In this document: positions 1 through 38,637 of the stretch, piece after piece | Layout of the letters: the number at the start of each line of letters is the position of its first letter | Numbering within the stretch: position 1 is the stretch's first letter | Assembly: GCA_017961285.1 (NCBI GenBank) | Contig: JAGCXO010000044.1 | Span: 1 to 38,637, forward strand | Source: Alphaproteobacteria bacterium | Lineage (GTDB): Bacteria; Pseudomonadota; Alphaproteobacteria; RF32; CAG-239 | DNA length: 38,637 nucleotides | Direction: 5' to 3' | Made by a program: the position numbers and the translations under genes | Notes under the pieces: model-generated | Databases searched by the model: none | Told to the model about the DNA's origin: nothing | Seen by the model: only the letters and a program-made list of their open reading frames with translations

Positions 1-467
1 TACCGTCAACCGCAAAAAGTCTTTTAGATATCGGCAGTGGGGCAGGGTTTCCCGGACTGGTATTAGCAATCATTGCCGCAGAAAAAACACCGTATTTAAA
101 AATCACCTTAGCAGAGAGTATAAAGAAGAAAACACTGTTTTTAAATTATGTAAAAGAAGAGCTCTCTCTAAACAACACGACTATATTAAACGAACGCGTA
201 GAAACAATAAAAAATAAAAAATTTTCCGCAATTACAGCAAGAGCTGTTACATCACTTGATGATCTTTTGAAATATGCAAATTTATTACTTGATAAAAACG
301 GCTTATGCATATTTCCAAAAGGAAAAAGTTATAAAGAAGAAATAGAGCAGGCTCAAAAACAATGGAAATTTTCTTTGACCATTGTTGACAGCAATACATC
401 AGAAGAAGGAAAAATACTAATTATAAAAAAACTTACTAAAAAAGGGAGAACAAAATGCCAAGAATAA
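1..467 (+). CDS. rsmG: 16S rRNA (guanine-N7) methyltransferase RsmG, 5' end cut by window edge
   Basis: The reading frame is open from base 3 and has lost its N-terminus at the window edge. It begins with PSTAKSLLDIGSGAGFPGL, the SAM-binding glycine motif of RsmG (GidB), which methylates G527 of 16S rRNA in the cytoplasm. The later 'AITARAVTSLDDLLKYA' segment and the 'GLCIFPKGKSY' stretch also fit the family (usual length about 200 residues). The stop codon at 465-467 overlaps the start of parA by 13 bases. The rsmG-parA-parB order is the classic origin-proximal arrangement, so this end of the window may be near oriC. The assignment is secure despite truncation. Confidence 0.93.
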   Translation, partial: PSTAKSLLDIGSGAGFPGLVLAIIAAEKTPYLKITLAESIKKKTLFLNYVKEELSLNNTTILNERVETIKNKKFSAITARAVTSLDDLLKYANLLLDKNGLCIFPKGKSYKEEIEQAQKQWKFSLTIVDSNTSEEGKILIIKKLTKKGRTKCQE

Positions 468-1234
468 TTGCTATTGCCAACCGCAAAGGAGGTGTCGGTA
501 AAACCACAACGGCAGTAAATGTTGCAACAGCGATGGCCGCGGTCGGCAAAAAAGTCTTGATAATAGACTTAGATCCGCAATCAAACGCTTCAACATCCTT
601 AGGTATAGATAAAAACAATTGTCAAATTTCTTCCTACAACTTAATAATGGGAGAAAGTTCAATAAGCAAAAGCGTTGTGTGGACGGAAGTTCCCAACCTT
701 TCAATAATTCCATCCTCGCCGGATTTAGCCGGAGCAGAAGTTGAATTAGCAAATAAACAGCACCGTGAATATGCGCTCAAAAAAGCCATACAAACAACAG
801 CATCTTCCTACGACTATATCCTAATAGACTGCCCTCCTTCACTTAGCCTTATTACAATAAACGCACTGGTTGCAGCCGATGCGGTTGTTGTTCCGCTGCA
901 ATGCGAATATTTGGCTCTCGAAGGAATAAGCGACTTAATAAAAAATCTCAATATTATCAAAAGACACTTTAACCCGAAACTGGAACTGCAAGGCGTTGTT
1001 CTCACAATGTATGATGGCCGAAACAATCTGAGCCAAATGGTAGAAGATGATGTAAGAAACTTTTTTGGTAAAAAGGTTTATCAAACGGTAATCCCGAGAA
1101 ACGTGAGAGTTTCCGAGGCTCCGTCACACGGCAAACCTGTTTTGCTATATGACCACAAATGCCAAGGATCACAAGCCTACATAAGTTTAACGGGAGAAAT
1201 ATTAAAAAGAGAAGGAGAAAGATTAGCATGCTAG
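455..1234 (+). CDS. parA: Chromosome-partitioning ATPase ParA (Soj)
   Basis: This 259-residue protein is a ParA-type ATPase that, with ParB bound at parS, segregates the origin region. It shows the deviant Walker A motif KGGVGKTT at residues 11-18 with both signature lysines, the DLDPQ motif at 38-42, and a Walker B strand ending in LIDCPP around residue 125. It lacks the N-terminal DNA-binding extension of plasmid ParA proteins, so it is the chromosomal type. A GGGAGA ribosome site lies before the ATG. It overlaps rsmG upstream and parB downstream (7 bases), so the three genes are probably one transcript with coupled translation. Confidence 0.96.
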   Translation: MPRIIAIANRKGGVGKTTTAVNVATAMAAVGKKVLIIDLDPQSNASTSLGIDKNNCQISSYNLIMGESSISKSVVWTEVPNLSIIPSSPDLAGAEVELANKQHREYALKKAIQTTASSYDYILIDCPPSLSLITINALVAADAVVVPLQCEYLALEGISDLIKNLNIIKRHFNPKLELQGVVLTMYDGRNNLSQMVEDDVRNFFGKKVYQTVIPRNVRVSEAPSHGKPVLLYDHKCQGSQAYISLTGEILKREGERLAC

Positions 1235-2106
1235 AAGATAACAACAAAAGAAAAAATCTAGGAAGAGGATTAGAAGCTTTGTTGGGAGATAAGGATTTTT
1301 CTTTAGACGATATAACAACACCTTTGGATATTGACAACAAAGACCACGTGAAAAAAATATCTATTGAACAGCTATCTGCATCCCCGTTTCAACCAAGAAT
1401 GACTTTTGATGAAGAAGCGCTCAATACATTAGCCGCCTCTATCAAAGAAAAAGGCATACTCCAGCCATTACTTGTTCGTCAAAAATTAAATGGAAACTAT
1501 GAAATTATAGCAGGCGAACGACGCTATAGAGCGGCACTCAAAGCCGGATTAAAAGAAATACCGGTTATGGTAAAAGATTTTTCCGATAAAGAAGTTTTGG
1601 AAGTAGCTTTGATTGAAAATATTCAAAGAGAAAATTTATCAGCAATCGAAGAAGCGGAAAGTCTGGAACAACTGATAAAATCATTTTCTCACACCCAAGA
1701 AAGTCTTTCTCAGGTCATAGGAAAATCAAGAAGTTACATTGCAAACACTCTGCGTTTGTTATCATTACCGATGTCGGTTCAGCAAAAAGTAAAAGATAAC
1801 AGCCTGACCGCCGGACACGTTCGTCCCTTAATAGGTCTCGAAAATGCCGAAGAACTGGCAGAAAAAATTATCAAAAAAGGGTTGAACGTAAGACAAGTAG
1901 AGGAACTTGTTCAACAAAGCAAAAACGTAAAACCTAAAAAAACAAAAAATAAAGACCAAGACATTATTGATATTGAAAACAACATCAAACATAACCTTGG
2001 GTTAAAAATAAAAATTTCAACAGCAAAAAACGGCGGTGGAAAAGTCGTTTTATCATATTCAGATTTATCTGAACTTGATAAAATACTTGATATTCTTCGT
2101 CGCTAA
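1228..2106 (+). CDS. parB: Chromosome-partitioning protein ParB (Spo0J), parS-binding CTPase family
   Basis: The protein is 292 residues if started at the ATG at 1228, which has a GAAGGAGA ribosome site and gives the typical ParB N-terminus MLEDNNKRKNLGRGLEALLG. The LGRGLEALLG box is the usual ParA-interacting segment. The N-terminal ParB domain follows, with the CTP-binding GERRYRA motif at 96-102 and ENIQREN at 130-136. A central helix-turn-helix (SLSQVIGKSRSYIANTLRLL) and a short C-terminal dimer domain complete it. A longer in-frame start at 1159 lies deep in parA and has no ribosome site. No full 16-base parS palindrome was found in the window. Confidence 0.95.
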   Translation: MLEDNNKRKNLGRGLEALLGDKDFSLDDITTPLDIDNKDHVKKISIEQLSASPFQPRMTFDEEALNTLAASIKEKGILQPLLVRQKLNGNYEIIAGERRYRAALKAGLKEIPVMVKDFSDKEVLEVALIENIQRENLSAIEEAESLEQLIKSFSHTQESLSQVIGKSRSYIANTLRLLSLPMSVQQKVKDNSLTAGHVRPLIGLENAEELAEKIIKKGLNVRQVEELVQQSKNVKPKKTKNKDQDIIDIENNIKHNLGLKIKISTAKNGGGKVVLSYSDLSELDKILDILRR

Positions 2107-2134
2107 AAACCAACAAGACTAAAAGGAGACTACA

Positions 2135-2365
2135 ATGAGTATATTGGATAAAATGATTGAAAACTGCAAAAAAGCCGGTTACGAAGCAACAGAAAACATC
2201 GAAAAAATAGCCAAAGCCAAAAATATGATGTTTGGAGAAAAAGAGTGGCAAAGATGCCCTTGTGACGGCAACAATGATAACAGATATTGCATTTCTGAAC
2301 TGTGCCGCAGTGATATTGAACGTGACGGAATATGTCATTGTCGTTGCTATCGAAAAGCAAAATAA
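2135..2365 (+). CDS. Small ferredoxin:thioredoxin reductase catalytic-subunit-like protein
   Basis: This 76-residue protein has a cysteine pattern like the catalytic beta chain of ferredoxin:thioredoxin reductase: CPC at 41-43, C52 and C57 (YCISELC in place of a second CPC), then CHC at 67-69 with an extra C71. In that family the cysteines bind a [4Fe-4S] cluster and form the adjacent redox disulfide. The N-terminal helix (MSILDKMIENCKKAGYEATENI) also fits. A good AAAGGAG ribosome site precedes the ATG, and the gene starts 28 bases after parB, so it probably rides on the par transcript. The middle cysteine pair is spaced differently from plant FTR, so cluster binding is an inference and the redox partner is unknown. 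Confidence 0.62.
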   Translation: MSILDKMIENCKKAGYEATENIEKIAKAKNMMFGEKEWQRCPCDGNNDNRYCISELCRSDIERDGICHCRCYRKAK

Positions 2366-2436
2366 ATAAAAGTAACTATATTTTTACAAACTAAGGTATA
2401 AACTGTTCCATAATTGAAACAAACAAGGAAAATCCG

Positions 2437-3411
2437 ATGGGAATATTCAAAAAAATACTTTTTGCCTTAGGAGTTCTTATACTTTTAATTTTAGGCAGTT
2501 TATATTTTGGTGAAGATATGGGCTTTTCAAGCGGAAGCGGCCTTTTAGGACTTATTATTGGTGCAATAGTAGTTTATATCTTTTTCAAAATGATCTTAAA
2601 AGCCATAGGATGTCTTCCGGCATTAATAATCATATTGGGAATAATCTTTTTCATTCTATATGCCATCGGTGCCTTAAACGGAGGGGGTAAAGAAATTATT
2701 CCCAACATAAAAAACTTTTTAGAGGCCAAAGACACTCCCCAGGAAGAAGGAATAATTTTATTTGAAGAGGATTCTCATCAAGATTTGCATATAAACGAAA
2801 ATTTTGAAGACCTTCAAGTAGAACAAAATGAAGATATCGAAGCAGAGCCAAGTGCTGAAGAAAAACCAAAAGAAAATATCATAAAAAAACTTACTGCAAA
2901 CAGCAACAAAACAAAGGAAAAAACAAAACCACACAATTATCCGATGGTATATGGCAATGCAAAAGTCATAACCGCAGACACTCTGCTTATACGTAACCAT
3001 GTTATTCGCTTATATGGGATTGCCGCCCCCTCGCAAAAACAAACTTGTGCAGATAACAAAGGTCATCCCTATACTTGTGGAAAGAAAGCTGCTCGCTGGC
3101 TACAAAACTGGATACTTGACGGTGAAATAAACTGCAGAATATTGCAAAAAACACCAAAATACATGGTAGCCACCTGCTCGTATGGAGAATATGACTTAGG
3201 CGCGGCTCTAATTATGGCCGGATGGGCTGTAGCACTGCCGCAAAATAAGGTTTATGCCCCATACGAGGAAGAAGCAAAAAGAAATCGTAGCGGAATGTGG
3301 AACGGAACCTTTTACAAACCCTGGGATTGGGAAAAAATACAAAATCAAAAGCCAAAAATAAAAGTTATAAAACCCAAAACCAACAAAAAAAGGCTGTGGG
3401 ATTATCTTTAG
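2437..3411 (+). CDS. Membrane-anchored SNase-like (thermonuclease-fold) protein with altered active site
   Basis: The 324-residue protein has three likely membrane segments at about 5-22, 34-52 and 57-80. An acidic linker (about 95-165) leads to a C-terminal staphylococcal-nuclease-like domain at about 170-308. Family features include the VITADTLLI strand, the IRLYGIAAP turn, paired cysteines (C204, C214) typical of proteobacterial members, and the RSGMWNG-F-PWDW ending. The nuclease active site is not intact: the usual GIDAPE reads GIAAPS (both acidic residues lost at 196 and 199), and the YGR arginine is missing (KYMVATC at 241-247). R191 is kept. It may be a binding rather than cutting domain. 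It is unlinked in function to its neighbours. Confidence 0.75.
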   Translation: MGIFKKILFALGVLILLILGSLYFGEDMGFSSGSGLLGLIIGAIVVYIFFKMILKAIGCLPALIIILGIIFFILYAIGALNGGGKEIIPNIKNFLEAKDTPQEEGIILFEEDSHQDLHINENFEDLQVEQNEDIEAEPSAEEKPKENIIKKLTANSNKTKEKTKPHNYPMVYGNAKVITADTLLIRNHVIRLYGIAAPSQKQTCADNKGHPYTCGKKAARWLQNWILDGEINCRILQKTPKYMVATCSYGEYDLGAALIMAGWAVALPQNKVYAPYEEEAKRNRSGMWNGTFYKPWDWEKIQNQKPKIKVIKPKTNKKRLWDYL

Positions 3412-3423
3412 TTAGGTAAAATC

Positions 3424-3873
3424 ATGGAGTTTATCTGCAACACAGAAGAAGACACAGTCAAATTTGGTCAAAAACTTGCTACCTTTGCCAAAAAAGGAGA
3501 TGTTTTTGCCCTATACGGAACACTTGGAATGGGAAAAACGGTCCTGTCGCGTGCCTTTATCCAAAAGCTTTGCGATACCTCCGAAGTTCCAAGTCCCACA
3601 TTTACTTTGTTACAAATATATAATTCTCCAAAATTTCCAATATATCACTTTGATCTTTATCGCCTGAAATCCCCGGAAGAAATTTTCGAAATAGGTATGG
3701 AAGAAGCTATTTATGACGGAGTGAGTCTTATAGAATGGCCGGAAAAAATGGGAGGATATATTCCTAAAAAATCATTTAAAATAAATATTTTACCGTATAA
3801 AAAAGGCCGCAAAATTATTATTGATAGCGAACTTTTAGAGCAAAAACAAAGGTTAGAACAAATTGATAAATAA
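3424..3873 (+). CDS. tsaE: tRNA threonylcarbamoyladenosine biosynthesis ATPase TsaE
   Basis: The 149-residue product matches TsaE (YjeE), the ATPase that works with TsaB and TsaD to put threonylcarbamoyl on A37 of ANN-decoding tRNAs. It has the P-loop GTLGMGKT at 32-39, the SPTFTLLQIY segment and the YHFDLYRL motif that follows it, and the late LIEWPEKM motif, all family hallmarks at normal length. The gene starts 13 bases after the SNase-like gene, and its end overlaps hprK by 11 bases. In many alphaproteobacteria tsaE is followed by a phosphotransferase gene; here hprK takes the adjacent position. Confidence 0.94.
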   Translation: MEFICNTEEDTVKFGQKLATFAKKGDVFALYGTLGMGKTVLSRAFIQKLCDTSEVPSPTFTLLQIYNSPKFPIYHFDLYRLKSPEEIFEIGMEEAIYDGVSLIEWPEKMGGYIPKKSFKINILPYKKGRKIIIDSELLEQKQRLEQIDK

Positions 3874-4291
3874 AAATATACATGCCAACGCAGTCTGCCT
3901 AAAAAACAAAGGAATACTAATAACCGGTCCGTCCGGAAGCGGAAAATCTGACTTGACATTACGCCTAATTCTTAACCATAACGCTGTTCTCATATCCGAC
4001 GATAGAACGCTTGTAGAATGCTCGAACGGTGTTTTAAAAGCCTCTTGTCCGCAAAATATTAGAGGAATGCTGGAAGTTCGTGGGGTAGGGATTTGTAATT
4101 TTAATACAAAGCCGACAGCAAAAATATCTCTCATAGTAAAACTGGTATCATCACGAGCAAAAATTGAACGTCTGCCCGAGATAAAAACAACAGAAATTCT
4201 CGGCATAAAGATTCCCACAATAGAACTTTATGCTTTTGAGTCCTCAGCCCCCGAAAAAATCATAGCTGCTGCCTGTTATCAAAAAAAATAG
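3863..4291 (+). CDS. hprK: HPr kinase/phosphorylase, short alphaproteobacterial form
   Basis: This 142-residue protein corresponds to the catalytic C-terminal half of HPr kinase/phosphorylase, which phosphorylates a serine of HPr-type PTS proteins. It has the Walker A motif GPSGSGKS at 22-29, the LISDD motif at 43-47 and the HprK signature EVRGVGI at 71-77. The N-terminal domain found in Firmicutes is absent, as is normal in alphaproteobacteria, where the protein regulates the nitrogen PTS. The start is a TTG at 3863 inside the end of tsaE; no in-frame ATG exists close by, so translational coupling is likely. No other PTS gene lies in the window. Confidence 0.9.
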   Translation: MINKNIHANAVCLKNKGILITGPSGSGKSDLTLRLILNHNAVLISDDRTLVECSNGVLKASCPQNIRGMLEVRGVGICNFNTKPTAKISLIVKLVSSRAKIERLPEIKTTEILGIKIPTIELYAFESSAPEKIIAAACYQKK

Positions 4292-4297
4292 AATTAC

Positions 4298-4326
4298 TTG
4301 CCTTTTAAAAACGATTATTTTATTAT
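4298..4326 (+). promoter_or_regulatory. Candidate sigma-70 promoter for mlaE
   Basis: TTGCCT (4298-4303) and TATTAT (4321-4326) are separated by 17 bases in the 61-base gap between hprK and mlaE. This is the only sizeable gap between 2.4 and 8.0 kb and is a sensible place for a promoter driving mlaE-mlaF-radA-cvpA. Prediction by eye only. Confidence 0.42.
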
Positions 4327-4352
4327 ACTTGGCATAAACAAAGGAAAAGGCA

Positions 4353-5144
4353 ATGTTCAAAAAATATATAGGAAATTTTCTACAAACACTGGGTAGTCCT
4401 CTAGCCAATTTTATCAAACGTATCGGCGAATTATCACTTTTTATTATCCAATCTGTTTACAATTGTGTGACACCGCCTATATATTTAAAAAATCTCATCA
4501 AACAAATGGTAGATATAGGTTTTTATTCTTTGCCTGTAGTCGCTTTAACCACCGTTTTTGCAGGTATGGTTATTGCCTTGCAAACAAACGCAGGTTTTTC
4601 AAGTTACGGAGCGGAAAGCGCAGTGGCTTCAGTGGTTTTAATCGCAGTAACACGTGAATTGGCTCCGGTATTTTCAGGTCTTATGGTTGCCGGACGAATA
4701 GGTGCGGCTATGGCTGCCGAAATCGGAACAATGAGAGTTACAGAGCAAATTGATGCCTTGTCAACTTTATCAACCAACCCCTTCAAATATCTTGTAACCC
4801 CCCGTCTGCTGGCTGGAATATTAGTATTACCATTATTAGTCCTGATCGGGGATATAATAGGCATATTCGGAGGATATACGGTTGCTATATACCAGCTGGA
4901 TTATAATGCAGCAAATTATATTAATACAACAATAAATGAACTCCAAAGTATAGATGTAATAACAGGTTTGATAAAAGGAGCTGTTTTTGGATTTATAATA
5001 GCTCTTATGGGATGCTACAACGGATATAAGTCAAAAGGAGGAGCACAAGGTGTCGGAAATGCCACAACCAATGCCGTTGTTTCTTCATCAATCCTAATTC
5101 TTATATGCAATTATATCATAACCGGAATGATTTTTGCCAAATAG
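4353..5144 (+). CDS. mlaE: MlaE-family ABC transporter permease (phospholipid/intermembrane lipid transport)
   Basis: The 263-residue membrane protein is an MlaE/YrbE permease, the inner-membrane channel of the ABC complex that moves phospholipids between inner and outer membrane. It shows the family core: an amphipathic N-terminal helix, the AVTRELAPVFSGLMVAGRIGAAMAAEIGTM block split over residues 97-128, the EQIDAL segment, and about five membrane helices. The C-terminal block YNGYKSKGGAQGVGNATT is also typical. The gene is followed after 9 bases by its ATPase. The substrate-binding MlaD and the MlaB/MlaC partners are not next to it, so they must be elsewhere or absent. Confidence 0.93.
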   Translation: MFKKYIGNFLQTLGSPLANFIKRIGELSLFIIQSVYNCVTPPIYLKNLIKQMVDIGFYSLPVVALTTVFAGMVIALQTNAGFSSYGAESAVASVVLIAVTRELAPVFSGLMVAGRIGAAMAAEIGTMRVTEQIDALSTLSTNPFKYLVTPRLLAGILVLPLLVLIGDIIGIFGGYTVAIYQLDYNAANYINTTINELQSIDVITGLIKGAVFGFIIALMGCYNGYKSKGGAQGVGNATTNAVVSSSILILICNYIITGMIFAK

Positions 5145-5153
5145 GAGAAGAAA

Positions 5154-5924
5154 ATGGATAAAAATACAACCAAAATAAGTATTAAAAATCTTCACAAATC
5201 CTTTGGCCCAAAAGTTGTTTTGGATGGTGTAGATTTGGAAGTAAAACAAGGTGAATCCTTGGTTGTTATAGGTGGTTCAGGCACAGGAAAATCCGTGCTC
5301 ATAAAGTGTATTCAAGGCCTGATATCTCCCGACGAAGGCTCAATAAAAATTGATGGCAAAGAAAGTGTCGGTATAGATAAAAAAGAGGCCGAAATATTAT
5401 ATTCAAAAATGGGCATGCTTTTTCAGGGCGGCGCACTGTTTGACAGCCTGAGTGTTTGGGAAAATGTGGCCTTTGGCTTGCTGGAAAACAAAAAAATGCC
5501 TCGAAAACTTGCTAAAAAACAAGCTATAAAATATCTGAACCAAGTTGGATTAAGTGCCGACGTAGCAGATTTATCTCCGTCAGAATTGTCTGGAGGAATG
5601 CAAAAAAGAGTTGGCTTAGCTCGGGCAATAGCCACCCAACCGGAAATAATCTTTTTTGATGAGCCAACTACAGGGCTTGATCCGATTATGGCAGACGTAA
5701 TCAACGATTTAATTATAACTTCGGTCAAAAAAATCGGAGCTAGCGCCCTGACTATAACGCACGATATGGCTTCTGCCCGAAAAATTGCGGATAGAATAGC
5801 AATGCTGTATAAAGGAAAAATTATTTGGCAGGGAACAGTAAAAGAGTTGAAAAAAACGGACAATCCGTATGTTCTCCAATTCATAAACGGCAGTTCAGAA
5901 GGTCCGATAAAAGTAGAGGTTTAG
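5154..5924 (+). CDS. mlaF: MlaF-family ABC transporter ATP-binding protein
   Basis: The 256-residue ATPase partners the preceding MlaE permease on the cytoplasmic face. It has Walker A GGSGTGKS at 40-47, a Q-loop (LFQGGALFDSL, around 89-99) whose GALFDSL is characteristic of the Mkl/MlaF subfamily, the signature LSGGMQ at 145-150, Walker B FFDEPTTGLDP ending in D169-E170, and the switch histidine in LTITHDM. An AGGAGAAGAAA ribosome site lies before the ATG. It ends 3 bases before radA, so the two genes are translated from one message. Confidence 0.94.
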   Translation: MDKNTTKISIKNLHKSFGPKVVLDGVDLEVKQGESLVVIGGSGTGKSVLIKCIQGLISPDEGSIKIDGKESVGIDKKEAEILYSKMGMLFQGGALFDSLSVWENVAFGLLENKKMPRKLAKKQAIKYLNQVGLSADVADLSPSELSGGMQKRVGLARAIATQPEIIFFDEPTTGLDPIMADVINDLIITSVKKIGASALTITHDMASARKIADRIAMLYKGKIIWQGTVKELKKTDNPYVLQFINGSSEGPIKVEV

Positions 5925-5927
5925 AAA

Positions 5928-7301
5928 ATGGCAAAAAAAACGCTTATACAATATGTTTGTCAAAATTGTGGCGCCATATATCCGAAATGGCAGGGAAAAT
6001 GCGATGCTTGCGGTGAATGGAACACCATATTGGAAGAAAAAACAGCAAACGAAGGATTTTCCAACATAAAAAGCACAAACAAAGGCCATAAAATAGAATT
6101 TTTTGACCTAAACGGCGTTACTCAAAATCTTGAAAGAATATCGACCGGAATAAAAGAATTGGATCGTGTTAGCGGTGGCGGTCTTGTTGCTGGTTCGGTA
6201 ATATTGGTCGGAGGAGATCCCGGAATTGGTAAATCAACACTTTTATTACAAGCCTGCGCCAGTATAGCCAATCAAGCCTCAAACCCCGAATGTTATTACA
6301 TATCCGGAGAAGAGGCACTCGATCAGGTAAGAATAAGAGCCAAGAGATTAGGGCTTGAAAAATCACCGGTAAAATTAGCTTCTGCCACCGATATAAAAGA
6401 TATTATAGTCACTTTGGAAAAAACATCAGCCAAAGTTGTTGTTATTGATTCCATCCAAACAATGTATTTAGAAGAGGCTGAATCAACTCCCGGAAGTGTT
6501 TCCCAAGTCAGAGCCTGCGCTTATGAGCTCATAAAATTAGCCAAAAAGAAAGGTTTTGTTTTGTTTTTGGTAGGACATGTCACCAAACAGGGCTCAATCG
6601 CCGGTCCTCGCGTTTTGGAACATATGGTTGATACGGTTCTTTATTTTGAAGGCGAAAGAGGACACCAATTCAGAATTTTGCGAGCCGTCAAAAACCGTTA
6701 CGGTGCAACAGATGAAATCGGTGTTTTTGAAATGCAAGACAAAGGTTTGGCAGAAGTAGATAACCCGTCCGCACTGTTCTTAGCGGAAAGACAAGGCAAT
6801 ATATCCGGCTCATGTGTTTTTGCCGGTATAGAAGGTTCTCGCCCTGTTTTGGTGGAAATACAGGCACTAGTCAGCCCAACCGGATACGCAAGCCCCAAAA
6901 GAGCTGTTGTTGGTTGGGACACTAGCCGTTTATCAATGGTTTTGGCTGTTTTAGAGGCAAGAGGTGGTCTCAACCTGAGCAGCCAAGATGTCTATCTGAA
7001 CATAGCCGGAGGCCTGAAAATATCGGAACCTGCAGCAGACTTAGCAGTGGCTATGGCTATAATTTCATCTTTGACCAATCGACCTTTACCATCTGATATG
7101 GTAATTTTTGGCGAGATAGGACTTTCTGGTGAAGTCAGAGCCGTAAGTCAACCGAGCCTGCGGCTGAAAGAGGCTCAAAAGCTTGGCTTTAAGAGCGCAA
7201 TAATTCCTTCGCAATACAAAAAAGACAGTAAATTAAATTCGGCAGAAATATCTTTGCACGAAATTGGCAATGTTCAAAAGCTAATCAATTGGTTTAATTA
7301 G
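5928..7301 (+). CDS. radA: DNA repair protein RadA (Sms)
   Basis: The 457-residue protein is RadA, a RecA-related ATPase that drives branch migration at recombination intermediates. It has the N-terminal zinc finger with C11, C14, C25 and C28. The P-loop GDPGIGKST is at 96-104, and the RadA-specific KNRYG motif at 255-259 stands for the usual KNRFG. A Lon-protease-like C-terminal domain follows from about 290. The length is normal. It lies between mlaF and cvpA with gaps of 3 and 9 bases. No truncation or frameshift is seen. Confidence 0.96.
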   Translation: MAKKTLIQYVCQNCGAIYPKWQGKCDACGEWNTILEEKTANEGFSNIKSTNKGHKIEFFDLNGVTQNLERISTGIKELDRVSGGGLVAGSVILVGGDPGIGKSTLLLQACASIANQASNPECYYISGEEALDQVRIRAKRLGLEKSPVKLASATDIKDIIVTLEKTSAKVVVIDSIQTMYLEEAESTPGSVSQVRACAYELIKLAKKKGFVLFLVGHVTKQGSIAGPRVLEHMVDTVLYFEGERGHQFRILRAVKNRYGATDEIGVFEMQDKGLAEVDNPSALFLAERQGNISGSCVFAGIEGSRPVLVEIQALVSPTGYASPKRAVVGWDTSRLSMVLAVLEARGGLNLSSQDVYLNIAGGLKISEPAADLAVAMAIISSLTNRPLPSDMVIFGEIGLSGEVRAVSQPSLRLKEAQKLGFKSAIIPSQYKKDSKLNSAEISLHEIGNVQKLINWFN

Positions 7302-7310
7302 GAAAAAGAT

Positions 7311-7997
7311 ATGAATAATTTGGATATATTTATTTTGATAGTTTTTTTAATCTCCGGACTAATTTCTCTTAACCGCGGATTGATTAAAGAAATCCTTTCG
7401 ATAATGGGTTGGGTTTTTGCGATTGTAACAATCATCTTTATGTTGCCGATAGCAAAACCGTTGCTAAGCGTATATATCAAAAATGAAACTATGACCTCGA
7501 TAGTTGCCTCAATAGGCATTCTTATACTCTTTTTTATAATTTGGATAATCATAACCTCACAAATTGTTAACAAGATTCGCTCAAGCAAAATAAGCACTCT
7601 TGACCGAATTTTCGGGCTGTTTTTTGGTTTTTTGCGCGCATGCATTTTGGTAATTTTGTTCAACATAATGGTAGGTTGGATCCTAACTCCCGAAGAACAA
7701 CCTGAAGTATTCAAGAAATCAAAATATTTTCAGCTTGCCGGCGACTTTGCTGAACCGATTGAAAAATTATTGCCAAAGAACAAAAAGTCAGAAGAAGGCG
7801 AGGAAAAGACCGAAGAAAAAATTGATAGCGTTTTATCAGAGAACATTGATAAACTCTTTGAAAAAATGGTTCAGCCCAAAGTCGAAAATCCCGATGCCAA
7901 ATCTGCAGGCGAACCCAAAAAACAAGAGCAGGGCGGTTATAACAGCAACGAGCAAAAAAATCTCGATCGCCTGATAGAAATGACAATAGAGGAATAA
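7311..7997 (+). CDS. cvpA: CvpA family membrane protein
   Basis: The 228-residue protein has about four membrane helices within residues 1-125 followed by a hydrophilic, lysine/glutamate-rich tail. The N-terminal pattern (LISGLISLNRGLIKEILSIM and the following helix) is the CvpA fold seen in colicin V production protein and its alphaproteobacterial relatives, whose exact role is still unclear but relates to envelope homeostasis. In many alphaproteobacteria radA-cvpA is followed by purF; here a terminator and the convergent rpsA follow directly, so purF has moved or been lost. The charged tail is longer than in the shortest members. Confidence 0.85.
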   Translation: MNNLDIFILIVFLISGLISLNRGLIKEILSIMGWVFAIVTIIFMLPIAKPLLSVYIKNETMTSIVASIGILILFFIIWIIITSQIVNKIRSSKISTLDRIFGLFFGFLRACILVILFNIMVGWILTPEEQPEVFKKSKYFQLAGDFAEPIEKLLPKNKKSEEGEEKTEEKIDSVLSENIDKLFEKMVQPKVENPDAKSAGEPKKQEQGGYNSNEQKNLDRLIEMTIEE

Positions 7998-8018
7998 AAA
8001 CCTTTATACAAACAAAAA

Positions 8019-8047
8019 AACCGCCCCAAAAGGAGCGGTTCTTTTTT
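8019..8047. terminator. Bidirectional intrinsic terminator between cvpA and rpsA
   Basis: AACCGCCCC (8019-8027) pairs with GGAGCGGTT (8032-8040) across an AAAA loop with one mismatch. A T-run follows on the plus strand (8041-8047), and the A-run at 8014-8020 gives a T-run on the minus strand. It sits between two converging genes and would stop both. Confidence 0.85.
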
Positions 8048-8060
8048 AATAATCAAAAGA

Positions 8061-9737
8061 TTATTTGTTTTTCAAAGCCTCACCGAGTGCATCGCCGAGG
8101 GTAGAGCCGGAAGAAGTATTAGAATATTCCTCCAAAGCCTTCTTTTCCTCTTCAATTTCAAGAGCCTTAATAGACAAACCTAATTTGCCTTTTTTCTTGT
8201 CTACACTGGTAACTTTAGCTTCAACAACATCACCGGCATTAAATTTGCTCAGATCTTGATTAGCTTTTTCTCTGGCCAAATCAGCTTTCTTAATATGAGC
8301 GGCAACGCCGTCAACCTCAACATTGATACCGTCATCAGCAACTTCAACGATAGTAGCTTTAACATTGTCGCCTTTTTTGAAGTTATCTAAAGTACTAGCA
8401 TTGGTATTTTCTGTCATTTGCTTAATACCAAGGCTGATACGTTCTTTTTCAACGTCAACATCGATAATTTTAGCCTGAATTTCTTGACCTTTGGTATAAT
8501 CTTTAACAGCTTCTTCTCCTGGTTTATCCCAAGAAATGTCTGATAAGTGAATCATACCATCAATCTCATCATTAAGACCGATAAACAGACCAAATTCGGT
8601 AATGTTCTTGATTTTACCTTCAATAATAGAACCGACTTCATGTTCTTCAACATAAGCAGCCCAAGGATTCGGGGTGCATTGCTTAATGCCGAGACTAATT
8701 CTTCTCTTGTCGGCATCAACTTCCAAGACCTTAACTTCAACTTCTTGTGAAGTAGAAACAATTTTGCCTGGGTGAACATTTTTGCGTGTCCAGCTCATCT
8801 CAGAAACGTGAACCAAACCTTCGATTCCATCTTCCAATTCAACAAATGCACCATAATCGGTAATATTTGTAACCTTACCTTTGCAAATATCGCCGACATG
8901 GAATCTGTCTTCAACGTTTTGCCATGGATCATTCTCAAGTTGTTTCATACCGAGGCTAATACGTTGATTATCCTCATTAAATTTGATAACTTGAACTTTA
9001 ACGGTCTGACCGATAGATAATACTTCTGCAGGATGATTGATACGTTTCCAAGAAATATCGGTAACGTGTAACAAACCATCAACACCGCCCAAATCAATAA
9101 ATGCACCATAATCGGTAATATTTTTAACAACACCGTCAAGAACAGATCCTTCCTTGATTGCATCAATGAGCTCTGCTCTTGATTCTGCTCTTGTTTCTTC
9201 CAAAACAACACGGCGAGAAACAACAATATTACCTCTAACCTTATCCATCTTCAAAATTTGGAACGGCTGTGAGATACCCATCAAAGGAGTAATATCTCTA
9301 ATCGGTCTAATATCAATTTGTGACCCCGGCAAGAAAGCGATAGCGCCATTCAAATCAACGGTAAATCCGCCTTTAACTCTGCCAAAAATAATACCATTAA
9401 TGCGTTCGCCGGCATTCATAGCTTTTTCCAAATCTTGCCATGCTTCTTCACGTCTTGCTTTCTCACGAGATAAAACAATATTACCGTCACGATCTTCATA
9501 GCGATCGATATAAACTTCAACAACATCACCAACATTAAGTTCTGGATTTTGACCAAATTCTCTGAGAGGAATGCTGCCTTCAGACTTTAGACCGACATCA
9601 ACAGTAACAAAATCAGGAGTAACTTTAACAATAGTTCCTTTAACAACCAATCCTACAAGACTTTTCTCTCCCATCTGCTCATTGAGTAAATCGGCAAAAA
9701 CTTCATTGGTTTCAGGAATTTGAAATTCTGTATTCAT
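8061..9737 (-). CDS. rpsA: 30S ribosomal protein S1
   Basis: The 558-residue protein has six S1 RNA-binding repeats, with clear repeats such as GSVLDGVVKNITDYGAFIDL and VGDICKGKVTNITDYGAFVEL in the middle and a divergent last repeat near 450-530. It binds mRNA on the small ribosomal subunit to help initiation. The length is normal for proteobacteria. The ATG at 9737 has no Shine-Dalgarno sequence: the bases before it read GAATTGTTTATTAT. This is known for rpsA in other proteobacteria, where the leader folds and S1 represses its own translation. It lies 130 bases downstream of cmk on the same strand, the common cmk-rpsA pairing. Confidence 0.96.
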   Translation of the reverse strand: MNTEFQIPETNEVFADLLNEQMGEKSLVGLVVKGTIVKVTPDFVTVDVGLKSEGSIPLREFGQNPELNVGDVVEVYIDRYEDRDGNIVLSREKARREEAWQDLEKAMNAGERINGIIFGRVKGGFTVDLNGAIAFLPGSQIDIRPIRDITPLMGISQPFQILKMDKVRGNIVVSRRVVLEETRAESRAELIDAIKEGSVLDGVVKNITDYGAFIDLGGVDGLLHVTDISWKRINHPAEVLSIGQTVKVQVIKFNEDNQRISLGMKQLENDPWQNVEDRFHVGDICKGKVTNITDYGAFVELEDGIEGLVHVSEMSWTRKNVHPGKIVSTSQEVEVKVLEVDADKRRISLGIKQCTPNPWAAYVEEHEVGSIIEGKIKNITEFGLFIGLNDEIDGMIHLSDISWDKPGEEAVKDYTKGQEIQAKIIDVDVEKERISLGIKQMTENTNASTLDNFKKGDNVKATIVEVADDGINVEVDGVAAHIKKADLAREKANQDLSKFNAGDVVEAKVTSVDKKKGKLGLSIKALEIEEEKKALEEYSNTSSGSTLGDALGEALKNK

Positions 9738-9867
9738 ATAATAAACAATTCAAAAATGCCAACCCGAAAATAAAAAGGGCGGACTTGCGTGAAACAACAG
9801 ACATCACAAAGAACATCACGCCATATTCATTGCGACGACAACATCTATACACACATTTATTTATTTT

Positions 9868-10527
9868 TCAAGCGTTTTTTTGCTTTGCATCTATAATTTC
9901 GCAAACTTTTTCAAATACTTGTTCAATAGAAAGCTCTGAAGTATCGATTATAATAGCATCTTTTGCCGGTTGACTGCTTTCTCTGGCAAAGTCGTTTTTA
10001 TCTCTGGCAATAGTCTGTTTCAAAACCTCATCATAAGAAGATATCTCCCCTTTTGCGTCATACTCCTTAAATCTGCGCATTGCTCTAACTTCCGGCGAAG
10101 CAGTAATAAAAAATTTTATATCTGCATTTGGGCAAACCACGGTTCCGGTATCTCTGCCGTCATAGATAGCCCCGTTTGCCGGTGTTCCGTCAGCAAAAAC
10201 CGGATTTTTTGAAAAATTTTGTTGCATGGCCAGCAGTGCAACACGAACAGCAGGAATTGCTGCGACAATAGATGCGGCCTTACTGCCTTCTAGAGAGCGA
10301 AAGGCCGGATTTTTGGACAACTCCATCATTTTTTGAAAAGTTAAGTTTTTTGCAAAGGCCTCAGCAGCTGTCTTATCTTCAAGAGAGTGTTTTCCCAACA
10401 ACATTTGCAGTCCGACAGCTCTATAAACCATTCCCGTATCGAAATAAGTCAAAACAAACTTTTCAGCCAATTTAGCCGCTAAAGTTCCTTTTCCTGCTGC
10501 GGCAGGTCCGTCAATAGTTATAATCAT
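9868..10527 (-). CDS. cmk: Cytidylate kinase
   Basis: From the ATG at 10527 the product is 219 residues and begins MIITIDGPAAAGKGTLAAKL, with the P-loop GPAAAGKGT at 7-15. It phosphorylates CMP and dCMP. Further family motifs are FDTGMVYRAVGL, the YDGRDTGTVVCPNADIKFF segment and the lid sequence ASPEVRAMRRFKEY. A TTG six codons upstream (10545) would also be in frame but adds a non-conserved extension and has no better ribosome site, so the ATG is preferred. It is the upstream gene of the cmk-rpsA pair and is divergent from rsmE. Confidence 0.93.
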   Translation of the reverse strand: MIITIDGPAAAGKGTLAAKLAEKFVLTYFDTGMVYRAVGLQMLLGKHSLEDKTAAEAFAKNLTFQKMMELSKNPAFRSLEGSKAASIVAAIPAVRVALLAMQQNFSKNPVFADGTPANGAIYDGRDTGTVVCPNADIKFFITASPEVRAMRRFKEYDAKGEISSYDEVLKQTIARDKNDFARESSQPAKDAIIIDTSELSIEQVFEKVCEIIDAKQKNA

Positions 10528-10638
10528 TTTTTCGTCCGTAACCAAAACTTAACTAAAGATTAGTTATAATATTTTACAAAATTACACAAGTTTGATAATA
10601 ACTTTATGCAAAACTTATTGTTTTTTAAGGAGAATATT

Positions 10639-11388
10639 TTGCCTAAAACTTCAAAAATACGCATATATATTGACCTGAAAGATATGGAAATAGGGCAAAC
10701 AATCAAACCTTCGAAAGAACAGGCTCACTATCTTTTGTCGGTTATGCGTTTGGCAGATGGTGAAAAAATATTGATATTTAACGGATTGTCAGGTGAATTT
10801 GAAAGCCAAGTTTGTATAAGCGGCAAAAAAGACATAACTTTACAGGTCATCCAAAAAACAAAAGATTTTACATCTGTGCCTGATGTCTGGCTGCTTTTTC
10901 CACCGCTCAAAAAAGATTGCACCGATTTTGTGATAGAAAAAGCAACCGAGCTTGGAGTCGCCAAAATTGTTCCGGTAATAACTCGTTATACAATAGCTGA
11001 AAAAATAAAAATTCAGCGTTGGGAATCACAGGCAATAGAAGCAGCAGAACAATCTCGACGAGTTGACATTCCGCAAATACTTCCGCCACAAACACTTTCC
11101 GAGTTACTCTCAAAGTGGGATAAAAAACGCAAATTATTTTTTATGGATGAAACCGGAAATGGTCAAAACTATAACCAAGCACTGCAAAAAGCTACATCTC
11201 CGATAGCTCTTATAGTTGGTCCCGAAGGCGGTTTTAGTGATCAAGAATTAAAAACTTTGAGGTCTTGTTCCTTTGCCACAGGCATCTGTTTGGGGCCAAG
11301 GATTTTACGAGCAGAAACAGCAGCCATAGCGGCACTTTCCTGCTGGCAACTAACACAAGGAGATTGGCAAAAAGGAGACAATCAATGA
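10639..11388 (+). CDS. rsmE: 16S rRNA (uracil-1498-N3) methyltransferase RsmE
   Basis: The chosen start is the TTG at 10639, because a strong AAGGAG ribosome site sits six bases before it and it gives the usual RsmE N-terminus (PKTSKIRIYIDL); an ATG at 10606 lies upstream of that site. The 249-residue product is a SPOUT-class enzyme that methylates U1498 of 16S rRNA. The C-terminal knot shows IALIVGPEGGFSDQEL and the later LGPRILRAETAAIAAL motif, both diagnostic. The stop overlaps the ATG of the next gene (ATGA), so the two are translationally coupled. Confidence 0.93.
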   Translation: MPKTSKIRIYIDLKDMEIGQTIKPSKEQAHYLLSVMRLADGEKILIFNGLSGEFESQVCISGKKDITLQVIQKTKDFTSVPDVWLLFPPLKKDCTDFVIEKATELGVAKIVPVITRYTIAEKIKIQRWESQAIEAAEQSRRVDIPQILPPQTLSELLSKWDKKRKLFFMDETGNGQNYNQALQKATSPIALIVGPEGGFSDQELKTLRSCSFATGICLGPRILRAETAAIAALSCWQLTQGDWQKGDNQ

Positions 11389-12080
11389 AAAAAAATATAA
11401 ACAACATCAGCAAAATTCCGCCATATCAAAAAGAGTATTACAGTTGGCTTTATGAAAGTAAGATTTTAAGCAAATTGATAGATAGAGATTGGTTGTTAAA
11501 TCTCATAACCTTTGGAACCCACAAAAAACTGATTAACATCTGCACAGAAGAAGTTTATCCTCAGCAAAAAACTTTGCAAGTAGGAGTTACTTTTGGCAGT
11601 CAGCTGGCACGAATTGCCGAAAGACTGGGCGTATATGGAGAATTTGATATTGTTGATGTCAGTGCTACCCAAATAAGAAGAATTCGCAAAAAATATCGAT
11701 TTTTATATCCTTCAATGAATTTTATTAACCGCGATGCAGTCAATCGAACAGAAAACAGATACAACACCATAATTTGTTACAAACTTCTGCACGAAATGCC
11801 TTTAGCCACAAGAACAAAACTTATAAATACTTTATTATCAACAATGTCGCCCGGTGGTAAAGTAGTATTCATTGACTACAACAAACCGGCATGGTGGAAT
11901 CCATTAAGAATATTTATTCAACTTTACAACCGTCTATATCAACCTTTTTCAGAAAGCTTATGGGATAAAGAAATTAAAGATTTCACAACAGCTAAAGGGC
12001 AGTTTGAGTGGAAAAAGAGCACCTATTTTGGTAAAATGTATCAAAAAGTTGTGGTTAGAAGAAAAGAAACTTTATATTAA
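11385..12080 (+). CDS. rquA: RquA-like protein (rhodoquinone biosynthesis, class I methyltransferase fold)
   Basis: The 231-residue product, from the ATG overlapping the rsmE stop and preceded by AAAGGAG, resembles RquA. RquA converts ubiquinone to rhodoquinone, the low-potential quinone used with fumarate reductase. The shared landmarks are IPPYQKEYYSWLY near the N-terminus, RDWLLNLITFG at 34-44, and LQVGVTFG at 64-71, which replaces the glycine-rich SAM motif. The IVDVSATQIRRIRKK segment, LLHEMP at 134-139 and DYNKPAWWNPLR at 164-175 complete the pattern. The missing GxGxG is expected for RquA and argues against an ordinary UbiE/Coq5 methyltransferase. The family call comes from remembered motif order and is quite likely; no quinone genes adjoin it. 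Confidence 0.74.
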   Translation: MKKNINNISKIPPYQKEYYSWLYESKILSKLIDRDWLLNLITFGTHKKLINICTEEVYPQQKTLQVGVTFGSQLARIAERLGVYGEFDIVDVSATQIRRIRKKYRFLYPSMNFINRDAVNRTENRYNTIICYKLLHEMPLATRTKLINTLLSTMSPGGKVVFIDYNKPAWWNPLRIFIQLYNRLYQPFSESLWDKEIKDFTTAKGQFEWKKSTYFGKMYQKVVVRRKETLY

Positions 12081-13051
12081 ACCAAAGCCTCAATTTTTCT
12101 TGCAACATCAGCTGAATTTTGCAGTCTTTTTTGAGGAACAAAGTCAACAGCACCTATATCACCGATCCGCACGGCATAACCGTTATCAACCAACGATCTC
12201 ACAAAAGACAAATGTTTTCTTGTCAACCAATGCTTGCCCTCAAAAATCATAACATCTTTTCCGCTGCCGCAAGCCTCACAGACCATAGAAACAGAATCTC
12301 CCGTGGCAATAATTCTGTCAGCACAAGCATAAAAACCAAGAATGGGATTTTCTTTCTCTTCACCCCACAAAAAGGTATAGGCAGGAATATCTTTAATCTT
12401 TTCCATAATTATATTTTGGGCAATTTCTCCGGTTCTTCTTGAGGTAGTAATCAAAATAGATCCGCTGACCCTTCTATGGATATTAAGTATTTCATCAGCC
12501 AATCTGTTAGCATTATCAGAAGAAAACGGCTTTTTTTTAATTGCTCCGCCAACCAAAACAGCGGTTAACGGCTTCGGTAAATTAGAAAAGGTGTCTTGCC
12601 ATTTTTCTTTTGCCTCAGCCAGCACTTTTTCGTTAACTCTGTGAGGACAACCGACAATATAAAATACATTTTTTGAATTTATCTTCCCTTTATCATGCTC
12701 CGGCACGATCAATAAATCGATGTCCGAAAGGCCGTATCGTCCGGAAAACATCAGCTGAACAATCTTGATTTTGTTTTTTGAGCGTCTTTTCAGCCACAAA
12801 GCCACAGGCGTTGTTCTCCTGCTGGTAGAAAGCACAATATCCGGATTACCACGCAAATCATCTGAGAGCTTTTTATTTACACCAAACAAAAAAAATCTGC
12901 CTCGCAAAAAATTTGGAAGCGCGGCAAACCTGTTATAAACAATATTTTTCTCAACAATCTCAAAATCTTCTGATATTTCCTGCAAAATACCCTTTGCCTG
13001 ACCGACACTGCCCATGCGGTCGTCAAGCAACACCCAAATTGTTTTTTTCAT
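12077..13051 (-). CDS. ELM1/GtrOC1-family protein (DUF1022, GT-B-like)
   Basis: The 324-residue protein belongs to the family named after plant mitochondrial fission factor ELM1, common in alphaproteobacteria. Visible hallmarks are the start IWVLLDDRMGSVGQAKGI, the block PDIVLSTSRRTTPVALWLKR, a glycine-rich strand LTAVLVGG, the segment ILITTSRRTG, and the ending ATGDSVSMVCEACGSGKDVMIF. The domain looks like a two-Rossmann (GT-B) sugar-nucleotide fold, so an envelope glycan role is possible, but the biochemical activity is unknown. Its stop codon overlaps that of the convergent rquA-like gene. A GAGAG ribosome site precedes the ATG. Confidence 0.84.
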   Translation of the reverse strand: MKKTIWVLLDDRMGSVGQAKGILQEISEDFEIVEKNIVYNRFAALPNFLRGRFFLFGVNKKLSDDLRGNPDIVLSTSRRTTPVALWLKRRSKNKIKIVQLMFSGRYGLSDIDLLIVPEHDKGKINSKNVFYIVGCPHRVNEKVLAEAKEKWQDTFSNLPKPLTAVLVGGAIKKKPFSSDNANRLADEILNIHRRVSGSILITTSRRTGEIAQNIIMEKIKDIPAYTFLWGEEKENPILGFYACADRIIATGDSVSMVCEACGSGKDVMIFEGKHWLTRKHLSFVRSLVDNGYAVRIGDIGAVDFVPQKRLQNSADVARKIEALV

Positions 13052-13092
13052 GGCAAAACTCTCGTTTTTAATATCATTTTTATATAAAATAG

Positions 13093-13118
13093 ATTATATT
13101 AAGTTAAAATCAACTTAA
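13093..13118. promoter_or_regulatory. Palindrome TTAAGTT-N6-AACTTAA with adjoining minus-strand -10 box
   Basis: Perfect 7-base inverted repeat (13099-13105 and 13112-13118) in the divergent gap between the ELM1 gene and the small exported gene at 13143. A TATAAT in minus orientation (13093-13098) abuts it, so the palindrome would occupy the -35/-10 spacer of the ELM1 promoter. It may be an operator, or a chance AT-rich repeat. Confidence 0.35.
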
Positions 13119-13142
13119 AAACAAAAAAAGGAGCCAAATAAA

Positions 13143-13445
13143 ATGAAAATTTTTTATATTATACTTTTTTCTGTTTTATTGCTGCCAACCAGCACAAACG
13201 CACAATACAGCAATAGCAAAAATGCGCAATATTTAGCTGTTATAAAAGCTGTTGCTAACTACAAAATCGATGACGAAGAAGAACTCAGTCATGTAGAAAA
13301 ACTACGCGAAAACGACAATTTTAATCATAAACTGAAAAATATGATGGCAAAGTTAAGCAATACTCGTAATAAAGATTCCAAAAATCGCCGTATTTTGCAA
13401 ATTTTAGAAGAAGCTGGAAAAGAAATTTATGATATTTTAGAATAA
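13143..13445 (+). CDS. Small exported protein of unknown function
   Basis: The 100-residue product has a clear signal peptide: K2, a hydrophobic core over 3-14, and a likely cleavage after TNA at residue 20. The mature part of about 80 residues is helical and charged (for example EEELSHVEKLRENDNFNHK and ILQILEEAGKEIYDILE) and lacks cysteines. The ATG is preceded by AAAGGAG. I do not recognise the family. It lies just before a lipoprotein gene on the same strand, with 67 bases between them containing a hairpin, so joint transcription is uncertain. The good ribosome site and signal peptide make it a credible gene. Confidence 0.7.
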   Translation: MKIFYIILFSVLLLPTSTNAQYSNSKNAQYLAVIKAVANYKIDDEEELSHVEKLRENDNFNHKLKNMMAKLSNTRNKDSKNRRILQILEEAGKEIYDILE

Positions 13446-13455
13446 AAAAATAGTT

Positions 13456-13475
13456 GCATTTTTCGACAAAAATGC
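13456..13475. repeat. Perfect 8-bp hairpin between two exported-protein genes
   Basis: GCATTTTT (13456-13463) pairs with AAAAATGC (13468-13475) across a CGAC loop. There is no T-run after it on the plus strand, so it is not a normal terminator in that direction; the A-run at 13444-13450 would give a T-run only on the minus strand. It may be an mRNA processing or stability hairpin. Confidence 0.4.
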
Positions 13476-13512
13476 TACATTTCCGGCGACTAACCAAAAA
13501 AGGATACTAATA

Positions 13513-14076
13513 ATGAAAAAAAATAATCTTATAATGCTCTTTGTCCCCCTCTTTTTAGGGGCTTGTAGCGCTTGTGTTGATTGCAGTAACGGAAATTGTG
13601 ATAAATATTACTCCTTATGGTGCAATCAATCGGCAAAACCGGAAGTAAAACAATCACAAACAATACCTGCTGCACCGGTTGTTGCTGCAAAACAAAACCC
13701 AACCATCGTTGTTGATAAACAGGTTGTTTATACCACAGAGGCAACCCCGACAATCATGGATAACGACCTCAAATATTATGTAGTCGAGCAAAATCCGAGT
13801 TGCATAAGCGAAAGCTCTTTCATCAAAGCACCCTTGGTTGATAAAAATGTCCAAGTGGACGAAGAAGAATATAAAGCTTTTGCCAAAAGAGTATCCGTAA
13901 AAGATAGCAAAGACGGCACAACAAGCTACCACTATAGAGATGTAAGGGTAGATGAAATGATGCCTCTTGCCGCCCGTTATTGTCGTGAACATGGCAATCG
14001 CACGGCAATACTTCGCAAAATCAATCTTTATCACGGCTATTATCGTCGCATCAGCTTTGATTGTGTAAACTTGTAA
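13513..14076 (+). CDS. Cysteine-rich lipoprotein of unknown function
   Basis: The 187-residue product has a lipoprotein signal: charged start, hydrophobic 6-15, and lipobox LGAC with the lipidated cysteine at 18. It is followed by four more cysteines (21, 24, 29, 37) in a short stretch. A proline/valine-rich linker (about 40-75) leads to a C-terminal part containing YHYRDVRVDEMMPLAARYC and a final cysteine (DCVNL) that could form a disulfide. The ribosome site is AAAAGGA. No family is recognised. Location is predicted to be the outer or inner membrane, facing the periplasm. Confidence 0.75.
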   Translation: MKKNNLIMLFVPLFLGACSACVDCSNGNCDKYYSLWCNQSAKPEVKQSQTIPAAPVVAAKQNPTIVVDKQVVYTTEATPTIMDNDLKYYVVEQNPSCISESSFIKAPLVDKNVQVDEEEYKAFAKRVSVKDSKDGTTSYHYRDVRVDEMMPLAARYCREHGNRTAILRKINLYHGYYRRISFDCVNL

Positions 14077-14140
14077 TTGCCGACTATAAACCCTATATAA
14101 ATATCGAAAGTGACCATATAAAAAACTATTAGAGAGTAAA

Positions 14141-15064
14141 ATGTCAAAAGATTTATATGCGATATTGGGTGTTAGTAAAACCGCCAGCAAGGCCGAAATA
14201 AAATCGGCCTACCATAAGCTTGCGCGAAAATATCATCCGGATGTCAACAAAGACAATCCGCAAGCAGCCGAAAAATTTAAAGAAATTTCGGCTGCTTATG
14301 ATATTTTAGGCGATGAGACCAGACGCCAGCAATACGACAGAAACGAGATTGATGCCGACGGTAAACCCACCGGCTTTGGTGCAGGTTTTGCCGGTGGCTT
14401 TGGACAAGGGAATCCATTCCAGGGAGCAGATGGATATTATTATACATCATCTGCCGGCGGCAAAGGAGCGGACTTTGATTTTTCATCAATTTTTAATGAC
14501 GATATATTTTCAGCTTTTTCCGGCGGAGGTTTTCGTTCAAGAAACAGAGCCCGCAAAGGCGAAGATATAGCATATACCATGAAAATAGATTTTATGTCAG
14601 CCGTCAATGGTTCCGAAAGACAAGTTAACGTCGGCGGGCGCAGTATCAATGTTAAAGTTCCTGCCGGCAGCGTTGATGGGCAAACTTTACGATTGAAAGG
14701 TTTGGGAAAACCTGGCTACATGGGTGGCGAAAATGGCGATGTTTTAATAACCTTAAATGTTACCAAACATCCCTATTTTAGCATAGAAGGGCAAAATATA
14801 CTTATGGAATTACCCATAAGTATAAAAGAGGCTGTTTTAGGCGCAAAAATCATTGTTCCGACCATAAATGGGAATGTTGCGGTAAAAATTCCTCAATACG
14901 CAAGCAGTGGCGAAAAATTGAGACTGAAAGGCAAAGGTCTGAAAAATTTCAAAGGTGTGGGAGACCAGATTATTACCATAAAAATCATATCTCCCAAAAC
15001 CAAATCGCCTGAATTAGAGCAATTACTAAAAAATATGCCTGACGAAAACACCAGGAGCTTCTGA
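14141..15064 (+). CDS. cbpA: DnaJ-class co-chaperone without zinc finger (CbpA-like)
   Basis: The 307-residue protein begins with a J domain (residues 2-70) carrying the HPD tripeptide at 32-34, which stimulates DnaK. A Gly/Phe-rich linker (about 80-140, e.g. GFGAGFAGGFGQGNPF) is followed directly by two C-terminal substrate-binding beta-barrel domains, without the four CxxCxGxG zinc motifs. It is therefore a class-B DnaJ, the same layout as CbpA, rather than the main DnaJ. Its stop overlaps the start of the next gene by one base (TGATG), so the two are coupled. Confidence 0.88.
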   Translation: MSKDLYAILGVSKTASKAEIKSAYHKLARKYHPDVNKDNPQAAEKFKEISAAYDILGDETRRQQYDRNEIDADGKPTGFGAGFAGGFGQGNPFQGADGYYYTSSAGGKGADFDFSSIFNDDIFSAFSGGGFRSRNRARKGEDIAYTMKIDFMSAVNGSERQVNVGGRSINVKVPAGSVDGQTLRLKGLGKPGYMGGENGDVLITLNVTKHPYFSIEGQNILMELPISIKEAVLGAKIIVPTINGNVAVKIPQYASSGEKLRLKGKGLKNFKGVGDQIITIKIISPKTKSPELEQLLKNMPDENTRSF

Positions 15065-15627
15065 TGCGCCTTGAAAGCATAGGTAATTTTGATTGGGAAA
15101 ACGAGCCTGATTTCAATTTTTGTGAAGATTCCATAATTATAAAATCCGGCAAAAAGACCGACTACTGGCAAGATATAAGACACAACATCAATAAAAACTC
15201 CGGGCATTTCTTTTATACCGATAAAACCAACAATTTTACCATAATAGTAAAATGGAAAATTCCCGAAAACATACCGGAAACAGCTCAGTTTGGAATTATG
15301 AGCAAGATAGACAGTGCCGATTGGTGTAAAATGTCTCTAACCAAAGGCAAGGACAATAAAACCTACATATTATCTTCTGTTACCAATAATAACATCTCGG
15401 ATTTTTGCAAATATAACACTATAAATCAATCTCCGTTTATTTATTACAAGATGCAAGTGATAGACAGCATTTTCTCATTGTCATATTCTTTTGACGGCAC
15501 AAACTTCAGTCTTTTACGCGTTTTTCAGTTTATAAAGGAAAGTCAAGCACACAAAATAGGAGCTTATATATGCAACCCGACAGAACAGGATTTTAAGGCT
15601 GTTTTAGAAGAAATTGATGTATTATAA
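15064..15627 (+). CDS. DUF1349 family protein (concanavalin A-like fold)
   Basis: The 187-residue protein looks like a DUF1349 (yeast Ree1-like) jelly-roll protein. It has the pattern WENEPDFNFCEDSIIIKSGKKTDYWQ near the start, FTIIVKWKIP in the middle, ADWCKMSLTKG, and the strand pair SLSYSFDGTNFSLLRVFQF with IGAYICNPTEQDFKA at the end, all typical of this family. It has no signal peptide, so it is cytoplasmic. The biochemical role of the family is not settled; a carbohydrate-binding-like fold is inferred. It is translationally coupled to the DnaJ-class gene and ends 6 bases before the convergent ftsK. Confidence 0.75.
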   Translation: MRLESIGNFDWENEPDFNFCEDSIIIKSGKKTDYWQDIRHNINKNSGHFFYTDKTNNFTIIVKWKIPENIPETAQFGIMSKIDSADWCKMSLTKGKDNKTYILSSVTNNNISDFCKYNTINQSPFIYYKMQVIDSIFSLSYSFDGTNFSLLRVFQFIKESQAHKIGAYICNPTEQDFKAVLEEIDVL

Positions 15628-15633
15628 CCAAAA

Positions 15634-17931
15634 TTATATAATCATACGTTTTCCCGTATGGTCAGGAGCCGAAATTATTCCGTCTTCTTCCATACGTTCA
15701 ATCAATAATGCGGCTCTGTTATAGCCGATACGCAAACGCCTCTGCACATAGCTTATAGATGTTTTCTTATCATTTTTAACAATCTCGACGGCTTGAGCAT
15801 ATAAATCCTCATCATTTCCACTGCCTCCGCCCATAGAAGTCTTGTCAAAAACCGCGCCGCTATCTTTTGTATTGAGCTCACCATCTGTAATACCTTCAAC
15901 ATATTCCGGCTTGCTTTGCGATTTTAGATATTCGACAATAGCTTCAACTTCTTTATCTTCCACAAAAGTTCCATGAACACGTATAGGTCTTTGACCTGCT
16001 GGCATATACAACATATCACCTTTGCCGAGCAACTGTTCAGCGCCTTGCTCACCCAAAATGGTTCTGCTGTCGATTTTTGATGTAACTTGAAAACTTATTC
16101 TGGTCGGGAAATTAGCCTTAATAACGCCGGTAATAACATCAACCGAAGGTCTTTGCGTAGAAAGAATAAGGTGAATACCCGCCGCGCGTGCCATTTGTGC
16201 CAAACGCTGAATAGCCGCCTCAACCTCTTTTCCGGCCACCAACATCAAGTCGGCCATTTCATCAACAACAATCACAATATAGGGCAGGGGAGTGAGATCA
16301 ATTTCTTGCTGTTCATAAATTGGCGCCCCGGTTTCCATATCAAAACCGGTCTGCACTGTCCTAACAGGCTTCTCGCCACTATTACGGATCTCTTCCAAAC
16401 GTTTATTATATCCGGAAATATTGCGCACATTAAGCTGAGCCATTGCTCTATATCTGTCTTCCATCTGGGTAACAGCCCACTTCAAACCCAAAACAGCTTT
16501 AGCCGGATCGGTTATAACCGGTGTCAAAAGATGAGGAATTCCATTATAAACTGAAAATTCCAGCATTTTTGGATCTATCATAATTAATTTGCACTCATCA
16601 GGACGCATTTTATACAGCAAAGACAAAATCATAGAATTCATCCCGACAGATTTTCCCGAACCGGTAGTTCCTGCAACCAATAAGTGAGGCATTTTTGATA
16701 AATCTGCATAAACATTCTCACCGCCGATATCTTTACCCAAAACTACATTCAGGGCATATTTTGAATCTATAAATCCTTCGCCCTCAAATAAATCTCTCAA
16801 CCAAACAGTTTCACGCGTGCTGTTTGGCAACTCTATGCCTATGGTGTTCTTTCCGGATACAACGGCAATTCTTACCGAAACGGCAGACATGGAACGAGCA
16901 ATATCATCAGAAAGTCCTATAACTCTTGCCGTTTTTGTTCCCGGCGCCGGTTCAAGTTCATACAACGTAACCACAGGACCGGGACGAATTTTTACAATTT
17001 TTCCGTTAATACCAAACTCTTGCAAAACTGTTTCCAACTTTTTTGCCGTCTCTCCAAGCTCTTTATCGCTAATCCTTCCGGCATTGTTGTTCGAGGGTTT
17101 AGACAGCAAATCAACACTTGGATAAACATATCCGTCTGCAGACAATGTGTTACTGGATTTTTTTGCACTTTTAGCCGTTTGTTTGCTTTTTTCCTCCAAA
17201 GATGCTTTTATTTTTGGTTCTTTAATAATCGGAACAGAAAACTCATCATCGGCAGTTGTATCAGAAACAGAGAAAACAGGCTCTTTTTTCTCTTGTTTTT
17301 CGCGCCTGCTCAACTTTATAAGTCTCAATCTTCTGTAAGTCGATTTAATCAAAACGCAAAAACCGACAAGCCCATGCCAAATTACTTGCATAATCTTTAC
17401 AAAACTTCTCACCCAAAACTTCATACTGACACCGGAAGAGAAATTCAATAGATAAAAACCCGCAAGAGCTGAAACAAAGGTAACGATCTCGGTTCTATAA
17501 GCAAAATCAGGAACATTTTTAAATAATTGCAAACTTAAATATTTTCCTAATTCTCCGCCCAACTTAACAACATTTAAGGCCAAATCCGAAAAAGCAAAAC
17601 CTACTATCCAAGCCGCAAAGCGAAGCCACATATTCTTCAACGGCGACAATATGCATAATGCCCATCCCCATGCACAAAAGGCCACAAAATAAACAGGAGC
17701 AACAAGCCCGAAAAATGTAACCAATACATCAGAACTATTTGCCCCAAACCGACCTAACACGTTTTTAATTTCATAACCGGCAAAATTAAAAGAACTATCA
17801 TTAGGAGAATAGCACAAAATCGCCGCCCACAGGATAACACAAGCACAAATCAGCAACATGCCGTATATTTTGCGACTTATCTTATAATACAAAGATATTT
17901 TTTTCTGTTTTTTAGCCATGACCATTTTCAT
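15634..17931 (-). CDS. ftsK: DNA translocase FtsK
   Basis: The product of about 765 residues has four membrane helices in its first 170 residues, a linker rich in lysine and serine (about 205-280), and the motor domain. Walker A GTTGSGKS lies at about 421-428 and Walker B (IVIVVDEMADLM) beyond it. A C-terminal winged-helix gamma domain (SYVQRRLRIGYNRAALLIERMEEDGII) reads KOPS sites. It clears DNA from the division septum and activates XerCD at dif. The exact start is unclear: a TTG at 17934 and ATGs at 17931, 17925 and 17919 are in frame, and none has a strong ribosome site. The linker is short for the family. Confidence 0.95.
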   Translation of the reverse strand: MKMVMAKKQKKISLYYKISRKIYGMLLICACVILWAAILCYSPNDSSFNFAGYEIKNVLGRFGANSSDVLVTFFGLVAPVYFVAFCAWGWALCILSPLKNMWLRFAAWIVGFAFSDLALNVVKLGGELGKYLSLQLFKNVPDFAYRTEIVTFVSALAGFYLLNFSSGVSMKFWVRSFVKIMQVIWHGLVGFCVLIKSTYRRLRLIKLSRREKQEKKEPVFSVSDTTADDEFSVPIIKEPKIKASLEEKSKQTAKSAKKSSNTLSADGYVYPSVDLLSKPSNNNAGRISDKELGETAKKLETVLQEFGINGKIVKIRPGPVVTLYELEPAPGTKTARVIGLSDDIARSMSAVSVRIAVVSGKNTIGIELPNSTRETVWLRDLFEGEGFIDSKYALNVVLGKDIGGENVYADLSKMPHLLVAGTTGSGKSVGMNSMILSLLYKMRPDECKLIMIDPKMLEFSVYNGIPHLLTPVITDPAKAVLGLKWAVTQMEDRYRAMAQLNVRNISGYNKRLEEIRNSGEKPVRTVQTGFDMETGAPIYEQQEIDLTPLPYIVIVVDEMADLMLVAGKEVEAAIQRLAQMARAAGIHLILSTQRPSVDVITGVIKANFPTRISFQVTSKIDSRTILGEQGAEQLLGKGDMLYMPAGQRPIRVHGTFVEDKEVEAIVEYLKSQSKPEYVEGITDGELNTKDSGAVFDKTSMGGGSGNDEDLYAQAVEIVKNDKKTSISYVQRRLRIGYNRAALLIERMEEDGIISAPDHTGKRMII

Positions 17932-18000
17932 CAAAAAAGTTAATCAACGGCTTATTATATTCCAGAGATTCTTTATCGTTGGTTAACAAAAGTTTTTAAC

Positions 18001-18029
18001 TTGACTTTTATTGGTTTTTAATATTAAAC
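18001..18029 (+). promoter_or_regulatory. Candidate promoter for fabD-fabG
   Basis: TTGACT at 18001-18006 is followed by AT-rich -10 candidates: TATTAA after 15 bases or TTAAAC after 17. It lies 58 bases before fabD in the divergent gap with ftsK. The -10 is not well defined. Confidence 0.35.
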
Positions 18030-18063
18030 AAAGCATAAGAACAATAAATAAGAGGTTTTTTAA

Positions 18064-19008
18064 ATGAAAAACGCGTTTGTTTTTCCCGGACAAGGCTCAC
18101 AATTTGTCGGTATGGGAAAAGAACTGGCTGACAACTTTGCCTCTGCAAGAGAAATCTTTCAAGAAGTTGATAATACTCTCAACCAAAATTTATTTAAACT
18201 AATGACCGAAGGTCCGGAGTATGAACTAACCATGACCATAAATACTCAACCTGCCTTAATGGCAGTATCCATGGCTGTAGTTCGTGTTTTAGAAAAAGAT
18301 TTCGGCATAAATATAAAAGACAAAGCAACTTTTGTTGCCGGACATTCCTTGGGGGAATATTCAGCAGCTTGTGCCGCCGGGGTTTTTTCATTGGAAGACA
18401 CAGCTTGTTTACTGCGCACCAGAGGCGAAGCCATGCAAAAAGCTGTTCCGTTGGGAGTTGGGGGTATGGCCGCAGTAATAGGTCTTTCATACCACGATGT
18501 CCAAGCTTTGGTAGAAGCCTGTGCGGACAAAGATAACATTTGCGTAGCCGCCAATGATAATGCTGAGGGTCAGATTGTTTTATCGGGACATATGTCCGCG
18601 GTTGACAAAGCTATAGAAATAGCGGCAGAATTTGGCGCAAAACGCTGTATAAAATTACCGGTTAGTGCACCTTTTCACAGTCCGTTGATGTTGCCCGCAG
18701 CCGAAGTCATGGCGCGCGCTTTTATGAAAATACAAGCCAATAATGCAGAAGTTCCGCTTATAGCCAATGTTCTTGCCGAACCGATTACAGAATCAAAAGA
18801 AATAATCAAACACCTGATAGAGCAAGTTACAGGCTCTGTCCGTTGGCGTGAAACAATAGCTTATATGCACAATGAACAAATAACCGATATATATGAACTT
18901 GGTGCCGGAAAGGTATTGTCCGGCATGATAAAACGTGGCTACAAAGACATAAATACCTCTTCAATCGGCACTCCTGCCGAAATTGAAGAATTGGCAAACA
19001 ATTTATAA
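18064..19008 (+). CDS. fabD: Malonyl-CoA:acyl-carrier-protein transacylase
   Basis: The 314-residue protein is FabD, which loads malonyl groups onto acyl carrier protein for type II fatty-acid synthesis. It shows the start FVFPGQGSQFVGMGKEL with Q11, the nucleophile elbow GHSLGE at 93-98 with S95, the arginine of TRGEAM at 120, and the catalytic histidine H205 in SAPFHSPLM. The length is normal. It precedes fabG by 20 bases in the same orientation, forming the fatty-acid operon. Confidence 0.96.
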   Translation: MKNAFVFPGQGSQFVGMGKELADNFASAREIFQEVDNTLNQNLFKLMTEGPEYELTMTINTQPALMAVSMAVVRVLEKDFGINIKDKATFVAGHSLGEYSAACAAGVFSLEDTACLLRTRGEAMQKAVPLGVGGMAAVIGLSYHDVQALVEACADKDNICVAANDNAEGQIVLSGHMSAVDKAIEIAAEFGAKRCIKLPVSAPFHSPLMLPAAEVMARAFMKIQANNAEVPLIANVLAEPITESKEIIKHLIEQVTGSVRWRETIAYMHNEQITDIYELGAGKVLSGMIKRGYKDINTSSIGTPAEIEELANNL

Positions 19009-19028
19009 CAACAGCAAAGGAAAAAGAT

Positions 19029-19766
19029 ATGTTCGAATTACACGATAAAGTCGCATTGATAACAGGAGCAAACGGAGGTCTCGGTGACAAAATAGCTCGC
19101 ACTCTCCATGCTCAAGGAGCCACTTTGGCTCTAACCGATTGCAGAACCAATAATATGGAAAAACTAAAAGCAGAACTTGGGGACAGAGTAGAGCTTTTTA
19201 CAGCCGACTTAACCAATTCTGATTCGATTGCTCAGTTGGTAAAGGATGTAGAAGCCAAATTTGGTCGTATAGACATTTTGGTGAACAATGCCGGCTTAAC
19301 CAAAGATAATTTGTTCATCCGCATGAGCGACGAAGATTGGCAGCTGGTTTTGGATGTAAATCTAAGCGCTGGTTTCAAGCTTGCCAAAGCGGCAGTTCGC
19401 GGCATGATGAAACGTCGTTTTGGTCGAATTATCGGTATAGCGTCTGTTGTTGGTGTTACCGGCAACGCCGGACAAGCTAATTATTCCGCATCAAAAGCCG
19501 GTATGATAGCGATGAACAAATGTTTGGCGCAGGAAGTAGGCTCAAGAGGCATTACAGTTAATTCTATTGCTCCCGGATTTATTCGTACTCCGATGACAGA
19601 TGTTTTGCCCGAAGATGTCAAAGCTGCCTTGCTTGCCAAAATTCCGGAAGCAAAATTGGGTGAAGCCCAAGATATTGCAAACGTTGTCGTCTTTTTGGCC
19701 AGTGATGAAGCGCAATACATTACCGGTCAGACCATCAACATAAACGGTGGTATGGCAATGATTTAA
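19029..19766 (+). CDS. fabG: 3-oxoacyl-[acyl-carrier-protein] reductase
   Basis: The 245-residue short-chain dehydrogenase reduces 3-oxoacyl-ACP with NADPH. It has the nucleotide motif TGANGGLG at 12-19, NNAG at 86-89, the catalytic serine S139, and the Y152-x3-K156 pair in NYSASKAG. The late segments VNSIAPGFIRTPMTD and ITGQTININGGMAM are typical of FabG rather than of other SDR members. The operon ends here with a strong terminator; acpP and fabF, which often follow fabG, are not present in the window. Confidence 0.96.
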   Translation: MFELHDKVALITGANGGLGDKIARTLHAQGATLALTDCRTNNMEKLKAELGDRVELFTADLTNSDSIAQLVKDVEAKFGRIDILVNNAGLTKDNLFIRMSDEDWQLVLDVNLSAGFKLAKAAVRGMMKRRFGRIIGIASVVGVTGNAGQANYSASKAGMIAMNKCLAQEVGSRGITVNSIAPGFIRTPMTDVLPEDVKAALLAKIPEAKLGEAQDIANVVVFLASDEAQYITGQTININGGMAMI

Positions 19767-19783
19767 TAAATTTTCCCAAAATC

Positions 19784-19816
19784 AAAAAGCTCTGCCCTCA
19801 AAAGACAGAGCTTTTT
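19784..19816. terminator. Bidirectional terminator after fabG
   Basis: A perfect 11-base stem (AAAAAGCTCTG at 19784-19794 and CAGAGCTTTTT at 19806-19816) encloses an 11-base loop. The A- and T-runs at the stem ends let it serve fabG on the plus strand and the convergent acetyltransferase on the minus strand. Confidence 0.9.
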
Positions 19817-19818
19817 GT

Positions 19819-20367
19819 TTAGCGTGATTTTTGTGTGTTTATCCATACGCGTTTTTCGATAATATTGTCCTTTTTTATGGTTTCATCCTCATAACCACCG
19901 ACTTCCAGCATAACTTTTGACATTGTGCCGTAAGAGGCGGTGTTTTCGGCATTGCAGGTAACCAAAACCTGTTTTATTCCCATATCTTTGGCTTTTTCTA
20001 GACATAATTTTAGACCTCTGCTGGCAAAACCTTTGCCTCGTGCTGAAGGGCGAATTTGATAAGCTATATGTCCGCCGATTTGCTCTAAGTTGGGTGTTAA
20101 ATGGTGGCGCAAGTCAAATGTGCCTATGTAATTGTCATTATCAACAAGCCAATAAGTTGTGTTGGGAACATATCCTGGTTTTAAGCCAATTCCTTGCGAG
20201 TTTTTTTCAACGTCGTCAAAGTATGTTGCAAATCCGTTTTCTTCAGCTGCAATCATATTTCTTACGGCACTGATTTCGTATTTTGAGGCATCGGATTTAT
20301 ATTCCGCTATGGCTTTGCGGACACTCGGAAGGTATTTTTTATTTGGTTTTACCAGTTGTAAGCTCAT
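19819..20367 (-). CDS. GNAT family N-acetyltransferase
   Basis: The 182-residue protein has the acetyl-CoA-binding motif A of GNAT enzymes, AYQIRPSARGKGFASRGLKL (around 100-119), preceded by the strand TYWLVDNDNYIGTFDLR. A C-terminal NTASYGTMSKVMLEVGGYE segment is typical of a subgroup that acts on small molecules. The substrate is not evident. A near-ideal AAAGGAGG ribosome site precedes the ATG. It starts 12 bases downstream of a second GNAT gene in the same orientation, so the two are cotranscribed. Confidence 0.85.
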   Translation of the reverse strand: MSLQLVKPNKKYLPSVRKAIAEYKSDASKYEISAVRNMIAAEENGFATYFDDVEKNSQGIGLKPGYVPNTTYWLVDNDNYIGTFDLRHHLTPNLEQIGGHIAYQIRPSARGKGFASRGLKLCLEKAKDMGIKQVLVTCNAENTASYGTMSKVMLEVGGYEDETIKKDNIIEKRVWINTQKSR

Positions 20368-20379
20368 TATAACCTCCTT

Positions 20380-20844
20380 TTATTTTTTTGATATATCTAA
20401 AATCATTGTTTGTTGCAGGGCACTAAAGCCGTAATCTTCATAAAATTTACAGGCCGAAGTGTTTTTGTTATAGACGCCGAGACGAATTTCTTGGATTTCT
20501 TTTTCTTTGCAAATCTTGAAAAAATAGTCCATAAGCTGTTTTCCAATACCTTTTCGGCGATAATTTTCAGATACACCAAAATTTGAGATATTTCCGACTT
20601 TCGGTTTTGATAACCAAGAAGCATTCTTAAATTCGCCCAAAAGATAGCCGACAATTTTATTATTATTTTCTGCAACAAGGGCAACAGTATTGTCATTTTC
20701 AAGAGATTCAAGAAAACCGATTTTCTCATATTCATCATTTTGTTCGGTAAAATAGCCGTTTAGTAAGTCATTGTGATATTTCCTGATTTCGCGGCACAAA
20801 TCAAGTACTTGCGGTAAATCTTCTTTGGCAAATTTTCGTATCAT
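20380..20844 (-). CDS. GNAT family N-acetyltransferase
   Basis: Taken from the ATG at 20844, which has an AAGGA ribosome site, the product is 154 residues starting MIRKFAKEDLPQVLDL. The acetyl-CoA site is FGVSENYRRKGIGKQLMDYF, followed by IRLGVYNKNTSACKFYEDYGF, a classic GNAT core. The acceptor is unknown. An earlier ATG at 20865 adds seven residues without a ribosome site. It precedes the other acetyltransferase by 12 bases and follows the pyrophosphatase gene by 75 bases. Confidence 0.87.
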   Translation of the reverse strand: MIRKFAKEDLPQVLDLCREIRKYHNDLLNGYFTEQNDEYEKIGFLESLENDNTVALVAENNNKIVGYLLGEFKNASWLSKPKVGNISNFGVSENYRRKGIGKQLMDYFFKICKEKEIQEIRLGVYNKNTSACKFYEDYGFSALQQTMILDISKK

Positions 20845-20919
20845 GGCGCAGTTCCTTATATGCAATTATATTTGATGTTATTATTATTTGGGCAAATATG
20901 TAAGGCGTTTTTTATGTGG

Positions 20920-21258
20920 CTATTTTCTGAGCAAAACATGTTTGAACCACTTTTCCTGAAAAGCAGTAGCATTTTCAATTTCGTTGTCTGAAAAATCTAT
21001 CCCTTCCGGAACAACAATCAATTTATCGTCGTCATCATCAGTGCGATGAATAACTCCGATACATTGTCCGCTAAATTCTTTCAGTGGTTTGTTAATGCCT
21101 AAAACATAGACATCCAGTTCTTCGCCGTCGCCGGATTTTGTGTTCGGCACATAGCCGTAATTAAGCGGATATTCAAAACCATGCTTGGGATGTTTGCTTC
21201 CCAATGGTCGATCAATTATGACTTTTATGGTTTTTCCGATATAGTCTGTTGTTTTCAT
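20920..21258 (-). CDS. Miniature family I inorganic pyrophosphatase
   Basis: The 112-residue protein hydrolyses pyrophosphate if active. It carries the family I core in compact form: IDRPLGSKHPKHGFEYPLNYGYVP at 14-37 (written here in part only as YPLNYGYVP), then GDGEELDVYVLG with the metal-binding aspartates, and DDDDDKLIVVPEG with the aspartate and lysine of the phosphate site. Normal bacterial enzymes are about 170 residues, but a short clade of this size is common in Firmicutes, which this one resembles. The ribosome site AAGGAGAGAAAA is strong. The gene follows a methyltransferase gene by 19 bases. Confidence 0.8.
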   Translation of the reverse strand: MKTTDYIGKTIKVIIDRPLGSKHPKHGFEYPLNYGYVPNTKSGDGEELDVYVLGINKPLKEFSGQCIGVIHRTDDDDDKLIVVPEGIDFSDNEIENATAFQEKWFKHVLLRK

Positions 21259-21277
21259 TTTTCTCTCCTTAATGATT

Positions 21278-22069
21278 TTACTTTTTCCTGCAGATATAAA
21301 GTAAGTGTGCGCTGTAACCTTGTTGGTCAGGTCTTTCGCAAGTTAGAAAGTGCCAGTTCAAAAATGCCTCATATTCTTTTTGGGGTAATTGTTCTACCCA
21401 TTCTCTTAGTGCATAGGAAATTCCGTCGGTGGCGACATTTGTTATGTATTGCGTTTTTGTTTTATTAAACAGTTTTTTGAAATCTTCTATATAAAAACAG
21501 GTGAAAACGTCTGAAGGATAGGATTTTATGCGCCCGATTTTATCCATTTGGGAATATAGGGTTGTAACATCTTGATGCCGCAATCCGTAACAGGTTACAA
21601 AAGAGGCGCATGGAAGATATGCAAACATACAAATTCCGTTTTTCTTGGCGACACGGAGTGTTTCTTTTATGGCTTGTTTGTTGTCTTTTGGGGTAAATAA
21701 ATGATACATGGGACCGAAATTTAGGACCATATCGAAAGAGCCGTCTTCAAACATGCTCAAATCCAAAGCGTCGGCAATCATACAGTTAAAATTTTTCAGT
21801 TTGCGAGTTTTGCTCTTCATTGTTTCGACATATTTAGGGGTTAAGTCGACTGCGGTAACATCATAGCCCATTTTAGCCAAAGCAATAGAATATCGACCTG
21901 TGCCGGCGCCGATTTCGAGTATTTTAGCATCTGGTTTCAAAAATTTTTGAATATAGTGCATAGTGGTCATATATTCTATATTGTGAGCACGATCGCTAAC
22001 TAAACGATTTTCTTCATCATATTCCGAATATTTATTTATGATAATGTCTTTATGCTTGTTTGTGACCAT
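21278..22069 (-). CDS. Class I SAM-dependent methyltransferase
   Basis: From the ATG at 22069 (ribosome site AAAGGGGAGA) the product is 263 residues. The SAM-binding motif is ILEIGAGTGRYSIALAKMGY, followed by VTAVDLTPKYVE (motif II) and DGSFDMVLNFGPMYHL (motif IV), which is characteristic of a subgroup often found near GNAT genes in gut bacteria. The target is unknown. A longer frame reaching 22141 begins with a cysteine-rich, unconserved stretch and no ribosome site. It is the first gene of a minus-strand set: methyltransferase, pyrophosphatase and two acetyltransferases. Confidence 0.85.
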   Translation of the reverse strand: MVTNKHKDIIINKYSEYDEENRLVSDRAHNIEYMTTMHYIQKFLKPDAKILEIGAGTGRYSIALAKMGYDVTAVDLTPKYVETMKSKTRKLKNFNCMIADALDLSMFEDGSFDMVLNFGPMYHLFTPKDNKQAIKETLRVAKKNGICMFAYLPCASFVTCYGLRHQDVTTLYSQMDKIGRIKSYPSDVFTCFYIEDFKKLFNKTKTQYITNVATDGISYALREWVEQLPQKEYEAFLNWHFLTCERPDQQGYSAHLLYICRKK

Positions 22070-22182
22070 GTTCTCCCCTTTTCCCAATACCGGCCTAAAC
22101 CACTTGCAACAACAATAACACAATGTAATCAAGCTTGTCAACGATATTCATATACAAAACATCTGACAACCTTTAATTTGTA

Positions 22183-22210
22183 TTTACAAAAAAATTAACC
22201 AAGTTATTAT
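22183..22210 (+). promoter_or_regulatory. Candidate promoter for the GT87-like gene
   Basis: TTTACA (22183-22188) and TATTAT (22205-22210) are 16 bases apart, 31 bases before the start codon at 22241. The AT-rich background makes chance matches common. Confidence 0.4.
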
Positions 22211-22240
22211 CATTGTATGAAGTTTATCATAGGATGATAT

Positions 22241-23854
22241 ATGACAAAAATAATAAACAACAAAAAACTGATGTTTTTGATACTAATGACACTCGCCGCC
22301 AGCATCAGTGCTTTCCTAAAAAATGAAAATTTTTTTGATTTTGCCAATTATCATTATTATAACCCTTGGGCATTTCTAAACGGAAGAATTGGTTACGACA
22401 TCGCGCCTGCCAGTTTTTTGACCTTCTTAAATCCGCTATTGGATTTACCACGATATTTTACGATAATTTATTTTAACCAGCATATTAATTTATTCTATGC
22501 TATAAACGGCTTGTGGTTTGGGCTTTTATTGTTTGTTTTTTATCAAATATTAACAATACTGTATAGCTCCCAAAATACTCAAGACAGTTTATGGATAGTA
22601 ATGACAATTGCCATAGCAGCCACCGGCTGGATGACATGGTATCAGGTCGGATCTTCCACAAACGAAATCTGTTTGTCTTTTATTAATTTTTGCGGACTGT
22701 TCTTGCTGCTCAAAAGTTTACAAAGCAAAAACGAACAAAAATTAAGCAGTTTCATATTAGCGGGACTAATTCTAGGAGCGGGATTAGGGCTGAAAGTAAC
22801 AAATATTACAATTTGTATTGCCGCCGGAGCAAGTCTTATAATCGGATATAAGTGGCTATCACAACCTATGAAGTTTATATTTTTATTTGCTGTCGCTGGA
22901 CTATCCGGATTTTTGCTGACCAACGGGTGGTGGATGTATAAACTATACACATTATATGATAACCCTTTCTTTCCTTTTCTTAATAATATTTTTAACTCTG
23001 AATACTTTCAATCGACGACAATATCTACCAATGATTTTGTTCCTTCCTGGAAACAACTGGCTGTTTGCCCCTATCTGGCAATAGACGGTGTTATATGCAA
23101 TTCGGAGGGACTGACAAGAGACTATCGTTTGCAAATTTTTTATACCATAGCCATAGGATGGTTATGCTATTTATTTTCTGGCAAAAAAATAAAATACTAC
23201 TACCAAAACAAGCCTACAGAATTCTTTTTCTATTCATTCTTTTTACTCAATTATTTGCTTTGGGCTAAAATGTTCGGGGTGCAGCACTATTTTATCGTAA
23301 TAGAAATGTGTGGCGCTGTTTTATTAACGCAAACCTTAAAATTTTGGTACAATACCAAAAAATACAAAAATATATTTTATATAATCACTTGCGGATTATT
23401 CATTTATTTGTTGTCTACACCCATAATAGAACAAAATCCCAACAATATGAAAGGCAGAGATAAAATAATTGATGTAGAACAAATAAACTTGCCAAAACAT
23501 ACTTTGATTAAATTATACAACATGCCTTTAGCCGGATTATTACCTGAGATTGCAAAATACAATGATGATTTCAGAGCTGTCGGGCTGTCCTCTTTCATAG
23601 AAGTTATATCATCAACAGGCACCGATATGACCTCAAATGGAAAATTAAAAGAAAAAATAGATCTTCTTGATCAAGAATATGCAAACCAAGTAGTATTTGT
23701 CAGATTTTCCGTAAATAAAAGACAAGCGGATATCATAATGAATAGCATAAAAAAAGATTTGGAAGGAAAAAACTGCCGAATTTTAAAAAATTCTTTTGCC
23801 CCGATATATGGACAACCGATCTATATTTGTGTTCCTTATGAATGGCAATATTAA
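22241..23854 (+). CDS. Polytopic membrane glycosyltransferase-like protein (GT-C, GT87-like)
   Basis: The 537-residue protein has about eleven predicted membrane helices through residue 395 and a soluble C-terminal part of roughly 140 residues. An early acidic loop, FFDFANYHYYNPWAFLNGR at 31-49, and the following APASFLTFLNPLLDLP match GT-C-type membrane proteins often annotated as GT87 or DUF2029. In these, the loop aspartate is thought to bind a lipid-linked sugar donor. A role in envelope or lipid glycan assembly is inferred. The start has only a weak AGGATGAT ribosome site. It is monocistronic, divergent from the methyltransferase and convergent with the small gene at 23858. Confidence 0.68.
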   Translation: MTKIINNKKLMFLILMTLAASISAFLKNENFFDFANYHYYNPWAFLNGRIGYDIAPASFLTFLNPLLDLPRYFTIIYFNQHINLFYAINGLWFGLLLFVFYQILTILYSSQNTQDSLWIVMTIAIAATGWMTWYQVGSSTNEICLSFINFCGLFLLLKSLQSKNEQKLSSFILAGLILGAGLGLKVTNITICIAAGASLIIGYKWLSQPMKFIFLFAVAGLSGFLLTNGWWMYKLYTLYDNPFFPFLNNIFNSEYFQSTTISTNDFVPSWKQLAVCPYLAIDGVICNSEGLTRDYRLQIFYTIAIGWLCYLFSGKKIKYYYQNKPTEFFFYSFFLLNYLLWAKMFGVQHYFIVIEMCGAVLLTQTLKFWYNTKKYKNIFYIITCGLFIYLLSTPIIEQNPNNMKGRDKIIDVEQINLPKHTLIKLYNMPLAGLLPEIAKYNDDFRAVGLSSFIEVISSTGTDMTSNGKLKEKIDLLDQEYANQVVFVRFSVNKRQADIIMNSIKKDLEGKNCRILKNSFAPIYGQPIYICVPYEWQY

Positions 23855-23857
23855 AAT

Positions 23858-24163
23858 TTATGAATTACTCTTCAATTTAGACAACTTATGCTCCATCACC
23901 GCACTTGCCGAAGACATTGCCCTTCTGAGCATAGCAATTTTTTGAATAGCCGACATCGGCTTTCCTTCAGATATAACATCAGAATTATCCGCCTTTTGAG
24001 GTGTAACATTGCTAATTACTTTATCAGGGAAAAAGTTTATGGCAACTTCTTCAGCATTTTCAAAGACTTCACTGCTTGTCAAATAAGCAAGCTTCTTTTC
24101 GACAGCTGTCTCAAAAGGCTCTTTTTGAGTTTTTAGCAATTCTTTCAACTCAGATCTCTCCAT
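23858..24163 (-). CDS. Small hypothetical protein coupled to the TerB-like gene
   Basis: From the ATG at 24163 the product is 101 residues beginning MERSELKELLKTQKEPFETA. It is hydrophilic and helical, with no signal peptide, cysteine or membrane segment. The C-terminal half contains SAIQKIAMLRRAMSSASAVMEHKLSKL, a basic amphipathic helix. The start lies 14 bases inside the end of the TerB-like gene, so it is translated by coupling. An upstream in-frame start at 24220 would extend it further into that gene. No family is recognised. Confidence 0.62.
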   Translation of the reverse strand: MERSELKELLKTQKEPFETAVEKKLAYLTSSEVFENAEEVAINFFPDKVISNVTPQKADNSDVISEGKPMSAIQKIAMLRRAMSSASAVMEHKLSKLKSNS

Positions 24164-24587
24164 CTTCTTTTTCCAGTATAAGTTGTCCGGTTTTATAGAG
24201 AATGATATTATCCAAAACAAAGCGATTTATCAAAACTAATTTTTCATCTTCAATATTCATTGCATGGGCAACATTTATAATAAAATCAAGTTCTTTATCG
24301 TGCAAAGTATTATCAATATTTGCTAAAAAGCACAACTCTTTCAGCAGCTCCAAGGCATGAGAGCGATTTTTGATTTTAGAAGCCTCATATTTATAGTCAA
24401 CCGCTTGAATATTCTTAATAATTTGAGCGCTGGTGTCTATATCAATACCATATTCTTTGGTAATCGATTTTATAAACGCAATTTCTTCCTGGTCAACTTC
24501 ACCGTCAATTTTAATCAAGCAATAAAACAGCTTAATAAAAACGACCTTTTCCTCTTCAGATAAAGTCCTTATATAATTCTGATCCAT
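24150..24587 (-). CDS. TerB-like domain protein
   Basis: The 145-residue protein, starting at the ATG at 24587 with a perfect GGAGGAATT ribosome site, has a TerB-type helical fold. EEEKVVFIKLFYCLIKIDGEVDQEE near the N-terminus and LCFLANIDNTLHDKELDFI in the second half form the paired acidic repeats that can bind metal in TerB. The longer frame to 24926 reads through an unrelated region antisense to the next gene and has no support. It overlaps its downstream partner by 14 bases. TerB-like domains occur in stress and membrane-linked systems; here no other ter gene is present. Confidence 0.65.
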   Translation of the reverse strand: MDQNYIRTLSEEEKVVFIKLFYCLIKIDGEVDQEEIAFIKSITKEYGIDIDTSAQIIKNIQAVDYKYEASKIKNRSHALELLKELCFLANIDNTLHDKELDFIINVAHAMNIEDEKLVLINRFVLDNIILYKTGQLILEKEDGEI

Positions 24588-24651
24588 AATTCCTCCATAG
24601 CCCACAAAATATAACAAAATAATTAAAAGTATCTTAAAATACCAAAAGCTT

Positions 24652-24680
24652 TTGACAAACAAAGCCTGATATGCTAGAAT
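24652..24680 (+). promoter_or_regulatory. Near-consensus sigma-70 promoter
   Basis: TTGACA (24652-24657), a 17-base spacer and TAGAAT (24675-24680), with TGC before the -10 box giving an extended -10. It lies 34 bases before the start codon at 24715 of the 372-residue unknown gene, which should therefore be strongly transcribed unless repressed. Confidence 0.78.
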
Positions 24681-24714
24681 AAACATATGTTTGCAGATAT
24701 TGGAGTTTCTCAAA

Positions 24715-25833
24715 ATGGCAGAAGATGGTGATATAACAATACCGGAAAGTAGCAATACAAACGATATTCCTCCCGTAGATAATTCAACAGCAAAAGAAAC
24801 AATAACCGAAGGTCGAACCGAAACAACTGTTGAAGCATCGGTTGATATCCGCGGAGAGAACCCTTTTAACGATACATCATCCGTTACACATACTGTTTCT
24901 GAAACAACCACAGAAAAAAGGACCAACGGACAAATTAAAACAGAACATCAAGAGACAACACAAGAGCGCTGGACCGCTAGAAATACTTCTCTCAAAACTG
25001 AAACAACGCAAACAACGAGAGAAAACAGCTATTATGCGAACGGAGAGCTTAAATCAGCAAGCGAGACAATACAAAAAGACAAAGTAGTCGATCCGAGTGC
25101 CGCGAATATTGCACACGGCCATACAGACGCTCTTGAATATGGAAATACAATAGAAAAAACACAAAAATTTAACCGCGATGGCACAATTAGAGAAGAAGAT
25201 ATGCATACCACCAGGTATGGCAGCAGTTTTGAAAGCCGGCACGATAGTTACAGTAAAGGAGTCCCGGAAAATCCGACAACAGCAGCATCAGCATCAATTT
25301 TAGCCACAGAAAAAGATAAAAGTTTAATAATTGACAGTTACAAAAATGCTCATCCTGGACAAGAATATGCCGAAGATAACCCCAAATCAGCTGTTTATAC
25401 GGCCAAAATCGGAGAAAATTCCGAAGAATATTCATACCAAAAAAACAACAGAGAATACCACGTTTCGCTTGACTCCGAAGGAAATTTGAACGCGACCAAA
25501 ACTACAATGAAAAAAGATGCCGAAGCGGCACAAAGCACAATGGGGAAAGTCTCATCCAGATACGAACTTTATAAAATGCGCCAAAAAGCTGACAACGCTA
25601 TCCAAAAAGCAACAAATGGCGAGTATGGCGATACCCAAGAGTATTTTAATTCAGTCAACGCACCCGAAAGAAAAAATACTGGCATGTTTAATGATTATTT
25701 TGATAATCCTGAGGATGCTCAAGAGATAGAACCGCAAATCAAAGAAAATGTCAAAAATCAGCTTGAGGAAAAATCCAAAGTCAACGCGGATATGCTGATA
25801 CAGCAAAAAATACAAAATCGCTGGCGAGAGTGA
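24715..25833 (+). CDS. Hydrophilic Thr/Glu-rich protein of unknown function
   Basis: The 372-residue product, started at the ATG at 24715 with GGAG nine bases upstream, is strongly hydrophilic with no signal peptide or membrane segment. The N-terminal 130 residues are rich in threonine and glutamate with repeated short beta-like phrases (TVEASVDIRG, THTVSETTTEKRTNG, SYYANGELKSASETIQ). The next part repeats the 'strand-x-NG/DG-strand' rhythm (FNRDGTIREEDMHTTRYG, YHVSLDSEGNLNATK), similar in style to YD or toxin-repeat strands. The last 110 residues look helical (SRYELYKMRQKADNAIQ, PQIKENVKNQLEEKSK). No family is recognised. It is divergent from the TerB-like pair and has a strong promoter. Confidence 0.72.
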   Translation: MAEDGDITIPESSNTNDIPPVDNSTAKETITEGRTETTVEASVDIRGENPFNDTSSVTHTVSETTTEKRTNGQIKTEHQETTQERWTARNTSLKTETTQTTRENSYYANGELKSASETIQKDKVVDPSAANIAHGHTDALEYGNTIEKTQKFNRDGTIREEDMHTTRYGSSFESRHDSYSKGVPENPTTAASASILATEKDKSLIIDSYKNAHPGQEYAEDNPKSAVYTAKIGENSEEYSYQKNNREYHVSLDSEGNLNATKTTMKKDAEAAQSTMGKVSSRYELYKMRQKADNAIQKATNGEYGDTQEYFNSVNAPERKNTGMFNDYFDNPEDAQEIEPQIKENVKNQLEEKSKVNADMLIQQKIQNRWRE

Positions 25834-25876
25834 TACGGGATCAAACTTTTCAATAAAGTACAAAATTTATAAGCAG

Positions 25877-25918
25877 TTTAGAAGAAATTTATGATGTTTA
25901 TTCATAAAAATTTCTAAA
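25877..25918. repeat. Imperfect inverted repeat downstream of the 372-residue gene
   Basis: TTTAGAAGAAATTTATGA (25877-25894) faces TTCATAAAAATTTCTAAA (25901-25918) across a 6-base loop, with small bulges. It lies 43 bases after the stop of the unknown gene. It has no clear T-run, so a transcript-end or stability role is a guess. A second short AGCCA/TGGCT repeat is at 25940-25958. Confidence 0.3.
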
Positions 25919-25984
25919 CAAATTTTTCAAACGAAAAACAGCCACCCTTAAAATGGCTCTTATTGGTGATACTTAATTCGCAAT

Positions 25985-26509
25985 TTACGAGCCAAAATTT
26001 TCAATATAATCAAAAATCTTCTGATAATCTCTATATTTTTTACATTTCAAAACCGGATTTTCAACATTTCTTAAAAAATCTGCAATTTGTTTATTAAGTT
26101 TCTTATTTGTATTATCCCACTCCAAAATTCTCGTTAAAGTAATCTTGCGATAATGATAAGCTTGCACCGGCAAGTCAGCTGAAATTGTTTTACCAATAAG
26201 TTTTTTTGCTTTCAAAAAACGAGTGGTAAAGCGCCATATTGCCAACAAGCGACTAATTCGCATATCCACAATCAAATCAGGTTTAACTTTTTCATAAAGC
26301 ATTTTTTGACAACCTTCCATAACCCAGCTTGAGTTATTATTAAGAAAGTCATTTAAAATACAAAATTGCTCATCTTCCGAGCGATAACCACCATTTATAA
26401 TTCGATGCACTTCATCAAGATTCAAACGCGGCAGGGCATATTTTTTATTTATGGTATAAGCAAGTGACGATTTTCCCGCTCCGAGCGGTCCGATGATTAA
26501 GATTTTCAT
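25985..26509 (-). CDS. P-loop kinase-like protein (adenylate kinase/topology modulation type)
   Basis: From the ATG at 26509 the product is 174 residues and starts directly with the nucleotide fold MKILIIGPLGAGKSSLAYTI; the P-loop is GPLGAGKS at 7-14. The segments LPRLNLDEVHRI, WVMEGCQKMLYEKV, LIVDMRISRLLAIWRFTTRFL and the lysine/arginine-rich lid region resemble small kinases annotated as adenylate kinase or FlaR-like 'topology modulation' proteins. These are probably nucleotide or small-molecule kinases of unknown substrate. The ribosome site is weak. It stands alone, downstream of tRNA-Glu on the same strand. Confidence 0.75.
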   Translation of the reverse strand: MKILIIGPLGAGKSSLAYTINKKYALPRLNLDEVHRIINGGYRSEDEQFCILNDFLNNNSSWVMEGCQKMLYEKVKPDLIVDMRISRLLAIWRFTTRFLKAKKLIGKTISADLPVQAYHYRKITLTRILEWDNTNKKLNKQIADFLRNVENPVLKCKKYRDYQKIFDYIENFGS

Positions 26510-26653
26510 TTGTATTTTCTCAAAGTTCGTGATTTTACTACATGCTACAATACTAAATGCACAAAGTAAATACCCCAAAGTTTAGAAAATTTCCCAAAAT
26601 GCGCATTTTCAAAAAACGAAGATTTGAATTCAGTTATGTGTTTGGAAATAAAA

Positions 26654-26680
26654 GAAAAAACGGCAGTTTTTATATCTGCC
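26654..26680 (-). terminator. Terminator of tRNA-Glu
   Basis: GGCAG (26676-26680 read on the minus strand) pairs with CTGCC (26662-26666) across a 9-base loop, followed on the minus strand by GTTTTTTC. It starts 8 bases after the encoded CCA end of the tRNA. Confidence 0.7.
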
Positions 26681-26688
26681 ATTTGTAT

Positions 26689-26764
26689 TGGTGATCCCAG
26701 CGAGACTCGAACTCGCGTTACCGCCGTGAGAGGGCGATGTCCTAGACCGCTAGACGATGGGACC
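26689..26764 (-). tRNA. tRNA-Glu (anticodon CTC)
   Basis: The 76-base sequence on the minus strand folds as a standard tRNA. The acceptor stem GGTCCCA/TGGGATC has one G-T pair, the anticodon stem is TCGCC/GGCGG with loop CTCTCAC and anticodon CTC (codon GAG), and the T-arm is GCGAG-TTCGAGT-CTCGC. The 3' CCA is encoded. In an AT-rich genome a separate CTC isoacceptor is less expected than TTC. Confidence 0.95.
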
Positions 26765-26838
26765 TCACTTGATATAAAAGCCTTTTAATCTAAAAAAAAT
26801 AAAATATCAAGCCTTTTTTGCAAGCATATCAAAATTTA

Positions 26839-27471
26839 CTATTTTTCGCTTTTAACATTGATATTGTATTCAATCGAGGACAGCAAAATCAGAAAATATC
26901 CCACAACTTCCAAAGCCTCTTCGAACAGTTCTTTAATTGCCGCAACATCTTGCCTTCCGAAATGCCCACCTAGTGCAGCAGATACCAGTGGCCTATGTCC
27001 GATGCACTGTGCAACAGGCAAAATAATAACCACAGCAATACACATAATATAAAAAGACTGCATACCAAAAAACTTTAAAACCGATTTTATATAATGCTTA
27101 AAATTAACTCCGGCATAAAAAACAGCTGCAAAAACAAACAGATAAGCAAATTTCCAACTAACAACGGGGATTATCAGGTCAAAAAGCTTGTCCAATTCTC
27201 TACAAGAGGCTAACGCCGTAACAGAAGCCAAAAGCAGGCTGACTTCCCGCCATTTTTTCTCTATAAATGCGCAATACAAAAAAGACACTGTGGCAGATAA
27301 TAATAAAATCAGTTGAATGTTTTCAACAACACTGTTTTCGGCAAAAGTTGCCTGATGAAAATTCTTTACCAGCAAATATATTATACCCACAAAAGCAAAG
27401 GTTGCCACAAAATATACAAATTGTCTTATCGCAACATATAAATTCTTTTGTTCTTCTTTAGTCAAATTCAT
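26839..27471 (-). CDS. Integral membrane protein of unknown function
   Basis: The 210-residue product (ATG at 27471, ribosome site AAGGA) has about six predicted membrane helices: 17-36, 49-66, 73-85, 98-117, 135-155 and 188-200. Notable polar features are a REL-DKLFD segment between helices 3 and 4, GHRPLVSAALGGHFGRQDVAA in a loop, and the acidic stretch KELFEEALEVVGYF before the last helix. This layout with conserved-looking charged residues between helices resembles uncharacterised bacterial membrane proteins, but I cannot name the family. It is the last gene of an operon with chpT and an acidic exported protein; the gap to chpT is 29 bases. Confidence 0.7.
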   Translation of the reverse strand: MNLTKEEQKNLYVAIRQFVYFVATFAFVGIIYLLVKNFHQATFAENSVVENIQLILLLSATVSFLYCAFIEKKWREVSLLLASVTALASCRELDKLFDLIIPVVSWKFAYLFVFAAVFYAGVNFKHYIKSVLKFFGMQSFYIMCIAVVIILPVAQCIGHRPLVSAALGGHFGRQDVAAIKELFEEALEVVGYFLILLSSIEYNINVKSEK

Positions 27472-27500
27472 AGTTTCATCCTTACAAAATAACAAATTAA

Positions 27501-28103
27501 TTATTGAACAATCAAGCAAAAATCCTTATCATACGTAACACTAACCTTTGCGCCGAGTTCTTGTAAATAGGCCAATGCGACACATTGCGCCGGATTATCT
27601 ACAGATTCACCATTTATAAAACGCCGCATTTCCTCAATTTTCAATTTTGAGAGAGAAGCTTCTGAAATGGCTTTTGTTTTTATACAGCCGTTTTCTGCGC
27701 TTGCATAAATTTTTCCCCCTTTAACCAAGGCATCAGCAGCCACCATAACTGCCAACATAAAAACACGATTAAGATCAGCCTTTCCCTCCAAAGGTGAAAA
27801 ATCTAAATCTATATGAGAATTAAGATTTAATGTTTGCAAATATTCAAAAGTTGTTTTACTGACCAATTCGGCTTTTTCCAAGTTTGAATTGGCAATACCG
27901 AAAACCATCCTGAAAAATTTTAACCTTGCGCTCAAAACTGCTGATATATTCTTCAGCATTGCCAGACTTTCATTTACAAAGTCGGCATCATTATCATCGT
28001 CATCAAGCAACTCCATAGCATTTGAAAAGGCTCCGATATTTCCGATTAAATCGTGGCTAATCCTGGTGCAAACCAATTCTGATATATTAAATTTCTTTTC
28101 CAT
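27501..28103 (-). CDS. chpT: ChpT-like histidine phosphotransferase
   Basis: The 200-residue protein matches ChpT, the dimeric phosphotransferase that passes phosphate from the hybrid kinase CckA to CtrA and CpdR in alphaproteobacterial cell-cycle control. The phospho-accepting histidine is H17 in VCTRISHDLIGNIGAFSNAMELL, the typical DHp motif. SAVLSARLKFFRMVFG follows as in other ChpT proteins, and the second domain is a degenerate ATPase-like fold ending in GAKVSVTYDKDFCLIV. The ATG lies 6 bases after the stop of the upstream acidic protein. cckA and ctrA are not in the window. Confidence 0.8.
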   Translation of the reverse strand: MEKKFNISELVCTRISHDLIGNIGAFSNAMELLDDDDNDADFVNESLAMLKNISAVLSARLKFFRMVFGIANSNLEKAELVSKTTFEYLQTLNLNSHIDLDFSPLEGKADLNRVFMLAVMVAADALVKGGKIYASAENGCIKTKAISEASLSKLKIEEMRRFINGESVDNPAQCVALAYLQELGAKVSVTYDKDFCLIVQ

Positions 28104-28109
28104 GTTACC

Positions 28110-29219
28110 CTAAAAATTATATAAATTAGTGTTCATAAATTTCTGATCTTCTCTGGACATCCTCGTATAATCAAGCTCCCTAAGCATCGGATCTTCCAAC
28201 AACAAACGTCCCGTAGCAGCTTTCATATATGGTTTGTTTTCTCCCAAACCCCATAAAATATCTTCCTTATTATCCGGAGTACCGTATTTTTGATTTATTC
28301 TGCGCCAAAACTCATATACCTTAACACTACGCAGATAAGCAATTTTTTCACCACTCCCTTTGTTTATATTAGTAATCCCTGTTTCATAGGCAATTTTATA
28401 AACCTTATTATTGGTAAAATTACTGGTCAGCCAAATAACAATTTCTTCTTTACTGTCTTTTTTTGCATAACGAGCTGATTCCACAAATTGATAATTTCCT
28501 TCCTTTGCTGCTTTTACCACACATGAATTCAAGCGCTCATAACCGACAACTCCGCTGTCTCTGCACTTTTCTTCATATCTCCATTTGATAAAATTCGGAA
28601 TTTCGAAATGCTGTGAAAGTAATTTATATCCTCTTTTCATTAAGGTTGATTCTGCTTGTTGCAAAGACATTCTGAGCATAACTCCCGAAACATCAAAAAC
28701 CGAAACGTTAGATTTTCTTTTTTCATGAGAGCCTTTAGTCAAACTTTCCAAACTATCTTCATCTTCATCCTCATCTTCATCTTTTTCCTCAGATGTATCA
28801 GAGCCCAAATTGGCAATAGAATTTCCGAGTTTTTCTACCCAAGTATCTTTCAGCAAGCCACCGCTTTTTTCATTTTCCTCATCATCCTCCCAATCTTCAT
28901 CATCATCGGACGTATCAGTTTTTTTAATTTCTTCAACTAAAGATTTTTTATTTTTCTTGCTTGGCAAACTTGAAACTTTGGGCAACTCTTCATCATCAAA
29001 AACAGGCACCGCTTCTTTTTTTACTGTGGCCGCCTTTTCTTTTGTATTTTTCTTAGGAGTATTATCTGATGTAATATGAGGAATTAAAGGATTATCGGCA
29101 GAAGGAGATGTTATTCTTTTCGCTGAATTTACCAAAGAATTACTGCCTTCTTTTGCAAAAACAAAACAGGTAGGGCAAAAAAAAGTCAACAAAAACAAAT
29201 ATATCAAAAATTTTTTCAT
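28110..29219 (-). CDS. Exported acidic protein of unknown function, ChpT operon
   Basis: From the ATG at 29219 the product is 369 residues with a signal peptide of about 22 residues (MKKFLIYLFLLTFFCPTCFV then a cut after FA). A low-complexity region from about 80 to 175 contains two strongly acidic runs (SDDDEDWEDDEENE and EEKDEDEDEDEDS). The last 190 residues look folded, with two cysteines (YEEKCRDSG and RLNSCVVKA) and the segments SARYAKKDSKEEIVIWLTSN and EFWRRINQKYGTP. No family is recognised; a periplasmic or surface location is inferred. It leads an operon with chpT and a membrane protein. An upstream ATG at 29243 adds eight residues and spoils the signal peptide. Confidence 0.7.
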   Translation of the reverse strand: MKKFLIYLFLLTFFCPTCFVFAKEGSNSLVNSAKRITSPSADNPLIPHITSDNTPKKNTKEKAATVKKEAVPVFDDEELPKVSSLPSKKNKKSLVEEIKKTDTSDDDEDWEDDEENEKSGGLLKDTWVEKLGNSIANLGSDTSEEKDEDEDEDEDSLESLTKGSHEKRKSNVSVFDVSGVMLRMSLQQAESTLMKRGYKLLSQHFEIPNFIKWRYEEKCRDSGVVGYERLNSCVVKAAKEGNYQFVESARYAKKDSKEEIVIWLTSNFTNNKVYKIAYETGITNINKGSGEKIAYLRSVKVYEFWRRINQKYGTPDNKEDILWGLGENKPYMKAATGRLLLEDPMLRELDYTRMSREDQKFMNTNLYNF

Positions 29220-29285
29220 ATCAGACAACAAAATCTCATGCAATGCAAATATAATATCTTTTTTTTATAAAATATCAAATGATAA

Positions 29286-29314
29286 TTTACATTTACTCAT
29301 CAACCGTTTATAAC
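29286..29314 (+). promoter_or_regulatory. Candidate promoter for trmFO
   Basis: TTTACA (29286-29291), a 17-base spacer and TATAAC (29309-29314), 20 bases before the start codon at 29335 and in the divergent gap with the acidic exported protein. Confidence 0.45.
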
Positions 29315-29334
29315 TTTAAAAAAAGAGAGGAACA

Positions 29335-30693
29335 ATGACAGAAAAGACATTGCACATAATCGGCTGTGGGCTTGCAGGAAGTGAAGCCGCATGGCAATCG
29401 GCCCAAAGAGGGATAAAAGTCATAGTCCATGACATGAAACCCACAAAATTTTCTCCGGCTCACAAAAACCCTGATTATGCCGAACTTGTATGTTCAAATT
29501 CCTTGCGTTCCGACGACTATGAACATAATGCCGTCGGTTTAATGCATCAAGAAATGCGTTTAGCTGATTCGCTGGTGATGGAAGCGGCAGATGCTTGCAA
29601 AATTCCTGCAGGTGGGGCTTTAGCTGTTGATAGGAATGCTTTTGCTAAATATATTACCGAAAAACTACACCAAAATCCCAATATATCTTTTTCTGCCGAA
29701 GAAATAAAAGAACTTCCTCCAAAAGAATTCGGAAGAACAATAATTGCAACCGGCCCTCTTACCTCAGAAAGTCTTGCTTCCTCCATAAATAAAACCATTG
29801 GCAACCAATCGCTTTCTTTTTATGATGCAATAGCCCCTGTTGTATATACGGAAACAATTGATATGAATATTGCTTGGCATCAATCCCGTTATGATAAAGG
29901 CGATAGCAAAGACTATATCAATTGCCCATTGGAAAAAGAAGAATATTATTCATTTGTTTCCCAAATATTACAGGCTGAAAAGGCAGAATTTCATAACTTT
30001 GAAACTCCCCAATATTTTGACGGCTGCCTCCCAATAGAAGTTATGGCCGAACGTGGCGTTGATACCCTTTTATACGGCCCGATGAAACCTATCGGCTTAA
30101 CCAATCCCAAAACTGGAAAACATGCATTTGCGGTGGTGCAGTTGCGACAGGATAATTTTTCCGACACGCTCAGAAATATTGTTGGCTTTCAAACCAAAAT
30201 GAAATATGGTGAACAAGAAAGAATCTTTCGCCAAATTCCCGGCTTACAAAACGCCAAATTTGCTCGTTTTGGCGGAATACATAAAAATACTTTCATAAAA
30301 AGTCCTGTTATCTTAGATGAATATCTGCGCCTCAAAATTTCTCCTCACATAAGTTTTGCCGGACAAATTACCGGCTGTGAAGGTTATATCGAAAGCGCCG
30401 CTGTTGGCTTTTTGGCGGGGTATTTTGCCGCTGCCGAATTACAGGGAAAAGATATAATTTTACCCCCGAAAACCACAGCTTTTGGCTCTATGCTAAACCA
30501 CTTACAAGATGCAACCAATATAGAGGATTATCAGCCGATGAATATAAATTTTGGGCTTTTCCCTGAACTTGCTTTGGAAAAAACAGCAAATGGCAAAATC
30601 ATAAAGAAAAAAGGGGTTAATCGCAAGCAGGCATATTCAAAAAGAGCACTCTCCGACATAGCTCCATGGCTTGAAGCAATAAAAATAGGTTGA
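29335..30693 (+). CDS. trmFO: tRNA (uracil-54-C5)-methyltransferase, folate/FAD-dependent TrmFO
   Basis: The 452-residue flavoprotein makes ribothymidine at U54 of tRNA using methylene-tetrahydrofolate and FAD. It has the N-terminal FAD motif IIGCGLAGSEAAW, the diagnostic LVCSNSLRSDD block at about 56-66, and YFDGCLPIEVMAERGVDTLL with the second catalytic cysteine. GPMKPIGL follows, and the late block FAGQITGCEGYIESAA is also typical. Length is normal. A GAGAGGA ribosome site precedes the ATG. It is followed by a separate promoter for the next gene. Confidence 0.95.
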   Translation: MTEKTLHIIGCGLAGSEAAWQSAQRGIKVIVHDMKPTKFSPAHKNPDYAELVCSNSLRSDDYEHNAVGLMHQEMRLADSLVMEAADACKIPAGGALAVDRNAFAKYITEKLHQNPNISFSAEEIKELPPKEFGRTIIATGPLTSESLASSINKTIGNQSLSFYDAIAPVVYTETIDMNIAWHQSRYDKGDSKDYINCPLEKEEYYSFVSQILQAEKAEFHNFETPQYFDGCLPIEVMAERGVDTLLYGPMKPIGLTNPKTGKHAFAVVQLRQDNFSDTLRNIVGFQTKMKYGEQERIFRQIPGLQNAKFARFGGIHKNTFIKSPVILDEYLRLKISPHISFAGQITGCEGYIESAAVGFLAGYFAAAELQGKDIILPPKTTAFGSMLNHLQDATNIEDYQPMNINFGLFPELALEKTANGKIIKKKGVNRKQAYSKRALSDIAPWLEAIKIG

Positions 30694-30716
30694 TTTTTTT
30701 TATAAAATGGTATAAT
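30690..30716 (+). promoter_or_regulatory. Promoter with extended -10 for the synthase-like gene
   Basis: TTGATT (30690-30695) and a perfect TATAAT (30711-30716) preceded by TGG, which makes an extended -10. The spacer is 15 bases, short for a -35, but the extended -10 compensates. It overlaps the trmFO stop codon. Confidence 0.55.
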
Positions 30717-30745
30717 CTTCGCCGGAAACAAAAAGAGATAATCTT

Positions 30746-31582
30746 ATGAACAACATAAAAAAAACAATTCATAGCAAAACCGGCCCCACTCTTTCATTGA
30801 GTCTGCGTTTTTTGGAAAAAAACAAAAGAGAGGCTCTTTATACTTTGTTTGCTTGGGCAAAACATTTGGAAGAGATAGCTGAAAGTTCTCTCTCTGATAA
30901 AGAGAAAAAAATGATAATGGACGGCTGGCGCCAAGAGCTTGACAATATTTTTGATAAAAAAGTTCCAGCCAGCGAAATCGGACGTCAAATATACAAGAAT
31001 TGCCTGCGTTTTCGTCTTCCAAAGGCAGAATTTATCAATACATTGGAGAGCATATCCCAAAACATTTCCCAACCATGGCAAGCCCCAAGTTTAAAGCAAT
31101 TTAATGGTTATTGTCGCGGCTTTGGCGGAATTGCCGGCAGCCTTTCTTTGCGCATTTTTGGGTGCAACGACGAAAAAATCATTTCCAACTTATCTTCTTC
31201 TTTGGGTAAGGCCCTGCAAATCACCAATATTTTGCGCAACATCAAAGAAGACGCCAACAATAACCGACTATTTATTCCGCAAGAAATGCTGGAAAAGGCT
31301 GAAATCAATTCGACTGATCCACAGGCTGTTTTGGTTAACAAAAATTTGGTAATCGTCCGTAAAGAACTTGCTCAAATTGCCGAAGAAAACTATAAAAAAG
31401 CATACGGAATAATAGCAAATATGGATAAAAAAACAATCAAGCCTCTGCTGTTGATTTTAGATACTTATAAAAAATATTTTGACATCATGGACAAACGCGG
31501 CTGGGAAATAATTTCTCCAAAACCTCAAATAAGCCGACTGGGCAAACTTCAGGTATTGGCCAAAGTTTTATTCGCTTCCTAG
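30746..31582 (+). CDS. Squalene/phytoene synthase family protein with altered Asp motifs
   Basis: The 278-residue protein aligns by eye along its whole length with HpnD-type squalene/presqualene synthases: an N-terminal TGPTLSLSLRFLEKNKREALYTLFAW block, CRGFGGIAGSLSLRIFG in the middle, and SLGKALQITNILRNIKEDA at 152-170. Two metal-binding signatures are changed. The first (usually DDxxD) reads EEIAE at 42-46, and the second (usually DxxED) reads NIKED at 165-169. The CR pair before motif one is AK. It may bind prenyl substrates poorly, work on another substrate, or serve as a non-enzymatic factor like NDUFAF6. The end overlaps convergent elbB by 15 bases. No hopanoid genes adjoin. Confidence 0.8.
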   Translation: MNNIKKTIHSKTGPTLSLSLRFLEKNKREALYTLFAWAKHLEEIAESSLSDKEKKMIMDGWRQELDNIFDKKVPASEIGRQIYKNCLRFRLPKAEFINTLESISQNISQPWQAPSLKQFNGYCRGFGGIAGSLSLRIFGCNDEKIISNLSSSLGKALQITNILRNIKEDANNNRLFIPQEMLEKAEINSTDPQAVLVNKNLVIVRKELAQIAEENYKKAYGIIANMDKKTIKPLLLILDTYKKYFDIMDKRGWEIISPKPQISRLGKLQVLAKVLFAS

Positions 31583-32227
31583 TTTTGCTAGCTCTTTAAC
31601 CAGCTTTGCTACACCGGCATCAACCTCTTTTATTGACTTTGCCAGCATATATGCCGGAGTTGTAACCACCATGTTCTTTTTATCAACCACCACATCATCT
31701 GCCGCGCAAGTTTTGTGCTTAGCTCCTGCTTGTTCAATAGCTTTTGCCGCATTACAATCCGCACCGACAGTTAAAACTACGCCATATTTTCCAAGCACAC
31801 AAGCCAGCAAAACCGGTGCGATACAGATAGCACCAATTGGCATTTTGCTCTCATAACAATCGGTAATAATTCTGGCAACATCATTGTTTATTTTACAACT
31901 TGCCCCTTTTGCTCCAAAATCACTCAAATTAACAATTGCCCCGCTTCCACCCGGAAAAATCACCGCATCAAAATCAATTGTATTGAAATCGCGTAAATCT
32001 TTGATATTACCGCGCGCAATTCTCGCCGCCTCAACCAAAACATTACGTTTCTCATCTTCCATAATCTGGTGGGTAAAATGGTTGACAACCTTTGCTTGTT
32101 CCTGGTTCGGGGCAAAACATTGGTAGGCAATCCCTTGTTTATCAAGATTAAGCAAAGTGCAGGTTGCCTCATGAATCTCGGAACCATCCATTAAACCGCA
32201 ACCCGACAAAATAACTGCAACTTTCAT
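31568..32227 (-). CDS. elbB: ElbB-type glyoxalase / class I glutamine amidotransferase-like protein
   Basis: From the ATG at 32227 with ribosome site AAGGAGAG the product is 219 residues. It belongs to the DJ-1/PfpI superfamily: VAVILSGCGLMDGSEIHEA at the start, a nucleophile-elbow FPGGSGAIVNLSDF region, and the cysteine of GAICIAPVLLA. ElbB has glyoxalase activity and was named for enhancing lycopene (isoprenoid) output in E. coli. The tail converges on the synthase-like gene, overlapping it by 15 bases. An ATG five codons upstream is less well placed relative to the ribosome site. Confidence 0.9.
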   Translation of the reverse strand: MKVAVILSGCGLMDGSEIHEATCTLLNLDKQGIAYQCFAPNQEQAKVVNHFTHQIMEDEKRNVLVEAARIARGNIKDLRDFNTIDFDAVIFPGGSGAIVNLSDFGAKGASCKINNDVARIITDCYESKMPIGAICIAPVLLACVLGKYGVVLTVGADCNAAKAIEQAGAKHKTCAADDVVVDKKNMVVTTPAYMLAKSIKEVDAGVAKLVKELAKLGSE

Positions 32228-32253
32228 TTTCTCTCCTTTCAATTTATATCAAA

Positions 32254-32282
32254 AAGATATATTTTATTTATCGCATTTTCAA
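32254..32282 (-). promoter_or_regulatory. Candidate promoter for elbB
   Basis: On the minus strand TTGAAA (32277-32282) and TATCTT (32254-32259) are separated by 17 bases, 27 bases before the elbB start codon. AT-rich context; predicted by eye. Confidence 0.4.
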
Positions 32283-32350
32283 TTAAAAAAACAGTAAATA
32301 TTGCTTTTATTTTGTTTTTTTATATCGTATAAAACCAACAGAGAATAAAA

Positions 32351-34225
32351 ATGCGCAAAACGAATTTAAATTTTGATATGGTCATTTTGTTTCCAATTAT
32401 AATGGGATTGGGAATATGGACATATTTTACCTTGCCCTTTGAGCCCTCAAAATGGATAACCGTCGCGATTGTGGAAACTCTATTGTTGCTCTCTTATATT
32501 TTCAGGCTTTATCCGAGCATATTGCGCCTAATTTTTTTGCTTTTTATTTTTGTTTTTGGTTTTTGCAACATTCAAATCAAAACAGCCTACCTATCCGAAC
32601 AACTTCCCACAATAAAAGAACAAAAAGTCTATCTTCGCGGCGAAGTTATTTCGCACGACACAAATTATAACGGCAAACCTCGCATCATTTTAGGCAATAT
32701 GGAAAGATTAAGCGGTATCAAAATAAAAGGAAAATACAGATTAACACTGTTGCATAGCAATTATTTGCCCAAAACAAGCGAATGTATAGAGCTTGTTGCT
32801 GAAGTTGCACCTTTGATGAAAGCTAATTCTGTGGGAGGTTATCAGCCTGATAGAAATCTGTTTTTTGAAGGACTAAACGGTAGCGGCTATGTTTTGAGCC
32901 AAGTTTTTCCAATAGACTGTGGCACACCTAACAGTTTTTGGCATGGAAAAATTGATAAAATCCGTCGTCATCTAACTTCACAAATTGAGAATATACTCCC
33001 AAAAAACCAAGCCTCAATAGCCGCTGCCATAATTTCCGGCAATCGTGAACTTATGAGTAAAGAACAGGCTGATAATTATCGCAACTCCGGTTTGGCTCAT
33101 TTCTTGTCCATCTCAGGTCTTCATATGAGTATGATAGCCGGCTTGATGTTCTTTTTCATCCGTTTGATTATGGCAACCATTCCCAAAATCGCTTTACGTT
33201 ACAATTCCAAAAAAGTTGCCGCTTTTTTCGCTATAATTGTCAGCACAATATATTTAATAATCTCCGGAGCCGCAGTTCCCACACAAAGAGCATATATTAT
33301 GGTCTTGATAATTCTTTTGGCCGTAATCTTTGAGCGCAAAGCAATTTCTATGCGCAATCTCGCTTTGGCGGCCTCTTTCATTCTCATAATATCTCCGCAA
33401 ATGCTTATCAGTATAAGCTTTCAACTCTCATTTGCCGCCGTAACCGCAATGATAGCCTTTTATGAATCTTTCAGCACTAAAATTCATCGCTTTTTATCGT
33501 CCCCAAATAGTGGACTTATAATAAAAACTATCAGAATTATAACAGCTTATCTCTTTGGTGTAATAATTGCCGATTTTATTGCCAGCTCTGCAACTTTACC
33601 GTTTGTTATATATCATTTCAACAAAGTCGCACTCTACACAAGCCTGACCAATTTGCTGGCAGGTCCTATAATTGCTTTCATTATCATGCCGGCAATTTTG
33701 CTCTCTCTGCTTTTAATTCCTCTCGGACTTGCTTGGTTGCCTCTAAAAATATCGGGTTTCGGGATTGGCTTAATAAATAATATAACTTCTTGGGTCTCAT
33801 CTTTTGATGGTGCAACACTTTGGTTGCCGTCCTTCAGACCGCTGGGAATGTTCATTATAATTTGCGGCGGGTTGATTATATGCATGCAAAAAAGCAAATT
33901 AAGGCACCTTGGCTGGCTGTTTATTTTTGCCGGAGCTTTAAGTTTATTTTCTATAAAAACACCTGACATTATTGCCGCCGACAACGGAATGACAATTGCT
34001 GTAAAAGACAACAATGGAAAACTCCAGCTTTTATCAGGCGGAAATCATTGGATGAAACAAAATTGGGCAGACAAATATAATGCGGTTTTCAGCGAAAACG
34101 ACATTTTTGATAAAGACTTTGATCTCTCATCAATAGATTTTTCCAAAGCAATCGGCATAAGCTTATATAACAACAAAATATTGACTGTCAGAGATTATAT
34201 AGGGCGCCGCCCTTGGAATAAATAG
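32351..34225 (+). CDS. comEC: ComEC/Rec2 family DNA-uptake channel lacking the MBL domain
   Basis: The 624-residue membrane protein is a ComEC homologue, the channel for single-stranded DNA across the inner membrane. An N-terminal DUF4131-like part (VYLRGEVISHD and following OB-like strands) precedes the competence domain. That domain carries the diagnostic NSGLAHFLSISGLHMSMIAGL at about 244-264, GAAVPTQRAYIMVL, LSFQLSFAAVTAM and several further helices. After the last helix (about 535-552) only some 80 soluble residues remain, with no HxHxDH metal site, so the metallo-beta-lactamase domain of full ComEC is missing. The ATG follows AGAG. No other competence gene is present. Confidence 0.9.
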   Translation: MRKTNLNFDMVILFPIIMGLGIWTYFTLPFEPSKWITVAIVETLLLLSYIFRLYPSILRLIFLLFIFVFGFCNIQIKTAYLSEQLPTIKEQKVYLRGEVISHDTNYNGKPRIILGNMERLSGIKIKGKYRLTLLHSNYLPKTSECIELVAEVAPLMKANSVGGYQPDRNLFFEGLNGSGYVLSQVFPIDCGTPNSFWHGKIDKIRRHLTSQIENILPKNQASIAAAIISGNRELMSKEQADNYRNSGLAHFLSISGLHMSMIAGLMFFFIRLIMATIPKIALRYNSKKVAAFFAIIVSTIYLIISGAAVPTQRAYIMVLIILLAVIFERKAISMRNLALAASFILIISPQMLISISFQLSFAAVTAMIAFYESFSTKIHRFLSSPNSGLIIKTIRIITAYLFGVIIADFIASSATLPFVIYHFNKVALYTSLTNLLAGPIIAFIIMPAILLSLLLIPLGLAWLPLKISGFGIGLINNITSWVSSFDGATLWLPSFRPLGMFIIICGGLIICMQKSKLRHLGWLFIFAGALSLFSIKTPDIIAADNGMTIAVKDNNGKLQLLSGGNHWMKQNWADKYNAVFSENDIFDKDFDLSSIDFSKAIGISLYNNKILTVRDYIGRRPWNK

Positions 34226-34248
34226 GATTCCTGCCAAAGTTTATCATT

Positions 34249-36180
34249 TCATCTTTGTGACGATCTGTTATTATCTATTTTCAGACGAAGCAATGCATTT
34301 TCACGCACTTTTTGCCACATTTTTACGCCATTTTCTTTTAAGACCTCAAAAAATTCGCGAAACTTTTCGTTATTACCGCAAACAATATCCTTAACCGACG
34401 GCAGAGACTTGCCTGATATAGAATTTTTAACACCATTAACAATTGCGTTACCCGCCATTCCCAAGATTACCTGTCCCTCTTTGCTCAACCCGCTATGGTT
34501 TAGATTATAACCCAAAAAATTATGCTGTGAAACCCTTCCCATCGTTGGTGTTAAAAACATTTCTCCTTGCTTTTCGGGAAAATAACTCAGCATAACCTCG
34601 TCTTTTATAGACATTACGCGAATTTCTTTTTCAAAATTGTTATAGTGCTGAATATCTTTATCTTTTGCCGAAACAAAAGAAATCATCGTTGATTTAGATA
34701 CTCCGAGCGGAGCATATGGCGAATGTGCCACACAGAGCAATTCGTGCTGAATTTTTTCTCGTTCCTGTGCCGAATATCCGAGCTCAACCATTTTCTCTTG
34801 CATTTTTTCCTCCAGTTTGAGAAAAGTATAAGCTCCATGGCAATGAGCGAGCACTGTCATTTTTCTGATTCTTCTGCAAGCCTCATCAACACTCAAACGT
34901 TTTCCGTCTTTATCACTTATGCGGTTCAAAAACATTTTCTTAAACAAATTATCAACATAAAACGGGTGCAAAGTATCGTCATTCGGCTGTCTGTCCAGTT
35001 TTATATCATGATGATAATCCTGCATCATTTTTTGACGGGCCAGTTTATCATCAAACGACGGCCCCTGATTATTCATCTCTCCAAAATCATAGACAGCAAC
35101 ATATAGGGCTACATCTTCGTTCACACCATTTGCACGCAACAAGGCTTCCAAAGGAGACAAATAGCCGTTTGCCCTTTGCTCCGAAATTGTGCCATTTCCG
35201 CCCAAAAACAATATAGAATTATCATCTGTGTCAACTTCATCAACGCTCACAAAACCATAAGGGTTACTTTCTGTCTTTCCCACACGTTGCCCGACATAAG
35301 AACTCGAAGCAAACTCATCAGATCGCCCCATTTTTCTGCAAGCGATTCGCTTTGATGCGGAATTATTTGCCCTGTTTCTCATTCCTTGCTTAATTATATC
35401 ATCAATCCTATTTTTATCCGGATAATCTTCACGAATTGAGCCCAACACTTCATAAGCCATCGTCAGAGCAGAAGCATCCTGTCTGATACTTCTGATATAT
35501 GCACACATAATGTCGAGACACTCCGGTATTTTGCGTTCATCTTCGTTAGCTATAATAGCAATATTTTGATACAATCTGCAAAAATCAGTCGTCTTTTTCG
35601 GTGTAAATTTTTTAATTTTATCCCAAACTTCATCTCTCATAGATGGTTTTTCAGTATAAATTTTTCCCAACTGAGCAAAGAACATTCCTTTCAGCTCCGG
35701 CTCAAGATTGTCGGTCTTTTTTATCATTGCCGAAGTCTCATCATCAGTAGCATGGATGACAGCGGTAGTCATATTTTTTATAAAAGGAGCATAAAAGCCT
35801 TGCAAATCATCACGATAAGGAATTTTTTTAATTTTATCTACCATCCGATCAAAAATAATTTCCGAACACTTTGGGTTTTGAGCACAAATAAAAACAGCCC
35901 CCCTGTCTATCAAAATTCCTTTTTCTTCTTCATCTATTTTAGCAATCATCTCTTTTATTTGCGGTTTCGATAAATCCTTGGTCATCAAAGCAAAAACATC
36001 AGCCGCATCAGGAATCATATCAAAGCGAGATCCTTTTCCTTCGAGCAAGCGACAAAAATCCGGAAACAGCGAACTTGCCAGCTCGGGATTTTTATTTAAC
36101 TTTTCTCGCATTTGTCGAAATAAATCGGCATGTTCCAAAAAACTCAAAGCCTCAATATCCGCCACTTCCTTAACTTCCAT
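34249..36180 (-). CDS. Large unknown protein with possible alpha/beta-hydrolase-like C-terminal half
   Basis: The 643-residue protein has no signal peptide or membrane helix. The first 310 residues are helical and repeat-like. From about 320 the sequence changes: SILFLGGNGTISEQ (324-331 looks like an oxyanion-hole loop), VALYVAVYDFGEM, then MTVLAHCHGAYTFLKLEEKM with C447 in an xCxG elbow. CVAHSPYAPLGVSKSTMISFVSAKDKDI and a histidine-rich VSQHNFLGYNLNHSG follow. The order strand-elbow-helix, acid, histidine resembles an alpha/beta hydrolase with cysteine as nucleophile, but I cannot place it in a known family. It is divergent from the 11-codon ORF promoter region. Confidence 0.68.
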   Translation of the reverse strand: MEVKEVADIEALSFLEHADLFRQMREKLNKNPELASSLFPDFCRLLEGKGSRFDMIPDAADVFALMTKDLSKPQIKEMIAKIDEEEKGILIDRGAVFICAQNPKCSEIIFDRMVDKIKKIPYRDDLQGFYAPFIKNMTTAVIHATDDETSAMIKKTDNLEPELKGMFFAQLGKIYTEKPSMRDEVWDKIKKFTPKKTTDFCRLYQNIAIIANEDERKIPECLDIMCAYIRSIRQDASALTMAYEVLGSIREDYPDKNRIDDIIKQGMRNRANNSASKRIACRKMGRSDEFASSSYVGQRVGKTESNPYGFVSVDEVDTDDNSILFLGGNGTISEQRANGYLSPLEALLRANGVNEDVALYVAVYDFGEMNNQGPSFDDKLARQKMMQDYHHDIKLDRQPNDDTLHPFYVDNLFKKMFLNRISDKDGKRLSVDEACRRIRKMTVLAHCHGAYTFLKLEEKMQEKMVELGYSAQEREKIQHELLCVAHSPYAPLGVSKSTMISFVSAKDKDIQHYNNFEKEIRVMSIKDEVMLSYFPEKQGEMFLTPTMGRVSQHNFLGYNLNHSGLSKEGQVILGMAGNAIVNGVKNSISGKSLPSVKDIVCGNNEKFREFFEVLKENGVKMWQKVRENALLRLKIDNNRSSQR

Positions 36181-36262
36181 TTATGTTTCCTTTATGAGAT
36201 ATCCTTTATCTATTATTATCACAATTCTTATTAAAAATCAATAAAATAGCTCTGCAATATGC

Positions 36263-36291
36263 TTGACTTATCTATTTCAGATAATTACAAT
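36263..36291 (+). promoter_or_regulatory. Near-consensus promoter with a palindromic operator in its spacer
   Basis: TTGACT (36263-36268), exactly 17 bases, then TACAAT (36286-36291). The spacer contains the palindrome TTATCT-ATTTC-AGATAA (36268-36284) that fills the space between the two boxes, an ideal place for a repressor. It drives the 11-codon ORF at 36324. Confidence 0.72.
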
Positions 36292-36323
36292 ACGAAGATC
36301 GAAAGATATACGGAGGACACAAC

Positions 36324-36359
36324 ATGAAAAGAAAAAATTTTTTTACCTTGGGCAAATAA
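36324..36359 (+). CDS. 11-codon ORF (small peptide or leader)
   Basis: An ATG with a perfect GGAGGA ribosome site six bases upstream opens MKRKNFFTLGK, then TAA. The peptide is basic and has no known relative. It lies 33 bases downstream of the -10 box and is followed by an A-rich stretch and a hairpin terminator, so the predicted transcript is about 140 bases. It may be a leader peptide, a small toxin or signal, or the remains of a longer gene cut by later rearrangement; no continuation in any frame is visible. The tight promoter, ribosome site and terminator argue that it is expressed. Confidence 0.4.
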   Translation: MKRKNFFTLGK

Positions 36360-36400
36360 TTAAGCACTATCTCCGATCAATATTTCAATTTTCATAATTC

Positions 36401-36447
36401 AACAAAAAAATCCTGACCAAAGGACAGGATTTCTTTTATTGGTCGGG
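36401..36447. repeat. Copy A of the 'tRNA 3' end plus terminator' unit
   Basis: Hairpin AAATCCTG/CAGGATTT (36408-36432) with T-runs on both strands, joined to TTGGTCGGGCAG, which on the minus strand reads CTGCCCGACCA, like a tRNA 3' end. It matches copy C (37592-37637) at nearly every base, including the spacing from CCA to the hairpin. It can end the 11-codon transcript (+) and the orphan 234-residue gene (-). No complete tRNA is attached. Confidence 0.75.
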
Positions 36448-36553
36448 CAGATACCCCATAAATCAGGAAAATGATACCATATAAATTATCTGTACTTTTA
36501 ATTTGATATTTTTATTCAAAGTTTGAGCAATCTCTATCAAAGATGAACAAATA

Positions 36554-37258
36554 TTATTTGCCAAGAACTCTCTGTGGGGAACACTGTGAAATATTCAAAC
36601 TTCGTTTTTCTAATGTTGCCTTCTTCTTATTAATCAAATCATTAATAAGCTTTTTGTTGTCTGATGAAGGAATTGATTTATAAGTAGATTCAAAATTAAT
36701 AACACTACTATCAGCAATTTTTTTTATTCGTTCTAAAGTTTCAGTATTACAATTTTCAGTATTTAAAACATTTATAATATTTTCTAAAGCAAAAGTCAGA
36801 TATGACTTTCCTCTCTCTTCATTATTTCTATATTCTTCAGGTATATTAAAACCAAAGTTATCTCTTGTTTTTCCATTAAAATCAGATGTTGAGCCAAAAA
36901 TCAAACAATCATTCATACTTTCCGCAATTGTCAAAGCGCTATTTATATGCAAAGAAGTTACTTTTTCCTCATTAAGCAACAAATTTTCGATTTTTGCAGA
37001 TTTCCGCTCATTATAAAAAGCATTAAAAACATATTCTGTATATGGACATTCATCATTTTGTTTTTCAACGTTATAATCTTTCAATGCATCAAGAGAAGTC
37101 TCCTTTTCCCTAATCTCAAGATTTTCACTAGAAAAAGAAGCATCATATTCATATGTATCATGATTATAGCCGGACCATATAGCTTTCTGAACAATATTAT
37201 TATTTACCTTCAAATAAACACGACCATATCTGAGATCTAAATAGTAATATTCTTTCAT
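36554..37258 (-). CDS. Orphan protein of unknown function in tRNA-Pro-linked islet
   Basis: From the ATG at 37258 (upstream GGAAAGG) the product is 234 residues beginning MKEYYYLDLRYGRVYLKVNN. It has an N-terminal beta-rich part, then a helical, charged and asparagine-rich half, without a signal peptide or membrane helix. Cysteines are few. Base use is even more AT-rich than its neighbours. No family is recognised. It is bracketed by tRNA 3'-end copies with terminators and has a near-consensus promoter of its own, so it looks like recently gained cargo. A longer frame to 37324 includes the promoter and is not the gene start. Confidence 0.68.
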   Translation of the reverse strand: MKEYYYLDLRYGRVYLKVNNNIVQKAIWSGYNHDTYEYDASFSSENLEIREKETSLDALKDYNVEKQNDECPYTEYVFNAFYNERKSAKIENLLLNEEKVTSLHINSALTIAESMNDCLIFGSTSDFNGKTRDNFGFNIPEEYRNNEERGKSYLTFALENIINVLNTENCNTETLERIKKIADSSVINFESTYKSIPSSDNKKLINDLINKKKATLEKRSLNISQCSPQRVLGK

Positions 37259-37292
37259 TTTATTACCTTTCCATAGCCTAAAACACATTTTT

Positions 37293-37321
37293 ATTGTATC
37301 AAAATAACAAACTTTTGTCAA
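37293..37321 (-). promoter_or_regulatory. Near-consensus promoter of the orphan gene
   Basis: On the minus strand TTGACA (37316-37321), a 17-base spacer and TACAAT (37293-37298), 34 bases before the start codon. This matches the sigma-70 consensus almost fully. Confidence 0.75.
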
Positions 37322-37431
37322 CATTTTTTAAGCTGACAGAAAGTAGCAAACGACTTATAGTTCTACAATAAAAGTGAGAGCAAAAAGTAGTAGCCTAAGG
37401 GCTGTAAAAGAATAAGAGATTGATATATAAC

Positions 37432-37457
37432 AAAAAAGCCGCCATTAAAGACGACTT
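37432..37457 (-). terminator. Terminator of copy B
   Basis: On the minus strand AAGTCGTC pairs with GGCGGCTT (8 pairs with two G-U) across a 6-base loop, followed by a T-run. It lies directly after the tRNA-3'-end-like sequence of copy B. The upstream transcript it would end is not a complete tRNA. Confidence 0.6.
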
Positions 37458-37464
37458 GTTAAAT

Positions 37465-37590
37465 TTGGTCGGATTGACTGGACTACTTCGTTCACTGCGC
37501 TCATCGGCTTTGCCGATCGGCGTATTCTCATCCGCCTTTCGCTTGTAGCCAAACCAGCTTTTTCGCTAGTTCTCGTTCACCAACACGTTA
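37465..37590. repeat. Copy B: tRNA-Pro 3'-end fragment fused to a GC-richer hairpin element
   Basis: This GC-richer 126-base stretch begins TTGGTCGGATTGACTGGACT, which differs at 3 of 20 bases from the 3' end of the neighbouring tRNA-Pro, then departs from it. The rest holds the hairpin ATCGGC-TTT-GCCGAT and two related phrases (TTCGTTCACTGCGCTC and TCTCGTTCACC). On the minus strand, CGGATGA about 65 bases from the end could pair with CAATCCG as a weak acceptor-like stem. No D- or anticodon arm is seen. It is non-coding in all frames. Confidence 0.6.
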
Positions 37591-37593
37591 CAA

Positions 37594-37623
37594 CAAAAAA
37601 ATCCTGCCACAAGGGCAGGATTT
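37594..37623 (-). terminator. Terminator of tRNA-Pro (copy C)
   Basis: On the minus strand AAATCCTGCC pairs with GGCAGGATTT (10 pairs; 37614-37623 and 37599-37608), with a run of T after it. It starts 8 bases after the CCA of tRNA-Pro. It is nearly identical to the hairpin of copy A, 1.2 kb away. Confidence 0.85.
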
Positions 37624-37630
37624 CTTTTGT

Positions 37631-37707
37631 TGGTCGAAGTGACTGGACTCGAACCAGCGACCTCTGCGTCCCGAACGCAGCGTTCTACCAGGCTGAACTA
37701 CACTTCG
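37631..37707 (-). tRNA. tRNA-Pro (anticodon CGG)
   Basis: The 77-base minus-strand sequence has a perfect acceptor stem CGAAGTG/CACTTCG, a D-arm GTTC-GAAC, the anticodon arm CTGCG-TTCGGGA-CGCAG with anticodon CGG (codon CCG), and T-arm GCTGG-TTCGAGT-CCAGT with one G-T pair. The 3' CCA is encoded. A tRNA gene like this is a common integration point for mobile DNA. Confidence 0.95.
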
Positions 37708-37719
37708 TTATTGCCCCTA

Positions 37720-37747
37720 TGTTTAACACAAAAAATTTAGATGACAA
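37720..37747 (-). promoter_or_regulatory. Candidate promoter of tRNA-Pro
   Basis: On the minus strand TTGTCA (37742-37747) and TAAACA (37720-37725) are 16 bases apart, 12 bases before the first tRNA base. Confidence 0.5.
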
Positions 37748-37816
37748 GATTTTTTTTAATCGAATAGCAACTTTTTTAATATATCCTTGTCCACAAACGA
37801 CAAAAAAGGAGGCAAA

Positions 37817-38302
37817 ATGCGCAAAAAAATAAGTTATTTCTGGGCAACCATGCTCGGTGTCGGCTATTTTCCGATAGCCTCCGGCACCGCCGGCTCTTTG
37901 GCAACAATCCCCTTTGCATTTTTATTGGCATATTATTGGGGCTTTTATGGCATAATTTTCGGAGCCGTTATAACATTTTTTACCGGCACTGCCGCCAGCA
38001 AAGAAGTGCTTAAATATACCAAACACGACCCCTCAATTATTGTCATAGATGAAACCGCCGGACAATTATTAAGCTTTGCTCTTGTCTCCGACTTTTTGCA
38101 AGGCAACCTGTATAGCCACGTCATTTGGATATATGCCTTTGGTTTCGGACTTTTCCGCTTGTTCGACATTACCAAACCGCAGCCGGCAAAATGGGCAGAT
38201 AAAAAAGTTTTGAACGCATGGGGCGTTATGCTTGATGACATATTTGCAGGTATTTACGCCGCCGTTTGCCTCTATCTGCTGAAAAAATTTCTGCTGTATT
38301 AG
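37817..38302 (+). CDS. pgpA: Phosphatidylglycerophosphatase A
   Basis: Starting at the ATG at 37817, which follows AAAGGAGG, the product is 161 residues. It is PgpA, an inner-membrane enzyme that removes phosphate from phosphatidylglycerophosphate in phosphatidylglycerol synthesis. It has the family start GVGYFPIASGTAGSLATIP, the IVIDETAGQLL motif with the acidic catalytic residues, and FRLFDITKPQPAKWADK followed by WGVMLDDIFAGIYA. Four membrane helices are predicted. An earlier in-frame ATG at 37787 lies before the ribosome site. It is followed by a 22-codon ORF. Confidence 0.94.
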   Translation: MRKKISYFWATMLGVGYFPIASGTAGSLATIPFAFLLAYYWGFYGIIFGAVITFFTGTAASKEVLKYTKHDPSIIVIDETAGQLLSFALVSDFLQGNLYSHVIWIYAFGFGLFRLFDITKPQPAKWADKKVLNAWGVMLDDIFAGIYAAVCLYLLKKFLLY

Positions 38303-38351
38303 TCTTGTAAAGCCTTCTTAAGATTTTATATAAAAACAAAAAGGAGGCATA

Positions 38352-38420
38352 ATGAAAATTTGGCATTGGATAATAATCGCCGTTTTTATCTTTGCGGTGG
38401 TTATAAGCATATTTTTTTAA
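38352..38420 (+). CDS. 22-residue single-helix membrane peptide
   Basis: An ATG with an AAGGAGG ribosome site five bases upstream opens a 22-codon frame reading MKIWHWIIIAVFIFAVVISI and ending in FF, almost entirely one hydrophobic helix. It starts 49 bases after pgpA on the same strand, with no terminator seen between, so it may be cotranscribed. Its size and character match known tiny membrane proteins that tune larger membrane enzymes, but any link to PgpA is a guess. The ribosome site makes chance less likely. Confidence 0.5.
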   Translation: MKIWHWIIIAVFIFAVVISIFF

Positions 38421-38437
38421 GTATAATATTTTTTAGC

Positions 38438-38466
38438 TTGACATACAGACATAAAAGTCGTATACA
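38438..38466 (+). promoter_or_regulatory. Near-perfect promoter of tRNA-fMet
   Basis: TTGACA (38438-38443), a 17-base spacer and TATACA (38461-38466), 14 bases before the tRNA 5' end, as expected for a strong stable-RNA gene. Confidence 0.82.
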
Positions 38467-38480
38467 CGCAACATATTTAT

Positions 38481-38557
<77 letters not shown>

Positions 38558-38563
38558 ACAAAT

Positions 38564-38595
38564 AAAAGAGGTGCCTTTATAGCGCCTCTTTTTTA
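38564..38595 (+). terminator. Terminator of tRNA-fMet
   Basis: AAAAGAGGTGC (38564-38574) pairs with GCGCCTCTTTT (38582-38592) with one G-T pair around a 7-base loop, continuing into a T-run. Confidence 0.85.
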
Positions 38596-38605
38596 TAAAG
38601 TTAAA

Positions 38606-38637
38606 GGAAGGATTTGAACCGATAGGCTCGCTAAGCA
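38606..38637. repeat. Inverted fragment of the tRNA-fMet T-arm at the window end
   Basis: GGAAGGATTTGAACC (38606-38620) is the exact reverse complement of 38533-38547 inside tRNA-fMet. It then runs into GATAGGCTCGCTAAGCA and off the window. Layout resembles copy B, where a tRNA 3' part in minus orientation is fused to GC-richer sequence. Confidence 0.5.

Follow-up and report, generated by a model that had tools for sequence, protein, structure and literature searches.

What put three copies of a tRNA 3' end around a gene of no recognised family, and is that gene the cargo of a small integrated islet? We addressed this question in an alphaproteobacterial contig of 38,637 nucleotides (the window, that is, the whole stretch of DNA that was analysed). 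The host gene, tRNA-Pro(CGG), was identified by ARAGORN and by Rfam model RF00005 at window positions 37631-37707 on the minus strand, which is the strand of every feature below unless stated otherwise. The tRNA runs directly into a hairpin terminator, as the initial annotation of this DNA had read it (copy C, 37591-37630, delimited from the sequence; a scan for terminator-like hairpins assigned its stem to the plus strand). Copy A (36400-36448) consists of GCCCGACCA, which is a piece of 7-9 bases of the tRNA-Pro end, followed by a terminator nearly identical to that of copy C. The near-identity of A and C over about 45 bases, also claimed in the initial annotation, is borne out by an ungapped comparison in which 41 of 46 positions agree; the local score is 70, and none of 100 shuffled 4.4-kb regions scored above 26. 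Its picture of three copies of one tRNA-end-plus-terminator unit survives in part: the repeats are real and A and C share a terminator, but the hairpin next to copy B (37429-37460, found by the terminator-like scan) is unrelated to it, so that only A and C have the same one. Neither is copy B a shortened version of that unit, as had been supposed. Instead, it repeats tRNA positions 59-76 over 18 bases and ends in CCA (37466-37483; 16 of 18 bases identical to the corresponding segment of the upstream tRNA, 37631-37648 as read from the sequence), and it terminates a longer element at 37466-37572. The DNA on the 5' side of copy B is structured and has nothing in common with the body of a tRNA.

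Read in the sense of the tRNA, elements of this kind follow a fixed order. After a terminator comes the 5' strand of the T-stem in inverted orientation, then a short loop, the same strand in direct orientation up to A58, a core of 65-100 bases, tRNA positions 59-76 with CCA, and a second terminator; the structured element measures roughly 150 bases. In the window, the copy C hairpin is the proximal terminator, standing between tRNA-Pro and the element. It is followed by hairpin H1 (37550-37572, from sequence comparison with tRNA-Pro), in which a loop separates the inverted copy of the T-stem strand (37565-37572) from the direct copy that ends at A58 (37550-37558). The core (37484-37549), derived from covariation and a covariance model that we call R1, is a three-way junction with hairpins P2 (37519-37536), which has a GNRA-type tetraloop, and P3 (37504-37516). 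Copy B closes the element, and the hairpin at 37429-37460 lies 3' of it as a distal terminator. R1 matches the window at 37492-37558 (E = 3.1e-19), this copy having been among the sequences on which the model was trained.

We compared this anatomy with that of the tRNA-linked repeats (TLRs) of E. coli, whose defining feature is that their final 18-19 bp repeat exactly the 3' end of the tRNA or 5S gene that precedes them. There are 22 copies at ten E. coli loci, and they have been known since 1978 and have no known function, with Egan and Landy 1978 and Rudd 1999 named as the sources (PMC8144298). Within nine tRNA and rRNA loci of E. coli K-12 (16.3 kb), the TLRs of serX, tyrT and tyrV are organised like the element described here, down to an inverted copy of the T-arm and a break that follows A58, and we therefore file the element as a TLR. 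Like the E. coli repeats, it stands right behind a tRNA, has a last 18-19 bp that match the tRNA 3' end and occurs in tandem copies; a terminator between tRNA and repeat is likewise found at serX. It differs from them in core sequence and in the arrangement of its hairpins. The small RNAs rrA, rrB and rrF of E. coli rRNA operons, which belong to the TLR family, are also short structured RNAs between two terminators that end in a copy of the 3' end of their host gene (PMC8144298), but they stand behind 5S rather than behind tRNAs and their core is not matched by R1. When the 16.3 kb were searched with R1, the top seven of eight matches were the serX and tyrT/tyrV TLRs, weakly at 11-16 bits, and the TLRs of argQ/Z/Y/V (argQ-argV) and rrnB, which have a different core, were unmatched. 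Given these weak matches and misses, common descent of the cores described here and the E. coli TLR cores is probable, not proven. We found no statement in PMC8144298 on TLR mobility, a T-loop breakpoint or presence outside the Enterobacterales.

Evidence that TLRs are insertions comes from glutamate tRNAs. Using as a query the window's tRNA-Glu(CTC) with its flank (26560-26764), which lacks a TLR, we obtained split matches at tRNA-Glu(TTC) in three genomes (G000, G001 and G004). In these, the tRNA matches first and the match resumes at least 150 bases later at query base 60, which is the start of the 18-base segment. Genome G005 has a tRNA-Glu(TTC) without a TLR, and its 3' flank matches the DNA that follows the TLR in the filled genomes (scores of 133 for G000, 103 for G001 and 95 for G003) and not the DNA directly after their tRNA (14, 22 and 19, respectively; maxima with shuffled flanks were 25 for G000 and 27 for G001). 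A paralogue in the same genome, tRNA-Glu(CTC) without a TLR, also shares the post-TLR flank (53 versus a shuffle maximum of 30). The filled sites of G002 and G004 gave no flank match with G005, their flanks being too diverged to tell. Because the empty-site flank of G005 corresponds to the post-TLR flank, the TLRs are insertions, in which the TLR and the proximal terminator are the new DNA and the distal tRNA end and its flank are the old. Resting on three species pairs at a single tRNA, Glu(TTC), these comparisons show that a TLR inserts into the 3' part of a tRNA gene with an 18-base duplication that regenerates the tRNA. The initial annotation was thus right that repeats of a tRNA end mark an integration here, but proof of insertion is available for the TLR between C and B and not for the segment with the orphan gene. 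The tRNA-Pro(CGG) site itself varies in the genus, with a TLR in G000, G002, G003 and G012 and an empty site in G006 and G008.

The element is widespread, all of the genomes analysed being metagenome assemblies. In the window's own genome it recurs behind tRNA-Pro(GGG), tRNA-Glu(TTC), tRNA-Gly(CCC), where it is in tandem, and tRNA-Ala(GGC), with a further copy behind an orphan tRNA-like 3' end, such that six or more tRNA sites carry it. These copies end in the 3' 18 bases of the local tRNA, exactly or with few changes, and in the 1.2-Mb assembly all seven exact matches of the motif belong to this kind of element. All 13 genomes of the genus contain the motif. They hold 34 distinct units, 32 of which have a tRNA upstream, typically 76-86 nt away (80 nt for the unit behind tRNA-Pro in the window), and the units have 3' ends cognate to Leu, Trp, Glu, Arg, Ser, Pro, Gly, Asn, Gln and Ala tRNAs. 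At the end of the contig, a TLR-like start, GGAAGGATTTGAACCGATAGG, stands behind a tRNA-Met gene (window 38603-38637, plus strand); it is the inverted T-arm of that tRNA-Met, and the contig stops there. Assemblies often break at repeats.

At the level of the family, we used R1 as a model of the TLR core; copies from the genus trained R1 and so match it by construction. R1 finds the core in 117 of 126 genomes and in 15 of 16 genera, at 0 to 20 copies per genome. To examine anatomy we relied on 110 evaluable family units that were found by pattern alone, blind to tRNAs. In this set, 98 units lie at most 700 nt behind a tRNA, representing 23 anticodons, and 84 of the 98 sit 57-102 nt behind it. 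The 18-base copy is perfect in 45 of the 98 and has one or two changes in further units, and comparison of unit ends with other tRNAs mostly gives 7-9 differing positions. Tandem units occur at L005, L056, L057 and L058 and in 14 family cases spaced 235-302 nt apart. This breadth of anticodons and genomes within one family is unlike the situation of the TLRs in E. coli, and behind 5S rRNA no TLR was seen among the units of this family. The element thus follows many tRNAs, mostly with no variable DNA between tRNA and TLR, a distribution at odds with the idea in the initial annotation of a unit that brackets variable DNA. Cargo inside the TLR was considered at L049 and L044 and rejected; the genes downstream there are ordinary or on the other strand, and the two loci therefore look like decayed units.

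Elsewhere in the class, only two genomes outside the family match R1, G299 and G297. G297 is a 0.9-Mb genome of a distant alphaproteobacterial family, and its two units (L266 and L270), which follow tRNA-Glu and tRNA-Arg, are built in the same way around a related core; hence the element extends beyond a single family. Among named records, the motif occurs in gut and rumen Alphaproteobacteria or unspecified proteobacteria, including Azospirillum sp. CAG:239. Matches of GACTACNAGCGAAAGSC in viral contigs (n = 35) were discarded, all of them being chance matches in unrelated, coding-like sequence. At the curated gathering score, only the tRNA and tmRNA models of Rfam match the window and four TLR loci. 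We also compared the cores with one another, and their mean identity is 0.81 at different tRNAs within a genome versus 0.77 at the same tRNA across genomes. That cores are more alike within genomes suggests that TLRs spread within genomes.

We next consider how each TLR comes to resemble the tRNA it follows. Among 84 family units, the direct copy of the T-stem strand is exact to the local tRNA in 63 and the inverted copy in 69, and for other tRNAs the rate is about 4% in both cases. Together with the 18-base end, a TLR therefore carries three segments cognate to its own tRNA, placed around a conserved core with compensatory changes. The possibility that the spacer contains the entire tRNA 3' end in inverted form was also considered and rejected, since the acceptor strand is at chance (8.5 mismatches with the own tRNA versus 9.0 with others); the inversion is limited to the T-stem strand and excludes the acceptor strand. 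An inverted and then a direct T-stem strand is the pattern expected of fold-back copying, and tandem units are common, both of which would follow if TLRs arose by replication slippage or strand switching at the terminator hairpin, with the plus-minus-plus order as a scar, the core incidental and no dedicated mobility. We regard this as improbable, because the core is conserved and homologous at unrelated tRNAs and must be carried from site to site, and because the inverted copy reaches into the acceptor strand no more often than by chance.

The same tailored segments bear on a more familiar type of insertion. Repeats of a tRNA 3' end are the classic signature of integrative islands (Islander, PMC4383910), which restore the 3' end of the tRNA on insertion while displacing the original one, with crossover subsites that include the T loop (PMC4383910). 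The TLRs resemble these islands in that the native 3' flank is displaced and the gene regenerated, as the empty and filled tRNA-Glu(TTC) sites demonstrate. They are unlike them in having neither integrase nor cargo, in measuring about 180-200 bp, and in carrying segments that match each different tRNA, where such an island has one fixed attP. Could copies A, B and C nevertheless be the ends of a single tyrosine-integrase islet in tRNA-Pro, with the C-B element merely a part of it? Besides the classic signature (PMC4383910), this would account for an orphan gene present in a single genome of the 13 in the genus and for CCGACCAA at both B and A. Yet in the family the C-B element is found behind tRNAs of 23 anticodons with no such gene, and at the tRNA-Pro(CGG) of G002, G003 and G012 it stands without the islet; its tRNA-tailored segments are inexplicable by a fixed attP, and no integrase gene is present in the TLR or in the segment from A to C. 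We therefore consider a single islet very unlikely. No mobilising protein was identified for the TLR either.

The core has the marks of a structured RNA. Both sides have changed in 10 of 18 pairs, against 5.1 in shuffles, 88.9% of cells can pair compared to 78.4% in shuffles, and the covariation score of 0.235 falls to 0.080 on shuffling and is lost when the partners are slid. The P2 loops in the alignment are mostly of the GNRA kind, which speaks for an RNA, and of 200 shuffled versions of the window TLR, 196 fold less well than the original (z = -2.37). A resemblance of the three-way junction to a hammerhead, noted by eye, was dropped because the conserved ribozyme core is absent. In E. coli, transcription between two terminators and binding to Hfq and CsrA are described for the three TLRs that follow 5S; rrB, which binds both proteins, and RttR are transcribed TLRs (PMC8144298). 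Compensatory changes, GNRA-type loops, a better fold than most shuffles and these transcribed relatives are what one would expect if the TLR were mainly a functional small-RNA gene under selection, co-transcribed with its tRNA and acting as RNA. We find this possible but doubtful. Occupancy varies within the genus, tRNA-Pro being empty in two genomes and occupied in four others, copy number ranges from none to 20, deletion of E. coli TLRs gives no clear phenotype (PMC8144298), and the structure may equally serve movement. We lean instead, with moderate confidence, toward a small and structured element that is mostly selfish and exploits tRNA genes, some copies of which may have taken on a domesticated role as RNAs.

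Taking these observations together, we think it very probable that the segment from C to B is a TLR, that is, a non-coding insertion at the T-loop between A58 and position 59. On insertion, the TLR duplicates the last 18 bases of the tRNA, so that the tRNA keeps a complete 3' end and the original end, with its terminator, comes to lie roughly 180-200 bp away. The TLR may be a small selfish element, or one that is tolerated, whose spread within genomes would depend on machinery acting in trans. By analogy with rrB of E. coli, it may at least at times be transcribed through read-through of the proximal terminator. The duplicated tRNA ends could then act as landing sites for cargo, and the orphan gene between B and A would most likely be a late islet of this sort. 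That each copy matches its own tRNA is not explained by a plain tyrosine integrase, so a process that copies the target is needed, and such copying might proceed by template switching or through RNA. Positions 59-76 of a tRNA are the piece that primes retroviral reverse transcription, and they also form 18-base tRNA fragments in eukaryotes. As the TLR involves the same 18-base segment, an RNA-templated route is conceivable. A bolder proposal, which we rate as rather unlikely, is that TLRs are a distinct class of mobile element whose core inserts at any T-loop while the insertion copies the T-stem strand and the 18-base end of its target; copying segments of the target itself would free the element from any fixed target and never harm the tRNA. 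It is speculation to read TTCGA as a target-adjacent motif and the 18 bases as the guide of a guide RNA.

We now return to the orphan gene. It encodes 234 residues in an open reading frame at 36554-37258, within a candidate islet of 1026 bp (36440-37465) that runs from copy B to copy A with CCGACCAA at both borders, although the assignment of these borders is uncertain. As first described, it belongs to no recognised family: there is no match in Pfam, NCBIfam or PADLOC and only chance-level similarity in PHROG, no relative of the protein was found in phages, plasmids or viral contigs, and its predicted structure is unreliable (mean pLDDT of 47). The near-consensus promoter ascribed to it is present upstream of the gene as TTGACA-17-TACAAT (37293-37321, 11 of 12 matches), but promoter-like sites near the gene are no more frequent than in shuffles. 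The gene is absent from the 12 other genomes of the genus and so is not conserved in place, and among 152 genomes of the family we found it only once more, as a broken C-terminal fragment (L274). Presence in one of 13 genus genomes fits an islet, and the gene may be a 1-kb islet inserted at the tRNA end of the TLR; the small islet of the initial annotation thus keeps its variable gene but has ambiguous borders. Adjoining the islet, a 643-residue protein (34249-36180) has no significant Pfam match, and the genes downstream of the tRNA-Pro site differ in G002, G003 and G012.

The ambiguity stems from copy B, whose flank resembles that of G011 and could be the native flank of tRNA-Pro. If so, the orphan gene would be no islet, and copy A would be a remnant stranded from another TLR array that has decayed. 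The 18 bases of copy B are those of the tRNA-Pro(CGG) end of G009-G011 (CAATCCGACCA), over 60 bases its flank is 80% identical to the DNA that follows the last tRNA-Pro end of G011, and similar terminators are found behind other displaced tRNA ends (L315). Against this, in G002 and G003 a second copy of the proximal terminator comes immediately after the TLR end, the arrangement of copy A without an islet, and this fits an islet between B and A. We treat a native flank as a credible possibility, if a somewhat less than even one, and continue to prefer the late islet.

The wider context of TLRs in the family favours an islet site, because displaced tRNA ends occur elsewhere with defence genes. 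Family TLRs that have no adjacent upstream tRNA mostly come after a tRNA 3' end that has been displaced, and in four of the cases examined defence genes lie in the DNA preceding this end: an RT-protease at L159, Gabija GajB with HEC-05 at L224, a Hachiman-like helicase with HEC-05 at L195 and a DNA methylase at L220. HEC-05/GmrSD and methylases are among the defence genes at these four loci. In another instance, in the window's own genome (L104, contig C49 of G000), an orphan tRNA 3' end and a TLR with its core at position 1679 of the reverse complement neighbour a gene that is DNA cytosine methylase-like by sequence, with the rest of the island on another contig.

TLRs of the present kind share the genus with two other types of repeat. 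The tRNA-Pro(CGG) of G009-G011 is occupied by a second type (L254 in G009, L253 in G010, where it is in tandem, and L256 in G011), which differs in its core, breaks close to the variable loop and repeats a 30-base tRNA end preceded by an inverted tRNA copy. A third type stands behind tRNA-Glu(CTC) in G012 (L289), G006 (L290), G001 (L291) and G005 (L296); it has the form GGTGATGCGTAGCG...GAAGCTAGACCACC, is in tandem in G001 and lacks the 18-base tRNA end.

What is new here is the family-wide spread of TLRs outside the Enterobacterales, their common anatomy and the proof of insertion by an empty site. This lineage, in which a genome can carry up to 20 copies, 23 anticodons are represented and close species offer both empty and filled sites, is a large natural data set in which the mode of movement, and the choice between a selfish element and a small RNA, become directly testable. 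In addition, displaced tRNA ends that are linked to TLRs and flank anti-phage genes can help to find new defence genes, and such flanking gives the 234-residue orphan a plausible context.
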